In this document: positions 1 to 64,000 of the stretch, in pieces
Layout: every line of letters begins with the position of its first letter
Position numbering within the stretch: position 1 is the stretch's first letter
NCBI RefSeq assembly: GCF_014189455.1
Contig: NZ_CP050296.1
Span: 3,468,001 to 3,532,000 of the forward strand
Reading direction: 5' to 3'
Length of the DNA: 64,000 bases
DNA from: Mesorhizobium huakuii
Lineage (GTDB): Bacteria > Pseudomonadota > Alphaproteobacteria > Rhizobiales > Rhizobiaceae
Notes under the pieces: model-generated
What the model saw: only the letters and a program-made list of their open reading frames with translations
Database searches by the model: none
What the model was told of the DNA's origin: nothing
Program-made: the position numbers and the translations under genes

Positions 1-1507
1 CTCCGCGATACATCACCGCGATCGAATCGGCGATCGACTTCACCGTCGCCAGATCGTGGGTGATGAACAGATAGGCGACGTTCTCCTCTTTCTGCAACTC
101 GAGCAGGAGCTCTAGGATGCCGTGAGCGACCAGCGGGTCGAGCGCCGACGTTACCTCGTCGCAGATGATCAGCTTGGGCTTGGCGGCGAGCGAACGGGCA
201 ATGCAGACACGCTGCTTCTGGCCGCCGGAAAGCTCGGCCGGGTAGCGGTCGAAAAAGCCCTTGCCCATCTCGATCTTGTCGAGCAGCTCGGCGACGCGCC
301 GGTCGCGTTCCTTGCCGCGTATGCCGAAATAGAATTCGAGCGGCCGGCCGATGATGGTGCCGACCGTCTGGCGCGGGTTCATCGCCACGTCCGCCATCTG
401 ATAGATCATCTGCAACTGGCGCAGATCTTCTTTCGGCCGGTCGGCCAGCCGGTTGGCCAGCGGACGTCCGTCAAAGGTGACGGTGCCTTCCTCTGGCGGC
501 AGCAAACCGGTGATGGCGCGCGCCAGCGTCGACTTTCCGGAGCCGGACTCACCCACCACGGCCAGCGTCTGGCCGGGATAGATGTCGACCGAAACGTTCT
601 TCAGCACCTTGATGTGGCTGCGGCCATAGGCAGCGGTGACATTCTTGACCGACAGGAACGGCGTCGTGCCGGGTTTCTGTTCGGCGTGCTCGATCTCGTG
701 CACCGAGACCAGCGCATTGGTGTATTCCTGGCGCGGTTCCTTGATGATCTGGCGGGTGCCGCCCCATTCGACCAGCCGGCCATGGCGCAGCACCATGATC
801 TCGTCAGAGACCTGGGCGACAACGGCAAGGTCGTGGGTGATGTACAGCGCCGCCACATGCGTATCGCGGATGGCATCCTTGATCGCCGCCAGTACGTCGA
901 TCTGCGTCGTCACGTCGAGCGCCGTGGTCGGCTCGTCGAAGACGATCAGGTCCGGCTCCGAGCACAGCGCCATTGCCGTCATCACGCGCTGCAGCTGGCC
1001 GCCCGAGACCTGGTGCGGAAAGCGCTCGCCGATGGTTTCGGGGTTTGGCAGGCTGAGCTTCTTGAACAGCGCAACGGCGCGCTTCTCGGCCTCGGCGCGT
1101 GTCGCCGTGCCGTGCAGCAGAGTGGCTTCCACCACCTGATCCATCAGCCTGTGCGCCGGGTTGAAGGCCGCCGCCGCCGATTGCGCGACATAGCAGACCT
1201 CGCGGCCGCGCAGCTTGCGGAAACCTTCCTTCCCACCCTTGAGGATATCGCGGCCGTTTAGGATCACCTCACCACCGGTGATGCGCACGCCGCCGCGGCC
1301 ATAGCCCATCGACGACAGGCCGATGGTCGACTTGCCGGCGCCGGATTCGCCGATCAGGCCCAGCACCTTGCCCTTTTCCAGCGTCAACGAGACGTCATGC
1401 ACCAGCACGATGTTCTTCGGCGGCTCGCCGGGCGGGTAGACGGTGGCCTCGATGCGCAAATTGCGGATGTCGAGGAGCAGGCCAGGCTTCGCTTTGCTGT
1501 CGGCCAT
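1..1507 (-). CDS. Dipeptide/oligopeptide ABC transporter, fused double ATP-binding protein (partial)
   Basis: This cytoplasmic ATPase would power import through the two permeases just upstream. At least 502 codons are visible and no stop is reached, so the C-terminus lies beyond the left edge. Two complete nucleotide-binding domains are fused, as in GsiA/YliA. Domain 1 has Walker A GESGAGKST, signature VSGGQLQR and Walker B LIVFDEPT. Domain 2 has Walker A GESGSGKST, signature LSGGQKQR and Walker B LIICDE. The sequence runs out soon after the second switch histidine, so only the peptide-family C-terminal tail is missing. The ATG overlaps the permease stop (TGATG), which implies translational coupling. 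The substrate cannot be read from the ATPase. Confidence 0.93.
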   Translation of the reverse strand, partial: MADSKAKPGLLLDIRNLRIEATVYPPGEPPKNIVLVHDVSLTLEKGKVLGLIGESGAGKSTIGLSSMGYGRGGVRITGGEVILNGRDILKGGKEGFRKLRGREVCYVAQSAAAAFNPAHRLMDQVVEATLLHGTATRAEAEKRAVALFKKLSLPNPETIGERFPHQVSGGQLQRVMTAMALCSEPDLIVFDEPTTALDVTTQIDVLAAIKDAIRDTHVAALYITHDLAVVAQVSDEIMVLRHGRLVEWGGTRQIIKEPRQEYTNALVSVHEIEHAEQKPGTTPFLSVKNVTAAYGRSHIKVLKNVSVDIYPGQTLAVVGESGSGKSTLARAITGLLPPEEGTVTFDGRPLANRLADRPKEDLRQLQMIYQMADVAMNPRQTVGTIIGRPLEFYFGIRGKERDRRVAELLDKIEMGKGFFDRYPAELSGGQKQRVCIARSLAAKPKLIICDEVTSALDPLVAHGILELLLELQKEENVAYLFITHDLATVKSIADSIAVMYRG

Positions 1508-2331
1508 CACCCGCGTCCTCCCTTCAGGCTGGTCGTACGGTTAAGCACCCAGTCGGCGACGAGGTTGACCGAGATCGCCAGCATGGCGATCGCCGCCGCC
1601 GGGATCAGTGCCGCCCCGATGCCGAAGACGATGCCGTCCTTGTTTTCCTTGACCATGCCGCCCCAGTCGGCATCCGGTGGCTGCACGCCAAGACCGAGGA
1701 AGGACAGCGTCGACAGAAACAGCACCGCATAGATGAAGCGCAGGCCGAGTTCCGAAACCAGCGGCGACAGCGCATTGGGCAGGATTTCGCGGAAGATGAT
1801 CCAGGCGCTGCCTTCGCCACGCAGCTTGGCGGCTTCGACATAGTCCATGACATTGATGTCGACGGCCACCGCTCGCGACAGGCGATAGACGCGTGTCGAA
1901 TCGAGAATGCCCATCACCATAATCAGCGTCACCAGGTTGGTCGGAAGCACCGACAACACGACCAGGCCCATGATCAGCGTCGGGATCGACATCAGGAGGT
2001 CGACGAGGCGCGACAGGATCGTGTCGAACCAGCCGCCGAACACCGCCGCCGAGAAGCCCAGTATGGCACCGAGCGAGAATGACATCGCGGTGGCCAGCAC
2101 CGCGATGAACAGGGTGATGCGTGCGCCGTAGATCATCCGCGACAACAGATCGCGGCCGAGATTGTCGGTGCCCAGCCAATGCGCCGCCGACATAGGCTCC
2201 CAGACATCGCCGACGATCTCAGCGTTGTCATGCGGTGAGATCCAGGGCGCGAAGACCGCCGCCAGCACGAACAGTGCGGTCAGGATTATGCCGATCAGCG
2301 CGGGGATGGGGATGCGTTTGATATCGAGCAT
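1507..2331 (-). CDS. Dipeptide/oligopeptide ABC transporter permease (DppC/OppC family)
   Basis: Inner-membrane permease of 274 residues, the usual length for the DppC/OppC family. An N-terminal membrane helix near residues 10-30 is followed by the family's extracytoplasmic stretch (HDNAEIVGD, HWLGTDNLGRDLLSRM) and then five helices. The cytoplasmic coupling loop contains EAAKLRGEGSAWIIFREILP, the EAA motif that docks on the ATPase. It starts nine bases after the preceding permease and its stop overlaps the ATPase start, so all four transporter genes read as one operon. Confidence 0.93.
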   Translation of the reverse strand: MLDIKRIPIPALIGIILTALFVLAAVFAPWISPHDNAEIVGDVWEPMSAAHWLGTDNLGRDLLSRMIYGARITLFIAVLATAMSFSLGAILGFSAAVFGGWFDTILSRLVDLLMSIPTLIMGLVVLSVLPTNLVTLIMVMGILDSTRVYRLSRAVAVDINVMDYVEAAKLRGEGSAWIIFREILPNALSPLVSELGLRFIYAVLFLSTLSFLGLGVQPPDADWGGMVKENKDGIVFGIGAALIPAAAIAMLAISVNLVADWVLNRTTSLKGGRG

Positions 2332-2340
2332 GCCCGCCCC

Positions 2341-3300
2341 CTATTTCGGATGTCGGAGACGCGGATTGGCGATGATCGCCGCTATGTCCGCAATGATGTT
2401 GAGGCTGATGTAGACGGCGGCGAAGATCAGGCCGACGGCCTGCACCACCGGCACGTCACGCTTGGTGACGTGATCGACGAGATATTGTCCCATGCCGGGA
2501 TAGACGAAGATCACCTCGACCACGACGACGCCGACGATCAGATAGGCGAGGTTGAGCATGACGACGTTGATGATCGGCGCGATCGCGTTCGGGAAGGCAT
2601 GCTTGCGGATGACGTTGAAGGCCGACAGGCCTTTCAGTTCCGCCGTCTCGACATAGGCCGACTGCATGACGTTGAGGATCGCCGCGCGCGTCATGCGCAT
2701 CATGTGGGCGAGCACCACCAGCGTCAGCGCCGTCGCCGGCAGCGCGATCGCCTGCATCCGCTCACCGAACGGCATGCCGTCATAGACGGTCGAGATGCCG
2801 GGAAAGATCTGCCACTTCACAGCGAAGAAGTAGACCAGCACATAGCCGATGAAGAATTCCGGGAAGGAGGTCGACGCGAGCGCCAGTCCGGAGATCAGCT
2901 TGTCGACCCAGCCATTGCGGTAACGCACCGCGATCAGGCCGAGGATGATCGCCAGCGGCACGGCCACGATCGCCGCCCAGAAGGCGAGGAACAGCGTGTT
3001 CCACAGCCGGCCCTTGATCGAGGTGGCGATATCCTGGCCGCTCGACATGGCCGTGCCAAGGTTGCCGGTCAGCACGCCGCCGAGCCAGTGGAAATACCTG
3101 ACATAGGCCGGGTCGTTCAGCCCGAGCTGCTCGCGCAGATTGGCGAGCGACTCCGGCGTCGCCGATTGTCCCAGAATGGCTTGCGCGACGTCGCCGGGCA
3201 GGATTTGCGTGCCGGCGAAGATCAGGACCGAAATGGCCAACAAAAGGAGGACGCCCAGCGCGATGCGCTGGGCAATTAGCTTCAAGATGGGTGAAGACAT
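2341..3300 (-). CDS. Dipeptide/oligopeptide ABC transporter permease (DppB/OppB family)
   Basis: Inner-membrane permease of 319 residues with the DppB layout. An N-terminal helix (residues ~10-30) is followed by a periplasmic domain with LPGDVAQAILGQSATPE and then five helices. The coupling loop holds ETAELKGLSAFNVIRKHAFP. It lies 16 bases after the solute-binding gene and nine before the second permease. DppB and DppC type subunits form a heterodimer in this family. No residue here defines the substrate. Confidence 0.93.
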   Translation of the reverse strand: MSSPILKLIAQRIALGVLLLLAISVLIFAGTQILPGDVAQAILGQSATPESLANLREQLGLNDPAYVRYFHWLGGVLTGNLGTAMSSGQDIATSIKGRLWNTLFLAFWAAIVAVPLAIILGLIAVRYRNGWVDKLISGLALASTSFPEFFIGYVLVYFFAVKWQIFPGISTVYDGMPFGERMQAIALPATALTLVVLAHMMRMTRAAILNVMQSAYVETAELKGLSAFNVIRKHAFPNAIAPIINVVMLNLAYLIVGVVVVEVIFVYPGMGQYLVDHVTKRDVPVVQAVGLIFAAVYISLNIIADIAAIIANPRLRHPK

Positions 3301-3316
3301 CTCTGCAAAGCCGGAC

Positions 3317-4903
3317 TCAGGCCTGCAGCCAGCACTTCGCCAGGGCGTAGCCGTTCATCAGTTCCTGGTGCGGATCGTCCACCCAGCCATCGACCTTGGC
3401 GCCGGTGGCGTCGATGAACTGGTTGAACATTGGCAGGATCAGGCCGCCTTCGTCGCGCACCATGACGGCCATGTCGTGGTACATCTGCTTGCGCTTGGCC
3501 TCGTCGAGTTCGGCGCGCGCTGCCAGCACCATCTTATCGAAGTCCGGGCGCTTGAAACGCGTGTCGTTCCAGTCGGCGGTCGACAGATAGGCTGTCGAGT
3601 ACATCTGGTCCTGCGTCGAGCGGCCACCCCAATAGGAAGCGCAGAAGGGCTGCTTGTTCCAGACCTCGTTCCAGTAGCCGTCGCCGGGCTCGCGCTTGAG
3701 CTCGATCTTGATACCGGCCTTGGCCGCGCTCTGCTGGAAGAGCTGTGAGGCATCGACCGCGCCGGGGAAGGCGACGTCGGAGGTCCTGAGCAGCACGGTG
3801 CCGTCATGGCCGGACTTCTTGTAGTGGAACTTGGCCTTGTCGGGATCGTACTTGCGCTGCTCGATCTCGGTGAACAGCGGATAGGACGAGTTGATCGGGA
3901 AGTCGTTGCCGAGCGAGCCATAGCCGCGCAGCACCTTGGTCAGCATCTCCTCGCGGTCGATCGCGAGCTTCAGCGCCATGCGCAGGTCGTTGTTGTCGAA
4001 GGGTGCTGTGTTGCAATGCATGATGAAGACATAGTGGCCCGGACCCGCATGGTTGCGGATGGTGACGCCCGGCACGCGCTTGATCAGGTCGACGATCTTT
4101 GGCTCGACGCGGTTGATCATGTTGACCTGGCCGCCCTGCAGGGCCGCCGTGCGCGCCGTGGCGTCGTTGATGACGATGACTTCGATCTGGTCGGCATGGC
4201 CCATCTTGTCGCCCTGCCAGTAGTTGGCGAAACGCTCGCCGCCATGGCGTACGCCGGGCTCGTTGGTCTTGACCACGTACGGGCCGGCCGAAATGCCGGC
4301 ATCGGGCTTGTCCTTGCCGCCATTCGGCTGGACGATCAGGTGATAGTCGCTGAGCAGGTAGGGAAGGTCGGCATTGGCCTCCTTCAGCGTCAGCACCACT
4401 TCCTTGCCGCTGGCCTTGATGGTCGCGATGCCCTTCATGTAGCCGAGCGCGCCGGATTTCGACTTCTCGTCCGAATGACGCTCAAGCGTGGCGGCCACGT
4501 CCTCGGCAGTCACGGTCTTGCCGTTGTGGAATTCGACCCCGTCGCGGATTTTCAGGGTCCAGGTCTTCGCATCGTCCGAGGAGCCGATCTCCTCGGCGAT
4601 ACGGTTCTCGAGCTTGCCGTCCGGCGACAGCTCGACGATCATTTCGCCCCAGCACTTGCCGAAGGCGAACGGCACCTGCGTCATCATCAGCGCCGGATCG
4701 AGGCTGTTGGTGGATTCACCGCCGACCAGGCCGGCCTTCAGCGTGCCGCCCTTGACCGGTCCTGCCGCCCGCGCCGCGCTTGAAAGCAGCGAGTTGGCGA
4801 AGGGCGCGGCGATGCCGAGCGCTGCCGCCCGACCGAGAAAATCACGACGGCTCAGCTTGCCGGCTGCAACATGCCGGCTAAGGAATTCCAGTTCGTTTGA
4901 CAT
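3317..4903 (-). CDS. Peptide-type ABC transporter solute-binding protein (SBP family 5), Tat signal
   Basis: Periplasmic binding protein of 528 residues, first gene of the importer operon. Residues 18-24 read SRRDFLG and are followed by a hydrophobic, Ala-rich stretch ending in AARAA. This is a twin-arginine signal, so the protein is probably exported folded. The body has family-5 features such as WTLKIRDGVEFHNGKTVTAE and ALKLAIDREEML. The start is supported by an AGGAA site about seven bases upstream. Family 5 proteins bind di- and oligopeptides, nickel, glutathione or opine-like solutes, and the ligand here is unknown. The upstream hydrolase may act on the imported compound (inference). Confidence 0.92.
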   Translation of the reverse strand: MSNELEFLSRHVAAGKLSRRDFLGRAAALGIAAPFANSLLSSAARAAGPVKGGTLKAGLVGGESTNSLDPALMMTQVPFAFGKCWGEMIVELSPDGKLENRIAEEIGSSDDAKTWTLKIRDGVEFHNGKTVTAEDVAATLERHSDEKSKSGALGYMKGIATIKASGKEVVLTLKEANADLPYLLSDYHLIVQPNGGKDKPDAGISAGPYVVKTNEPGVRHGGERFANYWQGDKMGHADQIEVIVINDATARTAALQGGQVNMINRVEPKIVDLIKRVPGVTIRNHAGPGHYVFIMHCNTAPFDNNDLRMALKLAIDREEMLTKVLRGYGSLGNDFPINSSYPLFTEIEQRKYDPDKAKFHYKKSGHDGTVLLRTSDVAFPGAVDASQLFQQSAAKAGIKIELKREPGDGYWNEVWNKQPFCASYWGGRSTQDQMYSTAYLSTADWNDTRFKRPDFDKMVLAARAELDEAKRKQMYHDMAVMVRDEGGLILPMFNQFIDATGAKVDGWVDDPHQELMNGYALAKCWLQA

Positions 4904-5057
4904 TTTGAGTTCCTCACTCTGTTGGTTCGACTCTGCGGTCGATTTTCTTGCTTCTTGTGAGGGGAATAATGACCGTAAGGGAAAGCGGTAAGCAAGACCG
5001 AATGCGACATGCCGTGGCGTAAATCGTACGTCGCATTTGGACCAACGGCGTCAGCAC

Positions 5058-7043
5058 TCAAACAAGCGCGCGCGGAATCTTTTCCTCGAAATTGCGTTCG
5101 AAGACAATTTTTTCGCCCTCATAAGCCTCGATTCTGGCGCTGACGATGAAGTTTTGTTCGTCCGATCGCATCTCGGCCCATGTCTCGGTACGCACCGACC
5201 ATCCATTTCGCGACAGTGTCTGTGTCCAATGGGTTTTTCCCGTGGCTGACAATGGATTGTCAGGGTGGATCGTCCAGGTCTCGCGGGCGATGCTGCCATT
5301 GACCAGGCCGTGGTCGAGATCGCGCACCGCGCCAAAATCATCCGCTATGGAAAGCGTGACGATTCCAGTCTTTTCATCGCGATCGACATGGCGTTCGGAA
5401 TTGGCGGGCCGAACCGTCTCGGTGGCCCAGGGCGCAGCCCCTTCCGGCTCGGCGAACGTCGCTTCGTTGCCTTTTGCAAGCGGCCGTAGCGGCAAGGCCA
5501 GTGTCGCAGCCGACAAGGTCAGCCGCACCGGCTCCGGCGAGGGCCAGATCATTGGCCAATAGGCGTTCGACACGGCGACGCGCAGGCGGTGGCCGGCCGG
5601 CACGCGGTAGGCGCATTGATCGAGCACGACGCGCGCCGACACGGTCTCGCCCGGCACCAGCGCCTGCGGGAATTCATGCGAGTCGCGGTGCGTCAGGTTG
5701 AGCACGCCGTAGGAGATCAGTTCCGAAGCGCCGTCGGGATGCACGTCGCAGAGCCGCACCGCGATGTTGGCCTGCGGGCGATCGGACGAGAGCGTGACCT
5801 GAACTTCCGGCGCACCGACAATGTCGATGGCCTCGGCGAGTTCCGGCTGGTCGAAACACACCGACAGCGCATCGTCGGGACGCTGGTCGCCCGGCAGTTC
5901 CGGGCCGAAGGTGAACGGGAAATATTCGCCACCGGCGAGGCCACAATTCTGGGGCGAGGCGACAATGGCCGGCCTGCTGCCTGCGGAGATCAGTTCGACC
6001 GTTTGCGTCTTGATGGCCGGCGACGGCCATTGTTGCTCCGCCACCCAGCGACCGGGTCGCTCCGGATGCCAGCGGGCCGGGCGCACGCTGTCCATCACAT
6101 AGGCGCGGTAAGCGGGATCGTTCTCGACGCCGGTCTTGGCATCCTTCAGCCAGCGGTCCCACCAGCGCAGAGCTTCCTGCAGGAAGCCAATGGCCGGCTG
6201 GGGTCCGGCATAATGCGGATATTTGTGGATCCAGGGGCCGACGATGCCCTTGACCGGCGCCTCGATGTTGGTGACGAGGTGCGAGATCGTGTTGCGGTAG
6301 CCGTCATGCCAGCCGCCGATCGACAGCACGGCCGCCTTGACGGCGGAAAAATCCTCGCAGATCGAGCCACGCTTCCAATAGGCGTCGCGATGCTGGTGCT
6401 TCAGCCACAGCGGCGCCAGGAAAGCCTGGTTCTCCAGCCGCGTCAGCCACAGATCGCGCCAGCGGTTGTCGCCGGCAATCAGCGGGTCCGGCGGCCGCGA
6501 CGAGTAGGACAGCATCGTCGATGCCCAGCCGAAATTCTCGATCAGCAGGCAGCCGCCCTTGTAGTGGATGTCGTCGGCGTAGCGGTCGACGGTCGAGCAC
6601 AGGCTGATCACGGCCTTCAGCGCCGGCGGCTGCTTGGCCGCGACCTGCAGGCAGTTGAAGCCGCCCCAGGAAATGCCCATCATGCCAACATTGCCATTGC
6701 ACCAGGGTTGGCTGGCCGCCCAGGCGATGACGTCGCAGGCGTCCTGCAATTCCTGCTCGGAATATTCGTCGTCCATCAGCCCTTCGGAATCGCCATTGCC
6801 GCGCATGTCGACGCGGATCGAGGCATAACCGTGCCCGGCAAAATAGGGATGCGTCAGCTGATCGCGAAAAATGGTGCCGTCGCGCTTGCGGTAGGGCAAG
6901 TGCTCGAGGATCACAGGCACCGGATCGTCGCCGGCATCCTCCGGCATCCACACCCGCGCCGACAGCCGGCAGCCATCCGGCATGACGATGCCCATATCGG
7001 GGAATTCGACGACCTTGCGGGGAAATTCAGTGATGGTTTTCAT
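5058..7043 (-). CDS. CocE/NonD family hydrolase (S15 alpha/beta hydrolase)
   Basis: Predicted cytoplasmic serine hydrolase of 661 residues. The N-terminal alpha/beta-hydrolase domain carries the nucleophile elbow GISWGG with Ser near residue 125, preceded by RVDMRGNGDSEG. A C-terminal jelly-roll domain (X-Pro dipeptidyl-peptidase C type) follows, plus an extra segment of about 120 residues that is common in rhizobial homologues. Relatives include cocaine esterase, glutaryl-7-ACA acylase and X-Pro dipeptidyl peptidase, so it could cut an ester, amide or peptide. The ATG at 7043 is preferred over a TTG ten codons upstream. It lies 155 bases before the peptide importer on the same strand, which suggests linked use. 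No signal peptide was seen. Confidence 0.88.
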   Translation of the reverse strand: MKTITEFPRKVVEFPDMGIVMPDGCRLSARVWMPEDAGDDPVPVILEHLPYRKRDGTIFRDQLTHPYFAGHGYASIRVDMRGNGDSEGLMDDEYSEQELQDACDVIAWAASQPWCNGNVGMMGISWGGFNCLQVAAKQPPALKAVISLCSTVDRYADDIHYKGGCLLIENFGWASTMLSYSSRPPDPLIAGDNRWRDLWLTRLENQAFLAPLWLKHQHRDAYWKRGSICEDFSAVKAAVLSIGGWHDGYRNTISHLVTNIEAPVKGIVGPWIHKYPHYAGPQPAIGFLQEALRWWDRWLKDAKTGVENDPAYRAYVMDSVRPARWHPERPGRWVAEQQWPSPAIKTQTVELISAGSRPAIVASPQNCGLAGGEYFPFTFGPELPGDQRPDDALSVCFDQPELAEAIDIVGAPEVQVTLSSDRPQANIAVRLCDVHPDGASELISYGVLNLTHRDSHEFPQALVPGETVSARVVLDQCAYRVPAGHRLRVAVSNAYWPMIWPSPEPVRLTLSAATLALPLRPLAKGNEATFAEPEGAAPWATETVRPANSERHVDRDEKTGIVTLSIADDFGAVRDLDHGLVNGSIARETWTIHPDNPLSATGKTHWTQTLSRNGWSVRTETWAEMRSDEQNFIVSARIEAYEGEKIVFERNFEEKIPRALV

Positions 7044-7123
7044 GGGTGCGCATAACGCCCCGCGTCGCCGCAACTTTCAATCGCCATTCGCGACTGGCGT
7101 AGCGAATTATGCGACCTGTGCCG

Positions 7124-7543
7124 CTACCGCAATTCGTCCAGCAGTTCGGGATGTTTTTCCAGCAACGTCATCAGTTGGATGGTCGGGCCGCTTGGCTCGA
7201 TCAGGCCTCGTTCATATTTGTCGAAAGCATTTTCGCCGACTTTGAACAGGGATCCTGCCTCGCGCTGTGACAGTTTGAGCTTTGTGCGCATACGGCGGAT
7301 GGTTGCCGGAGCGGGAACGCCGTCGATCTTTTCCTTGAGGGCGCGAAGAGCCGCTTCGACAGCAATCATGTCGTCCCCAACATGCACCCCCTCGTTCCCG
7401 GTGGCCGGATAATAACCCGGAAGGTCGACAATTATGCTCTCGCCCTTATAGGTCACAGTGAATGGACGCACCTGACGCGTCAGGGTTTCTCCGGTTTCGG
7501 GGGAAATCATCGTCCTACTTTCATCCCTTGTCGCCATGGTCAT
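7124..7543 (-). CDS. mqsA: MqsA-family antitoxin, HTH (Xre-type)
   Basis: 139 residues. Residues ~70-125 form an Xre-like HTH (RRMRTKLKLSQREAGSLF then ENAFDKYERGLIEPS), the DNA-binding half of MqsA antitoxins. The N-terminal half keeps the family framework (SPETGE, VTYKGE, DLPGYYP). It contains no cysteine at all, whereas E. coli MqsA binds zinc through four cysteines there. The start overlaps the toxin stop by four bases (ATGA), giving the toxin-first order of mqsRA. It should neutralise the toxin and repress the operon. A second ATG two codons in is possible. Confidence 0.85.
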   Translation of the reverse strand: MTMATRDESRTMISPETGETLTRQVRPFTVTYKGESIIVDLPGYYPATGNEGVHVGDDMIAVEAALRALKEKIDGVPAPATIRRMRTKLKLSQREAGSLFKVGENAFDKYERGLIEPSGPTIQLMTLLEKHPELLDELR

Positions 7544-7863
7544 TTCTCCTTGAACGACATGACCGTGAACTCGGTCACGACATCCGCCTGGAATTTCACA
7601 TAGAGGAGCAGGTCACGCGCCGGCACATGGTAGACGTCCTGCCAAACCCGATGATCCGCGAAAGTCGTCATCGACTTCACGAACATCTTGCGTGTCATGT
7701 CGCCGATCACCTCGACAATGCCGGCGCGATCGAAACCAAGACCGAGAGCGTCTCGCAGCGCGGATGTTGTGATTGCCAGCGTGTCCACGGACCCCAACGC
7801 CGTCTTGATCGCGTCAAGATCGTAGGTGGGCCTGCGTTTCTCCAGACTGCAATATGCCACCAT
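7540..7863 (-). CDS. mqsR: MqsR-family mRNA interferase toxin
   Basis: 107 residues (E. coli MqsR has 98). The C-terminal half carries recognisable MqsR signatures: KSMTTFADHRVWQDVYHV and the terminal FTVMSFKEK. MqsR is a RelE-fold RNase that cleaves mRNA at GCU/GCA-type sites. That activity is inferred from the family. The N-terminus MVAYCSLEKRRPTYDL is a few residues longer than in E. coli. The ATG at 7863 lies inside a 7-bp inverted repeat and has no clear ribosome site. The gene is the first of a two-gene operon with the antitoxin. Confidence 0.88.
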   Translation of the reverse strand: MVAYCSLEKRRPTYDLDAIKTALGSVDTLAITTSALRDALGLGFDRAGIVEVIGDMTRKMFVKSMTTFADHRVWQDVYHVPARDLLLYVKFQADVVTEFTVMSFKEK

Positions 7864-7873
7864 AAAGGTGGCA
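7855..7873. promoter_or_regulatory. Perfect 7-bp inverted repeat over the mqsR start codon
   Basis: TGCCACC at 7855-7861 and GGTGGCA at 7867-7873 are perfect inverted repeats with a five-base spacer. They straddle the mqsR ATG (7861-7863). The position fits an autoregulatory operator for the MqsA-like antitoxin, or an RNA hairpin that hides the toxin start. The sequence differs from the AACCT/AGGTT operator of E. coli mqsRA. No binding evidence is available. Confidence 0.5.
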
Positions 7874-7904
7874 ATTCAAGACGGCTGATCCTAGGGGCTG
7901 AAGG

Positions 7905-8498
7905 CTAGTCTAGCGGGATGTCGTTTTCGCTTTTGCTCGCCTGGTAGGCGCCGGACAGTTCATCGTAGCGTGCCGAGATCTTGCCGATGCGCGTCTCCAG
8001 CCGTTCGCGCTCGGCCTCGGGCAGCGCCCGCACCAGCCTGCGGATGGAAAAGCTCTTCCAATAGGCGTTCTCGGCATTGTAGCCGCCGGGGTCGAGGGTG
8101 AAGACCTCTTTCAGGATTTTCAGGTCGTGCGGGATGGCAAAACTGTCGCGCGAATCCTCGTGGCTGAAGAGGTAGTAGAAATTGTCGAAGCCGGTCCAGG
8201 TGATCGCCGAAAGGCAGAGCGAGCAGGGCTCGTGCGTGGCTATGAACAGCGCGTCCTTGGTGTCGACGCGCTCGGCTTTCGGCATCTCGTAAAACCGCTT
8301 CAGGCAATGCACCTCGCCATGCCAGAGCGGGTTTTCGATCTCGTTGTTGGTTTCGGCCAGAACCAGCGAGCGGTCGTCCTTGCGCAGGATCGCTGCGCCG
8401 AACAGCTTGTTGCCGTGGGCAACGCCGTCAGCCGTCTTCGGCACGATGTCGTGCTCGATGACGTCGAGCAGGCGGTCGATCAGCGAAATGTCGGTCAT
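7905..8498 (-). CDS. Nucleoside/base deaminase (cytidine deaminase-like zinc fold)
   Basis: 197 residues with the zinc-deaminase signature: HGE at about residues 60-62 (catalytic Glu62) and PCSLC at about 91-95 supplying the cysteine ligands. This fold covers cytosine, guanine, dCMP and tRNA-adenosine deaminases. A long C-terminal extension rich in charged residues is unusual for TadA. It is the last gene of the minus-strand ureide operon, 16 bases after allA, so a purine base or nucleoside is the likeliest substrate (inference). The window also encodes an amidohydrolase-type guanine deaminase, so the roles may be redundant or distinct. Confidence 0.8.
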   Translation of the reverse strand: MTDISLIDRLLDVIEHDIVPKTADGVAHGNKLFGAAILRKDDRSLVLAETNNEIENPLWHGEVHCLKRFYEMPKAERVDTKDALFIATHEPCSLCLSAITWTGFDNFYYLFSHEDSRDSFAIPHDLKILKEVFTLDPGGYNAENAYWKSFSIRRLVRALPEAERERLETRIGKISARYDELSGAYQASKSENDIPLD

Positions 8499-8514
8499 TG
8501 GAAAAGGGAACCCT

Positions 8515-9006
8515 TCAGGGAAGGTGGATCTCGTAGGCGTGCGAGAAATGGAACTCTTCGAGGTTCGAGCCGTCGCCGCCGCGGTCGACGATCAGGAAAT
8601 CCTGGGGCTCGCCGAGCGGCGTCAGCACGCCATGCCAGAGATTGCGCGAATAGTTGATGCCTTGTCCGGGCGCGGTGATGAAGGCGTGCGGCTCGCCCGG
8701 CCCCTCCTTGCCGTCATGGCACACGACGACCAGGAACGGGCACGGCGACAACGGGATGAAAGCCTGGCTGCCGAGGGGGTGACGCTCGACCATGATCAGC
8801 TTCAACGGCATCTCATAAGGCGTGCCGCGCACCATCGAGATCAGCACGCGGGCGTTCAGTCCCGCCGCCTCGGCGGTGGCGAGATCGTGGTAGCGTTCGG
8901 CCTTGCCGCCATTGATCGGGTAGTGGTTGTCGCCGCCCATGTCGATGACATCGCCGAAGGGGGCAAAGGCCTCGCGGGTCAGCGGCCGCGCAACGATGCG
9001 GGTCAC
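8515..9006 (-). CDS. allA: Ureidoglycolate lyase
   Basis: 163 residues, matching the usual length of AllA. It converts ureidoglycolate to glyoxylate and urea, the last ureide step. Recognisable segments are RPLTREAFAPFGDVID at the N-terminus, PCPFLVVV in the middle, and FITAPGQGINY followed by WHGVLTPL at the active-site end. The GTG at 9006 is chosen because it gives VTRIVARPL at the normal N-terminus and overlaps the preceding stop by four bases (GTGA). Longer in-frame starts would add a low-complexity Arg-rich tail lying inside the upstream gene. Confidence 0.9.
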   Translation of the reverse strand: MTRIVARPLTREAFAPFGDVIDMGGDNHYPINGGKAERYHDLATAEAAGLNARVLISMVRGTPYEMPLKLIMVERHPLGSQAFIPLSPCPFLVVVCHDGKEGPGEPHAFITAPGQGINYSRNLWHGVLTPLGEPQDFLIVDRGGDGSNLEEFHFSHAYEIHLP

Positions 9007-9866
9007 CGCGCGCGACTGCCAATGCCCGCCCCGCCGAGCTTGGCGTGCCGGTTGACGTCCTTGTAGAGCAGGTAGCGGAATTTGCCGGGGCCGCCGGCAT
9101 AGCAGGCCTGCGGGCAGAAGGCGCGCAGCCACATATAGTCCCCGGCTTCGACCTCGACCCAGTCCTGGTTGAGGCGGTACACCGCCTTGCCTTCCAGCAC
9201 GTAGAGCCCGTGTTCCATGACATGCGTCTCGGCGAAGGGAATGACAGCGCCGGGCTCGAGCGTGACGATGGTCATGTGCATGTCGTGGCGCAAATCGGCG
9301 GGATCGACGAAGCGTGTCGTCGCCCAGCGACCCTCTGTGCCGGGCATCGGCGTCGGCGCGATATCCTGTTCATTGGTGAAAAAGGCCTCCGGCGTGTCGA
9401 GACCGTCGACCACCTCGTAGGCCTTGCGAATCCAATGGAAGCGGACTGCCGCCTTGCTTTCGTTGCGAACCGTCCAGCCGCTGGCCGGCGGCAGGAAGGC
9501 AAAGCCTCCCGGCCGCAAAACATGCTTCTTGCCGGCGAGCAGAATCGTCAGTTCGCCTTCGACCACGAACAGGGCGCCCTCGGCGCCGGCATCGGGTTCC
9601 GGCCGGTCGCTGCCGCCGCCGGGCGCGACCTCGACAATGTATTGCGAAAACGTCTCGGCGAAGCCGGACAGCGGCCGCGACAGGATCCAGACGCGGGTCT
9701 TGTCCCAGAACGGCAAGGCGCTGGTGACGATGTCCTGCATCACGCCTTTGGGGATGACGGCGTAGGCCTCGGTGAAGACGGCACGGCCTGTCAGCAATTC
9801 AGATTGGCCGGGATGGCCGCCATGCGGTGCGTAGTAGGTGCGCTCTGGCATCCTGATCGTATCCAT
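9003..9866 (-). CDS. (S)-Ureidoglycine aminohydrolase (bicupin)
   Basis: 287 residues forming two cupin domains. The N-terminal cupin contains GALFVVEGELTILLAGKKH. The C-terminal cupin contains HVMEHGLYVLEGKAVYRLN, which keeps the His/Glu metal-binding pattern (manganese in known enzymes). The family releases ammonia from (S)-ureidoglycine to give (S)-ureidoglycolate, the substrate of the overlapping downstream allA. The ATG at 9866 is preferred. Another ATG five codons later, before PERTYYAPHGGHPGQ, is also plausible. It lies ten bases after the allantoinase fusion. Confidence 0.88.
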   Translation of the reverse strand: MDTIRMPERTYYAPHGGHPGQSELLTGRAVFTEAYAVIPKGVMQDIVTSALPFWDKTRVWILSRPLSGFAETFSQYIVEVAPGGGSDRPEPDAGAEGALFVVEGELTILLAGKKHVLRPGGFAFLPPASGWTVRNESKAAVRFHWIRKAYEVVDGLDTPEAFFTNEQDIAPTPMPGTEGRWATTRFVDPADLRHDMHMTIVTLEPGAVIPFAETHVMEHGLYVLEGKAVYRLNQDWVEVEAGDYMWLRAFCPQACYAGGPGKFRYLLYKDVNRHAKLGGAGIGSRAR

Positions 9867-9876
9867 GGGTTCAAAC

Positions 9877-11295
9877 CTATTGCGGTAGCATATCTCTGAG
9901 GCGGAGCAGCGCGATGCGCTCGACCTGTTTGCAGGCGGTTTCGAATTCGACGCCGCGGCTGTTGCCAATGCGCGCCTCGAATTCCGCCAGGATTTCCTCC
10001 TTGGTCTTGCCCTTCACCGCGATGATGAAGGGGAAGCCGAAAGTGGTGACGTAGGCGGCGTTGAGCTTGGAGAACAGTTCGCGCTCCTTGTCGGTCAGCG
10101 CGTCGAGGCCGGCCGAGGCTTGTTCCCGCGTAGACTCCGCCGTCAGCCGCTTGGCCTTGGCCAGCTTGCCGGCAAGGTCGGGATGAGCGTTGAGCACGCC
10201 GAGCCGCTCGGTCTCGCTGGCGGAACGGAAGATGCGGCAGAGCGCATTGTGCAGGCCGCCGGCCGTGTCGTGCGCCGGTCCGAGCTCCAGTTCGTAGGCG
10301 CGCTCTGCAATCCAAGGCGAATGCTCGAACACGCCGCCGAACGTGTGGACGAAGGTTTCGAATTCCATCTTCGAGGGGCGCAGCGCCGCGGGCTTGTAGG
10401 GATGGTTCTCATGCCAGTGTTTGGCGATGTCGATGCGCCGCGCCAGCCAGACCTTGTCGCGCGATTTGACATAGTCGACGAAGCGCTTCAGCGCCGCCAC
10501 CCGGCCTGGCCGCCCGACGAGGCGGCAATGCAGGCCGATATTCATCATGCGCGGCCGCCCGGCCTGACCCTCGGCATAGAGCGTGTCGAAACTGTCTTTC
10601 AGATAGGCGAAGAACTGGTCGCCCGAATTGAAGCCCTGCGGCGTGGCGAAGCGCATGTCGTTGGCGTCGAGCGTATAGGGGATGATGAGCTGCGTGCCGC
10701 CGGCATGCTCGAACCAGTAGGGCAGTTCGTCGTCATAGGTGTCGGAGACGTAGTCGAAGCCGCCTTCTTCAGCCACCAGCCGCACCGTGTTGACCGAGGT
10801 GCGGCCCGTATACCAGCCGGTCGGGCGCTGGCCGGTCACCTCGTAATGCAGTTTGATCGCCGCTTCGAGGTCACTGCGCTCATCCTCGGCGCTGTGGTCG
10901 CGATAGTCGATCCACCGCAACCCGTGCGAGGCGATCTCCCAGCCGGCGTCCTGCATGGCCGTGACCTGGTCGGGTGAACGGGCGAGTGCTGTGGCGACGC
11001 CGTAGCAGGTCACCGGCACATGCGACTCGCTGAACAGGCGAAGCAAGCGCCAGAAGCCGGCCCGCGCGCCATATTCGTAGATCGATTCCATGTTCCAGTG
11101 GCGCTGCCCCACCCAGGGTGCCGCGCCGACGATCTCCGACAGGAAGGCTTCAGAAGCCTTGTCGCCGTGGAGCACGCAATTCTCGCCGCCCTCTTCGTAA
11201 TTGACGACGAACTGCACGGCGACATGCGCACCGCCAGGCCATTTCGGATCAGGCGGATTGGCTCCATAGCCGCGCATGTCTCTGATGTAACGCAT
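9877..11295 (-). CDS. puuE-uraD: Allantoinase PuuE fused to OHCU decarboxylase UraD
   Basis: 472 residues with two enzymes in one chain. Residues 1 to ~305 are a polysaccharide-deacetylase-type, metal-independent allantoinase (Puu[13 protein letters not shown] and EIASHGLRW). Residues ~310-472 are OHCU decarboxylase ([18 protein letters not shown] with His371, [12 protein letters not shown]). UraD makes S-allantoin from OHCU and PuuE opens it to allantoate, so the fusion joins consecutive steps in the order C- to N-terminus. The ATG at 11295 faces uraH across a 182-bp divergent promoter region. It is the first gene of the ureide operon running to 7905. Confidence 0.92.
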
Positions 11296-11477
11296 CGTCT
11301 CTCCCGCCGGGCGTCGCCCGAACCATGATCAGGATATCGAAAGGGTGCTTCTCGCATTCCCCCGAAATTTTTGAAAGTGTTTTTGTCGCACTCCGCTCGA
11401 CCGGGACTTATGCATCGCCTTTAATTGGCGCACAATTCATCACTATTGTTCTGATGTACCTGGATGGGAGGCGGCCA
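11296..11477. promoter_or_regulatory. Divergent promoter region between puuE-uraD and uraH-xdh
   Basis: 182 bp separates two purine operons transcribed outward. It contains CGGGCG-T-CGCCCG at 11308-11320, in the puuE leader. It also contains AATTG-GCGCA-CAATT at 11423-11437, about 40 bp upstream of uraH and shaped like a LysR-type (ATTG-N5-CAAT) or GntR-type operator. Which regulator binds is unknown. The LysR gene at 19924-20844 is a nearby candidate. Confidence 0.4.
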
Positions 11478-11852
11478 ATGGCAGAAACGTCGAAAGCCGA
11501 TGGCGGGCGCCTGACGACCCACGTGCTGGACACGGCGACCGGCAAGCCGGCGGCCGGTTTGTCGATCGCGCTTTATCATCTCGACGGCGCCGCACGCACG
11601 CTTCTGAAGACGGTCGCAACCAATGCCGACGGCCGCTGCGACGCACCACTGCTGGCAGGTAGCGAATTCCGTACCGGCGAATATGAGCTGGTGTTCTCGG
11701 CCGGCGACTATCTGCGCGGCCAGGGCACAAAACTGCCCGAGCCGGCTTTCCTTGACAGCGTGCCGATCCGTTTCGGTATGGCCGAGGCGGTGCACTATCA
11801 TGTACCATTGCTGATCTCGCCCTATGGCTATTCGACCTACAGGGGGAGCTGA
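11478..11852 (+). CDS. uraH: 5-Hydroxyisourate hydrolase (transthyretin-like)
   Basis: 124 residues. It hydrolyses 5-hydroxyisourate, the product of urate oxidation, to OHCU, which feeds UraD. Family signatures are [14 protein letters not shown] at the N-terminus, with the catalytic His, and the C-terminal [18 protein letters not shown], the canonical YRGS end. The ATG at 11478 follows a GGGAGG site. An in-frame start far upstream would only add promoter sequence. xdhA follows three bases later, so they share an operon. Confidence 0.94.
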
Positions 11853-11855
11853 GGC

Positions 11856-13337
11856 ATGGCAAAGGTCACGATCCGCAACGAGATCCGCTTCATCCTGAAT
11901 GGCAGGGATGTCGCGCTGTCCTCGGTGGCCCCAGACGCGACCCTGCTCGACTGGCTGCGGCTCGACCGTTCGCTGCGCGGCACCAAGGAAGGCTGCGCCG
12001 AGGGCGATTGCGGCGCCTGCACCGTGCTGGTCGGCAAGCTCTCTGCCGGCGGCCTGGTCTATGACAGTGTCAATGCCTGCATCCGCTTCCTCGGCTCGCT
12101 CGACGGCACGCATGTCGTGACCGTAGAACATTTGCGTGGCCAGCCCGGCCAGTTGCATCCCGTCCAGCAGGCGATGGTCGATTTCCATGGCTCGCAATGC
12201 GGCTTCTGCACGCCGGGCTTCGTCATGTCGCTCTATGGCCTGTGGATGAAGTCGCCGGACCCATCGAACGCGGCGATCGAAAAGGCCTTGCAAGGCAATC
12301 TCTGCCGCTGCACCGGTTACGAGGCGATCATGCGCGCCGCGCACGCTATCTCCAGCTACGGCAAGGCGGCGAAGGACCCGCTGGCCGTGGAGCGCAAGGC
12401 GATCACGGCGAGGCTGGAGGCCATGCGGGACGGCGCGCGGGTCGAGATCGGCGCTGGCAAGGCGCGGCTCATCGTGCCGGCCAATGTCGACGATTTCGCC
12501 GCCATACTGGACAAGGAGCCCGGCGCCACCATCGTTGCCGGCTCGACCGATGTCGGCCTGTGGGTGACCAAGCATATGCGCGACATCACGCCGGCGATCT
12601 TCATCGGTAGTCTCGGCGGGCTGTGCACCGTCGCCGAAGACAAAGGCGTCATCTCGATCGGCGCCGGCGTCACCTACACCGAAGCCTTCTCGACGCTGTC
12701 GAAACGCATCCCGGCGCTTGGACCGTTGTTCGACCGTATCGGCGGCGAACAGGTGCGCAACATGGGCACCATCGGCGGCAACATCGCCAACGGCTCGCCG
12801 ATCGGCGACACGCCGCCGCCCCTGATCGCGCTCGGCGCGCGGCTGACGCTGCGCAGGGGCAAGAAGCGGCGCACGATCCCGCTGGAAACCTTCTTCATCG
12901 CCTATGGCAAGCAGGACCTGCAGCCGGGCGAATTCGTCGAGGCCGTACATGTGCCCATGCCGGCCAAGGGAGAAAAATTTGCGGTATACAAGATCACCAA
13001 GCGCCGCGACGAGGACATCACCGCCGCCCTCGGTGCCTTCTTCCTGACGCTGGCGAAGGACGGCACGGTCGCCGATGTGCGCATCGCCTATGGCGGCATG
13101 GCGGCGACGCCGAAGCGGGCGTCTCTTGTCGAAAAGGCCCTGCTCGGCAAACCCTGGACCGAGGAGACGGTCGAGACGGCGATGGCCGAATACGGCAGGG
13201 ATTTCACCCCGCTCACCGACATGCGGGCGTCGGCAGAATACCGGGCTCTGTCGGCGAAAAACCTGTTGTTGCGCTTCTTTGTCGAAACCACCGGCACCAG
13301 GGCACCCTTCCAGGTGTCCCGCAACGAGGCGGCATGA
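11856..13337 (+). CDS. xdhA: Xanthine dehydrogenase small subunit (2Fe-2S and FAD)
   Basis: 493 residues. It carries the two [2Fe-2S] domains and the FAD domain that pass electrons from the molybdenum subunit to NAD+. Cluster motifs are GCAEGDCGACTV (about residues 43-54), then QCGFCTPGF and GNLCRCTGYEA. The FAD domain follows with TIVAGSTDVGLWV and TIGGNIANGSPIGD. It lies three bases after uraH and overlaps xdhB by four bases (ATGA), the normal XdhA-XdhB order. Together they oxidise hypoxanthine and xanthine to urate. Confidence 0.95.
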   Translation: MAKVTIRNEIRFILNGRDVALSSVAPDATLLDWLRLDRSLRGTKEGCAEGDCGACTVLVGKLSAGGLVYDSVNACIRFLGSLDGTHVVTVEHLRGQPGQLHPVQQAMVDFHGSQCGFCTPGFVMSLYGLWMKSPDPSNAAIEKALQGNLCRCTGYEAIMRAAHAISSYGKAAKDPLAVERKAITARLEAMRDGARVEIGAGKARLIVPANVDDFAAILDKEPGATIVAGSTDVGLWVTKHMRDITPAIFIGSLGGLCTVAEDKGVISIGAGVTYTEAFSTLSKRIPALGPLFDRIGGEQVRNMGTIGGNIANGSPIGDTPPPLIALGARLTLRRGKKRRTIPLETFFIAYGKQDLQPGEFVEAVHVPMPAKGEKFAVYKITKRRDEDITAALGAFFLTLAKDGTVADVRIAYGGMAATPKRASLVEKALLGKPWTEETVETAMAEYGRDFTPLTDMRASAEYRALSAKNLLLRFFVETTGTRAPFQVSRNEAA

Positions 13338-15700
13338 TGAACAAGCACGCCACATCAAATCTCAAGGCCGAGAAGATCGCCGGCGGTGTCGCCACGGATC
13401 AGCGGCATGATTCCGCCCACAAGCACGTCAGCGGCACCGCCATCTATATCGACGACATGCCGGAACCGACCGGCACGCTGCATGTCGGCCTAGGCCTATC
13501 CAAAGTCGCACATGGTACGCTGAAGAGCGTCGATCTCTCGGCGGTGCGGACAGCACCCGGCGTGGTCGATGTGCTGACCTATGCCGACGTGCCGGGCGAA
13601 AACGATGTCTCGCCCAGCAATATGCATGACGACCCGGTGTTCGCCGAAGGCAAGGTGCAGTTCTTCGGCCAGCCGATCTTCGCGGTCGTCGCCGAAACAA
13701 GGGACGCGGCGCGCCGTGCCGCGCGCCTGGCCAAGATCGAGTATGACGAAATTCCCGCCATCCTCGGCATCTGGCCGCTGGACCCGATCAAGGACAGGCT
13801 GGTTACCACCCCGTTGACCTTGCGCCGTGGCGACGCGGCTGCCGCTATCGCCGCGGCGCCCCGTCGGGTGAAGGGGCGCATGAAGCTTGGTGGACAGGAC
13901 CACTTCTACCTCGAAGGACAGGTGTCGTTGGCGGTGCCGGGCGAAGACGACGAGGTCACGGTCTATTGCTCGACCCAGGGACCGAGCGAGACCCAGCACC
14001 TTGTCTCCCATGTGCTTGGCGTGCCCAGCCATGCGGTGACCGTTGAAGTCCGCCGCATGGGCGGCGGCTTCGGCGGCAAGGAAACACAGGCCAACCAGTG
14101 CGCGGCAATCGCAGCGATCGCGGCGAAGAAGCACAAACGGGCCGTGAAGGTCAGGCTCGACCGCGACGAGGATATGACCGCCACCGGCAAGCGGCACGAC
14201 TTCGCCATCGACTATGAGGTCGGCTTCGACGATGATGGCAACATCCTCGGCGTCGACTTCATGTTCGCACTGAATGCCGGCTTCTCCGCCGACCTGTCAG
14301 GTCCGGTCGGCGACCGCGCGCTGTTCCATTGCGACAACGCCTATTTCTATCCGAATGTCCACGCCAAGTCGGCGCCGCTCTACACCAACACCGTCTCCAA
14401 CACCGCCTTCCGCGGCTTCGGCGGCCCGCAAGGCATGATCGGCGCCGAGCGCGTCATCGACGAGGTCGCCTTCGCTGTCGGCAAGGATCCGCTCGCAATC
14501 CGCAAGCTGAATTTTTATGACCCGATGGAGGCGATCGGCTCGCGCTGCGTCACGCCCTACCACCAGAAGGTCGAGGACAACATCATCCAGCGCATCGTCG
14601 CCGAGCTCGAGGAAAGCGCCAATTATGCGCGGCGGCGGCGGGAAATATCGGCCTTCAACGCCAACAGCCGTTTCATCAAGCGCGGCCTGGCGCTGACGCC
14701 GGTCAAGTTCGGCATCTCCTTTACCAAGACCGAGTCCAACCAGGCCGGCGCGCTGGTGCATGTCTATGCCGACGGTTCGGTGCACATGAACCATGGCGGC
14801 ACTGAAATGGGCCAGGGCCTGCATCTCAAGGTGGCGCAGGTCGTGGCGGAAGAATTCCAGATCGACCTCGAGCGGGTGAAGATCACCGCCACCACCACCG
14901 CCAAGGTGCCGAACACGGCACCGACGGCGGCATCCTCCGGCGCTGACCTCAACGGCATGGCGGCGCAGAACGCCGCGCGCCAGATCCGCAAGCGGCTGAC
15001 CGATTTCGCCGCCGAAAAGTATCAGGTTCCGGTCGATCAGGTGGTGTTCCTGCCCAATCGCGTCCGCGTCGGCAACCAGGAGGTCAGCTTCAACGATCTG
15101 GTCAAGCAGGCCTACATCGCGCGCGTCCAGCTCTCGGCCGCCGGCTTCTACAAGACGCCGAAAATCCATTGGGACCGCAGCAAGGGCCAAGGCCACGCCT
15201 TCTACTACTACGCCTATGGCGCGGCCTGTTCGGAAGTGTCCGTCGACACATTGACCGGCGAATATGTCGTCGAGCGCGCCGACATCCTGCATGATTGCGG
15301 CCGTTCGCTGAATCGGGCGATCGACATCGGCCAGGTCGAGGGTGGCTTCATCCAGGGCATGGGCTGGCTGACGACGGAGGAACTGTGGTGGGACGACAAG
15401 GGCCGGCTGCGCACGCATGCGCCCTCGACCTACAAGATCCCGCTGGCGTCAGACCGCCCAAAAATCTTCAACGTGGCGCTGACCGACTGGTCGCAAGCCT
15501 ATGAGCCGACCATTCATCGTTCCAAGGCGGTCGGCGAGCCGCCGCTACCGCACGGCATGTCCGTGCTGCATGCGCTGTCTGATGCGGTGGCCAGCGTCGC
15601 CGATCATAAGATCTGCCCGCGCCTCGATGCGCCGGCAACGCCGGAACGCGTGCTGATGGCGATCGAGCGGCTGAAGAAAGAGGTCAAGGCAGGCGCCTGA
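13334..15700 (+). CDS. xdhB: Xanthine dehydrogenase molybdopterin-binding subunit
   Basis: 788 residues, typical of XdhB. The catalytic subunit binds the molybdenum cofactor and oxidises hypoxanthine and xanthine. Cofactor motifs are RMGGGFGGKE, AFRGFGGPQG and GTEMGQGLH. The catalytic glutamate lies in KAVGEPPLPHG near the C-terminus. Two ATGs stand together at 13334 and 13337. The first overlaps the xdhA stop and is used here. An upstream in-frame extension exists but lies wholly inside xdhA and is rejected. Confidence 0.95.
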   Translation: MMNKHATSNLKAEKIAGGVATDQRHDSAHKHVSGTAIYIDDMPEPTGTLHVGLGLSKVAHGTLKSVDLSAVRTAPGVVDVLTYADVPGENDVSPSNMHDDPVFAEGKVQFFGQPIFAVVAETRDAARRAARLAKIEYDEIPAILGIWPLDPIKDRLVTTPLTLRRGDAAAAIAAAPRRVKGRMKLGGQDHFYLEGQVSLAVPGEDDEVTVYCSTQGPSETQHLVSHVLGVPSHAVTVEVRRMGGGFGGKETQANQCAAIAAIAAKKHKRAVKVRLDRDEDMTATGKRHDFAIDYEVGFDDDGNILGVDFMFALNAGFSADLSGPVGDRALFHCDNAYFYPNVHAKSAPLYTNTVSNTAFRGFGGPQGMIGAERVIDEVAFAVGKDPLAIRKLNFYDPMEAIGSRCVTPYHQKVEDNIIQRIVAELEESANYARRRREISAFNANSRFIKRGLALTPVKFGISFTKTESNQAGALVHVYADGSVHMNHGGTEMGQGLHLKVAQVVAEEFQIDLERVKITATTTAKVPNTAPTAASSGADLNGMAAQNAARQIRKRLTDFAAEKYQVPVDQVVFLPNRVRVGNQEVSFNDLVKQAYIARVQLSAAGFYKTPKIHWDRSKGQGHAFYYYAYGAACSEVSVDTLTGEYVVERADILHDCGRSLNRAIDIGQVEGGFIQGMGWLTTEELWWDDKGRLRTHAPSTYKIPLASDRPKIFNVALTDWSQAYEPTIHRSKAVGEPPLPHGMSVLHALSDAVASVADHKICPRLDAPATPERVLMAIERLKKEVKAGA

Positions 15701-15762
15701 AACGCGCAAAACGTGCAATCCAGGCCGAAAAAGCCTATATTTCCCAATAGGGAATACGAGAT

Positions 15763-16671
15763 ATGAACTCGAAAGTGCAAGGCCTGAAAGCCTTTCTTGC
15801 CAGCGCCGGCCGGGTTGCCCTGGTCGAAGTCGCCGGCACCAAAGGCTCGACGCCGCGTGAGAAGGGCGCCTTCATGCTCGTCTCACGGGAGGCGATTTTC
15901 GGTACCATCGGCGGCGGCCAGCTCGAATATATGGCGATCGACAAGGCCAGGCAGATCCTAGTGTCCGACCCTCCCCACAAGGGGGAGGGTGAAGAGGCCC
16001 GCATCGAGGTCGATGAAGTCTGCGCCACGCTCGACGTGCCGCTCGGGCCGGAGATCGGCCAATGCTGTGGCGGGCGCGTCGAAGTCTTGATCCGGCTTGT
16101 CGATGCCGCGCTTGCTGCCGAACTGGTTACGACCGCGGAGGCTGAGGAAGCGCACCTGCCGCATGTCTATATCTTCGGTGGCGGCCATGTCGGCCAGGCG
16201 CTGGCCGCAACAATCGCGCTTCTGCCGGTGCACGGCATCGTCATCGAGACGCGGGCCGAGGCGCTGGAAGGCATGCCGGAAACCGTCGAGACGCGGCTGA
16301 CGCCTATGCCCGAGGCCGAGGTTCGAAACGCGCCCGCCGGCACAGCCTTCGCCATCCTCACCCATGACCATGCGCTGGATTTCCTGATCGTCGCCGAAGC
16401 GCTGAAGCGCGACGACGCAGCCTATGTCGGCATGATCGGCTCGAAGACCAAGAAAGCGACGTTCAAGAACTGGTTCCTGAAGTCAGGGGACGGCAAGGAA
16501 GCGGAATTTGCCCGCCTCGTCTCGCCCATCGGTGGCGATGCCGTCAAGGACAAGCGCCCACAGGTGATCGCCGTACTTGCCGCAGCCGAGATCGTGACGG
16601 CGCTGGTCGTTCACAATGCGGCGTCAAATGCCGACCATCAGGTCCGGCAGCACAAGGTCATGGCTGACTAG
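15763..16671 (+). CDS. xdhC: Xanthine dehydrogenase accessory protein XdhC
   Basis: 302 residues. XdhC binds molybdenum cofactor and inserts its sulfurated form into XdhB. An N-terminal CoxI-type domain (residues ~1-110; GSTPREKGAFMLV and QCCGGRVEVL) is followed by a Rossmann domain (HVYIFGGGHVGQALA). Around residues 65-85 there is an extra segment, DPPHKGEGEE, encoded by a 9-bp inverted repeat (15968-15990) that resembles the organism's intergenic palindromes. It makes the protein about 20 residues longer than I expect for XdhC. It lies 62 bases after xdhB. Confidence 0.92.
   Translation: MNSKVQGLKAFLASAGRVALVEVAGTKGSTPREKGAFMLVSREAIFGTIGGGQLEYMAIDKARQILVSDPPHKGEGEEARIEVDEVCATLDVPLGPEIGQCCGGRVEVLIRLVDAALAAELVTTAEAEEAHLPHVYIFGGGHVGQALAATIALLPVHGIVIETRAEALEGMPETVETRLTPMPEAEVRNAPAGTAFAILTHDHALDFLIVAEALKRDDAAYVGMIGSKTKKATFKNWFLKSGDGKEAEFARLVSPIGGDAVKDKRPQVIAVLAAAEIVTALVVHNAASNADHQVRQHKVMAD
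15968..15990. repeat. Palindromic mini-element inside xdhC
   Basis: ACCCTCCCC (15968-15976) and GGGGAGGGT (15982-15990) form perfect 9-bp arms around ACAAG, inside the reading frame. Rhizobial genomes carry many intergenic palindromes with the same CTCCCC-ACAAG-GGGGAG core, such as the copy at 33746-33890. The insertion keeps the frame and adds DPPHKGEGEE to XdhC. Confidence 0.7.
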
Positions 16672-16724
16672 CCAAGGCTGCCCGCCCGCTCGTCCATTTC
16701 AATCGCCCTAACCATGCATTTGCG

Positions 16725-16759
16725 GTATCCACCGGCATCGCGGCATGAGGTGTGGATAC
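16725..16759 (+). promoter_or_regulatory. Leader hairpin enclosing the phzF ribosome-binding site
   Basis: GTATCCAC (16725-16732) and GTGGATAC (16752-16759) are perfect 8-bp inverted repeats. The 19-base loop holds the GAGG ribosome site (16747-16750), and the second arm abuts the ATG at 16760. In mRNA the hairpin would place the ribosome site in the loop and pair the bases just before the start codon. A regulatory effect is only inferred. Confidence 0.4.
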
Positions 16760-17596
16760 ATGGACGTTCTGAAAATCGCGGCCTTTTCGGATGGCAACAC
16801 CGGCGGCAATCCTGCCGGCGTCCTGATCGGCGATGTCTTGCCCGATTCGGCCGAGATGCAGCGCCTGGCGGCGGAGGTGGGCTTCTCGGAGACGGCCTTT
16901 GCCGCACCGGATGGAGACAGCTGGCGGGTCCGCTATTTCTCGCCGGAAACCGAGGTTCCCTTCTGTGGGCACGCGACGATCGCCTTGGGGGCTGCCCTTG
17001 TCCGGCGATTTGGCGACGGGATTTTCCCGCTGAAACTCAATCAGGCCAGCATCACCGTAGAAGGGTTCCGTGATGGCGCCAACGTTGCCGCCGCCTTGCA
17101 ATCGCCGCCGACACGCAGCAAGCCGGCGCCGCCTGAGTTGATTGCCGAGGCGCTGGCGCTGTTCGACTATGCCGCGACCGATCTCGATCCTGCCATTCCG
17201 CCCGCGCTGATTCATGGCGGCGCCGACCATCTTGTGCTCGCCCTGAAGTCGCGCGAGGCACTGGCTGCCATGCGCTACGAGCTTAAAGCCGGGCAGTCCC
17301 TTATGCGGCGCGAAGGGCTGGTGACGATCCTGCTGGCCCATGCCGAAACGCCACGGCTCTTCCACACGCGCAACCCCTTTGCCTCGGGCGGCGTCTATGA
17401 GGATCCGGCGACGGGCGCCTCGACGGCTGCCTTTGCCGGTTATCTCAGAGACATCGGCTGGCCGCATGGCGGCGCGATCGATGTCGTGCAAGGCGAGGAC
17501 ATGGGCATGCGCTCGCGCCTGCATGCCGATATTCCGGCCGAGACCGGCAGCTCGATCAGGGTTTCAGGCACCGCCCGGATGATGGACGAAGCATAG
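16760..17596 (+). CDS. PhzF-family isomerase/epimerase
   Basis: 278 residues with the diaminopimelate-epimerase-like PhzF fold. Evidence is KIAAFSDGNTGGNPAGVLI at the N-terminus, ETAFA with the likely catalytic glutamate near residue 45, EVPFCGHATIALGAAL, and the C-terminal YEDPATGASTAAFAGYL. PhzF itself isomerises a phenazine precursor, but most family members have unknown substrates and there are no other phenazine genes here. The ATG at 16760 follows GAGG. Another ATG at 16745 is in frame but less well placed. It converges on the flavin monooxygenase gene. Confidence 0.87.
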   Translation: MDVLKIAAFSDGNTGGNPAGVLIGDVLPDSAEMQRLAAEVGFSETAFAAPDGDSWRVRYFSPETEVPFCGHATIALGAALVRRFGDGIFPLKLNQASITVEGFRDGANVAAALQSPPTRSKPAPPELIAEALALFDYAATDLDPAIPPALIHGGADHLVLALKSREALAAMRYELKAGQSLMRREGLVTILLAHAETPRLFHTRNPFASGGVYEDPATGASTAAFAGYLRDIGWPHGGAIDVVQGEDMGMRSRLHADIPAETGSSIRVSGTARMMDEA

Positions 17597-17601
17597 AAGC
17601 T

Positions 17602-17618
17602 GCCGGCCTCAGGCCGGC
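17602..17618. terminator. GC-rich hairpin between convergent genes
   Basis: GCCGGCC (17602-17608) and GGCCGGC (17612-17618) are perfect 7-bp arms around TCA, which is the reverse-strand stop codon of the monooxygenase. Only a short T run follows on the plus strand (CCGTTTC). It may help end transcription of both convergent genes, but it is weak as an intrinsic terminator. Confidence 0.4.
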
Positions 17619-18856
17619 CGTTTCAAGCCCAGATGGTCGCGCAGTGTGCGGCCCTCATAGTCCCGGCGAAACAGGCCGCGCCGCTGCAGTTCCGGCACGA
17701 CAAGCGTGGCAAAGGCATCAAGCTCGCCGGGGAGATAGGACGGCATGACGTTGAAGCCGTCGGCCGCCCCGCCTTCGAACCGTGCCTGCAACTCGTCGGC
17801 GACCTGCGCCGCCGTGCCGACAATGCGCCAATGGCCGCGCGCCCCGGCGAAGTGGCGGGCAAGCTGGCGGATGGAGAGGCCGTCGCGGCGCGATTGCTCG
17901 ACGACCAGCGCCTGCCGGCTTTTCATCCCCTCGCTCTCCGGCAGTTCGGGCAGTGGCCCGTCGATCGGATAGCGTCCGAGATCGGAGATGCTGAGATAGC
18001 TGGACAGCAGCGCCACACCGACATCGTCGGGGATCAGCGCCTGCAACTCCTCATGTTTCTCCCTGGCTTCGGCCTCGGTTTCCGCCACCACGGGTGAAAC
18101 GCCCGGCATGATCTTGATGTCGTCAGGCTCACGACCATAGGCGGCCATGCGCCCCTTGAGGTCGTCGTAAAAGGCCTTCGCTTCCTCGAACGTTTGCGCC
18201 GCCGTGAACACCACATCGGCGGTGCGGGCGGCGAGGTCGCGGCCGACATCCGAAGCGCCGGCCTGGACCATGACCGGCGCGCCCTGCGGCGAACGCGGCA
18301 GGTCGAGCGGGTCGTGCACCGAAAAGCTTTGGCCGTCATGGCCAGGAGCCTTGCCCTGCCAAAGCCGGGTGACCACTTCGGCGAATTCGCGCGCCCGCTC
18401 GTAGCGGTCGGCATGCGGCTTGAGGCCGGTCGAGCCGAAATTGGCGGCTTCGATGGGGCTGGCCGAGGTCACCAGGTTCCAGCCGGCCCGGCCGCCGCTC
18501 AGATGGTCGAGCGACAGAAAAGTCCGCGCCAAGCCATAAGGCTCGTTGTAGCTTGTCGACGCTGTCGAAACGAGGCCGATATGGCTGGTCTGGACCGCCA
18601 GCGCCGACAGCAGGCTGATCGGCTCGAAGCCGATCGAGCGCGACGTCTGGCTGGCGATGCCGACATTGGCCTCGCGCAGGCCGGCGGCATCCTCGCAGAA
18701 GATCATGTCGAACTTCGCCGCTTCCGCCGTGCGCGCCAACTGGATGTAATGGTCGATATCGATGCCGGCGTTCACATGCGCCTTGGGGTGGCGCCAGGCG
18801 GCGATGTGATGGCCCGTCGCCCACAGGAAGGCGCCGAGCTTCATCCGCGCGGTCAT
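17609..18856 (-). CDS. LLM-class FMN-dependent monooxygenase (NtaA/SnaA/DszA family)
   Basis: 415 residues with the bacterial-luciferase TIM-barrel fold of the NtaA/SnaA/DszA group. Typical segments are MKLGAFLWATGHHIAAWRHP, FDMIFCEDAAGL and LDHLSGGRAGWNLVTS. These enzymes use FMNH2 from a separate reductase to oxidise nitrilotriacetate, alkylsulfur compounds or related molecules. No reductase gene is adjacent. The ATG overlaps the preceding gene's stop by four bases, so the two monooxygenases are co-translated. Substrate unknown. Confidence 0.88.
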   Translation of the reverse strand: MTARMKLGAFLWATGHHIAAWRHPKAHVNAGIDIDHYIQLARTAEAAKFDMIFCEDAAGLREANVGIASQTSRSIGFEPISLLSALAVQTSHIGLVSTASTSYNEPYGLARTFLSLDHLSGGRAGWNLVTSASPIEAANFGSTGLKPHADRYERAREFAEVVTRLWQGKAPGHDGQSFSVHDPLDLPRSPQGAPVMVQAGASDVGRDLAARTADVVFTAAQTFEEAKAFYDDLKGRMAAYGREPDDIKIMPGVSPVVAETEAEAREKHEELQALIPDDVGVALLSSYLSISDLGRYPIDGPLPELPESEGMKSRQALVVEQSRRDGLSIRQLARHFAGARGHWRIVGTAAQVADELQARFEGGAADGFNVMPSYLPGELDAFATLVVPELQRRGLFRRDYEGRTLRDHLGLKRPA

Positions 18857-19830
18857 TGGTCACCTCCGCCGGCAAGTCCGAGATGCGAGCGCAACGTCGT
18901 GCCGCGATAGCTCTCTCGAACCAGGCCACGCTGTCCCAACTCGGGCAGAATGCGATCGGCGAAATCGTCGATCGCCGAACGCTGCGCCGGCAGCTCTATG
19001 TTGAACCCGTCGCAGCTTCTCGCCCGGAATTGGGTTTCCAGCCTGTCTGCGGTGGCGGCCGGCTTGTCTTCGGCGGTGAGCGAGATATTCGTCAGCACCT
19101 TCACAGCGTCCGGATCGCGCCCAGCCGCCGTGGCGCGGCGCTTCAGATCATCAAAGCGTGCTTTCGCGCTCTCGACCGATCCGCTCTCCAACAAAATGAC
19201 ATCGGCGGTGCGGACGGCAATGTCGAAATCGGCTTCCGACAGGCCAGACAGCACCAGCACCGGCGTATCCTGCGGCGAGCGCGCGACGTTCAATGGCCCG
19301 CGTACGGAGAAGAACTCGCCCTTGTGGTCGAGCAGATGCATCTTTTCTGGGGCATGGAATCGGCCGCCGCTCTTGTCGAACAGCAACGCATCCGCATCCC
19401 AGCCCTGCCACAGGCCTTGAACGATGCCGATATATTCCTCGCTGCGGCGGCGAAAGTCGGTATCGGAAAACCCTTCCGGCCGGCTGAAATTGGCCGCCTC
19501 GCGCGGGCTTTGCGCCATCATCGCATTCCAGCCGGCACGGCCATGGCTGATGATGTCGAGCGAAGCAAAACGGCGCGCCAGATTGTAGGGCTGATGGGCA
19601 ATGGTCGAGGCTGTGGCGACCAGCCCAATCCTGTTCGTCACTGTCGCCAGGGCGGCCAGCAGCGTCGTGGCCTCGAACGGGCTGCTCGACAGCCCGTCCG
19701 CGGTGTCGGAAATCGCGACCATGTCGACGCCAGCCGCTTCTGCCTGTCGCACGAATTTGCTGATCCGGCTGAAATCCAGCACGGCCTCTCCGGTGGCGGC
19801 AGCGATGTCGAGCGAAATGGCGAGATGCAT
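18853..19830 (-). CDS. LLM-class flavin-dependent oxidoreductase
   Basis: 325 residues, same luciferase-like superfamily as its overlapping partner but shorter. It has ISKFVRQAEAAGVDMVAISD, ATTLLAALATVTNRIGLVATAS and SLDIISHGRAGWNAMM, matching the partner's ISHGRAGWN-type loop. The pair may act on related substrates or form a hetero-oligomer (inference). It lies downstream of the LysR gene on the same strand, with a GC-rich hairpin between them. Confidence 0.86.
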   Translation of the reverse strand: MHLAISLDIAAATGEAVLDFSRISKFVRQAEAAGVDMVAISDTADGLSSSPFEATTLLAALATVTNRIGLVATASTIAHQPYNLARRFASLDIISHGRAGWNAMMAQSPREAANFSRPEGFSDTDFRRRSEEYIGIVQGLWQGWDADALLFDKSGGRFHAPEKMHLLDHKGEFFSVRGPLNVARSPQDTPVLVLSGLSEADFDIAVRTADVILLESGSVESAKARFDDLKRRATAAGRDPDAVKVLTNISLTAEDKPAATADRLETQFRARSCDGFNIELPAQRSAIDDFADRILPELGQRGLVRESYRGTTLRSHLGLAGGGDQ

Positions 19831-19884
19831 GGCACCAACCTAAGTTCGCCGCTGCGCAAGGCAAGCCCGGCGAATGGACCAGAA

Positions 19885-19902
19885 GGCCGGCACTTGCCGG
19901 CC
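19885..19902 (-). terminator. GC-rich hairpin after the LysR gene
   Basis: GGCCGGCA (19885-19892) and TGCCGGCC (19895-19902) are perfect 8-bp arms with a two-base spacer. The hairpin lies 21 bases past the LysR stop. On the minus strand it is followed by TTCTGG, a poor T tract, so termination strength is uncertain. Confidence 0.4.
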
Positions 19903-19923
19903 AGCCCCGGTTGCTGCCCGGCC

Positions 19924-20844
19924 CTACTTACCGGCCAGAATATCCTTGATCAGCCGCTGGCAGCGCTCGGCCATGAAGTCGAGCAAAAGCCGCACCTTGG
20001 GGTCCTGCAGCTTCTTGTGCGGATAGACAGCGGCGAACTGCACTGGTGTCGGCGGCGTGTTGGCCAGGATCACTTGCAGCCGCCGGTCGCGGATGAAGGG
20101 TTCGACCTCGAAGCGCGGCTTGTTGATGATACCGCGCCCCGACAGTGCCCAGCCGGTCAGCACGTCGCCGTCGTCGGTGTCGTAGGGCCCGTGCACCTCG
20201 AATTTCTGCGGCCCTGTGGGGGTCTGCAGCGTCCAGACATATTCGCGCGCGCCGGAATAGCGCAGCATCAGGCAGTCGTGTTTCTTGCCGATCAGCTCCT
20301 GCGGCTCGGCCGGTTCGCCGCGTGCCTCCAGATATTTCGGCGCCGCCACCAGCACGCGCTCGCATTCCATGATGCCGCGCATCCTGAGGCTGGAATCCTC
20401 GATGATGCCGAGCCTGAAGGCGACGTCGATGCCTTCCTTCATGATGTCGACATTGTGGTCCGAGAGTCTCAGCCGCACCTCGATATCGGGATATTTGTCG
20501 TGGAAGTCGGGAATGCCCGAGGCCACCAGCCGGCGACCGAGGCCGAGCGGTGCGGTCACGCGTATGGTGCCGCGCGGCTGGCCGGACAGCGCCGACACCG
20601 CGGCTTCCGCTTCGGTGATCGCCTCCAGCACCTGCTTGGCGCCCGCGTAAAACACCGTGCCATGCTCGGTCGGCATCAACTGCCGCGTCGTGCGGTTGAA
20701 CAGCCGCACGCCCAGGTGCTTCTCCAGTTCCTTGATGCGGTTGGAGGCGACAGCTGGCGAAATGCGCATGTCACGGCCCGCCGCCGACAGATTGCCGAGT
20801 TCGACGACGCGGACGAAGACGGCGATGTTGTCGAGATAGGCCAT
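19924..20844 (-). CDS. LysR-family transcriptional regulator
   Basis: 306 residues. An N-terminal winged HTH (residues ~1-60; MAYLDNIAVFVRVVELGNLS then SPAVASNRIKELEKHLGVRL) is followed by the periplasmic-binding-like effector domain. The sequence resembles the CrgA/AaeR-type subgroup. It is divergent from puuD, with 137 bp between the start codons. It is therefore the obvious candidate to control urate degradation, though its effector is unknown and it could equally act on the monooxygenase pair downstream. Confidence 0.92.
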   Translation of the reverse strand: MAYLDNIAVFVRVVELGNLSAAGRDMRISPAVASNRIKELEKHLGVRLFNRTTRQLMPTEHGTVFYAGAKQVLEAITEAEAAVSALSGQPRGTIRVTAPLGLGRRLVASGIPDFHDKYPDIEVRLRLSDHNVDIMKEGIDVAFRLGIIEDSSLRMRGIMECERVLVAAPKYLEARGEPAEPQELIGKKHDCLMLRYSGAREYVWTLQTPTGPQKFEVHGPYDTDDGDVLTGWALSGRGIINKPRFEVEPFIRDRRLQVILANTPPTPVQFAAVYPHKKLQDPKVRLLLDFMAERCQRLIKDILAGK

Positions 20845-20981
20845 GCGGATTTCGTGGCTCTCATGCGGCTGCGTATAGCCAGCCTAGTATTTTCCATTTT
20901 TTTTGAAAGTCATCGTACACCTCGCCTCTTTCCGTTTGCGTGCGACACCGTAAAGTCGCGTCATCGGCAGGGACGACTTCA

Positions 20982-22199
20982 ATGATGGATTTCGCGATTT
21001 TCTGGGACTGGCTGAGCTTCGCCGTGCGGTGGCTGCATGTCATCACCGGCATCGCCTGGATCGGCTCGTCCTTCTATTTCGTCGCGCTCGATCTCGGCCT
21101 GCGCCAGCGTCCGGGCATGCCCGTCGGCGCCTTCGGCGAGGAATGGCAGGTGCATGGCGGCGGCTTCTACCACATCCAGAAATATCTGGTGGCGCCGGCC
21201 GAGATGCCCGAGCACCTGACCTGGTTCAAATGGGAATCCTACGCCACCTGGCTGTCGGGCTTCGCCATGCTGTGCGTGGTCTACTATGCCGGCGCCGATC
21301 TGTTCCTGATCGATCCCAATGTGCTGCCAATGTCGGTGCCGGTTGGCATCCTTTTGTCCATGGCCACGATCGGCGTCGGCTGGGTGGTCTATGATCTCTT
21401 GTGCCGCTCGCCGCTCGGCAAAAGCGACACAGGCCTGATGCTGGTGCTTTACTGCGTGCTGGTGTTCATCGCCTGGGGGCTGACGCATTTGTTCACCGGT
21501 CGCGCCGCCTTCCTGCATCTGGGCGCCATCACCGCCACGATCATGTCGGCCAATGTCTTCATGGTCATCATCCCCAACCAGAAGATCGTCGTCGCCGACC
21601 TCATCGCCGGCCGCAAGCCCGACCCGAAATACGGCAAGATCGCCAAGCAGCGCTCGCTCCACAACAACTATCTGACGCTGCCGGTGCTGTTCCTGATGCT
21701 GTCGAACCACTATCCGCTGGCGTTCGGCACCGAGTTCAACTGGGTCATCGCCTCGCTGGTGTTCATCATCGGCGTCTTGATCCGGCACTATTTCAACACC
21801 GTTCACAAGCGTGCCGGTAACCCGCACTGGACCTGGCTCGGCGCGCTTGTCCTGTTCATCATCATCATCTGGCTGTCGACCGTGCCAAAGGTGCTGACCG
21901 GTGAGCCCAAGGCGTCCGCCTCGGCGGACATCTATATCGCCTCCGCCCATTTCCCGGCGGTGCGCGACACCGTGCTTGGCCGCTGCTCGATGTGCCATGC
22001 GGCCGAGCCGGTCTATGAGGGCATCTATCATGCGCCCAAGGGTGTGATGCTAGACAGTGACGCGGCAATCGCCAACCACGCCCGCGAGATCTATCTGCAG
22101 GCCGGCCGCAGCCACGCCATGCCGCCCGCCAATGTCAGCCAAATCACCGACAAGGAACGGGCGCTGCTGGTGGCCTGGTTCGAAGGCGCGGGGAAATAG
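20982..22199 (+). CDS. puuD: Urate hydroxylase PuuD (membrane urate oxidase with cytochrome c domain)
   Basis: 405 residues. About eight membrane helices (from WLSFAVRWLHVITGIAWIGS onward) carry the catalytic DUF989 domain. The C-terminal cytochrome c domain has heme motif CSMCH at about residues 335-339 and a later AMPP methionine as likely axial ligand. PuuD oxidises urate to 5-hydroxyisourate and passes electrons to the respiratory chain, replacing soluble uricase, which is absent here. The ATG pair at 20982/20985 follows AGGGA. The gene is one base from guaD. Confidence 0.93.
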   Translation: MMDFAIFWDWLSFAVRWLHVITGIAWIGSSFYFVALDLGLRQRPGMPVGAFGEEWQVHGGGFYHIQKYLVAPAEMPEHLTWFKWESYATWLSGFAMLCVVYYAGADLFLIDPNVLPMSVPVGILLSMATIGVGWVVYDLLCRSPLGKSDTGLMLVLYCVLVFIAWGLTHLFTGRAAFLHLGAITATIMSANVFMVIIPNQKIVVADLIAGRKPDPKYGKIAKQRSLHNNYLTLPVLFLMLSNHYPLAFGTEFNWVIASLVFIIGVLIRHYFNTVHKRAGNPHWTWLGALVLFIIIIWLSTVPKVLTGEPKASASADIYIASAHFPAVRDTVLGRCSMCHAAEPVYEGIYHAPKGVMLDSDAAIANHAREIYLQAGRSHAMPPANVSQITDKERALLVAWFEGAGK

Positions 22200-22200
22200 C

Positions 22201-23514
22201 ATGACTTCGACACTTCTGCGCGGCCGCACACTGTCCTTCGTGCGCTGGCCCGAAACCATCGACGACCATTCGGCCTGGCGCTACGAGGAGGATGGCGGCC
22301 TTTTGATCCGCGACGGCAAGATCGTTGCATCGGGCGCCTACCGCGATGTCGAGAAACAGGCCGGTGAGGGTGCCAAAAAAATCGATCACCGGCCGCACCT
22401 TTTGCTGCCGGGCCTCATCGATACCCATGTGCATTTCCCGCAAATGCAGGTCATCGCCTCCTATGGCGCCGAACTGCTCGACTGGCTGAACACCTACACC
22501 TTCCCGGAAGAGACGAAGTTCGCCAACGCGCAGCATGGCCGCCGTATCGCGCGGCTGTTCCTCGACGAGATGGTGCGGCACGGAACCACAACAGTCACCG
22601 CCTACTGCTCGGTGCACAAGGCTTCCGCAGAAGCCTTTTTCGCCGAATCGCATGACCGCAACATGCTCAACATCGCCGGTAAGGTGATGATGGACCGCAA
22701 CGCGCCCGAAGGCGTGCTCGACACGCCGCAATCCGGCTATGACGACACCAAGGCGCTGATCAAGGAGTGGCACGGCAAGGGCCGCCAGCACTACGCCATC
22801 ACGCCCCGCTTCGCCATCACCTCCTCGCCGGAGCAGATGGAGATGGCCGGCGCGCTCTGCCGCGAGCATCCCGGCCTGCATATGCAGACGCATCTGTCGG
22901 AAAACCACTCCGAGATCGCCTTCACGCAACAGCTTTACCCCTGGTCGCGCGACTATACGGATGTCTACGAACATTACGGGCTGCTGAGAAAAAAGAGCCT
23001 GTTCGGCCACTGCATCCATCTGTCGGAGCGTGAGGCGGACGCGCTTTCGGAGAGCGGCTCGGTGGCGGTGTTCTGCCCGACCTCGAACCTGTTCCTCGGT
23101 TCCGGCCTGTTCGACTACCAGCGCTTCCGGCGTCGGGAAAAGCCGTTGCGCATAGCCGCCGCCACCGATGTCGGCGGCGGAACGAACTATTCCATGCTGC
23201 GCACCATGGACGAGGGCTACAAGGTGATCGCGCTGAACGGCGAGAAGCTGAACCCGTTCCAGTCCTTCTGGCAGATCACGCGCGGCAATGCCGAGGCGCT
23301 CTCGGTGGCCGACAAGATCGGCACGCTGGATCAGGACACCGATGCCGACATTGTCGTGCTCGACGCCAGGGCGACGCCGGCGATGCGGCTCAGGATGGAA
23401 ACGGTGCAGACGCTGGCGCAGGAGTTGTTTCTCTTGCAGACGCTGGGCGACGACCGCGCCGTGCGCGAGGTCTATGTCGCGGGCCGGGCGGCCAAGAGCG
23501 ACATGGCGATTTAG
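22201..23514 (+). CDS. guaD: Guanine deaminase (amidohydrolase family)
   Basis: 437 residues. It deaminates guanine to xanthine, the xdhAB substrate. Metal-site motifs of the amidohydrolase superfamily are DTHVHFPQ, QTHLSENHSEI, GHCIHLSERE and AATDVGGGTNYSM. The ATG at 22201 is one base after the puuD stop. A longer in-frame opening inside puuD is rejected. Immediate linkage to puuD supports a purine salvage-degradation operon. Confidence 0.94.
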   Translation: MTSTLLRGRTLSFVRWPETIDDHSAWRYEEDGGLLIRDGKIVASGAYRDVEKQAGEGAKKIDHRPHLLLPGLIDTHVHFPQMQVIASYGAELLDWLNTYTFPEETKFANAQHGRRIARLFLDEMVRHGTTTVTAYCSVHKASAEAFFAESHDRNMLNIAGKVMMDRNAPEGVLDTPQSGYDDTKALIKEWHGKGRQHYAITPRFAITSSPEQMEMAGALCREHPGLHMQTHLSENHSEIAFTQQLYPWSRDYTDVYEHYGLLRKKSLFGHCIHLSEREADALSESGSVAVFCPTSNLFLGSGLFDYQRFRRREKPLRIAAATDVGGGTNYSMLRTMDEGYKVIALNGEKLNPFQSFWQITRGNAEALSVADKIGTLDQDTDADIVVLDARATPAMRLRMETVQTLAQELFLLQTLGDDRAVREVYVAGRAAKSDMAI

Positions 23515-23591
23515 AGCGCCAGCTGCGTTCATTGCTTGACCCGGCGGCAGCCATCGGTCAAAGCGTGCGGCGAAGTTGACAGGGGAACGAC

Positions 23592-24095
23592 ATGGCCGTT
23601 GCTGACGACATCGCTCTGATCCGGAAACAGGAAGAGACGCTGGTCTTCCCGGCCTTCGATGAGGCCGTCGCCTTCAAGATCGGTTCGGCGATTCGCAAGC
23701 GCGCGATCGCCGAAAACCTGCCCATCATCGTCGATATCAGGCTGTGGGACCGGCCGCTGTTCTATGCGGCCTTTCCAGGGTCGAATGCTTCCAACCCCGA
23801 CTGGGCACGGCGCAAGATCAATGTGGTCAGGCGGTTTCTCAGAAGCACCTACCGCATGGTCCTGGAGCAGCAGCGCCCCGACCGCGCCTTCAAGGTCGGC
23901 GAGGGCCTCGACATCTCGGACTACGTGCTGGCCGGCGGCGGCTTTCCGGTCACCGTCAAGGGTGCCGGCGTTATCGGCGTGATCGCGGTTTCCGGCCTGC
24001 CGGAGCGCGAGGATCACGGTGTTGTCGTCGATGCGCTGTGCGATTATCTCGGCATAGACAAGCACGGGCTGTCATTGTCCAGGGAAGCCGAATGA
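23592..24095 (+). CDS. UPF0303 / heme-degrading-domain protein (GlcG/HbpS-like fold)
   Basis: 167 residues matching the UPF0303 family: IIVDIRLWDRPLFYAAFPGS, RRKINVVRRFLRSTYRM and the Gly-rich VLAGGGFPVTVKGAGVIGVIA. The GlcG/HbpS-like fold is often found beside glycolate or glyoxylate genes. Biochemical function is unproven. The stop overlaps the glycerate 2-kinase start by four bases, so the two are translationally coupled. Confidence 0.83.
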   Translation: MAVADDIALIRKQEETLVFPAFDEAVAFKIGSAIRKRAIAENLPIIVDIRLWDRPLFYAAFPGSNASNPDWARRKINVVRRFLRSTYRMVLEQQRPDRAFKVGEGLDISDYVLAGGGFPVTVKGAGVIGVIAVSGLPEREDHGVVVDALCDYLGIDKHGLSLSREAE

Positions 24096-25357
24096 CCGTG
24101 CTCGATCCCAGGGCCTTCCTTACCTCGATCTTCGACGCCGCCGTCACCGCCGCCGATCCGGAGCGGACGATCAGGGATCATCTGCCGGCCAAGCCGAAGG
24201 GTCGCACAATCGTCATTGGCGCCGGAAAAGGTTCGGCGCAGATGGCGGCGGCGTTCGAGAAGGTCTGGGACGGGCCGATCGAAGGGCTGGTCGTCACCCG
24301 CTACGGCTATGGCGCAACATGCGAGCGCATCGAGATCATCGAGGCCGCGCATCCGGTGCCGGACGCTGCCGGGCTCGAGGCCTCGCGCCGTCTGCTCGCC
24401 AAGGTCCAGGGTCTCACTGAAGACGATCTCGTCGTGGCGCTTATCTCCGGCGGCGGCTCGGCGCTGCTGCCCTCACCGGCCGCCGGCCTGACGCTGGCCG
24501 ACGAGATCGCCGTCAACGAGGCGCTGCTTGCCTCCGGCGCGCCGATCGCGGCGATGAACACCATCCGCAAGCATCTTTCCACCATCAAGGGCGGCCGGCT
24601 GGCCGCCGCCTCATGGCCGGCCAAGGTGGTGTCGCTGGTTGTGTCAGACATTCCCGGCGACAACCCGGCCCTTGTCGCCTCCGGCCCGACCGTGCCAGAT
24701 ACCGGCAGCCGCGAAGACGCACTGGCCTCGATATCGGCCTATGGCATGAAGCTGCCGGCCTCGGTGATGGCGCATATCAATTCTCCGGCGGCCGATGCGC
24801 CAAATCCCGGAGATGAGCGCTTCTCGCGCAACGAGGTGCATCTGATCGCCTCCGCCGGCGTGTCGCTGGAAGCGGCGGCCGTCGAAGCGAAACGGCAAGG
24901 CATCGAGGCCGTCATCCTCTCCGATGCTATCGAGGGCGAAGCGCGCGAAGTCGGCGGTGTCCACGCTGCCATTGCGCGCGAAGTGGCGACGCGCAACCGG
25001 CCTTTTTCGAAGCCGGTGCTGATCCTGTCTGGCGGTGAAACGACTGTGACCTTGCGCGCCAAAGGCAAGGGCGGCCGCAACTCTGAATTCCTGCTTGCCT
25101 TCGCCATCGGCATCAACGGCGCGGAAAATATTCATGCGCTGGCCGCCGACACGGACGGCATCGACGGTTCGGAAAACAATGCCGGTGCCTTCGCCGATGG
25201 CTCGACCGTATCGCGCATGCGCGCGGCGGGTGTGGACGCCAAGGCGATGCTGGCCGGTAACAATGCATGGACGGCGTTCAACGCGGTTGGCGATCTGTTT
25301 GTGCCCGGACCTACGGGCACGAATGTGAATGATCTCAGGGCGATACTTATTCGCTAG
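24092..25357 (+). CDS. ttuD: Glycerate 2-kinase (MOFRL family; historically TtuD)
   Basis: 421 residues. An N-terminal glycerate kinase domain (VIGAGKGSAQMAAAFE, ALISGGGSALLPSPAAGL, VVSDIPGDNPALVASGPT) is followed by the C-terminal MOFRL domain (LILSGGETTVTLRAKGKGG, DTDGIDGSENNAGAF). It phosphorylates D-glycerate to 2-phosphoglycerate. Glyoxylate from ureide breakdown is assimilated via glycerate, so it fits as the exit of the purine pathway (inference). Older annotations call this family hydroxypyruvate reductase. Confidence 0.92.
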   Translation: MTVLDPRAFLTSIFDAAVTAADPERTIRDHLPAKPKGRTIVIGAGKGSAQMAAAFEKVWDGPIEGLVVTRYGYGATCERIEIIEAAHPVPDAAGLEASRRLLAKVQGLTEDDLVVALISGGGSALLPSPAAGLTLADEIAVNEALLASGAPIAAMNTIRKHLSTIKGGRLAAASWPAKVVSLVVSDIPGDNPALVASGPTVPDTGSREDALASISAYGMKLPASVMAHINSPAADAPNPGDERFSRNEVHLIASAGVSLEAAAVEAKRQGIEAVILSDAIEGEAREVGGVHAAIAREVATRNRPFSKPVLILSGGETTVTLRAKGKGGRNSEFLLAFAIGINGAENIHALAADTDGIDGSENNAGAFADGSTVSRMRAAGVDAKAMLAGNNAWTAFNAVGDLFVPGPTGTNVNDLRAILIR

Positions 25358-25388
25358 GGCAGGTCACATTTCGCTGCCCAGGCGTTAG

Positions 25389-25527
25389 CGCTGCCCCTCA
25401 TCCGGGGAGAAGGGGGCTAACCGCGCCTTCTTGCGACGCCGACGATTGGCGAAAGCGCCGAAGACAGCGTCTTTCTCCCCGTCGCTCTACGGGGAGAAAT
25501 GTCCGGCAAGACAATGAGGGGGCGGCG
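25389..25527. repeat. Rhizobial intergenic palindromic element
   Basis: The gap between glycerate kinase and udgX holds a long imperfect inverted repeat. Outer arms run from CGCTGCCCCTCAT to ATGAGGGGGCGGCG. A perfect 11-bp hairpin, TTTCTCCCCGT/ACGGGGAGAAA, lies at 25472-25482 and 25489-25499. It resembles the RIME-type elements of Rhizobiales. It separates convergent genes and may also act as a terminator. Confidence 0.7.
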
Positions 25528-25543
25528 CCGACCGACAACCAGA

Positions 25544-27010
25544 TCAGGCAGCCATCAGCCGCTTCACCTCTCTCATGTCGTGTAGGAACCGCTCGCGCTC
25601 CGCTTCCTTCTCCGCAGGCTCCTGAATGCGCAGGATGAAGGACGGGTGGATGGTGATGAACACGTGCAGGCCATCCTCACGCTCGATCACTTGACCGCGC
25701 ATCTTCGTCACCGGGATCGCCTTGCCGAGCAGCGACAGCGCAGCCGTTGCGCCGAGGGCCACGGCAAGCTCCGGCTTGATCAGCGCGAATTCCCTGTCGA
25801 TCCACCAGCGGCAGGCCTGCACCTCGCCGGCATTCGGCTTGGAATGGATGCGTCGCTTGCCACGCGGCTCGAATTTGAAGTGTTTCACCGCGTTGGTGAC
25901 GTAGACTTTCTGGCGATCGACGCCCGCATCGTCCAGTATCGCATCGAACACTTTGCCCGCAGGGCCGACGAAAGGTTTGCCGGCGAGGTCTTCCTGATCG
26001 CCGGGCTGTTCGCCGACGAAGATGACCTTGGCATTGTCAGGCCCTTCGCCGAACACGGTCTGCGTCGCATCGCGCCATAACGGGCAACGACGGCAACCTT
26101 TTGCGGCCTCGCGCAACTCGGAAATGCTGCCCGCGTCATCACCCTGCAGCGTCTCTGCGGGCTGCTTCGGCCAATGCCTGGCCTGCACCTTGGCGTGATG
26201 CGGAGCGGGCGTTGTCGGCATTCTGGCGATCATCTCCTTGGCGGCCTTATCAGCTCCTGCGATCAGCTCTGGAATGAGGGAGGCCTCGGGAAGGTTCCGC
26301 CAATATTTCTTCGGCATCTCCTTCTGCATGACCTTCACCTTCAGCCGTGCCGGATTGAAGATGTTCTCGAAATAGGTGCGCCACAGTGCCTCCGTGTCGT
26401 CCTGATCAGGCGCATCGGCCTTGGCGGCGCCGGGCCCGATCGCCAGCCTTTCGCCATCCCAGTCGGCGGAGGTGTGCGGCGTCAGGATCGTCCAGCGCAT
26501 GCCGGTGAAGCGCCTGACGAAGAAATCGGCATTGCGCTCGACGATGAAATGATCGGGCTCGAACCAGGCGACATAGCGCTCCTCGCAGCCATCGCTGATT
26601 TTTCGGAAGCGGACGAAGGCATGCATCTTGTGGCTGTCGCGCCGTACCGCCTTTTCCATCGCCTCGAGCCGCCTGGTATCTGGATCCGACGCGATCGCCA
26701 GCAGCTTGGGCTCGCTGCGCAATCGCCACAGCAGCCGGTAGAGAAAGGCGAACCGGCTGGGGTCGGAATGGCAGAAAGCGGTTTCGGCGCGCTCGATGAA
26801 GTCGCGCGGCACCACGAGCTGCGCGCCCGCAGGCGCAGCCGGCAAATCGCTCGGCCGGCGGTCAGAACCGGCCGCGACATGCCAGCTAATGTCTTCTGGT
26901 CTGACCTCGTTCAGCACCAGCCGCCGCGCTGCATCACGCCAGCCGGCAAAATCGGTCTCGCTGTCGAGCATGACACTAAACCGGGCAAGATTGAGCTCAG
27001 CCGGCCGCAT
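25544..27010 (-). CDS. UdgX-family uracil-DNA glycosylase fused to DUF4130
   Basis: 488 residues. Residues ~1-270 are the DUF4130 domain (TIGR03915 type; RFTGMRWTILTPHTSADWDG). Residues ~285-488 are a UdgX-type glycosylase: Fe-S ligand segment CRRCPLWR, GEQPGDQEDLAGKPFVGPAG, and the UdgX loop KRRIH with His near residue 389. In mycobacterial UdgX this histidine forms a covalent bond with uracil-DNA. The product probably traps or repairs uracil in DNA. It is paired with the radical-SAM gene just upstream, a known genomic association. The ATG at 27010 is used. A TTG two codons earlier would overlap the neighbour's stop. Confidence 0.88.
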   Translation of the reverse strand: MRPAELNLARFSVMLDSETDFAGWRDAARRLVLNEVRPEDISWHVAAGSDRRPSDLPAAPAGAQLVVPRDFIERAETAFCHSDPSRFAFLYRLLWRLRSEPKLLAIASDPDTRRLEAMEKAVRRDSHKMHAFVRFRKISDGCEERYVAWFEPDHFIVERNADFFVRRFTGMRWTILTPHTSADWDGERLAIGPGAAKADAPDQDDTEALWRTYFENIFNPARLKVKVMQKEMPKKYWRNLPEASLIPELIAGADKAAKEMIARMPTTPAPHHAKVQARHWPKQPAETLQGDDAGSISELREAAKGCRRCPLWRDATQTVFGEGPDNAKVIFVGEQPGDQEDLAGKPFVGPAGKVFDAILDDAGVDRQKVYVTNAVKHFKFEPRGKRRIHSKPNAGEVQACRWWIDREFALIKPELAVALGATAALSLLGKAIPVTKMRGQVIEREDGLHVFITIHPSFILRIQEPAEKEAERERFLHDMREVKRLMAA

Positions 27011-27012
27011 GG

Positions 27013-28244
27013 TCAAAACAATGACAGCTGTTCGCAGGAGCGCATGATCTTGTCGCGCAAGCCCTGCTTATCGGTGAGCGTTCCCGGCGACCAACCCTCC
27101 GCCACGATGAACGGCCTCAGCTTGGCGATCGACTGGCAAATCCGCCCGACATCTTCGAGCCGCAGCCGCCGGTGGCGGCGTGTCTCCAGGATTTTCGCCA
27201 CCACCTTGGTGCCGAGACCGGGAACGCGCAGCAGGGATTCGCGGTCGGCGCGGTTGATGTCGACGGGAAACTGTCCCCTGTTGCGCAGCGCCCAGGCGAG
27301 TTTGGGGTCGATGGCAAGGTCGAGCATGCCATCGCCGCTACCCGCCAGGATCTCCGGTTGCGAAAATCCGTAAAACCGCATCAGCCAGTCGGCCTGATAA
27401 AGCCGGTGTTCGCGCATGAGCGGCGGCTTCTGCAGCGGCAGCGACGACGACGAATCCGGGATCGGGCTGAAGGCCGAATAATAGACGCGCCGCAGATGGT
27501 AGCTGCCATAGAGCCGCGCGCTGGTGTGCAATATGCCGTCGTCGGATGTCTTGTCGGCGCCGACGATCATCTGCGTCGACTGGCCACCCGGCGCAAAGCG
27601 TTCGCGCTTTTTGGTCCTCAGCGTCGGCTCGGCCTTTTCCTCCATCTTCTGGCGCAGCGTGGCCATGGAAAGACGGATCGTTTCCGGCTTCTTCTCCGGC
27701 GCCAGCTTTTTCACGCCTTCGTCGGTCGGCAGTTCGACATTGATCGACAGCCGGTCGGCATAGAGGCCGGCCTTTTCGACCAGTTCCGCCGAGCTTTCCG
27801 GAATGGTTTTCAGATGAATATAGCCGGAGAATTTTTCCTCCAGCCGCAGCCGCCGCGCCACCTCGACCATCTCGCCCATGGTTTCATCGGGCGAACGGAT
27901 GACGCCTGACGACAGGAACAGGCCCTCAATATAGTTGCGCCGGTAGAAATCCATCGTCAGCTTCACCACCTCGTCGATGCTGAAGCGGGCGCGCCTTACA
28001 TTCGAGGACGAGCGGTTGATGCAATAGCTGCAATCGTAGATGCAGAAATTGGTGAGCAGGATTTTCAAGAGCGAAATGCAGCGGCCGTCCGGTGCAGGAA
28101 TGGCAGATGCCCATGCCTTCGGTGGAACCGATGCCGCCTGACATCAGCCAATCCTTCTTCGCCGAGCCGGATGAGGCGCAGGAGGCGTCATATTGCGGCG
28201 TCGGACAGGATCGCCAGCTTTTCACGGACGGTGAGAGCGCTCAT
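27013..28244 (-). pseudogene. Radical-SAM putative DNA repair/modification protein (TIGR03916 type), two frameshifts
   Basis: The intact C-terminal ~350 codons (27013-28065) carry the radical-SAM cluster motif CIYDCSYC and a helix-hairpin-helix (DINRADRESLLRVPGLGTK). The expected start is the ATG at 28244 (MSALTVREKLAILSDAA), but the N-terminus is in three frames. After DAA, two bases (AA) seem missing near 28194, and the sequence resumes as YDASCASSGSAKKD and GGIGSTEGMGICHS in a second frame. Two more bases (TA) seem missing near 28096, after which APDGRCISLL continues in the third frame. As read, no full-length product can be made. This is decay or a base-calling error. The partner UdgX gene follows directly. 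Confidence 0.82.
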
Positions 28245-28331
28245 TTGTTCATGATATGTTCTGAACAGCTGCCGCGCTACCTCATTTGGCATAGGCGGCG
28301 AAAAAAGTGATCGCCGCCTACCATAAGGTCG

Positions 28332-29746
28332 TCAAACCTCGTGCAGATAGAGATGATAATCCAGTTCGCTGACCGTGCGTGCCACGCGCAGATATTCAGA
28401 CTGTTTGATCGCCACGAAGGTGCGGTGCAGGTCTTCGCCAAGCGCGCCTTTCAGGAAGCTGGACGCCTTGGCCGCCTCGATCGCCGCGCGCCAATCAGCC
28501 GGCATTGTCGTGCGCGTGACGGCAGCCTCATAGCCGTTGCCGGTCGTTTCGGGGCCAGGATCGAGCCCTTCATCGAGGCCTTTGATGATGCCGGCGAGCA
28601 CTGTCGCGGCGATCAGATAGGGATTGGCGTCGACGCCCGACGGCCGATGCTCGATGCGACGGTTCTTCGCGTCGCCCGCCGGTACGCGCAGCGCCACCGA
28701 ACGGTTGTTGACGCCCCAGGTCGGCGCCACCGGCGCATAGGACTGCGAGACGAAGCGCCGCCAGGAATTGGCGTGCGGCGCAAACACCAGCATCGATTCC
28801 GCCATCGTCTGGATCAGCCCGCCAAGCCCTTGCAACAGGGGTAGCGACCAGCTCTCGCCGCCGGCCTCGGCAAAGACGTTACGGCCGGCTCTGTCCTGCA
28901 GCGAGACGTGGAAATGCATGCCCGAGCCGGCATATTTCTCGATCGGTTTGGCCATGAAGCAGGCGGTGACGCCATGGCGGCGCGCCTGCGCCCGCACCAG
29001 CCGCTTCAGCATGACGAGGTCGTCGGCCGCCCGCATCACATCCTTGCGGTAGTTCAGCGTCAGCTCGTACTGGCCCGGCGCATATTCGGATATCACCGTC
29101 TCGGCCGGAATGCCTTGCGCCTTGGCCGCGGCATAGATGTCGGAGAACAGCGGCTCCATGCCGTGCAGGTGGTCGACGGAATAGACCTCCGTCTTGCCCG
29201 AGACACGGCCATCGAGCACCGCGCGCGCCGGCTGCACCTTGCCCTCGGCGTCGCGCTCATTGGCCAGCAGGAAAAATTCGAGTTCAAAGGCGCCGGCCGG
29301 GTAAAGCCCCTTGGCCGCCAATATCTCGACCTGCCGGGCCAGCGCCAGCCGCGGGTCCGACGACATGGGCTGGCCGTCGAGGTGATACATCGCCATCAGC
29401 ACCTGGCCGCGCGGCGGGTTGGTGCCGTAGAGCGGCACCAATGTGCCGGGAATCGGCCATGCCCGGAGATCGCCGTCGCCGGTCGTCCAGATCAGACCGG
29501 TCTCGTGCACGTCCTCACCGGTGATGTCGAGGCCAAGGATCGAGATCGGCATATGCCGCCCGCCCTCGAAAATGCTCTTCAACTCGTGGCGGCGCACGAT
29601 CTTACGCGGCCGACGCCATTGGCGTCGGTCAGCACGATATCGAAGGCCTCGATCTCGGGATGGGCGTCGAGAAAAGCTTGCGCCTCGGTGGGCGAAGACC
29701 CCGAAGGGGAGGTCACAATGGCATTGTCCATGGCCGCTTGTCTCAT
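28332..29746 (-). pseudogene. Glutamine synthetase family protein, single frameshift near the N-terminus
   Basis: Residues from KIVRRHELKSIFEGGRH onward form a complete GS catalytic domain (EFFLLANE, SEYAPGQYELTL, GSGMHFHVSL, NNRSVALRVP). The true start is the ATG at 29746, overlapping the aminotransferase stop by four bases, or the ATG at 29731. It reads DNAIVTSPSG then AFLDAHPEIEAFDIVLTDAN in another frame. The frames join if one G is restored near 29605 (GGCCGCGTAAG expected as GGCCGCGGTAAG). The family ligates glutamate to amines (PuuA, GlnA3 types). With the aminotransferase it suggests polyamine or amine catabolism. A functional gene with one sequencing error is likely. Confidence 0.82.
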
Positions 29747-31122
29747 GCCGCAAGCTTTGCCGCAACCGCGGCGAAGGCGCTGATCAGCCGGTTGACCTGG
29801 GCGCCTGACGTCGCAGGCGAGATCAGCATCATGTTGTGGAAGGGCGCGATCAGCACGCCGCGATTGACCAGCGCGACATGGATGGCGGCTTCCAGTTCCG
29901 GCGCATGCGCGGTCTCGGCTTCGGCGCCGTTGCGCAACGGGCCGGGTGCGCAGATGAATTCGACGCGGGCGCCGACACGCGCGACATGCCAGGGCAGACG
30001 ATAGCGGTCGATCACCCCGGTTAGCCCGGCATCCAGACGCCGCGCCAGATGGTCCATGCGGTCATAATTTTCCTCGGTCATCACCTCTTCGAGCGTGGCG
30101 CGCATGGTGGCGAATTGCAGCGGGTTGGCCGACAGTGTCGTGCCCATGCCGGAATAGCCGGGCTCCTTTGTCCTGTTGTAGTCGGCATAGCGCGAGGCGA
30201 CCTCATCGCTCATCCCCCACACACTTGCCGGCACGCCGCCGGCGATCGGCTTGCCCAGCACGAAGAAGTCCGGGTCGAGCCCGTATTTCCTGGTGTAGCC
30301 GCCGGGGCCGGTCGAGATCGTGTGCGTCTCGTCGATCAGGAGCAGCGTGCCGGTCTCGCGCGTCAGTCTGCGCAGCGCGTCGTGGAAGCCCGGGTCGGCC
30401 AGCACCATGCAGGAATTGGTCAGCACCGGCTCGGCGATGACGCAAGCAACGTCCCCGTCCTTGAGCGCTGCTTCAAGCGCCGGGATGTCGTTGAACTCGA
30501 TCACCTTGGCCGTGCGGGTCAGGTCGCGGAACTCGCCCGCCAGCCCGGGCCGGTTGACCGGCTTGCCGTCGATCAGCCGCACCATCGTCTCGTCGACCGA
30601 GCCGTGATAGCAGCCGTTGAAGACCAGGATCTTTTCCCTGCCCGTGACGGCACGTGCAACGCGCAGCGCAAAGCGGTTGGCGTCGGTCGCGGTGGTCGCG
30701 ATCTGCCAGAACGGCAGGCCGAAGCGTTGTTGCAGCAGAGGTCCGATGGCAAGCGCGTCTTCCGAGGGCAGCATATAGGTCAGGCCACGTCCGGCCTGGC
30801 GGCGGATGGCGCGCGCCACCGGCGGCGGCGAGTGGCCGAACATCGAACCAGTGTCGCCAAGGCAGAAATCGTCGAGCCTGTTGCCGTCTATGTCGGTGAT
30901 CGCAGCACCTTTGGCGCTGTCGACCAGGATCGGAAATGGCGTCGGCCAGTCGTTCATCCAGTGCATCGGCACGCCGCCGAAGAAGCCGGGCAGGCCGTTG
31001 CCGACCTTGGCCTGCGATTTCGGCCGTGCCTTGCGGAAGGCCGCCCCTTCGGTTTCGCGCAATTGTGCGATGCGGTCACGGCTGATGCCGCCGATGGTCT
31101 TTGAACTGTCGCTGCTGTGCAT
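29743..31122 (-). CDS. Class III PLP-dependent aminotransferase
   Basis: 459 residues of the ornithine/GABA/glutamate-1-semialdehyde group. PLP-site features are NGCYHGSVDETM, LLIDETHTISTGPGGY and the lysine in FFVLGKPIAGGVPASVWG. The N-terminus (KVGNGLPGFFGGVPMHWM) is specific to a subgroup seen beside GS-like genes in Rhizobiales. It probably transaminates an amine or omega-amino acid. It overlaps the GS-like gene by four bases, so they are one operon. Substrate unproven. Confidence 0.88.
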   Translation of the reverse strand: MHSSDSSKTIGGISRDRIAQLRETEGAAFRKARPKSQAKVGNGLPGFFGGVPMHWMNDWPTPFPILVDSAKGAAITDIDGNRLDDFCLGDTGSMFGHSPPPVARAIRRQAGRGLTYMLPSEDALAIGPLLQQRFGLPFWQIATTATDANRFALRVARAVTGREKILVFNGCYHGSVDETMVRLIDGKPVNRPGLAGEFRDLTRTAKVIEFNDIPALEAALKDGDVACVIAEPVLTNSCMVLADPGFHDALRRLTRETGTLLLIDETHTISTGPGGYTRKYGLDPDFFVLGKPIAGGVPASVWGMSDEVASRYADYNRTKEPGYSGMGTTLSANPLQFATMRATLEEVMTEENYDRMDHLARRLDAGLTGVIDRYRLPWHVARVGARVEFICAPGPLRNGAEAETAHAPELEAAIHVALVNRGVLIAPFHNMMLISPATSGAQVNRLISAFAAVAAKLAA

Positions 31123-31278
31123 GGAAACCCCTCTCGTCCGTACCTCTTAGCCAATCCATGTCCGCAATCGCAATTGGCCGCGCGTCTGCCCTGCATTGGC
31201 TCAGCCTTTGGCGGCGGCGCTTGACCGTGCTGCCGAAGTCGGCGCCAATATGAGTGGGAATTGAGGAGGGGGACAAAA

Positions 31279-31731
31279 ATGCGGACAATCATCTGTGTGG
31301 CAATGCTTCTGGTGTCGGCCAGCACCGCCTTCGCCTCGGGCGGCATCTGGTGCAATGTCGACGATACGGCGGTGACATTCGACGTCGGCGCCGGCGTCAC
31401 CAGAGGCATGGGCGGCCCGACCTTCAACTTCCGCGGCGATCTCGAAATCAAGGCGAGGCCGGCTGGCGATGGACTGCGCAAAACGGTGTTCGAGAATTCC
31501 AACCTGACCCAGTACTGGCTGGACGACAAGGAGTTGCGGCTGAACATCTACCGCGAGCACGAGGTGGCAAACGCCTTCAATTCGGTCGAACTGACGATCC
31601 TGACAAAGGCCAGCGACGAAGGCGTCTATGACGGGCAGTACACGCTTGCCGTCTATGACAATGCGGCCGACACGGACAAGGATGGCAAGCCGGCGGAGTT
31701 GACGGGCAAGGTGTCGTGCGGGGCCGAGTAG
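31279..31731 (+). CDS. Secreted hypothetical protein
   Basis: 150 residues. The N-terminus MRTIICVAMLLVSASTAFA is a Sec signal peptide with a cleavage site after AFA. The mature ~130-residue protein has two cysteines (in WCNVDD near its start and VSCGAE at the end) that could form a disulfide. I do not recognise the family. The ATG at 31279 follows a strong GAGGAGGGGG site. It converges on a MarR gene with an 18-base gap. Confidence 0.75.
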   Translation: MRTIICVAMLLVSASTAFASGGIWCNVDDTAVTFDVGAGVTRGMGGPTFNFRGDLEIKARPAGDGLRKTVFENSNLTQYWLDDKELRLNIYREHEVANAFNSVELTILTKASDEGVYDGQYTLAVYDNAADTDKDGKPAELTGKVSCGAE

Positions 31732-31748
31732 GCTTGCCGGTCGTTGTG

Positions 31749-32180
31749 TCAGTCTGCCTGCATCGAGGCGATGGCGCGCCGCATCAGGTCGAGAAACACC
31801 AGCCGTTCGTCCTCGCTGAAGCCGGTCAGCGCCACCTCGTTCTGTGAACGCGCGGCCTGTGTCGCCGGCTCGCGCAGGCCAACGGCTTTCGCTGTGAGAT
31901 GGATCGACTGCGAGCGTCCGTCTTCTGGATGCAGGCGTCGCTCGATCAAGCCGTCACGCTCCATGCGGATCAGCGTGTTGGCCATCGTCGCCTGTTCCAC
32001 GTTGAGACGCTGCACGAGTTCGCGTTGCGTCAGGCCATCCTCATCCCACAGCGCCAGCAGCGTCATGAACTGGGCGGGTGCCAGGCCGAGTGGTCGGATA
32101 CGGTGCTGCAGCCCGTTGGCAAACAAACGCGCCATGTGGTTGGCCAGGAATCCGGCGGATCGTTCCTTCTGAAATGTCAT
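31749..32180 (-). CDS. MarR-family transcriptional regulator
   Basis: 143 residues, the standard MarR length. The winged HTH spans ~30-100 (APAQFMTLLALWDEDGLTQ, LVQRLNVEQATMANTLIRME, RRLHPEDGRSQSIHLT). The ATG at 32180 gives the normal N-terminus. Twelve more in-frame codons upstream would run into the operator. It is divergent from a small membrane protein, and two palindromic boxes lie between them. Autorepression with co-control of the neighbour is the likely arrangement. Confidence 0.92.
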   Translation of the reverse strand: MTFQKERSAGFLANHMARLFANGLQHRIRPLGLAPAQFMTLLALWDEDGLTQRELVQRLNVEQATMANTLIRMERDGLIERRLHPEDGRSQSIHLTAKAVGLREPATQAARSQNEVALTGFSEDERLVFLDLMRRAIASMQAD

Positions 32181-32200
32181 GCCTGCCAGATAACAGTTGA

Positions 32201-32234
32201 ATAGCATGCTATGCAATGATATATAGCTTGCTAT
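32201..32234. promoter_or_regulatory. Twin palindromic MarR operator candidate
   Basis: ATAGCATGCTAT (32201-32212) is a perfect 12-bp palindrome. ATAGCTTGCTAT (32223-32234) repeats the same ATAGC-N2-GCTAT design. Their centres are 22 bp apart, about two helical turns, so two dimers would bind the same face. They sit 20 bp before the MarR start and immediately before the ribosome site of the divergent gene. Confidence 0.72.
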
Positions 32235-32244
32235 GGAGATGAAG

Positions 32245-32700
32245 ATGAAAACCAGGATTCATGCAGCAGCGGGCGCCATCGCGCTCATCGCGGTTTCGGC
32301 CTTCTGGCTGTCGACGGCCACGGTTGAACTGCTCGGCGACACGACCGCGATCGCAATGGTCAAGAACTGCGTGCTGGCCGGCATGGCGGTGCTCATACCG
32401 GCGATGATCATCGCCGGCGCGTCGGGCTTTTCGCTTAGCAAGGGCTGGAAGAGCCCGGTCGTGGCACGCAAAGCGCGGCGCATGCGCATCATCGCCGCCA
32501 ACGGATTGCTGGTGCTCGTGCCCTCGGCCTTCCTGCTCAGCAGCTTTGCCACGGCCGGTCGCTTCGACAGCCTTTTCATGATCGTCCAGGCGATCGAACT
32601 GGTAGCCGGCGCAACGAATATCGCATTGCTGTCGCTTAACATGCGCGATGGGCTGTCGCTGCGGCGCAAGCCTGTTCGGCTGGCCGCGCGGGCGCGGTGA
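32245..32700 (+). CDS. Small four-helix membrane protein, probable MarR target
   Basis: 151 residues with four predicted membrane helices (about residues 8-28, 36-60, 80-104 and 112-135) and a basic C-terminus. I do not recognise a named family. ATGs at 32233, 32239 and 32245 are all in frame. 32245 has GGAG at a six-base spacing and is preferred. The operator pair upstream implies tight control by the divergent MarR regulator, as for MarR-linked detoxification or stress genes. Confidence 0.72.
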   Translation: MKTRIHAAAGAIALIAVSAFWLSTATVELLGDTTAIAMVKNCVLAGMAVLIPAMIIAGASGFSLSKGWKSPVVARKARRMRIIAANGLLVLVPSAFLLSSFATAGRFDSLFMIVQAIELVAGATNIALLSLNMRDGLSLRRKPVRLAARAR

Positions 32701-32702
32701 GT

Positions 32703-33677
32703 TCAGGCCGTGATGTCGATGATGCCACAGTCGCCGGCGGCGCTGCCGAAGGCGATGCGGCGTTCTTCCTTGTCCCACATCATCGAGGTGATCGCGCCCT
32801 TGCCCTGCCGGCGCAGCAGCACTTCCTTGGCGTCGGCGAAGCGCGCGGCGATCACCATGCCGTCCTCATAGCCGATGGCAACGACATCCTGGCTTGGATG
32901 GCAGGCGACTGAGGTCACCATCGTGTTGCCGCGCGTGCCAAGCTCCAGCGGCGCCTTGCCCATCGGCCCGTCCTTGCCGGAAAACGGCCAGACGATCGCC
33001 GCCGGGGCGCCGGAACTCGCCAGCCATTTGCCCTTGACGCTCCATGACAGGCTTTTGACCTTGCCGGGATAGCCGGTCATGCGCATGTGCTTGCCGTCGG
33101 CCAGCTTCCAGCCATGCAGCGCATTCTCCTGCATGGTTGTGACCAGGAAGGCGCCGTCCGGCGAAAAGGTGATGCCGGTGTGGGCGCCGGCCCATTCGAG
33201 CTCCACCGGCTTGCCCTCGGCGGCCGGGAAATGCAGCGTCGCGCCATTGTAGCGGGCGACGCCGAAGCGCATGCCCTTGGGCGAAAACGCCAGCCCCTCG
33301 ACCGAACGCGGATGGGCAAATTCCCTTGTCTTGCCGTCGGTGAAGCGCACGAAGGCGGCCTTGCCCGTAGCATAGGCGATGGCGCCTTGCGGCCCGGCGG
33401 CGACGCTGGTGATCCACTTTTTCCCGGCGCTCGCCACCTCGGTGGTTTCGCCGCCTGCTTTCACGGCAAACACCTTGCCGTCCTCGCCGCCGGTGATCAG
33501 CCGGTCGTTGGCTGAATCAAGGAACGCCGCAAGCAGCCCGTCATTGGCCTGCACCGTCTTGTGGCCATTGTCGAGCCGATGGATAGCACCATCGGCCAGC
33601 GCGAAATGCGGCACGTCGCCGAGGAAAACGGCGGCAACGCAATGGCCTTCGAGGTCGAGAGGGGCGACTGTGGGCAT
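32703..33677 (-). CDS. WD40-repeat protein
   Basis: 324 residues of degenerate WD40 blades without signal peptide or membrane segment. Repeating units include LSWSVKGKWLASSGAPAAIVWPF, GLAFSPKGMRFGVARYN and ITFSPDGAFLVTTMQ. It is probably a cytoplasmic propeller for protein interaction. It lies downstream of the CobW-type GTPase on the same strand, separated by a palindromic element, so a shared metal-related role is possible. The ATG at 33677 follows GGAA. An ATG three codons earlier is an alternative. Confidence 0.82.
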   Translation of the reverse strand: MPTVAPLDLEGHCVAAVFLGDVPHFALADGAIHRLDNGHKTVQANDGLLAAFLDSANDRLITGGEDGKVFAVKAGGETTEVASAGKKWITSVAAGPQGAIAYATGKAAFVRFTDGKTREFAHPRSVEGLAFSPKGMRFGVARYNGATLHFPAAEGKPVELEWAGAHTGITFSPDGAFLVTTMQENALHGWKLADGKHMRMTGYPGKVKSLSWSVKGKWLASSGAPAAIVWPFSGKDGPMGKAPLELGTRGNTMVTSVACHPSQDVVAIGYEDGMVIAARFADAKEVLLRRQGKGAITSMMWDKEERRIAFGSAAGDCGIIDITA

Positions 33678-33745
33678 CAGAACCATTCCAATGAAATTTG
33701 TCGCCAACCCCGGGAAGCCGCCAGCGCGGCCAGGTGTGGCGCCAA

Positions 33746-33890
33746 CCTTCTCCCCTTGTGGGAGAAGGTGGATCGGCGCGTAGCGCCGAGACGGATGAGG
33801 GGTGGTGACGGATCGCCGTCATTGCCAAGCTGGAACACCCCTCATCCGACCTCGCTTCGCGAGGCCACCTTCTCCCAAAAGGGGAGAAGG
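33746..33890. repeat. Rhizobial intergenic palindromic element
   Basis: Outer arms of 26 bp (33746-33771 and 33865-33890) are inverted repeats with one mismatch, built on CCTTCTCCCCTTGTGGGAGAAGG. Inner 13-bp arms CGGATGAGGGGTG (33792-33804) and CACCCCTCATCCG (33836-33848) match perfectly. This nested palindrome is typical of repeated intergenic elements in Mesorhizobium and relatives. It lies between the GTPase and WD40 genes. Confidence 0.78.
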
Positions 33891-33925
33891 AAGAAGGGCA
33901 GCGCTAGCGCCATAAAGTCAGGAAA

Positions 33926-34993
33926 TCAAGTCGCCTGGCAGGCGTCAAAGCTCTTCTTCAGTCGCTCGGCGTCGAGTTCGCGGCCGATGAACACCAGCCG
34001 GCTCTCATGCTTCTCGCCGTCCTTCCAGGCGCGCTGGTGGTCGCCCTCGATGATCATGTGCACGCCCTGGATGACATAGCGCTCATCGTCGCCCTTGAGC
34101 GCGATGATGCCTTTCAGCCGCAGGATGTTCGGGCCTTCCATCTGGGTGATCTTCTCGATCCACGGGAAGAACTTTTTCGGGTCCATCTCGCCGCCGCGCA
34201 GCGAGACCGACTGCACCGTCACGTCATGGATGTCGGACGGATGCGCATGGTCGTGGTGATGATGGTCATGCCCGTCATGATCATGGTGATCGTGGTCGTC
34301 ATGGTCGTGATCGTGGTCGTGATGATGGTGATCGTCATGCGCCTCAAGGAAATGCGGATCGTTTTCCAGCGCCCGCGACAGGTCGAAGGCGCCGCGGTCG
34401 AGCACTTCCGACAGCGCAACGCCGGCGCGGGTGGTGCGGTGGATCCTTGCCGCCGGATTGATGGCGCGGATCGTCGCCTCGACCTTGGCGAGTTCTTCCG
34501 GCGTGACCAGATCGGTCTTGTTGAGCACAACGACGTCGGCAAAGGCGATCTGGTCCTCGGCTTCCTTGGAATCCTTGAGCCTGAGCGGCAGATGCTTGGC
34601 ATCGACCAGCGCTACCACCGCATCGAGCTTGGTCTTGGAGCGCACGTCGTCATCCATGAAGAAGGTCTGCGCCACCGGCACCGGATCGGCGAGACCAGTG
34701 GTCTCGACCACGATGGCGTCGAAGCGGCCGGGCCGGCGCATCAGGCCCTCGACGACGCGGATCAGGTCGCCGCGCACCGTGCAGCAGACGCAGCCATTGT
34801 TCATCTCGTAGATTTCCTCATCGGATTCCACGATCAGGTCGTTGTCGATGCCGATTTCGCCGAATTCGTTGACGATGACCGCGTAACGCTTGCCGTGGTT
34901 CTCCGACAGGATGCGGTTGAGCAGCGTCGTCTTGCCGGCGCCGAGATAGCCGGTGAGAACGGTTACGGGAATCTGCGTCTGTGCATCGGTCAT
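33926..34993 (-). CDS. CobW/COG0523-family GTPase, probable metallochaperone
   Basis: 355 residues. G3E GTPase features are Walker A TGYLGAGKTTLLN (about residues 12-24), the metal-binding GCVCCTVRGDL and VLNKTDLV. A histidine- and aspartate-rich stretch of roughly 40 residues (alternating HD/HH around 34250-34340) precedes the C-terminal CobW_C domain. CxCC plus a His-rich loop is typical of zinc- or cobalt-handling COG0523 proteins. No clear Zur box was seen upstream. The start at 34993 gives TDAQTQIPVTVLTGYLG. Confidence 0.9.
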   Translation of the reverse strand: MTDAQTQIPVTVLTGYLGAGKTTLLNRILSENHGKRYAVIVNEFGEIGIDNDLIVESDEEIYEMNNGCVCCTVRGDLIRVVEGLMRRPGRFDAIVVETTGLADPVPVAQTFFMDDDVRSKTKLDAVVALVDAKHLPLRLKDSKEAEDQIAFADVVVLNKTDLVTPEELAKVEATIRAINPAARIHRTTRAGVALSEVLDRGAFDLSRALENDPHFLEAHDDHHHHDHDHDHDDHDHHDHDGHDHHHHDHAHPSDIHDVTVQSVSLRGGEMDPKKFFPWIEKITQMEGPNILRLKGIIALKGDDERYVIQGVHMIIEGDHQRAWKDGEKHESRLVFIGRELDAERLKKSFDACQAT

Positions 34994-35417
34994 GGCTTGC
35001 CTCGAAATGACTGGGGCCTTGAAATCCAGGCCACTAATAAGGGATTGTCGGTTCCATATAGGATGTGTGCGGGGCTTTTGCACGGGGCAAACCAGTGGGC
35101 CAAAGCGGCACGCGGAGATTGTCCAATGGTTATGGCAGCGGAAAGCTTCGGCTCGTCGGCGACGAGACGATAAAGAGGGGTGTGTTGTCCGGAGGTGCCG
35201 ATCGTCAAACCGCGTCCGGGTCGCGGCTGCTGTGAATCCGGCGCTCCGGAAACTCGTTTGTCATCTAACTGAAATAAACATCTGGCATCACCACGGCGGA
35301 CACCGCAATGCTTGCCGGCAAAGCTGTTTGGAGCGCCGGAATCTTTTCGATCGTCGATTGCCAACCGGCCGGCTGCGTCTATGCTGCACGCACCGGTTCG
35401 GCCGAAGAGGGATGACC
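34994..35417. other. Intergenic region without a convincing gene
   Basis: 424 bp between the divergent GTPase and MarR genes. No RNA gene or conserved protein was recognised. A 36-codon plus-strand frame from 35062 lacks a ribosome site and homology cues. The region must hold both promoters, but I could not assign boxes. Confidence 0.5.
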
Positions 35418-35888
35418 ATGGCCAAGGCGGACAAGACTGCAACAATGAGCCGGCTGCATTCAGCGGCAAGGCTGGCAAGAACCGCGCTGGCGGCCCGGCT
35501 TCTGGCGCACGGCTTCTATGCCGGCCAGGATCAGATCATGCTGGCGCTCGACCGCGAGGACGGCCAGACGCCTGGCAATCTTGCCGGCCGCCTCGGTGTG
35601 CGCCCGCCGACCATCACCAAGACCATCAACCGGCTGCAGGCGCAGGGTTTTCTGGAAAAGCGCGCCTCCGAGGCCGATGCCCGCCAGGCGCACATCTTCC
35701 TCACCGAGACCGGCCGCGAAACCATTCGCGCCATCGAGAAGTCGGTGAAGAAGACTGAAAAGCAGGCGTTGAAAGGCCTCGACAAGAAGGACCAGAAGGC
35801 GCTGTTCAAGCTGCTGGCCCGCATCGAGGCCAACCTCTCCAACGAGGAGCTGGTGCTGATCGACGACGACGCCGAGTCGGACGACTGA
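35418..35888 (+). CDS. MarR-family transcriptional regulator
   Basis: 156 residues. The winged HTH contains QDQIMLALDREDGQTPGNLA, RPPTITKTINRLQAQGFL and a wing with SEADARQAHIFLTETG. A Lys-rich helix (KSVKKTEKQALKGLDKKDQK) and an acidic C-terminal tail follow. The ATG at 35418 has GAGGG six bases upstream. An ATG two codons earlier is too close to that site. Target unknown. The long upstream region and divergent GTPase are candidates. Confidence 0.9.
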   Translation: MAKADKTATMSRLHSAARLARTALAARLLAHGFYAGQDQIMLALDREDGQTPGNLAGRLGVRPPTITKTINRLQAQGFLEKRASEADARQAHIFLTETGRETIRAIEKSVKKTEKQALKGLDKKDQKALFKLLARIEANLSNEELVLIDDDAESDD

Positions 35889-36761
35889 TCAGGCCGCTGC
35901 CGGGATTGAGTCCCGGATCAGCGAGGACCAGCGCCCCGGCGTCATGCCGAACGCCTTCTTGAATTGCCTGTTGAAATGGCTCTGGTCGGTGAAGCCGGCC
36001 TCGACCGCGATCTGCGCCAGGGGCTCGCCGGCGGCGATCATCCGCCGCGCGCGCTGAAGCCGGCGCATCACCAGGAAACGATGTGGACTGGTCGAGAAGG
36101 CGGCGCGGAAATGCCTCGATAAGGCATAGCGGTCGAGCCCGGTGACGGCTTCCAGTTCGCCGGAGCGCACAGGGCGCGTTGCATTCTCAGTCAGATAGTC
36201 CCGCGCCAGCGCCGCCGCCCGCCACGCCGTCCTCGCCATCGGTTTCGCCGGCTGACCGGCATGCCGTGCCAGGCTTTGCATCAGTTGCGTGAGAAAATCA
36301 TCGACGAACAGCTCGTCGAGTTCCTGTTGCAACGGCCCCAGCGCCGAAAGCAGCGTGGCGCAGAAGGCGTCGTCCTTCACAACGGCATCCCTGACGAAGG
36401 GCAGCGATGCGCCGCCAAGGCAGTCCAGCATCAGCGAGGGGTCGAGATAGAGCATCCTGTAGCGCAAGCCGTCCTCGCTGCCGGCGCCGCCATCATGCAA
36501 TTCGTCGGGATGCAGCACGATGATCTGGCCGGGCAGGCTTAGCCGCGTCGCGCCGCGATAGCGAAAGGTCTGCACGCCCTGCAGCGTCACCCCGATCGCG
36601 TAGGTGTCATGACGATGCAGATCGAAGGCGCTGCCGTGAAAGCGCGCTTCGATCCGCTCCATGCCCGCAGGGTCGGGAGCCGAGATGATGCAGTTTTCCG
36701 CCGCATCGGTGCACAAACGTCCAAGACCCTCGAAGGCCTGGCGGCCTAGATCGTGCGACAT
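35889..36761 (-). CDS. AraC-family transcriptional regulator
   Basis: 290 residues. An N-terminal AraC-type cupin domain (FDLHRHDTYAIGVTLQGVQTF) is followed by a C-terminal double HTH (residues ~195-285; LEAVTGLDRYALSRHFRAAF and IAVEAGFTDQSHFNRQFKKAFGMTPG). The ATG at 36761 has an ideal AAGGAGA site. The open frame continues much further upstream, but that part lies antisense to the next gene and is rejected. It is divergent from the DUF2000 gene (51 bp), its likely target. Confidence 0.92.
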   Translation of the reverse strand: MSHDLGRQAFEGLGRLCTDAAENCIISAPDPAGMERIEARFHGSAFDLHRHDTYAIGVTLQGVQTFRYRGATRLSLPGQIIVLHPDELHDGGAGSEDGLRYRMLYLDPSLMLDCLGGASLPFVRDAVVKDDAFCATLLSALGPLQQELDELFVDDFLTQLMQSLARHAGQPAKPMARTAWRAAALARDYLTENATRPVRSGELEAVTGLDRYALSRHFRAAFSTSPHRFLVMRRLQRARRMIAAGEPLAQIAVEAGFTDQSHFNRQFKKAFGMTPGRWSSLIRDSIPAAA

Positions 36762-36812
36762 CGTCTCCTTCAGCCCCGACATCGGGGCGCAACCTCGAAT
36801 GGCCCATTTTTC

Positions 36813-37220
36813 ATGTTCGATACGAAATTTGCAATCGTGCTGCGGGAAGACTTGCCCGTCTGGCAGAAGCTCAACGTCACCGCCTTCCTGACCAGCGGCA
36901 TCGTCGCGCAGTTTCCCGACATCATCGGCGAGCCATATCGCGACCGATCCGGCAATCTCTACAATCCGCTGTCGATCCAGCCGGTCATCGTGCTGTCGGC
37001 CGACCAGGCGACGCTGGCCACCATCCACCGGCGCGCGCTGGAGCGCGGCGTGACGACCTCGCTCTATGTCGAGGAGATGTTTTCCACCGGCTTCGACGCC
37101 GCCAACCGCGCCGTTTTCGCGCAATTCGCGCCGGAAGACGCCAAGGTGGTCGGCATCGCCCTGCGTGCCGAGAAGAAGGTGGTCGACAAGATCACCAAGG
37201 GCGCCCGTATGCATACATAA
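36813..37220 (+). CDS. DUF2000 family protein
   Basis: 135 residues matching DUF2000: FAIVLREDLPVWQKLNVTAFLTSG and HRRALERGVTTSLYVEEMF. The family is a small cytoplasmic fold related to peptidyl-tRNA hydrolase II and has no proven function. In many Proteobacteria it sits beside an AraC regulator, as here. It ends five bases before the convergent efflux gene. Confidence 0.85.
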   Translation: MFDTKFAIVLREDLPVWQKLNVTAFLTSGIVAQFPDIIGEPYRDRSGNLYNPLSIQPVIVLSADQATLATIHRRALERGVTTSLYVEEMFSTGFDAANRAVFAQFAPEDAKVVGIALRAEKKVVDKITKGARMHT

Positions 37221-37225
37221 GGATT

Positions 37226-38463
37226 TCAACCAGCTCGCTGCCGCCGATCGAGATGAGCGGCATACAGTGCCGCCGACAATGCGAGTGCCGCAGATATCAG
37301 CATCGTGACCAACAGCGCAGGGATTGACCTTGCCAGGAACAGGCCGGCGATGGCGGCTATGAGTGCCCCGCCGCCGATCCGCATTGCGGCGGCCAGTCCT
37401 GCGGCGGTGCCGACCAGGTCCTGTCGTACCGACAAGGCGCCGCTGTTGGCGGCAGGCATGGTCAATCCATTGCCGACGCCAATGAACAGGCAAGGTCCAA
37501 AGAAGGCCAGGATGTGCGTGATGCCAAAGCATGACAGGACCAGACCGACCAACAGGCCGGCGCAGGTCAGGAGGCGCGCAAGAACGAGTATGGCGCCCAG
37601 TGACGTCTTCGAGGCGTAACGCCCGGCCAGATAGCTGCCGAGAATGAAGCCGGTCGGAACCAGTCCCATGTAGAAGCCGAGCTTCGCGCTTGATCCACCG
37701 AGCGCGTCACCGACGACCAATGGGGCTCCGCCCAGGAACACATAAAGCACCCCCATCGAGGCGGCCATGCACAGTGTGTAGCCCCAAACCGCGCCGAACC
37801 CAGGAGCACCCGATAGGAGGCAAGGTAGTTCCTGTTCGATCTCGGCAATGGAATTCTTCTGATCTCGCGCATGGACAGGGCGAAGGCAGTTATCCCGAGG
37901 ATCGCAAAGACAACGAAGCTTGAGCGCCATCCGAACAATTCGTCCAGCGACCCGCCAAACAAAGGACCGACCATGGGCGCCAGCGCCCACCCCATGGCGA
38001 GATAACCGAATTTGCTGGCGGCTTCGCGCTCGTCCGATGTCTCCTTAACGATGACCAGAGCGACCGAATAGCAGGGGCCGATGCACGCCTGCATCGCGCG
38101 AAACAGAAGAAAAGTGCCGATATTGGGAGCCAGAGCGCAGCCGATGGACGCCGCGACAAAGATCGAGAGAGATATCAAGACGACCGGCCTGCGCCCAAAT
38201 CGGTCCGATAGTGTGCCTCCGATGGCCTCTATGACGGCGGTGATGATCGCAAAGCCGGCAACCGACAGATTGACCAATGCGAAATCGGCTCGGAACGTTG
38301 CGGCAATGTTCGGCAGCGACGGCAAAATCATGTTCACCGGCAACACGGCAAGAGCCGAAAGCAGGATAAGGGTAATTAGCCGGGGTGGAGCAACGGGTTT
38401 GGTGATGACCGTTGTCTCGAGCATGTCCGTGCCCGGACTCCGAATGGGGTTATCGTTCGCCAT
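37226..38463 (-). pseudogene. MFS efflux pump of the Bcr/CflA drug-resistance type, one frameshift
   Basis: The first ~225 codons give six membrane helices with the MFS loop GGTLSDRFGRRPVV and motif ALVIVKETSDEREA. Reading then breaks. Restoring one T in TTT at 37786-37788 (reverse strand) joins SYRVLLGSARF to WGYTLCMAASMGVLYVFLGG in the next frame, which supplies the last six helices to the stop at 37226. A single homopolymer deletion thus splits a normal ~410-residue pump. Relatives export chloramphenicol, bicyclomycin and similar drugs. The gene follows an elaborate leader (38528-38718) with short ORFs and a terminator. Confidence 0.83.
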
Positions 38464-38527
38464 GATCTCGCTCGCCTTGTCGGTGGATTGAAGGGAGGGT
38501 CTGACGGGGCGGCTAAATTCCGGGCAT

Positions 38528-38549
38528 AAAAAAGGCCCCGTCAGGAGCC
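38528..38549 (-). terminator. Intrinsic terminator in the efflux-gene leader
   Basis: On the minus strand GGCTCC, loop TGAC, GGGGCC and six Ts form a six-pair stem with one G-U pair and a perfect U tract. It stands 65 bases before the efflux ATG with no complete gene upstream on that strand, so it probably attenuates transcription. Its CTGACGGGGC also matches GCCCCGTCAG at 38501-38510 (perfect 10-bp inverted repeat), giving an alternative fold. Confidence 0.75.
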
Positions 38550-38557
38550 TGCTTACC

Positions 38558-38604
38558 GCGCATGGGTGCTTTCGCCGGATGGTTACACCATCCTGCCCAT
38601 GCGC
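38558..38604 (-). promoter_or_regulatory. Nested stem-loop overlapping the leader ORF
   Basis: Reading the minus strand, GCGCATGGG (38604-38596) pairs perfectly with CCCATGCGC (38566-38558). Inside it GGATGG (38593-38588) pairs with CCATCC (38582-38577), and the loop contains the leader stop codon TAA. The 5' arms are codons 13-17 of the leader ORF, so ribosome position would decide whether the structure forms. This is the layout of a leader-peptide attenuator. Confidence 0.6.
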
Positions 38605-38639
38605 TCCCTTACGACGATCAAAGCCGTTGCGATGTTCAT
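38583..38639 (-). CDS. Candidate leader (arrest) peptide upstream of the efflux gene
   Basis: An 18-codon frame encodes MNIATALIVVRERMGRMV and stops inside the stem-loop at 38558-38604. The Arg-Glu-Arg tract is a +X+ motif like those that cause drug-dependent ribosome stalling in Erm-type leader peptides (known for other systems). No strong ribosome site is visible (TGGTGCC before the ATG). Placement between structured elements, ahead of a terminator and a drug-efflux gene, is the main support. Confidence 0.5.
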   Translation of the reverse strand: MNIATALIVVRERMGRMV

Positions 38640-38649
38640 GGCACCAGAG

Positions 38650-38718
38650 CTAGGCGCAAAAGGTGCATATCGTCAAGGCAGCACGCTCTCGACGTCGATC
38701 GGCAACAGAGCCATGCAT
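38650..38718 (-). CDS. Second candidate leader peptide
   Basis: A 22-codon frame begins MHGSVADRRRER and ends ten bases before the 18-codon leader ORF. It has a better ribosome site (GCAGG, four to five bases upstream) and a CTGGAG-TTG-CTCCAG hairpin just before that site. It also contains consecutive arginines. An overlapping 13-codon frame starts at 38714 (MALLPIDVESVLP). Which one is translated cannot be decided from sequence alone. Confidence 0.35.
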   Translation of the reverse strand: MHGSVADRRRERAALTICTFCA

Positions 38719-38870
38719 GTGGCCTGCTGGAGCAACTCCAGGAACAAGTGTGAAACGGTGAATTGATCTAAGCCTGTCGGAGCGTCTTGTTGTGCCAGGC
38801 GCTTTTGGCTTGCCGGCAAGCGACAATTCCCGCAAAGGTGGGCTCCAGCCCAGCTTTCCCCGGCCTGCAC

Positions 38871-39812
38871 GTGAATGCTTCCAAAAGATATGTCGAAAGC
38901 GCGACGCCGCCGGTGGCGATCCTGTGCATGCTCACCACCTACGTCTTCTTCACCTTCCTCGACACCTCAAGCAAATATCTCGTCCTGGCCGGCGTTTCCG
39001 CGCTGATCGTCGCCTGGGTGCGCTTTGCCGTGCATGTCTTGCTGGTCGGCACACTCCTGCGGAGCTGGCGCGATCCGATGCGGTTTCGCCCGGTCAACCT
39101 GCCGGCGCATGTGTTGCGCGGTGTGTTCCTGTTCGGCTCGACTATGTGCAACATCCTGGCCCTGCGCTCGCTGCAGCTGGCCGAGACGACGTCGATTTAC
39201 TTCTTCGGCCCGATGGTGATCACCGCACTTGCCGGCCCGCTGCTCGGCGAATGGGCCGGTTGGCGGCGCTGGCTGGCTATCCTGGCCGCCTTCGCCGGGG
39301 TCCTGATCATCACAAGGCCAGGTGTCGGCGTCTTCGGCATCGGCCATCTCTTCGCGCTCGGCTCGATGCTGTCGAACTGCTTCTATGTCATCATGACGCG
39401 CCGCATGTCGTCGACCGAGACGCCGGAAAGCCTGATCCTGTTTTCGGCGCTGGCGCCGGCGGTGCTGCTTCTGCCCATGCTGCCGTTTTCCTTCTCGCTG
39501 CCGCATGATGGCTGGCACTGGTTCATCCTGCTCATGCTTGGCGTGTTCGGTGGTGTCGGGCACTGGCTGCTGGTCCAGGCCTACCGGCTGGCGACGACCA
39601 CGGCGCTCGCCCCCTATCCCTATTCGCAGATGGTGTGGATGATCATTTCCGGCTGGATCGTCTTCAAGCAGTTCCCGGATCGCTGGACGCTGGTCGGCGC
39701 CGCCATCATCGTCGCCAGCGGGCTCTATATCGTCCACCGCGAGCACCGGCTTCGGCTGCAGAGCCGCGCGGCCTCCGATGTCGAGGCCGAGGCGCTGGCA
39801 AAAAAACTTTGA
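38871..39812 (+). CDS. DMT-superfamily (EamA) transporter
   Basis: 313 residues with ten predicted membrane helices in two EamA repeats. The first starts at AILCMLTTYVFFTFLDTSS and the second at GHLFALGSMLSNCFYVIMTR. Members export metabolites or drugs. The start is unclear: GTG at 38871 gives the expected N-terminus (NASKRYVESATPP) but lacks a good ribosome site, and no ATG is in frame before the first helix. A LacI regulator and a 2-hydroxyacid dehydrogenase follow, suggesting a shared substrate such as a hydroxy acid (inference). Confidence 0.83.
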   Translation: MNASKRYVESATPPVAILCMLTTYVFFTFLDTSSKYLVLAGVSALIVAWVRFAVHVLLVGTLLRSWRDPMRFRPVNLPAHVLRGVFLFGSTMCNILALRSLQLAETTSIYFFGPMVITALAGPLLGEWAGWRRWLAILAAFAGVLIITRPGVGVFGIGHLFALGSMLSNCFYVIMTRRMSSTETPESLILFSALAPAVLLLPMLPFSFSLPHDGWHWFILLMLGVFGGVGHWLLVQAYRLATTTALAPYPYSQMVWMIISGWIVFKQFPDRWTLVGAAIIVASGLYIVHREHRLRLQSRAASDVEAEALAKKL

Positions 39813-39890
39813 TTTGCCCCCGATCGGTGGCATAACGCCGCCTTTAAACTGTTTAGGTCGGAATTCAGCTCGTTCGGGGAGCGCAAGGCG

Positions 39891-40913
39891 CTGGCACAAA
39901 AAATCAAGCTTTCGACGATCGCCGATGCGCTCGGCGTGTCCACGGCCACCGTGTCGCTGGCGCTGCGCGACAGCCCGCTGGTAGCCGGCTCGACGCGCGA
40001 CCGCATCAAGGAACATGCACGCGCCATCGGCTATATCTACAACCGCCGCGCCGCCAGCCTGCGCACCTCGCGCTCGGGCATTGTCGGTGTCGTCGTCCAC
40101 GACATTATGAATCCGTTCTTCGCCGAGATATTGCGCTCAATCGAAAGCGAGCTCGATCGCAGCCGGCAGACCTTCATCCTGTCCAACCACTACGACCAGC
40201 TCGAGAAGCAGCGCACCTTCATCGACACGCTGCTGCAGCTCGGCGCCGACGGCGTCATCATGTCGCCGGCCATCGGCACTCCGGCAGCGGACATTTTGAT
40301 GGCCGAGGAGAACGGCCTGCCGGCGGTGCTGATTGCCCGCACCGTCGAGGGCGCCGACGTGCCGGTGTTTCGCGGCGACGATTCCTATGGCACCGGGCTT
40401 GCCACCAACCATCTGATCTCGCTTGGCCACAAGCGCATCGCCATGATCGGTGGCACCGACCAGACTTCGACCGGCCGCGACCGCTATCAGGGCTATGTCA
40501 ACGCCATGGAGGCGGCCGGGCTTGAAGTCAGGCCGTCCTGGCGCATCGCCGGCCCGCGCACCAAGCAGGCCGGCTTCGAGGCCGCCGGGCAGTTCCTGGC
40601 GCTGAAGGACAGACCGACTGCCGCCTGCTGCTGGAACGATCTCGTCGCCATCGGCCTGATGAACGGCATTGCGCGCGCCGGCCTGGTGCCAGGCATCGAC
40701 ATCTCCGTTACAGGCTATGACGATCTCGAGGAGGCGGCGATCGCCACACCGGCGCTCACCACCGTCTGGAACGGCCAGCGCGAGGTTGGCCGCCGCGCCG
40801 CCAGCGCGCTGCTCGACAAGCTCAACGGGCAGACGGTGCGGCCCTCGCAGGAATTGATCAAGCCGGAACTGCATGTGCGCCAGTCGACCGGCAAGCCGGT
40901 GGAGCGTGCATGA
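39891..40913 (+). CDS. LacI-family transcriptional regulator, probable CTG start
   Basis: 340 residues if started at CTG 39891, the normal LacI length. The HTH is AQKIKLSTIADALGVSTATVSLALRDSPLV, followed by hinge YNRRAASLRTSRSGIVGVVV and the sugar-binding-like domain (GHKRIAMIGG, TGYDDLEEAA). No ATG, GTG or TTG is in frame between the upstream stop (39810) and GTG 39936, which lies inside the HTH. CTG 39891 has GGGGAG nine bases upstream and restores the whole HTH. It overlaps the dehydrogenase by four bases and probably regulates it and the exporter. Confidence 0.85.
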   Translation: MAQKIKLSTIADALGVSTATVSLALRDSPLVAGSTRDRIKEHARAIGYIYNRRAASLRTSRSGIVGVVVHDIMNPFFAEILRSIESELDRSRQTFILSNHYDQLEKQRTFIDTLLQLGADGVIMSPAIGTPAADILMAEENGLPAVLIARTVEGADVPVFRGDDSYGTGLATNHLISLGHKRIAMIGGTDQTSTGRDRYQGYVNAMEAAGLEVRPSWRIAGPRTKQAGFEAAGQFLALKDRPTAACCWNDLVAIGLMNGIARAGLVPGIDISVTGYDDLEEAAIATPALTTVWNGQREVGRRAASALLDKLNGQTVRPSQELIKPELHVRQSTGKPVERA

Positions 40914-41893
40914 CCAAGGCCGAACAACTGCAAGCCGTTGCCATTCTGGTGCCGGCGGACTTCAGCGACCATGCCGTCAGGCGTATCGACCGTACCTTCA
41001 ACCAGGTCAGGATCGAGCGCGCCGATCCGGCGCTGGTCACCGACGAGATGCGCCGCACGGTGCGTGGCATTGCCTCGTTCGCCGGCATCAGCGCGGCGAT
41101 GATGGACGCGCTGCCCAATCTCGAACTTATCGCTTCCTTCGGCGTCGGCTATGACTCGGTCGATGTCGGCCATGCCGCGGCGAAGAACATCATGGTCACC
41201 AACACGCCCGACGTTCTGACCGAAGAGGTCGCCGACACCGCGATCGGGCTGCTGATCAACACGATCCGTGACCTGCCACGCGCGGAAAACTGGCTGCGCG
41301 ACGGCAACTGGCTGCGCAAGGGCAACTATCCGCTGAGCCGGCTGACCTTGCGCGCGCGCCGAGTCGGCATTTTCGGCATGGGCCGTATCGGCCAGGCCAT
41401 TGCCCGGCGGCTGGAGGCGTTCGGCCTGCCGGTCGCCTACCACAACCGGCGCCGTGTCGAAGGTCTTGCCTATCAGTATTATCCAACGCTGAAGGGCCTC
41501 GCCGAAGCGGTCGATACGCTGATTTCGGTGGCGCCTGGTGGTGCTTCGACGCAGAAGGCGGTCAATGCCGAGATCCTGTCGGCGCTCGGCGCCAACGGCG
41601 TCTTCGTCAATATCGGCCGCGGCAGCACGGTCGACGAGGCAGCCCTAGCCGCGGCGCTTGCCGACGGCACCATCGCCGCCGCCGGGCTCGATGTCTTCGC
41701 CGACGAACCCAACGTGCCCAAGGCACTGCTCGATGCGCCCAACACGTCGCTGCTGCCGCATGTCGGCTCGGCCTCGGAGCACACGCGCCGCGCCATGGCG
41801 GATCTGTGCGTCGACAATCTGGTGTCGTGGTTCACCGAGCGTCGGCCGCTGACACCGGTGCCGGAGACGGCGCATGTGAAGGCGCGCGACTGA
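40910..41893 (+). CDS. D-isomer-specific 2-hydroxyacid dehydrogenase
   Basis: 327 residues. The NAD(P)-binding motif is GIFGMGRIGQAIARRLEAFG. Catalytic landmarks are VFVNIGRGSTVDE with the substrate-binding Arg, DVFADEPNVP with the Glu, and LLPHVGSASEHTR with the His. The GxGxxG followed by HNRRRVEG suggests NADPH preference, as in glyoxylate/hydroxypyruvate reductases. It could reduce glyoxylate or hydroxypyruvate, but the exact acid is unproven. It is translationally coupled to the LacI gene. Confidence 0.92.
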   Translation: MTKAEQLQAVAILVPADFSDHAVRRIDRTFNQVRIERADPALVTDEMRRTVRGIASFAGISAAMMDALPNLELIASFGVGYDSVDVGHAAAKNIMVTNTPDVLTEEVADTAIGLLINTIRDLPRAENWLRDGNWLRKGNYPLSRLTLRARRVGIFGMGRIGQAIARRLEAFGLPVAYHNRRRVEGLAYQYYPTLKGLAEAVDTLISVAPGGASTQKAVNAEILSALGANGVFVNIGRGSTVDEAALAAALADGTIAAAGLDVFADEPNVPKALLDAPNTSLLPHVGSASEHTRRAMADLCVDNLVSWFTERRPLTPVPETAHVKARD

Positions 41894-41913
41894 GTGGCCG
41901 TTTGCCACACTTA

Positions 41914-41928
41914 TTAACGCCAGCTTAA
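41914..41928. promoter_or_regulatory. CtrA-like box (TTAA-N7-TTAA)
   Basis: TTAACGCCAGCTTAA matches the full CtrA recognition pattern TTAA-N7-TTAA of Alphaproteobacteria. It lies 48 bp before the ATG of the secreted protein at 41977, a normal promoter position. It would tie that gene to the cell cycle. A chance match is possible. Confidence 0.5.
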
Positions 41929-41976
41929 CCCTTTGGAATCATTGTTCATCCTGAGCGCGTGCATGGATGAAGAACG

Positions 41977-42375
41977 ATGAGAGTGCTTTCCGCCTTTGTT
42001 GCAATCGCCGCCCTGTTTGGCGGCGTTCAACTGTTTCATGACGGCAATGGGGAAAGCCTCGCCAACGAGGCCACGTCGTCCAACACCTACAGGCTGGTCG
42101 CCAATGGCGATGAGGCGGCCTGCGCGGTGAGCCGCGGGGCCGAAATTTCGGATGGCTTGTCCCTGCTTACCGTCGCTCCGACATGCCGTCGTCTGCTGCC
42201 TGGCATAGAACGGGCAAAGTTTTGGCGTGAACAGAATGACGGCACGGTGGCCTTCAGTGCCAACGGCGTCGATCCGATTGTCACCTTCGCCGTGGCAGAT
42301 GGCGACGGTTACGAATCCTATGCGCCCGCCACGCCCTTGCTGTCGCTGGCGGGCGACCGGAAGACTGACGACTGA
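41977..42375 (+). CDS. Small secreted protein resembling AprI/Inh protease inhibitors
   Basis: 132 residues. The N-terminus MRVLSAFVAIAALFGGVQLF is a signal peptide or membrane anchor. The mature part has two cysteines spaced as in AprI/Inh metalloprotease inhibitors (AACAVSR and APTCRRLLPG), followed by W-x6-GTVAFSANGVDP, a beta-barrel-like pattern. The assignment is tentative. The gene abuts the convergent amidotransferase-type gene with no intervening base, and a CtrA-like box lies upstream. Confidence 0.65.
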   Translation: MRVLSAFVAIAALFGGVQLFHDGNGESLANEATSSNTYRLVANGDEAACAVSRGAEISDGLSLLTVAPTCRRLLPGIERAKFWREQNDGTVAFSANGVDPIVTFAVADGDGYESYAPATPLLSLAGDRKTDD

Positions 42376-43167
42376 TTACTCTGCGGCGGCCCGCGCACCG
42401 GCCTTTGCGGCAGCGTGCAGGCGCACGGCATCGCCGAAAGCGCGGAAGATCTTGGCCGAGTTGCTGTCCGAGTTGACCCAGTACTCCGGATGCCATTGCA
42501 CGCCGACGGCGAAGGCCCGGGCGCCCTTGACCGAAACCGCTTCGACCGTGCCGTCAGTGGCGACAGCCTCGATCTCAAGCTTCGAGCCCAGCCGGTCGAT
42601 CGCCTGGCGATGCAGGGAATTGACCTTGATGTCGCCGGCACCGAACACGCCGGCGAGGCAACTGCCCGGCTTGATCGAAATGGTCTGGTGGATGGCGAAG
42701 CGCTCATCCTGTTTATCGCTCACTGGTGCGCGGTGGTCGAGCGAACCCTCGCGCTCCTGGATCTCGGTGCCCAGCGTGCCGCCGAGCGCGACATTCAATT
42801 CCTGGATGCCGCGGCAAATGGCGAGCAGCGGCACGCCGCGCTCGATCGCCCGGCGGATCAGCGGCAACGTGGTGGCGTCGCGCGCCGGATCATAGGGACC
42901 GTTGGCTTCGCTGGCATCGCCACCGTAGAGCGAGGGGTGCACGTTGGATTTCGAACCGGTGACCATGACGCCGTCGACGGAAGACAGCAGTTCGTCGAAG
43001 TCGAGCCTGTCGCCGAACGACGGCACCAGCAGCGGGAACACGCCCGCACCGGTGATCGCTGCTTCCAGATATTGTTGTGGGGCGGCATGCCAGGTGTAGT
43101 TGTCGAACTGACGGACGTCGGTCGATATGGCGACGAGCGGCTGCTGCATTTTGGCTCTGGTTTCCAT
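42376..43167 (-). CDS. Gamma-glutamyl-gamma-aminobutyrate hydrolase family protein (peptidase C26)
   Basis: 263 residues of the class I glutamine amidotransferase-like fold. The nucleophile Cys lies in LLAICRGIQELNVALGG and the His/Glu of the triad in FAVGVQWHPEYW. Relatives hydrolyse gamma-glutamyl amides such as gamma-Glu-GABA. It might pair functionally with the GS-like and aminotransferase genes 13 kb away (speculative). ATG 43167 is used. ATG 43149 gives a more usual N-terminus (MQQPLVAIS). Confidence 0.9.
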   Translation of the reverse strand: METRAKMQQPLVAISTDVRQFDNYTWHAAPQQYLEAAITGAGVFPLLVPSFGDRLDFDELLSSVDGVMVTGSKSNVHPSLYGGDASEANGPYDPARDATTLPLIRRAIERGVPLLAICRGIQELNVALGGTLGTEIQEREGSLDHRAPVSDKQDERFAIHQTISIKPGSCLAGVFGAGDIKVNSLHRQAIDRLGSKLEIEAVATDGTVEAVSVKGARAFAVGVQWHPEYWVNSDSNSAKIFRAFGDAVRLHAAAKAGARAAAE

Positions 43168-43197
43168 CTGGCAAGGGGTATCCTGCCTTCAAAATAG

Positions 43198-44523
<1,326 letters not shown>

Positions 44524-44550
44524 AACTATCCCATCGCATTGGTTGAAAGA

Positions 44551-44582
44551 CCCCGGGCGACACGCCCGGGGTTCTTTCTTTT
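44551..44582 (+). terminator. Intrinsic terminator after the TRAP binding protein
   Basis: CCCCGGGC (44551-44558) and GCCCGGGG (44564-44571) form a perfect 8-bp stem with a five-base loop, followed by TTCTTTCTTTT. It is 27 bases past the stop codon. It also separates the convergent VOC gene, whose stop codon starts at its edge. Confidence 0.88.
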
Positions 44583-44956
44583 CAGGCCTGCAAGGAACTG
44601 ACCTCGATCAGTATTCCGCCAGGCGCAAGGCAGTAGAAGCTCGTCGAGTCGACACCGCCACGCGTCAGATCCTGCGCCTCACCCGGCGCGAAGCCCGCTT
44701 CGGCAAGTTCAGCCTGCTTGGCGTGTACAAGGTCCGGGTTGCCGATGAAGAAGCCGACGTGAAAGCTGTCCGGGTAAGCGGCGGGTTCTCCCTTGCCTGG
44801 CGTCATCAGGTTGAGGGAAAACCCATCGGCTCCGCGCAGGATCGCGAAGGCTTGCTTGCCGCGCATGGCGACGAGTTCGAAGCCGAAATGGCTGGTGAAG
44901 AAGCCGGCAAGAGCCGCGACTTCTGATGTGGTGAGGTTGAGGTGGTTCAGTTTCAT
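44582..44956 (-). CDS. VOC-family (glyoxalase/dioxygenase fold) protein
   Basis: 124 residues forming one pair of beta-alpha-beta-beta-beta modules: LNHLNLTTSEVAALAGFFTSHFGFEL with the first His ligand, FHVGFFIGN with the second, and GGILIEVSS with the Glu ligand. All three metal ligands are present, so it may be an enzyme (glyoxalase, dioxygenase or fosfomycin-resistance-like). The ATG at 44956 fits the family N-terminus. It lies alone on its strand, 287 bp downstream of the alcohol dehydrogenase gene. Confidence 0.85.
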   Translation of the reverse strand: MKLNHLNLTTSEVAALAGFFTSHFGFELVAMRGKQAFAILRGADGFSLNLMTPGKGEPAAYPDSFHVGFFIGNPDLVHAKQAELAEAGFAPGEAQDLTRGGVDSTSFYCLAPGGILIEVSSLQA

Positions 44957-45243
44957 GGTCTTTGTCCTGTCACGGTTGAAACGCGGACAGGCTTGGCTGC
45001 AGACCGAGAACCGGCGGGACCGTAATATCAGGAAAATCCGGACATGGCCCAACCGGCCCGCGGGCTTTCGCCTCGCTTGCCGGCCGCGGGTTCTCCCGCA
45101 TATTCATGCGGCGAACAGGCCTCCGCTCGAAAAACAGGAACGGAGGAGACCAGACTACCGAACCGGTCATGTCTTTTTCGGCGCTGGCTGAATAGCCGAT
45201 CGGCGGTGTGGCGGCAAGCGGCCGGGGCGCGGCTGGCCTTGGC

Positions 45244-46272
45244 TCAGGGCCGGCTCGGCACCACCAGCACCTTGACCTCCCCGGGCGCCGGCGGATTGGC
45301 GATCACATCGGCCGCCTCTTCGAGCGGCACCTGCCTGGAGATCAGCCGGTCGATCTCGATCGCACCCGACGCGATCAGCTCGGCGGCACGGCGATGCGTA
45401 TAGGGATTGAGGAACGAGCCGACCACCTTCAATTCCCGAAACAGCAGGTCAAAGGGCTCGAATTCCGCCTTCATGCCTTGTGGCGTCACGCCGACGATGA
45501 CGACCGTGCCTCCGGCCCTTGCCAGCCGCATCGACTGCTCGACGGTGTCGCGCACGCCGGCGCATTCGAACACCACGTCGGCGCCACCGGGAACCAGCCC
45601 AGCTGCTCCGGCGATGGCCTCTATGACATCGACGGCGGTGGGATCGACCGTCGCTGTCGCGCCGAGTTCCTCGGCAAGGGCGCGCCGCGAGGCCTGCCTG
45701 GTCGACAGGATGATGGTCGTGGCGCCGGCCAGCCGCGCCAGCTGCACGGTGAGCAGGCCGATCACGCCGCCGCCCAGCACGATCACCGAGCTGCCCGGCC
45801 TGATCTCGGCAAGGTCGACGCCATGCAGGCAGCAGCCGAGCGGCTCGCAGAAGGCGCCATGCGTCGGCGGCAAGTCGGCGGGCAGGATGAAGGCCTGTTT
45901 CTGCGGCAGCACGACATACTCGGCAAAGCCGCCATCGCGGTGGATGCCGATGGCATTGAGATTGCGGCAGAGATTGACCCGGCCGGCATGGCAATGCGGG
46001 CATCGCCCGCAGGCGATGTTGGGATCGCCGGTGACACGGTCGCCGACGGCAAAACCGGAGACGGCGTTGCCGACCGCCTCAATGATGCCCGAAAATTCAT
46101 GTCCGGGCGTCACCGGTGGCCGGCAAGGAAATTCGCCATGGAAGAGGTGGCGGTCGGTGCCGCAGACGCCGCAGGCTTCGATGCGCACCAGAAGCTCGTC
46201 CGGGCCGGGGACAGGTTTGTCGACCTCACGCAGCGCTATGCTGCCAACCGCCTCCAGCCGTACCGCTTTCAT
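45244..46272 (-). CDS. Zinc-dependent medium-chain alcohol/polyol dehydrogenase
   Basis: 342 residues of the sorbitol/threonine dehydrogenase branch. Catalytic zinc ligands lie in EACGVCGTDRHLFHGE and GHEFSG. The four-cysteine structural zinc loop is CGRCPHCHAGRVNLC. The NAD-binding motif is VIVLGGGVIGLLTVQLA. It probably oxidises a polyol or hydroxy compound brought in by the TRAP permeases, whose large subunit ends 13 bases upstream. A longer in-frame start would add an Arg-rich artefact. Confidence 0.92.
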   Translation of the reverse strand: MKAVRLEAVGSIALREVDKPVPGPDELLVRIEACGVCGTDRHLFHGEFPCRPPVTPGHEFSGIIEAVGNAVSGFAVGDRVTGDPNIACGRCPHCHAGRVNLCRNLNAIGIHRDGGFAEYVVLPQKQAFILPADLPPTHGAFCEPLGCCLHGVDLAEIRPGSSVIVLGGGVIGLLTVQLARLAGATTIILSTRQASRRALAEELGATATVDPTAVDVIEAIAGAAGLVPGGADVVFECAGVRDTVEQSMRLARAGGTVVIVGVTPQGMKAEFEPFDLLFRELKVVGSFLNPYTHRRAAELIASGAIEIDRLISRQVPLEEAADVIANPPAPGEVKVLVVPSRP

Positions 46273-46285
46273 GGCGTCGTCTCCA

Positions 46286-48079
46286 TCAGTTGAAGCTCGG
46301 CGGCTGCGACAAGTCCGGCGCCGGTGTCGCCGGCTTGGCCGGCGGCGCATCGCCGAAGTTTGGCGGCTGCGACAGGTCTGGTGTGCCGGGCGCGGCCGGT
46401 GCGCTGCCACCATTGGCAGGGGCCGTGCCGGCAGCCGGCGGTGTACCGAGCGGCGACAGGCCGGGCACCTCCGGCACCTTGTAGTCGATCGTGCCCGGAT
46501 CGATCGCCGTGCCCTTGTAGCGCATCACCATTTGCGGGAAGGTGATGGTCAGCCCGATCATCACCACCTGGATCAGGACGAAAGGCACCGCGCCCCAATA
46601 GATCTGGCCGGTCGTCACCGGCGCGATCTGTTTGCCGGTGAGGCGGTCGAGATAGGGCACGCGCGCGGCGACCGAGCGCAGGTAGAACAGCGCGAAGCCG
46701 AAGGGCGGATGCATGAAGCTGGTCTGCATGTTGACGCCGAGCAGCACGCCGAACCAGATCAGGTCGATGCCGAGCTTGTCGGCCGCCGGCGCCAGAAGCG
46801 GCACGATGATGAAGGCCAGCTCAAAGAAATCGAGGAAGAAGGCCAGGAAGAAGACGAGGATGTTGACGCCGATCAGGAAGCCGACTTCGCCACCTGGCAG
46901 CGAGATCAAAAGGTGTTCGACCCAGATGTGGCCGTTGACGCCGTAGAAGGTCAGCGAGAACACGCGCGCGCCGATCAGGATGAACAGCACGAAGGACGAC
47001 AGCCGCGTCGTCGAGGTCAGTGCCTGCTTGATCACGTCCAGCGACAGCCGACCTTTTGCCGCTGCCATGATCAAGGCGCCGACGGAGCCCATGGCGCCGC
47101 CCTCGGTCGGCGTGGCGATGCCGAGGAAGATGGTGCCAAGCACCAGGAAGATCAGCGCCAGCGGCGGGATCAGCACGATGACCACCTGCTGCGCCAGCCT
47201 GGACATCATGTTGAAGTTCAGGCGTTTGTCGGCAATTGCCACGATGTAGATGAAGAGCACCCCTACGGAGGCGCCGAGAATGTCGGCATTGTCGCCATGG
47301 GTTGGGGCGAGATAGCGATACGCGGCATAGGAGATGGCCACCGCCACCACCAGCGCCACCAGCAGCGACAGAACGCCGTGGCCGAGCGTGCGGGCCTCGA
47401 GCGGCAGAGCCGGCACCGACTTCGGCCGGACGATCGACATGATCAGGATGTAGAGCGCGTAGAGGCCGGTCAGCACCAGGCCCGGGATCAGAGCGCCGGC
47501 ATACATGTCGCCGACCGAGCGGCCGAGCTGGTCGGCAAGCACGATCAGCACCAGCGATGGCGGGATGATCTGGGCGAGCGTGCCGGACGCCGCGATGACA
47601 CCGGCAGCCAGCCGGCGGTCGTAGCCGTAGCGCAACATGATCGGCAGCGAGATCAGACCCATGGCGATGACGGATGCCGCCACCACGCCGGTGGTCGCCG
47701 CCAGCAGCGCGCCGACGAAGATCACTGCGTAGGCGAGGCCGCCGCGGATCGGCCCGAACAATTGTCCGATCGTGTCGAGCAGATCCTCCGCCATCCCGGA
47801 TCGTTCGAGCACGATGCCCATGAAGGTGAAGAACGGAATGGCCAGCAGCGTGTCGTTAGACATCACCCTGGAGCCGTAGAAATTATCCGGCAGTGCGTGC
47901 AGAAGCGGCCAGGCGAGATTGATCGATCCACCAGAATAGGGCGAGAGGAGCACGCCGATGAAGAAGAACATCAAGCCGTTGGCGGCCAGCGAGAAGGCCA
48001 CGGGGTAGCCGATCAGCAGGAAGATGATCAGCGAGGCGAACATGATCGGCGCCATGTTCTGGGCGATGAATTCCATCAT
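46286..48079 (-). CDS. TRAP transporter large permease (DctM family) with Pro/Ala-rich tail
   Basis: 597 residues, longer than the ~430 of classical DctM. Many membrane helices begin at QNMAPIMFASLIIFLLIGYP. Family loops include IPFFTFMGIVLERSGMAEDL and ATPTEGGAMGSVGALIMAA. A central insertion near residues 215-310 adds extra helices, as in the mannitol/chloroaromatic subgroup. The last ~60 residues are Pro/Ala-rich and contain two DLSQPP repeats (DLSQPPNFG and DLSQPPSFN), probably cytoplasmic and unusual. Its start overlaps dctQ by four bases. Confidence 0.9.
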   Translation of the reverse strand: MMEFIAQNMAPIMFASLIIFLLIGYPVAFSLAANGLMFFFIGVLLSPYSGGSINLAWPLLHALPDNFYGSRVMSNDTLLAIPFFTFMGIVLERSGMAEDLLDTIGQLFGPIRGGLAYAVIFVGALLAATTGVVAASVIAMGLISLPIMLRYGYDRRLAAGVIAASGTLAQIIPPSLVLIVLADQLGRSVGDMYAGALIPGLVLTGLYALYILIMSIVRPKSVPALPLEARTLGHGVLSLLVALVVAVAISYAAYRYLAPTHGDNADILGASVGVLFIYIVAIADKRLNFNMMSRLAQQVVIVLIPPLALIFLVLGTIFLGIATPTEGGAMGSVGALIMAAAKGRLSLDVIKQALTSTTRLSSFVLFILIGARVFSLTFYGVNGHIWVEHLLISLPGGEVGFLIGVNILVFFLAFFLDFFELAFIIVPLLAPAADKLGIDLIWFGVLLGVNMQTSFMHPPFGFALFYLRSVAARVPYLDRLTGKQIAPVTTGQIYWGAVPFVLIQVVMIGLTITFPQMVMRYKGTAIDPGTIDYKVPEVPGLSPLGTPPAAGTAPANGGSAPAAPGTPDLSQPPNFGDAPPAKPATPAPDLSQPPSFN

Positions 48080-48660
48080 GAGCGCACCTCGTCGGCCAGT
48101 GCCTTGGCTTCGAGTTCGGCTTGCTCATGTGCCGATATGAACGGATTGGGGTCGTCCATGTCGCCGCGCATGATGGCGATTTTCTTGATGATTTCGGAAA
48201 TGCCCTGCAGCGCGAGCAGGAAAAAGCCGACCAGCAGGATGGCCTTGGCCGGCCAGATGATGAGCCCGCCGGAGTTGTTGGACATCTCGCCGCTGCGGAA
48301 CGACAGGGATACGTAGGGAACGAAATAGAACACCATCAGCGTCACGAACGGCATCAGGAAGAGGAGATGGCCGAGAAGGTCGATCCAGTGCTGCACGCGG
48401 CGTGAAAACAGACCGTAGACGATGTCGATGCGGATATGCTCGTTCTGCTTCAGCGTATAGGCGGCAGCCAGCATGAAGGCGGCGCCGAACAGGTACCATT
48501 GCAGCTCCAGCCAGGCATTCGACGAAATGTCGAAGACCTTGCGGATGACGGCGTTGGCCGCGCTCACCAGGATCGCCAGCAGGATCAGCCAGGATACCGA
48601 TTTGCCGATGAATTCATTGAGGCGGTCGATGCCCCGTGACAGAGCGAGCGGCCCTTCCAT
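48076..48660 (-). CDS. TRAP transporter small permease (DctQ family)
   Basis: 194 residues with four predicted membrane helices. The DctQ core is KVFDISSNAWLELQWYLFGAAFMLAAAYTL and EHIRIDIVYGLFSRR. It forms the membrane unit with DctM for sodium-dependent uptake of the ligand captured by the TRAP binding protein. It is the first gene of the minus-strand operon dctQ-dctM-dehydrogenase. The start at 48660 gives MEGPLALSRGIDRLNEFIGK. Confidence 0.9.
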   Translation of the reverse strand: MEGPLALSRGIDRLNEFIGKSVSWLILLAILVSAANAVIRKVFDISSNAWLELQWYLFGAAFMLAAAYTLKQNEHIRIDIVYGLFSRRVQHWIDLLGHLLFLMPFVTLMVFYFVPYVSLSFRSGEMSNNSGGLIIWPAKAILLVGFFLLALQGISEIIKKIAIMRGDMDDPNPFISAHEQAELEAKALADEVRS

Positions 48661-48842
48661 GCAGTCCTCCCTTGTGCCGATGGCGTGCCGGCTCCCCCTG
48701 CCGTCACGCCGCGTGGCCCAACGGTATGCCGCGCGTGGCCGGACGGGTCAACACGGACCGAAGCAGCAAAACGGTATCGGATGAAGGGCGGGGCCGGACA
48801 AGGGCGGTCTGCCCCGGCGTCATGCAACCAAAGTCTGATGGT

Positions 48843-49835
48843 TCAGACGACCTTGCCGGTGTCGCGGCCGGCGCCGATCAGGATCAGCATGGCCACCAGG
48901 AACAGATACATCCACGCGTCGCGCCATTCGAGCGGGAAATAGCCGGCCCACAGTGATTCGGCCATGCCGAAGGCGGCCGCGCCAAGTGCTGCCCGTGGCG
49001 GCGAGAGATAGCCGCCGACCGCCGTCACGAACAGGATCTTCAGGCCGTAGACGAGGCCGGAACCGAAGCTGACATTGCCATAATAGAGGCTGGCCATGAC
49101 ACCGGCCAGCGCGGCGCAGAAGCCACCGAGCAGCACGGCATGCCGGAACACGTAACGCACATCGACGCCGCACAGGGCTGCGGCGCGTGGGTCATCGGAG
49201 ACAGCGCGCCAGCAGCGGCCGAAGTTGGAGCGGGCAAATGCAGAGGTGGCGAGTGCAACCGCTGCCAGCACCACCGCGCAGTCGAGCACCTGGATCAGCG
49301 TCAGCGTCGCCTTGAAGCCGGAGCCTTCGGCGAAAACGATGGGCTCTGCCAGCATTGGCGGCAGCCACAGATCATGCGTGTCGGCCGCGATGCGGCTTGC
49401 TTCCGACAAGACGATCAGGATGCCCAGCGTGGTCACCACGATGGCATTGGGCGAGCGGTCGGCCAGCGGTTCGAAGACGCTGCGCGACAGGACATGGCTG
49501 ATCAGCGCGGCATAAAGGAATGCCGCGACGACGCCGAACAGCACCGACGCCAACAGTGTCAGCCACAGCACCTGATAGCCGAAGGCGACGCTCAGGATCA
49601 TTGCCTGCCCGCAGAAGGCAAACAGCGCGCCGTAGGCGAGGTTGGTGCGGTGCAGGATGCCGTTGATCAGCACATAGCCGAAGGCGAGCAGCGCATAGAG
49701 CGCGCCCGAATGCAGCCCGTTCAGCACCTGCTGGAAAAAATAGAGCATGCTCAACAACACCAGAAGCATCTCGCCCAACCGCAGCGGCCTGGGACGACGG
49801 AATGCTCGAGACAAAGGCGACAATACCGTGCGCAT
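48843..49835 (-). CDS. Branched-chain amino acid-type ABC permease (LivH family), orphan
   Basis: 330 residues with about eight membrane helices typical of LivH. Landmarks are FFQQVLNGLHSGALYALLAFGYVLI near residues 33-57, ATTLGILIVL-like sequence and the coupling segment FRAVSDDPRAA-like (here CWRAVSDDPRAAALCGV). The first ~22 residues are basic and may not be translated. ATGs at 49769 and 49748 are alternatives. No LivM, LivF, LivG or binding protein lies next to it, which is unusual for this family. Confidence 0.82.
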   Translation of the reverse strand: MRTVLSPLSRAFRRPRPLRLGEMLLVLLSMLYFFQQVLNGLHSGALYALLAFGYVLINGILHRTNLAYGALFAFCGQAMILSVAFGYQVLWLTLLASVLFGVVAAFLYAALISHVLSRSVFEPLADRSPNAIVVTTLGILIVLSEASRIAADTHDLWLPPMLAEPIVFAEGSGFKATLTLIQVLDCAVVLAAVALATSAFARSNFGRCWRAVSDDPRAAALCGVDVRYVFRHAVLLGGFCAALAGVMASLYYGNVSFGSGLVYGLKILFVTAVGGYLSPPRAALGAAAFGMAESLWAGYFPLEWRDAWMYLFLVAMLILIGAGRDTGKVV

Positions 49836-49896
49836 CGGAGGTTTGCATCGTCGAATCTAACTTGTCAAATGCGATTTATCGGTTAGATTTTGCGGC

Positions 49897-50508
49897 ATGA
49901 CGGTTGCCTGGACCCCACACCGCTTCACCGGCGGCCTGCTCGCGCTCGACACGGCGAACACCGTGGTGCTGCGCGGCGATCCGGAGCGCACATTCGACCG
50001 TTTCGATGATCCCGTCGAAATCGCCCGCTTCGCCGATGCGGCTAGCGGCTTTCGCGCCGCCGAGCTCGGCGACCGGCGGCTTACCGTATCTTCGCCCACG
50101 GCAATCGCGCCCGTCGTGCTGTCGATCCGCGAGACGACCGACCGGCTGTTTCGCGGCGCTGTGTCGAAGGGCGCTGTCGCCAGCGCCGACCTGCCCGAAT
50201 TCCTGCGCGCCTGTGCCGAGGGGCTGGCCGGCAGCCGGACCGAGATCGGCGCGCCGGGAAGACCGTTCGGCGATCCCCTGGCGCCGATCGCCTTCGAGGC
50301 GGCGCTGGCGGTTTCGGCCCTATCGCTGCTGCGCGACGACACGGTCGCGAGGCTCAGGATCTGTCCAAACTGCACCTGGCTGTTCGTCGACAGAAGCCGC
50401 AATTCCAGCCGCCTTTGGTGCGACATGGCCGTGTGCGGCAACCGGCAGAAGGCAAGTCGTCACTATCGTCGCCGCCGCATGGCGGCCCATGAGGTCAAGG
50501 ATGTTTAG
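49897..50508 (+). CDS. CGNR zinc-finger (ABATE domain) putative regulator
   Basis: 203 residues. The N-terminal ABATE domain (residues ~1-140) begins with LLALDTANTV. The C-terminal CGNR zinc finger reads RICPNCTWLFVDRSRNSSR then WCDMAVCGNRQKASRHYRR, containing the CGNR signature. These proteins are predicted DNA-binding stress regulators with no defined target. It is divergent from the LivH-like permease (61 bp) and overlaps the lipoprotein gene by eight bases. Confidence 0.88.
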   Translation: MTVAWTPHRFTGGLLALDTANTVVLRGDPERTFDRFDDPVEIARFADAASGFRAAELGDRRLTVSSPTAIAPVVLSIRETTDRLFRGAVSKGAVASADLPEFLRACAEGLAGSRTEIGAPGRPFGDPLAPIAFEAALAVSALSLLRDDTVARLRICPNCTWLFVDRSRNSSRLWCDMAVCGNRQKASRHYRRRRMAAHEVKDV

Positions 50509-51040
50509 AGGATTTTCCCGTTCGATCGTCGTCGGCGCCGCGCTGATCGCCGCCGTCGCGCTCGGCGCCTGCCGCGACACCGGTAAGGACAGCGAGGGCA
50601 AGCTGTTCGAGGTTTCCGGCAAGATATTCGTCTTCAACTACCGTCTCGCCAGGGCGACCTACGTCGTGACGCTGCGTCCCTTGCAGCCGATGGGCGAGGG
50701 CCAAGTGGCGGTTGCCAGCTTCCAGAACCCTGCCGGCGGCGCACCGTTGGTGGTCGAGCAGAAAGTCTGGCCGAAGCTCGACAAGGTGAGCCTGGAGAGC
50801 CCGGCGCTGACCTGCATCGTCAAGAACAAGCCCTACGCCATCGCCATCAGCATCAAGGGCGCTGATGGCGCGGTCCTGCAGAAGATCGACACCACGCTGA
50901 TGTCGACGGAAGACCAGTCGATCCTGCCCGACCGGCCGCTGGTCGTCGACCAGCTCTACACGGCCAATCCCGATCTCGCCGGCCACCCCGACGGCAAGCT
51001 GCCGGGCGAACCGAAGCCGGACTGCTCGAAAGCCGGCTGA
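50501..51040 (+). CDS. Predicted lipoprotein of unknown function
   Basis: 179 residues. The N-terminus MFRGFSRSIVVGAALIAAVALGAC is a lipoprotein signal with lipobox ALGAC, so the mature protein is lipid-anchored. The remainder is a beta-rich domain without recognised motifs (VFNYRLARATYVVTLRPL). The ATG overlaps the CGNR gene's stop by eight bases, with GAGG six bases upstream. Reading the frame further upstream would run through the CGNR gene and is rejected. Confidence 0.75.
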   Translation: MFRGFSRSIVVGAALIAAVALGACRDTGKDSEGKLFEVSGKIFVFNYRLARATYVVTLRPLQPMGEGQVAVASFQNPAGGAPLVVEQKVWPKLDKVSLESPALTCIVKNKPYAIAISIKGADGAVLQKIDTTLMSTEDQSILPDRPLVVDQLYTANPDLAGHPDGKLPGEPKPDCSKAG

Positions 51041-51257
51041 CACCTTCCGACAGCGTCGATTCCCGCCGGAATTTTCGTGCGCCCAGCATTGTTGGCGCGC
51101 GGTTTCATGCGTGGTCCGGCACCCGCCGGACTGTTTGTTGCGCGTTGCCTGGCCCCTGCGATTTTGTTTGACCTGCCTTGCAAGGGGAGAAAGGATGCGT
51201 CATCCGATCCCGACGTTGGCCGCTTCCCCCGCGCGGCCATCGCAGAGGAAATGCCTG

Positions 51258-54200
51258 ATGACGCTGCATGATGTCGCGCTCGACGACAAGTTCGATCTTG
51301 GAAAGGAGCGCATCTTCCTGTCCGGCGCGCAGGCGGTTATCCGCATGCTCCTGATGCAGCGCGAGCGCGACCGTCGCGCCGGCCTGAACACGGCCGGCTT
51401 CGTCTCCGGCTATCGCGGCTCGCCGCTTGGCGGCCTCGATATGCAGCTGTGGAAGGCGAAGAAGCAGCTCGCCGGGGCCGATATCGTCTTCCAGCCCGGC
51501 CTCAACGAGGAGCTTGCCGCAACCGCCTGCTGGGGATCGCAGCAGACGGAACTGCTGGGCGAGGGCAGCCATGATGGCGTCTTTTCCGTCTGGTACGGCA
51601 AGGGGCCGGGCGTCGATCGTTCGGGCGACGTGTTCCGCCACGCCAATCTTGCCGGCTCGTCCAAGCATGGCGGTGTGCTCGCCCTGATGGGCGACGACCA
51701 CATGGCCGAATCCTCGACCAATGCGCACGCCACCGAATTCCTCTTCGTCGACACGATGGTGCCGATCCTCAACCCGGCCGGCGTCCAGGAGATCATCGAC
51801 TACGGCCTCTACGGCTTTGCCATGTCGCGTTTCGCCGGCACCTGGGCGGCGATCAAATGCGTCAAGGACAACATCGAATCGACAGCCTCGGTCGATGCCT
51901 CGCTCGAACGGCTCAACATCGTCGTGCCGGAGTTCGACATGCCGCCGGGCGGCCTCAACATCCGCCACGAGATCGACATGCTCGGCCAGGAGGAGCGGCT
52001 GCACGAGTACAAGCGCGCCGCGGCCTCCGCCTTCATCCATGCCAATGGGTTGAACCACATCGTCTATTCGGGCGGCCGCAACCCCAAGCTCGGCATTATC
52101 ACGCTGGGCAAGAGTTATCTCGATGTCCGCCAGGCGCTGGAGGATATCGGCATCGATGAGGCCGCCGCCAACCGCATCGGCGTGCGGCTGTTCAAGGTCG
52201 GCTGCCCCTGGCCGCTCGACCTCCACCACATCGCCGACTTTGCCCGTGGCCTCGACACCATCGTTGTCGTCGAGGAGAAACGCTCGCTGATCGAGGTGCA
52301 GTTGCGCGAAAGCCTTTATGGCACCGCCTCGCAGCCAGTCATCGTCGGCAAGAAGGATGAGCGCGGCGACTGGCTGTTCCCGGCCAAGGGCGCGCTTGAC
52401 CCCAACGAGATCGCCATCGCCCTTGGCGAGCGGATCGTCAAAACCATCGGCCCGTCGGAAGAGATTTCGGCGCGGGTGGCGAAACTGCGCCAGTTCCAGG
52501 CGATGCTGGCGGACGCCACCGACATCGGTTCGCGCACGCCGTTCTTCTGCTCGGGCTGTCCGCACAATTCCTCGACCAAGGTGCCCGACGGCTCGATCGC
52601 CGCCGCCGGCATCGGCTGCCATTTCATGGCGCTGTGGATGGACCGCAACACGCTGGGCTTCACGGCGATGGGCGGCGAGGGCGCGCAATGGGTTGGCCAG
52701 GCGCCGTTCTCGAAGCGCGGCCACATCTTCCAGAATCTCGGCGACGGCACTTATAACCATTCCGGCACGCTGGCGATCCGTTTCGCCCTGTCGAGCGAAG
52801 CCAACATCACCTACAAGATCCTCTACAACGACGCAGTGGCGATGACCGGCGGCCAGCCGCATGAGGGCGGCCTGACAGTGGACATGATCGCCAGGCAGGT
52901 GCGGGCAGAGGGCGTCGACCGCATCGCAATCGTCACCGACGAGCCCGACAAATATGCCGGCAGGGCAGAATTTCCGGCCGGTGCCACCATCCATCATCGC
53001 GACGACCTCGATCTCGTCCAGCGCGAACTGCGCGACGTCAAGGGCGTATCGATCCTGCTCTACGACCAGACCTGCGCGGCCGAAAAACGCCGACGCCGCA
53101 AGCGCGGCACCTTTCCCGATCCCGACAAGCGCGTCTTCATCAACGAACTGGTCTGCGAAGGCTGCGGCGATTGCGGCGTACAATCGAACTGCGTCTCGAT
53201 CCAGCCGGTCGAGACCGAATTCGGCCGCAAGCGCAAGATCGACCAGTCGAGCTGCAACAAGGATTTCTCCTGCGTCAACGGCTTCTGTCCGTCCTTCGTC
53301 ACTGTGCACGGCGCCAAGATCCGCAAGGCCGAAGGCCTTGCCGGCAAGACCGATCCGCTCGACGGCGTGCCCACGCCCGCTGAATTCCCGCTTGGCGAGC
53401 AAGGCTGGGCGGCGATCATCGACGGTGTCGGCGGCACCGGTGTCGTCACCGTCGGTGCCGTGCTCGGCATGGCGGCTCACCTCGAGGACAAGGGCTGCGG
53501 CATGATCGACATGGCCGGCCTCGCCCAGAAGGGCGGCTCGGTGTTCACCCATGTCCGCATCGCCCGCACGCCGGACGACATCCATGCCATCCGCGTTTCG
53601 GCCGGCAAGGCCGACCTCGTGCTTGGCTGCGATCTCGTCGTGTCGGGCGCCAAGAAGGTGCTGACGGCGGTGCGCGAGGGCCATACGATCTTCCTCGCCA
53701 ACACCGCCGAGATAATGCCCGGCGAGTTTGCCCGTTCGGCCGATTTCTCCTTGCCGATAGAGCGCCTGAAGAAAGCGATCCGGGCCGCTGCCGGCGACGA
53801 CAAGGCGCATTTCTTCGACGCCACCCGCACCGCCACATCGCTGTTCGGCAATTCGCTTGGCGCCAACATGTTCATGCTCGGCTTTGCCTTCCAGCATGGC
53901 GGCCTGCCCCTTTCAGCAGAAGCCGTTGAAAAGGCTATCGAATTGAACGGCGAAGCGGTGGCGATGAACATCGCCGCCTTCCGCTGGGGCCGCCGCGCCG
54001 CGCACCAGCCGGATTTCGTGCGTGGCCTCGTCGCCCAGCCGGGCAAGGCGGGACAGACCGACCCGATCGCACAGACGCTGGACGAGATCATTGCCCGCCG
54101 TGTCGCCTTCCTGACCGCTTACCAGAACGCCGCTTACGGCAAGCGCTATGCCGACAGGTTGGCGCTGCTGCGCGCTGCCGAGGCCAAGGCCGTGCCCGGC

Positions 54201-54758
54201 TCGACAGCCGTGACCGAGGCGGCGGCCAGGAACCTCTTCAAGCTGATGGCGATCAAGGACGAATACGAGGTGGCGCGGCTCTACACCGACGGGTCCTTCG
54301 CCGCCGAGCTTGGAAAGCAGTTCCAGAGCTACGAAAAACTCGAATTCCATCTCGCTCCGCCAATCATGGGCCGTCGCGGCAATGACGGAGGCCCTCGGAA
54401 ATCAAGCTTCGGCCCGTGGATGATGAAGGGTTTTCGCGTGCTGGCGGTGCTGAAGGGCCTGCGCGGCACCGTTTTCGACCTGTTCGGCTACACCGCCGAA
54501 CGGCGCATGGAACGGCAGCTTTTGGCACAATATGAGGGCGATCTTGAGCTCGTCGCCAGGTCGCTGGCGCCGGGCAAGGCCGATGCGGCGATCGCTCTCG
54601 TCTCGCTCCCCGCGCTCATCCGCGGCTATGGCCATGTCCGGCAGGCCAGTGCGCAAAGGGCGCGGGCGAGCGCCAAAGGCTGCTCGGGCGCCTGTCAAGC
54701 ACGCCGACGCGGGCGGAACTTCAGGCCGCCGAATGATGGATACGCCTTGTTTACCTGA
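51258..54758 (+). CDS. Indolepyruvate ferredoxin oxidoreductase (fused alpha/beta), C-terminus frame-shifted
   Basis: About 1160 residues fusing IorA-like TPP/pyruvate-oxidoreductase domains to the IorB gamma domain. Landmarks are SGYRGSPLGGLDMQLW, a Cys pair in FFCSGCPHNSSTKVP, the Fe-S cysteines in CEGCGDCGVQSNC and CNKDFSCVNGFCPSF, and the gamma domain IIDGVGGTGVVTVGAVLGMAA. It oxidatively decarboxylates arylpyruvates (indole-3-pyruvate) to acyl-CoA. The ATG at 51258 follows AGAGGAA. As read the last ~33 residues are unlike the family. Restoring one A at 54655-54657 gives KGAGERQRLLGRL and a stop at 54736, which looks native. Confidence 0.9.
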   Translation: MTLHDVALDDKFDLGKERIFLSGAQAVIRMLLMQRERDRRAGLNTAGFVSGYRGSPLGGLDMQLWKAKKQLAGADIVFQPGLNEELAATACWGSQQTELLGEGSHDGVFSVWYGKGPGVDRSGDVFRHANLAGSSKHGGVLALMGDDHMAESSTNAHATEFLFVDTMVPILNPAGVQEIIDYGLYGFAMSRFAGTWAAIKCVKDNIESTASVDASLERLNIVVPEFDMPPGGLNIRHEIDMLGQEERLHEYKRAAASAFIHANGLNHIVYSGGRNPKLGIITLGKSYLDVRQALEDIGIDEAAANRIGVRLFKVGCPWPLDLHHIADFARGLDTIVVVEEKRSLIEVQLRESLYGTASQPVIVGKKDERGDWLFPAKGALDPNEIAIALGERIVKTIGPSEEISARVAKLRQFQAMLADATDIGSRTPFFCSGCPHNSSTKVPDGSIAAAGIGCHFMALWMDRNTLGFTAMGGEGAQWVGQAPFSKRGHIFQNLGDGTYNHSGTLAIRFALSSEANITYKILYNDAVAMTGGQPHEGGLTVDMIARQVRAEGVDRIAIVTDEPDKYAGRAEFPAGATIHHRDDLDLVQRELRDVKGVSILLYDQTCAAEKRRRRKRGTFPDPDKRVFINELVCEGCGDCGVQSNCVSIQPVETEFGRKRKIDQSSCNKDFSCVNGFCPSFVTVHGAKIRKAEGLAGKTDPLDGVPTPAEFPLGEQGWAAIIDGVGGTGVVTVGAVLGMAAHLEDKGCGMIDMAGLAQKGGSVFTHVRIARTPDDIHAIRVSAGKADLVLGCDLVVSGAKKVLTAVREGHTIFLANTAEIMPGEFARSADFSLPIERLKKAIRAAAGDDKAHFFDATRTATSLFGNSLGANMFMLGFAFQHGGLPLSAEAVEKAIELNGEAVAMNIAAFRWGRRAAHQPDFVRGLVAQPGKAGQTDPIAQTLDEIIARRVAFLTAYQNAAYGKRYADRLALLRAAEAKAVPGSTAVTEAAARNLFKLMAIKDEYEVARLYTDGSFAAELGKQFQSYEKLEFHLAPPIMGRRGNDGGPRKSSFGPWMMKGFRVLAVLKGLRGTVFDLFGYTAERRMERQLLAQYEGDLELVARSLAPGKADAAIALVSLPALIRGYGHVRQASAQRARASAKGCSGACQARRRGRNFRPPNDGYALFT

Positions 54759-54821
54759 AGCTTGATTTTCCAGATCCGCCCTGCATTTGCAGGCCCTGGC
54801 AACCCAGCCGAAATCACTGTT

Positions 54822-54862
54822 CTAAGCCTTTCTTAAGGCGGGTGTGACATGACAAGGCTTAG
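54822..54862. promoter_or_regulatory. Inverted repeat before the GGDEF-EAL gene
   Basis: CTAAGCCTT (54822-54830) and AAGGCTTAG (54854-54862) are perfect 9-bp inverted repeats with a 23-base spacer, ending 15 bases before the ATG at 54878. It could be an operator or a leader hairpin that controls ribosome access. No clear ribosome site is visible next to the ATG. Confidence 0.45.
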
Positions 54863-54877
54863 CGTTGGGCCGACAAT

Positions 54878-57223
54878 ATGGGCAGAACAAAAACCGAAAA
54901 CATCCCCGCGGATGTTTATATCCAGTTTGTGCGGTCGTTGTTCGACAACGCCCACATGCTGGTGATCGGCGGCGTATGCTACTGGATCCTCGGATTCATG
55001 ATCTACCTGCGTACGCACAACCCTTTGTTTCTGGGCTTTTCTTTTGGTCTGCTGTCCATCAGCCTTTTCCGCTACTCCGGCATTCGCGGTTTCCGAAAGG
55101 CGGGCGGCGTAATCGCCAATGTCGAAGAGGCGCGGCGGTGGGAGCGCACCTATATCCTCAAGGGCAGCCTCCAGGGCCTCGGCTTGGGCGCGCTGTGTTT
55201 CATATCGATCTATGTATATCCCGATCCGTTTGCCGAACTGGCCGCGACGTCGCTGGCCATCGCCACCCTGGTGACGGTTGTTGGCCGGAACTACGGCTCT
55301 CCGCTCATGGTGCGGATTTTTTCCGTGACCTTCATTGGTCCGGCGGCACTTGCACTCTTGCTGCGCATGGATCTCCCCTCGGTCGTTCTCGGGTTGATGA
55401 TCATCCCGTTGACGTTCATCACGATCAACAGTGCCGACCACGTCCGCAACGTGCTTTTCTCGGCTGTCATCGGCCACAAGGAAGCGAGGAAGCTCGCGCA
55501 CAGGTTCGACCGCGCCCTCAACACCATGTCGCACGGCCTTGTCATGCTCGGCCCCAATGGCCGGGTGGTGGTGGCCAATGCCGAGGCTGCCCATCTGATG
55601 TCGCTCAAGTCCGCGAATGCGCTGCTCGGGCGGTCGATCCATGGTCTCCTCATGCGCGGCGTTGCCGGCGGCATGCTGGCGCCGAAGGACTGCCGCTATA
55701 TCGAGGCTCAGCTGACGCGTGCCCTGCGCGAGGGCCGCGACCGCAAGGTGCTCGTTTCCCTCGCCAACGGCCAGCATTACGAATTCTCGGCCCGCGAAGG
55801 CAGCCAGGAACTCGGTGTCATTACCTTCGAGGACGTGACGGCGCGTGTTGAAGCGGAAGACAAGATCCGCTTCATGGCGCGCTATGACAATCTCACCGGC
55901 CTGCCCAATCGCGCCTATTTCCACGAGCTGATCGGCGAGGCGATGGCGTCCGGCGACCGCGATCGTTTTTGCGGCCTTGCCGTGCTCGACCTTGACGATT
56001 TCAAGAGCGTCAACGACACGCTCGGCCATCCGATCGGCGACGGGTTGATCTACGCGGTCGCCGAGCGTCTTGCCGCCGTTGCCGGGCAAGGCATCACCGT
56101 CAGCCGTTTCGGCGGCGACGAATTCATGGTCTTCTTCGACCGCATCGAGGACGAGAGCCATCTGACCACGCAGATCGACGAGATCTTTGCGGCGCTGCAG
56201 GGCGAGGTGGACGTCGCCGGCCATGGGCTGCGCATCCAGGCCAGCGGCGGCGCCGTGCTGTCGCGGGTCAGGGACAGCGATGTCGACGCCATGATCGTCA
56301 AGGCGGATCTGGCGCTCTACAAGGCCAAGGAGCTGGGCAAGAACGGCTGGCGGCTGTTCGAGGCGGCGATGGACGCGGCATTCCGCAACCGGCAGCTGAT
56401 GAAGGCGGATCTGCGCAGCGCTGTGGAAAGCAAGGAATTGCGCGTGGTCTATCAGCCGATCGTGGCGATGAGCACCATGCGCATCGCCAGCTGCGAGGCG
56501 CTATGCCGCTGGGATCATCCCGATCTCGGGCCGATTTCGCCCGGTATTTTCATTCCGCTGGCCGAGGAAATGGGCATCATTTCCGAGATCAGCACTTTCG
56601 TGCTGCAGGCAGCCTGCACCGAATGCGCCAAATGGCCTGACCAGACCAGCGTCTCGGTCAACCTCTCGGCCAAGGATTTCCGCAACCGCGACGTCATCGA
56701 GAAGGTTCGCGATGCGCTGGCGAATTCCGGCCTCGCCGCCGGCCGGCTGGAGATCGAGGTCACCGAAACGGCGCTGCTCGACGACAAATCTTTGACGCGC
56801 CAGTATATCGAGGAACTGAAGCAGCTCGGCGTGCGCATCGCGCTGGACGATTTCGGCACTGGCTATTCGAGCCTGAGCTACCTCCACAAGCTGCCGCTCG
56901 ACAAGATCAAGATCGACCGCTCGTTCCTGATGGACGTCACCCAGAACAATCGTTCGCTGGAACTGCTCAAGGGCATTGTCAGCCTGTCGCGGCCACTCGG
57001 GCTTTCGGTGACCGTGGAAGGCGTCGAGACCTTCGAACAGCTCAAGATCCTGGCTTTGCAGGTCAAACCGGATCTCGTGCAAGGTTTCCTCTTCGGCGCC
57101 GCGCTGAGTGCGTCGGGTATCGAAACGATGTCGAATGTCACCTGGCCATTCGCCGCGGACCTGCGTCTCACCGGCAAACGAACAGCCAGTTCCGGCAAAC
57201 GGACAGCCAGTCAGTTGTCGTGA
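54878..57223 (+). CDS. Membrane-bound GGDEF-EAL protein (cyclic di-GMP turnover)
   Basis: 781 residues. Residues ~15-190 contain six predicted membrane helices. A PAS-like segment (~210-325; FDRALNTMSHGLVMLGPNGRV) precedes GGDEF (~335-500, intact RFGGDEF) and EAL (~515-765). EAL motifs are CEALCRW, NLSAKDF, EVTETALL, DDFGTGYSS and KIDRSF, so key metal and catalytic residues look present in both domains. It could both make and degrade cyclic di-GMP. The C-terminal tail carries a short duplication, GKRTAS-SGKRTAS. The FeeM-like gene follows on the same strand after 328 bp. Confidence 0.92.
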   Translation: MGRTKTENIPADVYIQFVRSLFDNAHMLVIGGVCYWILGFMIYLRTHNPLFLGFSFGLLSISLFRYSGIRGFRKAGGVIANVEEARRWERTYILKGSLQGLGLGALCFISIYVYPDPFAELAATSLAIATLVTVVGRNYGSPLMVRIFSVTFIGPAALALLLRMDLPSVVLGLMIIPLTFITINSADHVRNVLFSAVIGHKEARKLAHRFDRALNTMSHGLVMLGPNGRVVVANAEAAHLMSLKSANALLGRSIHGLLMRGVAGGMLAPKDCRYIEAQLTRALREGRDRKVLVSLANGQHYEFSAREGSQELGVITFEDVTARVEAEDKIRFMARYDNLTGLPNRAYFHELIGEAMASGDRDRFCGLAVLDLDDFKSVNDTLGHPIGDGLIYAVAERLAAVAGQGITVSRFGGDEFMVFFDRIEDESHLTTQIDEIFAALQGEVDVAGHGLRIQASGGAVLSRVRDSDVDAMIVKADLALYKAKELGKNGWRLFEAAMDAAFRNRQLMKADLRSAVESKELRVVYQPIVAMSTMRIASCEALCRWDHPDLGPISPGIFIPLAEEMGIISEISTFVLQAACTECAKWPDQTSVSVNLSAKDFRNRDVIEKVRDALANSGLAAGRLEIEVTETALLDDKSLTRQYIEELKQLGVRIALDDFGTGYSSLSYLHKLPLDKIKIDRSFLMDVTQNNRSLELLKGIVSLSRPLGLSVTVEGVETFEQLKILALQVKPDLVQGFLFGAALSASGIETMSNVTWPFAADLRLTGKRTASSGKRTASQLS

Positions 57224-57551
57224 TTTCGAAGGTCCCTTGATGGTGGTTCCGCCGCTTTGTCGGGCGTTCCACGTGCGGGCGATGCACAACGTTGCGTTGA
57301 TCACCGGGAACGGGTCGGCCGTGAGGCCAAGCCCAAAAGACGGTGTCATTGACGATCAGTCTTTCAAATATGTAAAAGCAAAAACAATGGGTTACGACGC
57401 GCTCAGCAATTGCCGAACGCAAGCGCCACGGTCTCAACGAACGCCCGGCTGTTAAGGTTAACAGAAAGTAAACCGGCGCTATCCAAATTTCAGCTTGTGT
57501 CTCATTTCAGCTCGAATAGCCTATTCATAGGCGGAATTTCGAGGACAGATG
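57224..57551. promoter_or_regulatory. Intergenic region with palindrome upstream of the FeeM-like gene
   Basis: 328 bp without a supported gene. CTGTTAA-GG-TTAACAG at 57449-57464 is a palindrome with 7-bp arms, about 90 bp before the FeeM-like start, and is a candidate operator. TTAA-CAGAAAG-TAAA at 57458-57472 is one base off a CtrA box. No terminator for the upstream gene was recognised. Confidence 0.4.
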
Positions 57552-58319
57552 ATGGATGCTGCAACGGCTGCAAGGAATGCGTCTGGCGTGGTCAGGGCAG
57601 CCGGCGATTCGGTGCTGAACCGATCGATGATGCAACTGCTGGAGCATGTCGACTATCGCCTCATTACCGGAGGCGAGGATTTGGAGGCGATTTACCGGCT
57701 TCGCTACAAATCCTATCTGCGCTCAGGCATGTGCGGCCCAATCGCCGGCGGGATGTTCGAGGATCGCTGGGACAATCTGCCCAATTCCTACCGGTTCGGT
57801 GTCTATTTCTATGGCGAGTTGGTCAGCACGATCCGCTTCCATTACATTTCTCGGGAGCACGCGAATTCGCCCTCCGTCGATGCCTATCCGGAAATACTGA
57901 TCGAGCGACTTGCCCGCGGAGAAACCTTTATCGACGGAACCCGGTTTGCAACCGATCCCGATAGCGCGCCGGCGCCCGGAGTGCTGCCGTTCCTGACCCT
58001 CAGGCTTGCCATGGTGGCCTCGCTCTATTTTGGCCAGGACTCGGTGCTGACGCCGGTCAAGGTCGAGCATTCCAATTTTTATTCGCGTTATTTCAATGCC
58101 GTACAGCGGACCGAGGCTAAAGAATTTCCAGGCGTTCTTACCCGGATCGCCTTGTTCGAAATCCCTGCCGGCGAAAATATGCGCCTGACGCTCGAACGGT
58201 TCCCATTCTTCAGGTCGACGCCGACGGAGCAGCGGCTGATGTTCGCCAATCCGGCCATCAACCGGCTGACACCCTTGTCCATCGTGCCGACAGCGAAATA
58301 TTATCGCGCCGCCGCCTGA
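57552..58319 (+). CDS. FeeM-like N-acyl amino acid synthase (GNAT/autoinducer-synthase fold)
   Basis: 255 residues. The fold resembles N-acyl amino acid synthase FeeM and acyl-homoserine-lactone synthases: YRLITGGEDLEAIYRLRYKSYL at the N-terminus, YRFGVYFYGELVSTIRFH and FIDGTRFATDPD in the core. The family joins acyl chains from acyl-ACP to amino acids, giving signals or surface lipids. The product here is unknown. No LuxR gene is adjacent, but a cyclic di-GMP enzyme is upstream. ATGs at 57549 and 57552 are adjacent. The second has a better distance to GAGG. Confidence 0.8.
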   Translation: MDAATAARNASGVVRAAGDSVLNRSMMQLLEHVDYRLITGGEDLEAIYRLRYKSYLRSGMCGPIAGGMFEDRWDNLPNSYRFGVYFYGELVSTIRFHYISREHANSPSVDAYPEILIERLARGETFIDGTRFATDPDSAPAPGVLPFLTLRLAMVASLYFGQDSVLTPVKVEHSNFYSRYFNAVQRTEAKEFPGVLTRIALFEIPAGENMRLTLERFPFFRSTPTEQRLMFANPAINRLTPLSIVPTAKYYRAAA

Positions 58320-58440
58320 GGCTACGCGATTTTTGACGAACCTCGGGAGCTTTCCGGCCAGATCCGCGTTTTGATGACGGCGGCGTACCGCCGTTCCGTC
58401 TCGTCATCATGCCAACTGATCTGCCCCGAAGGACCCCGAC

Positions 58441-58590
58441 ATGCACATCTCCCAGCTCGCGCTCACGCCGCTTATCTCGCTGATCGCCGGCGTGCTGATC
58501 CTCATCATGCCACGGCTGCTGAACTACATCGTCGCGCTCTATCTGATCGTCGTTGGACTGCTCGGGCTCTTCCCGCACCTCGCCGGCTGA
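58441..58590 (+). CDS. DUF3096-type small membrane protein
   Basis: 49 residues with two membrane helices: the first in LALTPLISLIAGVLILIMP, the second in NYIVALYLIVVGLLGLF. This matches the short DUF3096 family found widely in Proteobacteria beside envelope and stress genes. Function unknown. The stop is at 58588-58590. It stands alone between the FeeM-like gene and the oxidase subunit. Confidence 0.78.
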   Translation: MHISQLALTPLISLIAGVLILIMPRLLNYIVALYLIVVGLLGLFPHLAG

Positions 58591-58751
58591 GACCGCCGGG
58601 CAGGCCTGGCGCAAGCCGCCCCTCACAGGGACGGCCGGCAGTTTCAATTTTCCCTTGAGGCAGTTGTCCGCCCCAATGCGGCAATAGCGCCATTGCTCTC
58701 GGCCCGGCTTTTCGCTATGTGCCTGAAAGATGTCTTCGAAGGGGTATTCCT

Positions 58752-58976
58752 ATGGCTGATCACTCGCCGACCGGTCCTGTCGAACTGGGCGCGAAGATGG
58801 ACTATGCGGAACATGACCGCACCTATGCGGGCTTTCTAGCGCTGGCCAAATACGGATCGCTTTTCTGCGGCGCGTTGCTCATCGCGATGGCTTTCGGCTT
58901 CTTCGCGGCCGGTTTCTTCTCGGCGACCATCCTGTTCATCCTGATCATGGCCGTCGGCGCCTTCATTCTGCGATAG
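58752..58976 (+). CDS. aa3-type cytochrome c oxidase subunit IV
   Basis: 74 residues. The small subunit IV of bacterial aa3 oxidases: a short N-terminal soluble part with MDYAEHDRTYAGFLALAKYG, then two membrane helices (SLFCGALLIAMAFGFFAAG and the C-terminal ILFILIMAVGAFILR). It sits in the inner membrane as an accessory of the terminal oxidase. Location just before pntAA is common in Rhizobiales. The ATG at 58752 gives the family N-terminus. Confidence 0.88.
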   Translation: MADHSPTGPVELGAKMDYAEHDRTYAGFLALAKYGSLFCGALLIAMAFGFFAAGFFSATILFILIMAVGAFILR

Positions 58977-59063
58977 ACCTTCCAAAACCCCGTTGCCATT
59001 GACGTCGCCGGAGATTCCGGCCGACACTTTGCGCAAACAGGTTCCAGCCGAAAGGATCATGCG

Positions 59064-60347
59064 GTGGGACAGACGGTTTTCATCCCTCGTGAGCTTGATG
59101 CGAACGAGCCGCGTGTCGCGGCCTCGCCCGATACGGTCAAGCGGCTGGCGGGGCTTGGTTTCGATGTGATTGTCGAAACCGGCGCCGGCACGAGGTCGCG
59201 TATCCCCGACGAAGAGTTTGCCAAGGCGGGTGCCGCGATCGGCAAGGCCGCAGATGTCGCCAAGGCCGATGTCGTGCTCAAGGTGCGCCGGCCGACGGAT
59301 GCCGAGCTGAAGAGCTACAAAGCCGGTGCAGCGGTGATCGCCATCATGGATCCCTATGGCAATGACGCGGCGGTCGCGGCGCTCGCGAAGGCCGGTGTCA
59401 CCGCCTTCTCGATGGAGTTCATGCCACGCATTACCCGCGCGCAATCGATGGACGTGCTGTCCAGCCAGGCTAACCTTGCCGGCTACCAGGCGGTGATCGA
59501 CGGTGCCTCGGAATATGACCGGGCCTTGCCGATGATGATGACGGCGGCCGGCACGGTGCCGGCGGCGAAAGTCTTCATCATGGGCGTCGGCGTCGCCGGC
59601 CTGCAGGCGATCGCCACGGCGCGTCGTCTTGGTGCCGTTGTCACCGCCACCGACGTGCGCCCCGCCGCCAAGGAACAGGTCGCCTCGCTCGGCGCGAAAT
59701 TCCTGGCCGTCGAGGACGACGAGTTCAAGGCCGCCGAAACCGCCGGCGGCTATGCCAAGGAAATGTCCAAGGAATACCAGGCCAAGCAGGCGGCGCTCAC
59801 CGCCGAGCACATCGCCAAGCAGGACATCGTCATCACCACGGCGCTGATCCCCGGCCGCCCGGCGCCGAAGCTGGTCTCGGCGTCGATGGTCGCGTCGATG
59901 AAGCCGGGTTCGGTGCTCGTCGATCTCGCGGTAGAGCGTGGCGGCAATGTCGAGGGTGCTGAGCCGGGCAAGGTCGTCACCACGGCCAACAATGTAAAGA
60001 TCGTCGGCCATCTCAACGTACCGGGCCGTGTCGCCGCATCCGCCTCGCTGCTCTACGCCAAGAACCTGTTCGCTTTCCTTGAGACGCTGGTCGACAAGAC
60101 GACGAAGACGCTCGCCATCAGCCGCGACGACGATCTGGTCAAGGCGACGATGCTGACCGACGGTGGCAAGGTCGTGCATCCGGCCTTCGCCAAGGCCGAC
60201 CAGCAGCCCCATGTCGAGCCGGCAGCGATCCCGGCCACGACCATGGTCGCCGACGCCTCGGCCGAGCCGGCTGCTGCAAAGAAAGCCGCGACCAAGAAAA
60301 CCGCCGCATCCAAGTCGCCCTCGCCCAAGTCGAAAGGGACCGCGTGA
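59064..60347 (+). CDS. pntAA: NAD(P) transhydrogenase subunit alpha part 1
   Basis: 427 residues forming the soluble NAD(H)-binding domain I. Markers are [21 protein letters not shown] at the start, the [17 protein letters not shown] hinge, [17 protein letters not shown] (Rossmann GxGxxG variant) and [16 protein letters not shown]. The C-terminal ~50 residues are Lys/Ala-rich, an unusually long linker tail. The GTG at 59064 has AAAGGA seven bases upstream. An ATG five bases earlier is out of frame. The stop overlaps the pntAB ATG by one base. The three-gene enzyme couples hydride transfer from NADH to NADP+ with proton entry. Confidence 0.94.
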
Positions 60348-60772
60348 TGGATCAGACCCTGCAGAAAGCCCTCGACCAGCTCGACCAGGCAAGCGCTGCC
60401 GTTAAGCTTGCGGTGCAGAACCTGGCCAATGCTCCAGGCGGTGCCGAGGCGGCGGGTGATGCCGCGCACGCACTTTCCGGCGGCGCCATCGATCCCTTCG
60501 TCTTCCGCTTCGCCATCTTCGTGCTGGCGATCTTCGTCGGCTACTATGTCGTCTGGTCGGTGACCCCCGCTTTGCACACGCCGCTGATGGCCGTCACCAA
60601 CGCCATCTCCTCGGTCATCGTCGTCGGTGCGTTGCTTGCCGTCGGCATCGCCGCTTCCGGTGTTGCCGCCGGCTTCGGCTTCGTCGCGCTGATGCTGGTG
60701 TCGGTCAACATCTTCGGCGGCTTCCTGGTCACCCAGCGCATGCTGGCCATGTACAAGAAGAAGGACAAGTAG
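60347..60772 (+). CDS. pntAB: NAD(P) transhydrogenase subunit alpha part 2
   Basis: 141 residues. The membrane part of the alpha subunit has three to four helices ([55 protein letters not shown]) and ends in MYKKKDK. An Ala-rich N-terminal segment precedes them. The ATG at 60347 follows AAAGGGA and overlaps the pntAA stop. A GTG three bases upstream is possible. pntB follows after six bases. Confidence 0.93.
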
Positions 60773-60778
60773 AGCGCC

Positions 60779-62176
60779 ATGAACGCCAACTTCGCGTCCT
60801 TCCTCTATCTGGTTTCCGGCGTCCTGTTCATCATGGCGCTGCGCGGCCTGTCGCATCCGACCACCAGCCGCCAGGGCAATCTGTACGGCATGATCGGCAT
60901 GGGCATTGCCATCGCCACCACGCTGGCGCTGGCGACCCCGTCGGCCGGCCGCTTCGGCCTCATCGTGCTTGGCCTCGCCATCGGCGGCGGTGTCGGCGCC
61001 GTCACCGCGCGCCGCATCGCCATGACCTCGATGCCGCAACTGGTCGCCGCCTTCCACTCGCTGGTCGGCCTCGCCGCCGTCATGGTGGCGGCTGCCGCCA
61101 TCTACGCGCCGGAAAGTTTTGGCATTGGCACGAATGGAGATATCCACGCCCAGGCCCTGATCGAGATGAGCTTGGGCGTCGCCATCGGCGCCATCACCTT
61201 CACCGGCTCTGTCATCGCCTTCCTCAAGCTCGATGGCCGCATGTCCGGCAAGCCGATCATGATCGGCGGCCGCCACTTCATCAACGCCGCGCTTGGCATC
61301 GCCCTGATCGTTTTGATCATCTTGCTCGTCACCACCGAGTCAAAACTGGTGTTCTGGCTGATCGTCGCAGCCTCGCTGGTGCTTGGCATCCTCCTGATCA
61401 TCCCGATCGGCGGCGCCGACATGCCGGTCGTCGTCTCGATGCTGAATTCCTACTCGGGCTGGGCCGCCGCAGCACTTGGCTTCACGCTCGGCAATCTGGC
61501 GCTGATCATCACCGGTGCGCTGGTCGGCTCGTCCGGTGCGATCCTGTCCTACATCATGTGCAAAGGCATGAACCGAAGCTTCATCTCGGTCATCCTTGGC
61601 GGCTTCGGCGGCGAGACGGCGGCAGCGGCGGATGATGGCATCGAGCGCACGGTCAAACAGGGCTCGGCCGACGACGCCGCCTATCTGATGATGAACGCGC
61701 AGAAGGTCATTATCGTGCCGGGCTACGGCATGGCGGTCGCGCAGGCGCAGCACGCGTTGCGCGAAATGGCCGACAAGCTCAAGGCCAATGGCGTCGATGT
61801 GAAATACGCCATCCACCCGGTCGCCGGCCGCATGCCTGGTCACATGAACGTGCTGCTGGCCGAAGCCAATGTGCCCTATGACGAAGTGTTCGAACTCGAG
61901 GACATCAATTCCGAATTCGCGCAGGCCGATGTCGCCTATGTCATCGGCGCCAACGACGTCACCAACCCGTCCGCGCGGGATGACAAGAGCTCACCCATCT
62001 ACGGCATGCCGATCCTCGACGTCGACAAGGCCCGCACCTGCCTGTTCGTCAAGCGCTCGCTCGGCTCCGGCTATGCCGGCATCGACAACACGCTGTTCTA
62101 CAAGGACGGCACCATGATGCTGCTCGGCGACGCCAAGAAGATGACCGAAGAGATCGTCAAGGCCATGGATCACTGA
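60779..62176 (+). CDS. pntB: NAD(P) transhydrogenase subunit beta
   Basis: 465 residues. About eight to nine membrane helices (residues ~1-265) are followed by the NADP(H)-binding domain III. Landmarks are MPQLVAAFHSLVGLAAV with the proton-channel His, GMNRSFISVILGGFGGE, VPGYGMAVAQAQHALREMAD, HPVAGRMPGHMNVLLAEA and VIGANDVTNPSAR. It completes the three-gene proton-translocating transhydrogenase. A strong terminator follows 23 bases after the stop. Confidence 0.95.
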   Translation: MNANFASFLYLVSGVLFIMALRGLSHPTTSRQGNLYGMIGMGIAIATTLALATPSAGRFGLIVLGLAIGGGVGAVTARRIAMTSMPQLVAAFHSLVGLAAVMVAAAAIYAPESFGIGTNGDIHAQALIEMSLGVAIGAITFTGSVIAFLKLDGRMSGKPIMIGGRHFINAALGIALIVLIILLVTTESKLVFWLIVAASLVLGILLIIPIGGADMPVVVSMLNSYSGWAAAALGFTLGNLALIITGALVGSSGAILSYIMCKGMNRSFISVILGGFGGETAAAADDGIERTVKQGSADDAAYLMMNAQKVIIVPGYGMAVAQAQHALREMADKLKANGVDVKYAIHPVAGRMPGHMNVLLAEANVPYDEVFELEDINSEFAQADVAYVIGANDVTNPSARDDKSSPIYGMPILDVDKARTCLFVKRSLGSGYAGIDNTLFYKDGTMMLLGDAKKMTEEIVKAMDH

Positions 62177-62199
62177 TCTGGCCGATTGGCGGAAACGGC

Positions 62200-62229
62200 A
62201 AAGAGCCCGGCTTTGAAGCCGGGCTCTTT
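62200..62229. terminator. Strong bidirectional terminator after pntB
   Basis: AAAGAGCCCGGCTT (62200-62213) and AAGCCGGGCTCTTT (62216-62229) are perfect 14-bp inverted repeats around TG. The A and T ends give a U tract in both directions. It sits between pntB and the convergent membrane protein gene and serves both. Confidence 0.93.
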
Positions 62230-62251
62230 CATTTCTGGCGCAAGCCTGGGT

Positions 62252-63169
62252 TCAGCGGGTGGTCAGGAAAACCGCTTCCTCTTCGTCGCGCTGCCTGCCG
62301 CCGAGAGCGGCCGCGGCACTGGCGATGAAGGCGCCGATGACCAGCGACAAGGCGCCGAGCAGGGCAAACGTCGCGCTGCCTTTCCGGGCTGTGTCGGCGG
62401 CCTGCTTGGCCTTGACCTTGGCGTCCTCGACCTTGGCGACCAAGGCATCGACACGCGCCTTGGCGTCGCCCGCGGACAGCCCGGTGCGGGCAGCAACCAG
62501 TTGCGACAGATAGGTCTTGTCGTCGGCGGAAATCTCGCCCGCCGCCGCACTGGCGATCAGGATGCGCGAGGCCTCTCCGACTGCGGCAGCATCACCGTCA
62601 GAATTCGCAGCCGCAAGCTTGGCCGGATCGGCCGGACGGAACAGCGAATCCACCAGATAGGAGGTCGCATTGTCGGCCGATGCGCTGCCGATCTTGGCCG
62701 AGACACCAGCCGATGCACCCGTGGCGGCGCCCGATGCTACGGTTGAGACAGCCTGTACACCTGAGCCCAGGGCTGCGGATAGCGCCGAGCCGAGGACGCC
62801 GACGACAAGCAGCGTTGCCGACGCCCAGGCAAGGAAGCCATGAGCGGTGTCGCGGAAATACACTTCGTCAGTGTGGATGCCGACCCATTTGGTGCGCAGG
62901 CGTCCGGCAAGGTAGCCGCCGACGCCGGAGGACAGCCATTGCACGACGACCAGCCAGATCGCGGTCGACACCGCGAAGGTGGTGATCGATGCGCCGGACC
63001 CCGACCATGGCGAAACCATGCTGAGCCCAAGCCCGGAGCCGAGCAGCATGAGGATGAAGGTCAGCGTCGAAGCCGCGAAAGCGCCGGCAATGATCGGTCC
63101 CCAGCTGACGGCTGTAGCGGAGGCTTCTTCTGAAGCGGATAGGTCGATAGCCGATATGGTGGGCTGCAT
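62252..63169 (-). CDS. Membrane protein of unknown function
   Basis: 305 residues. Four helices are predicted: at residues ~24-48 and ~62-84 with a Gly-rich sequence, ~112-135, and at the C-terminus (ALLGALSLVIGAFIASAAAALGG). A long soluble Ala/Asp-rich, coiled-coil-prone domain (residues ~150-270, KVEDAKVKAKQAADTARK) lies between the last two. No named family was recognised. The true ATG is at 63169. A TTG just before it is not needed. A 25-residue membrane peptide gene lies nine bases upstream, so they are co-transcribed. Confidence 0.8.
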   Translation of the reverse strand: MQPTISAIDLSASEEASATAVSWGPIIAGAFAASTLTFILMLLGSGLGLSMVSPWSGSGASITTFAVSTAIWLVVVQWLSSGVGGYLAGRLRTKWVGIHTDEVYFRDTAHGFLAWASATLLVVGVLGSALSAALGSGVQAVSTVASGAATGASAGVSAKIGSASADNATSYLVDSLFRPADPAKLAAANSDGDAAAVGEASRILIASAAAGEISADDKTYLSQLVAARTGLSAGDAKARVDALVAKVEDAKVKAKQAADTARKGSATFALLGALSLVIGAFIASAAAALGGRQRDEEEAVFLTTR

Positions 63170-63178
63170 CAACGCCCC

Positions 63179-63256
63179 CTACCGTACGAACAGCATGATG
63201 AGAATGATGATTGGGATCGGAATACCGAGCAACCAGAGCAAAATGCCACGTCCCAT
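63179..63256 (-). CDS. 25-residue membrane miniprotein
   Basis: A short ORF begins MGRGILLWLLGIPIPIIILI and ends LFVR: a single hydrophobic helix with a basic residue at each end. A consensus AGGAGG lies seven bases before the ATG, much stronger than most sites here. It ends nine bases before the larger membrane gene, so it is a likely co-translated small partner or regulator. Confidence 0.72.
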   Translation of the reverse strand: MGRGILLWLLGIPIPIIILIMLFVR

Positions 63257-63489
63257 GAAGGCCTCCTGTGAGAAACTATGATCGATGTTGTCACAATGTC
63301 CCGAGAGGACTTCCGTTCCGGCAGGCTATAAAATGATTTTGTTTGCCGGCGAGGGAACAATTCGAAGCACCGCTTCGCACCAATGTCTCAAGCGATCATG
63401 TTGTTGTGATTTGACCCCCAGGTCGAGTCGGGCAAAAGCGGAAATCCGGACGAATTTTCTTCGAAGTGCCTTGCCGAGCAGGAAGACAA

Positions 63490-64000
63490 ATGACTCCAAG
63501 GAAATTCCAGGAGAAGCAAAAAGCAAGAGCCCAGCGGATTTGGGCTCCTGTCCGCGGGCTGCGCCCAGCAATTTTAGTCGGCCTGGTCTCGCTCTATTGC
63601 CTGTTCCCCTGGGGCACGACCCTTGCCACTGCAGCCGGTGCGCCGATCGGCGCGACATCGGCCAGTTCGGCTGCCGAAGACACCGCGCATCCTTCCTCCG
63701 TAGGCTTTGAAGCCGTTCGCGTTCCCAATGGCGGCGAGCCGCCGCTGGCTGCCGGCATCTGGTACCCGACTTCAGCCGAGCCGCGCTATGTGCCGCTGGA
63801 ATTCTTCAAGCAGCGCGTCGCGCCTTCCGGCCCGGTAGAAGGCCGTGCGCTGCCGCTCATCGTGATCTCGCATGGCGGCGGCGGATCCTATGCCGGTCAT
63901 TATGATACGGCGATCGCCCTGGCGAGAGCCGGCTTCGTTGTCGCGGCGGTCAGCCATGCCGGTGACACCTTCGACGACCAGAGCAAGGTGCTGATGCTAT
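63490..64000 (+). CDS. Secreted alpha/beta hydrolase, dienelactone-hydrolase-like (partial)
   Basis: At least 170 residues, continuing past the right edge. A long N-terminus has basic residues then a hydrophobic segment (ILVGLVSLYCLFPWGTTLATAAG), which is a signal peptide or anchor. The hydrolase domain starts at VGFEAVRVPNGGEPPLAAGIWYP and reaches the oxyanion-hole region LPLIVISHGGGGS. The Ser nucleophile lies beyond the window. The ATG at 63490 has AGGAAG five bases upstream. Similar proteins include predicted dienelactone hydrolases and PAF-acetylhydrolase-like lipases. Confidence 0.83.
   Translation, partial: MTPRKFQEKQKARAQRIWAPVRGLRPAILVGLVSLYCLFPWGTTLATAAGAPIGATSASSAAEDTAHPSSVGFEAVRVPNGGEPPLAAGIWYPTSAEPRYVPLEFFKQRVAPSGPVEGRALPLIVISHGGGGSYAGHYDTAIALARAGFVVAAVSHAGDTFDDQSKVLML

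Follow-up and report, generated by a model that had tools for sequence, protein, structure and literature searches.

Attenuation dependent on branched-chain amino acids (BCAA) was reportedly predicted by Vitreschak et al. in 2004 for the single ilvIH operon in alpha-proteobacteria, and the cmlA and erm genes use drug-stalled leader peptides. In the excerpts available of two papers, the 2004 prediction is cited for an 'ilvIH cis regulatory' element of S. meliloti (PMC2573895) and for an alpha-proteobacterial 'ilvB leader peptide' (PMC1273637). Excerpts of two further papers describe the trp leader of S. meliloti (trpL/rnTrpL), the transcript of which is leaderless and begins at the leader ATG (PMC7298713, PMC10117765). 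The locus considered here lies on the minus strand of a window of 64,000 nucleotides, that is, the whole stretch of DNA that was analysed. It resembles the ilvIH/ilvB attenuators of alpha-proteobacteria in its Leu/Ile/Val leader peptide, its terminator and its homologous sequence (same Rfam model), but it would control an MFS transporter, and in the accessory lineage to which it belongs an inverted repeat spanning the terminator is conserved in addition. With rnTrpL/peTrpL, as described in the excerpts of PMC7298713 and PMC10117765, it appears to share a leaderless leader ORF and the release of a small RNA; there, however, the codons are Trp codons and the leader products affect a multidrug efflux operon in trans, whereas here an MFS gene lies directly downstream. 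The short leader ORF before a resistance-like gene recalls the drug-stalled leaders of cmlA and erm, yet the conserved codons are nutritional and an R-E-R motif in the leader is unconserved. A BCAA attenuator on ilvIH had already been predicted, and the departure here would be an MFS gene under such a leader. A full-text search, the reach of which leaves most subscription papers outside, found no paper equating Rfam family RF02502, to which this element belongs, with a BCAA attenuator, and none placing an MFS gene under one.

When all Rfam families were searched against the 64 kb, RF02502 ('Atu_C8, Rhizobiales sRNA') gave the single gathering-level match, at 38518..38637 (-), where cmscan aligned the window element with all 122 positions of the model at 110.6 bits, against a cut-off of 50. 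Rfam files the family under the type 'Gene; sRNA', and it appears as a benchmark entry in the part of PMC5913331 available; here the full-length match acts like a 5' leader that carries a coding mini-ORF. The first-pass annotation had described at this place a leader-peptide attenuator candidate before a Bcr/CflA-like MFS gene, and as to its kind this description is supported: the 18-codon ORF, the nested stem with the leader stop in its loop, the six-U terminator and the pump ATG 65 nt on are all present on the minus strand. Conservation in relatives had been named beforehand as the point on which the annotation could fail, and the ORF, the stems and the terminator were all found to be conserved.

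Upstream of the leader, a -35-like box TTGACG (38671..38676, -) stands 37 nt before the leader ATG, and a tentative -10-like box CTAGCT (38648..38653, -) is suggested by a 17-nt spacer. A simple promoter scan gave no sigma-70-type site under its rule in the window leader region, and the TTGAC box was recognised solely through comparing relatives: in 132 of the 138 distinct copies its first base lies 35-38 nt upstream of the leader ATG, and SD-like bases precede that ATG in 4 of the 138. Because the -35 box stands at this distance, the transcript should begin at the leader ATG, and we infer a leaderless start for the leader ORF of the window (MNIATALIVVRERMGRMV, 18 codons, 38583..38639, -), which has a counterpart in the classified copies. 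Within it, the codons TTG ATC GTC GTA (Leu-Ile-Val-Val, 38610..38621, -), a proposed stall site at which Leu/Ile/Val is conserved in relatives, are followed by the stem P1, whose 5' arm GCGCATGGG (38604-38596) pairs with the 3' arm CCCATGCGC (38566-38558). P1 is nested around P2, in which GGATGG (38593-38588) pairs with CCATCC (38582-38577) and the stop TAA lies in the loop between the arms. The nested stem thus stands as annotated, but its 5' arm had been placed on leader codons 13-17, whereas codons 12-15 lie in the P1 5' arm and codons 16-18 in that of P2. A small hairpin P3, GC-GAAA-GC (38568..38575, -; 81% paired), and an intrinsic terminator (38528..38550, -) with its stem at 38550-38533 and its six-U run at 38533-38528 complete the leader, the U run ending 65 nt before the MFS ATG at 38463 (-). 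The terminator scan found this to be the sole terminator-like site within 38400-38900, where 0.3 were expected. The MFE fold of the window leader consists of P1, P2, the GAAA-loop hairpin and the terminator (z -2.49), and 3 of 200 shuffles folded as stably. Two short ORFs had been annotated, of which the 18-codon leader is conserved and the second is not; as a coding candidate the latter was rejected, its ATG-to-U-run distance modulo 3 being split 73/32/28, with stops in some copies and ATGCGC missing in 5 rows.

RF02502 is nearly ubiquitous in the bacterial family, with a match in 290 of 297 sampled genomes (above the cut-off in 283) and in 105 of 109 genera; the seven genomes without a match measure 1.2-2.0 Mb, and 13 of the 297 have two matches. 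The host genome, 8.4 Mb in four contigs, also has two copies, that of the window and one at G000:C1:149223-149343. When 144 element loci were sorted by protein motifs of the downstream gene, 117 were assigned to AHAS (acetolactate synthase), 26 to MFS and one (L104) remained unclassified. After removal of identical elements and with L104 left out, 138 distinct element sequences were retained, 114 directly before AHAS and 24 before MFS; since the loci were picked by score, genus and copy number, this ratio is no census. NCBIfam identifies the gene after the core copy of the host as acetolactate synthase large subunit (1218 bits, cut-off 974), and so it does, in another Mesorhizobium, for the gene that follows an accessory copy (1127 bits, same cut-off). 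Core leaders follow the pattern MK(K/T)ALILVGRRVGKAV in Mesorhizobium and patterns like MKNFAVILVVGRRMGRMV in other genera. Given AHAS genes downstream and core leaders of the Leu/Ile/Val type, RF02502 seems to be the BCAA attenuator of ilvIH; a family curated by Rfam as 'sRNA' would then act in cis, as an attenuator. The window copy itself precedes an MFS gene rather than an AHAS gene.

The leader codons point to the same amino acids. Counted from the stop, codons -13 to -9 encode Leu, Ile or Val in 438 of 480 cases (91%) among 96 distinct AHAS leaders and in 96 of 115 (83%) among 23 distinct MFS leaders, and the same stretch read in the other two frames yields 0-18% (87/480 and 0/480 for AHAS, 15/115 and 2/115 for MFS). 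At position -12 of the AHAS leaders, ATT (52), CTT (27) and CTC (10) replace one another, and this interchange of Leu, Ile and Val at one position speaks for selection on amino-acid class. All 23 MFS leaders have Val at -10 and -9, with Leu/Ile/Val at -12 in just 65%. Judged by codon pattern, the leader ORF reads as coding, and the Leu/Ile/Val run right before the stem is the part conserved as peptide. The window leader has two of the features expected of an attenuator, an in-frame run of regulating-amino-acid codons (LIVV) and an intrinsic terminator (38550-38528) between the leader ORF and the gene.

It is very probable that the locus is a leader attenuator of the BCAA type, in which a shortage of Leu/Ile/Val-tRNA would cause read-through and production of the MFS transporter. 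Transcription would start at or beside the ATG of the leaderless 18-codon ORF, as the promoter spacing suggests. With Leu/Ile/Val-tRNAs charged, the ribosome would pass the LIVV codons and arrive at the stop in the P2 loop, the terminator would form, and an RNA of ~110 nt would be released. If one of these tRNAs were short, the ribosome would stall on LIVV beside P1, folding of the nascent RNA would change, and the polymerase would read through so that the transporter is made; the direction of this response and a competing antiterminator fold are both presumed. The signal is most likely a shortage of branched-chain aminoacyl-tRNA, as the Leu/Ile/Val run is conserved and 114 of the 138 copies precede AHAS, the enzyme by which these amino acids are made.

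Over the 138 distinct rows of the family alignment, paired cells amount to 99.6% in P1, 91% in P2 and 98% (97.7%) in the terminator, and changes on both sides are seen in 14, 132 and 6 cells, respectively. Shuffled partners pair in 97.8% (P1), 78.6% (P2) and 96.9% (terminator) of cells, and partners slid by 1-3 columns in at most 65%, 52% and 85%, in controls that leave the relatedness of the rows uncorrected. Since shuffled partners pair almost as often as the true ones in P1 and the terminator, P2 alone is strongly supported by covariation; P1 and the terminator are mostly invariant. The P1 3' arm, (CC)CATGCGC at 38558-38566 (-), is nearly unchanged even in distant MFS leaders of a type termed B here, in other alpha-proteobacteria. 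Folding with ribosome masks (113 AHAS and 21 MFS rows, those lacking a letter in a terminator column, the window row among them, having been dropped) revealed no mutually exclusive antiterminator in RF02502-type copies, P(terminator) being 0.95-0.97 in AHAS copies and 0.86-0.96 in MFS copies at every ribosome position. In type-B leaders (L145, L146, L148, L151, L263, L265 and L269) the P1 3' arm continues into the terminator. For L151, P(terminator) falls from 1.00 to 0.10 with a ribosome just before P1 and is 1.00 again once P1 is covered; the dip is weak in L263 and slight in L146, with little or none in the remaining type-B leaders. In these folding models the classical attenuation logic is shown clearly in one relative only, L151.

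Other pairings were considered as partners of the terminator. AGGGAGC in the leader had been annotated as a possible partner of GCTCC in the terminator, but this pairing is not conserved, being only 63% paired family-wide (60% in AHAS and 78% in MFS copies). CAGGA/TCCTG was likewise rejected as an antiterminator, as it is 92% paired in MFS copies but 62% in AHAS copies. In a partner-swap energy test against the 5' arm of the terminator, the P1/P2 5' region came out at z -5.0 in AHAS copies and -1.9 in MFS copies. The other segments gave positive values: the spacer +4.5 (AHAS) and +0.8 (MFS), the interval from P2 to P1 +0.6 and +2.5, and the P1 3' arm with the linker +4.5 and +2.6. With relatedness uncontrolled, these values are suggestive only.

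The leader of the window was probably acquired from an AHAS gene. Compared with AHAS elements, 21 of the 26 MFS elements come closest to one that stands before an accessory AHAS gene (0.83-0.93 identity), a gene being called accessory where its genome has another AHAS-linked copy (G017, G089, G123, G208); the other five (L014, L106, L109 and two Devosia copies) have values of 0.72-0.82, and the best identity of MFS elements to Mesorhizobium core elements is 0.67-0.76. In four genomes (loci L009, L089, L092, L097) a second, accessory AHAS has its own leader and an N-terminal GYPGAA variant of the usual GYPGGA. A 10-bp repeat had been annotated as offering an alternative fold to the terminator: its 5' half CTGACGGGGC (38535..38544, -) occupies the terminator loop and 3' arm, and its 3' half GCCCCGTCAG (38501..38510, -) lies 17 nt past the U run. 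The repeat is real, but it is conserved in accessory-lineage copies only, and RNA that holds both arms is made only when the polymerase reads through. Between the terminator loop with 3' arm and the downstream site, 9 bp or more can pair in 15 of 24 MFS copies and in 4/4 accessory AHAS copies, in 0 of 110 other AHAS copies, and in 0.8-0.9% of shuffled sequences; in L142 both arms have changed together and 8 bp are kept. As the repeat is common to both, it supports the grouping of MFS with accessory-AHAS elements. The spacer and the first 33 nt of the gene in the window are alike to those of two accessory AHAS genes (z 3.7 and 4.6), with no likeness to those of two core AHAS genes (z 0.3 and 1.0). 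The same accessory leader, repeat and start region also precede an ABC exporter-type permease/ATP-binding gene in another genus of the family (L104:1141-2760, genome G327; spacer/start region against the window, z 3.4). Since the repeat and start region are common to the MFS genes, the accessory AHAS genes and L104, the unit that was transferred seems to be a cassette running from the promoter through leader, terminator and helix to the first codons. An accessory AHAS gene is the probable donor of the MFS leader and its start region, and the attenuator would thereby have passed as a module, along with an additional conserved helix, from one gene to an unrelated one.

The MFS gene resembles the Bcr/CflA efflux family, although this label is marginal. 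Its N-terminal part, a 298-codon ORF (37567..38463, -), scores 116.8 bits with TIGR00710 (cut-off 200.9) and its C-terminal part, in another frame (37226..37990, -), 56.0 bits over profile positions 208-378. The label is called marginal because five of seven intact relatives also fall below the cut-off (164.8-189.7), the other two reaching 223.4 and 219.6. The nearest solved chains are EmrD and MdfA, and the protein is a relative of drug exporters. Homologues at E 1e-30 or better occur in 17 of 146 genomes of the genus, with RF02502 upstream (98-116 bits) in 14 of the 17 and a TPP riboswitch (75-77 bits) in the remaining three, which are the most distant (44-51% identity). The TPP riboswitch RF00059, found upstream of the homologues L130, L131, L132 and L264, holds the corresponding position ahead of sister MFS genes (in L132, ahead of a NUDIX-MFS pair); unlike the window element it is a ligand-binding aptamer without a leader peptide, and it is absent from the window in the all-Rfam search of the 64 kb. 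In L132:882-2703 the riboswitch is followed by a NUDIX hydrolase gene and then by the MFS sister, possibly a thiamine-salvage operon.

An RNA-family search of the best 18 of 80 named loci from a genome-wide scan placed RF02502 upstream in the six closest, which include Rhizobium lusitanum P1-7, Devosia ureilytica XJ19-1 and a Devosia MAG, with none at gathering level in the other 12. By eye, mini-ORFs containing several codons for Leu, Ile or Val could be recognised in four of these 12 (Hyphomicrobiales, Pelagibius, Kiloniellaceae and Minwuia MAGs), together with a U run lying 51-62 nt ahead of the match start. An MFS relative at E 1e-90 or better is present in 143 of 297 family genomes. Among 30 family-wide MFS loci, six have RF02502 above the cut-off, three have type-B leaders (that of L263 scoring 30.5 bits with RF02502, below the cut-off) and one has TPP, and the other 20, nine of them checked by pattern only, have neither RF02502 or a type-B leader nor TPP. 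In a midpoint-rooted tree (78 candidates, 76 proteins and 75 tips, L121 and L139 being one locus; type-B labels assigned by eye), the labelled MFS proteins form one clade of 41 tips (support 0.66), comprising 25 tips with RF02502, 7 with type B, 3 with TPP and 6 without visible element. Scans gave no element at any of the 34 tips outside; of these and the six unlabelled tips inside, many were checked by pattern only. The three TPP tips cluster (1.0) inside a clade spanned by RF02502 tips (0.98), and this nesting suggests that one branch exchanged its attenuator for a TPP riboswitch.

The leader or TPP riboswitch upstream throughout the genus, the recurrence in Rhizobium and Devosia, and the likeness to accessory AHAS make it probable that the transporter has its role in BCAA/thiamine metabolism rather than in drug efflux; induction upon starvation would point to import or handling of a BCAA- or thiamine-linked compound. 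A supposed resistance switch thereby becomes a functional clue, as a clade of transporters with a drug-efflux label appears to be coupled to BCAA starvation, and one branch of it to thiamine pyrophosphate, which makes the transporter substrate directly testable. For the wider scheme the chances appear about even: the Bcr/CflA-like alpha-proteobacterial MFS clade would serve BCAA/thiamine metabolism, with an ancestral BCAA attenuator and a swap to TPP in one branch, and in Rhizobiaceae the AHAS-leader cassette would have become attached to a second AHAS, to the MFS gene and, on one or more occasions, to a gene of ABC exporter type. Several points count against a BCAA attenuator inducing this transporter: induction by starvation is odd for an exporter, the MFS protein is related to drug exporters, 6 of the 41 tips of the regulated clade have no visible element, the folding yielded no antiterminator in RF02502-type copies, shuffled partners pair nearly as well in P1 and the terminator, and Leu/Ile/Val stands at -12 in just 65% of MFS leaders.

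Alternatively, the attenuator would be of the BCAA type and the transporter a true efflux pump, expelling a blocker of BCAA synthesis or tRNA charging that is sensed by its effect. AHAS requires TPP, and an AHAS inhibitor or a thiamine antagonist could be expected to relieve a BCAA attenuator and, partly, a TPP riboswitch; the MFS protein is of the drug/H+ antiporter kind, and one related leader, that of L104, is followed by a gene of ABC exporter type. A nutrient transporter would agree with the regulation equally well or better, however, and we regard such a pump as unlikely, though a live alternative.

The MFS frame is broken in the assembly, split over 37567-38463 and 37226-37990, and the leader could therefore be a relic that controls nothing useful in this strain. 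This seems quite improbable, as every leader feature is intact, in 15 of 16 homologues in the genus the frame is open over 405-474 codons, measured from stop to stop (271 in G378), and a sequencing error may explain the break.

An attenuator in cis also accounts for the constant position of the element shortly before AHAS or MFS genes, for the conservation of Leu/Ile/Val in frame and for the stop codon within the P2 loop, all of which argue against an independent trans-acting sRNA to which the mini-ORF and the neighbouring gene are incidental. That reading, which agrees with the Rfam type and the expected terminated RNA of ~110 nt and has a parallel in the terminated trp leader RNA rnTrpL of S. 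meliloti, described in the excerpt of PMC7298713 as acting in trans, is very unlikely, and the released RNA may instead have a trans role alongside attenuation. Scarcely credible is the drug sensing put forward in the first-pass annotation, by which a ribosome-targeting drug would stall the ribosome at R-E-R and open the pump gene: the motif occurs in the leader of the window and is found in 9 of the 23 distinct MFS leaders, before a gene resembling the Bcr/CflA family, and a conserved Arg-Leu-Arg leader motif is so interpreted for another uORF in the excerpt of PMC8632094, but R-E-R is missing from all 96 distinct AHAS leaders and from 14 of the 23 MFS leaders, its codons sit next to and within P1, a nearly invariant stem, conservation falls on the codons for Leu/Ile/Val, homologous leaders precede a biosynthetic enzyme, and a sister group of the MFS gene has a TPP riboswitch. 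The broader pattern [RK]x[RK], found in 7 of 96 AHAS and 11 of 23 MFS leaders, is likewise not a conserved drug-stall motif.

Several minor observations concern the surroundings of the leader. Upstream of it, a stretch of ~30-50 nt at 38710-38759 (-), beginning CACCGTTTCACACTTGTTCCTGGAGTTGCTC, recurs at six other sites of the genome with 84-93% identity, and the dispersed copies have CCGTTTC-CACTTTTCCTGGA-TTGCT in common. The divergent neighbour at 38787-39812 (+) is EamA-like, a relative of amino-acid/amine exporters. On the other side, a neighbouring ORF at 35889-37532 (-) has a C-terminal AraC-type regulator domain, and an AraC-type gene is likewise located downstream of the MFS gene in Mesorhizobium sp. 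WSM4311.
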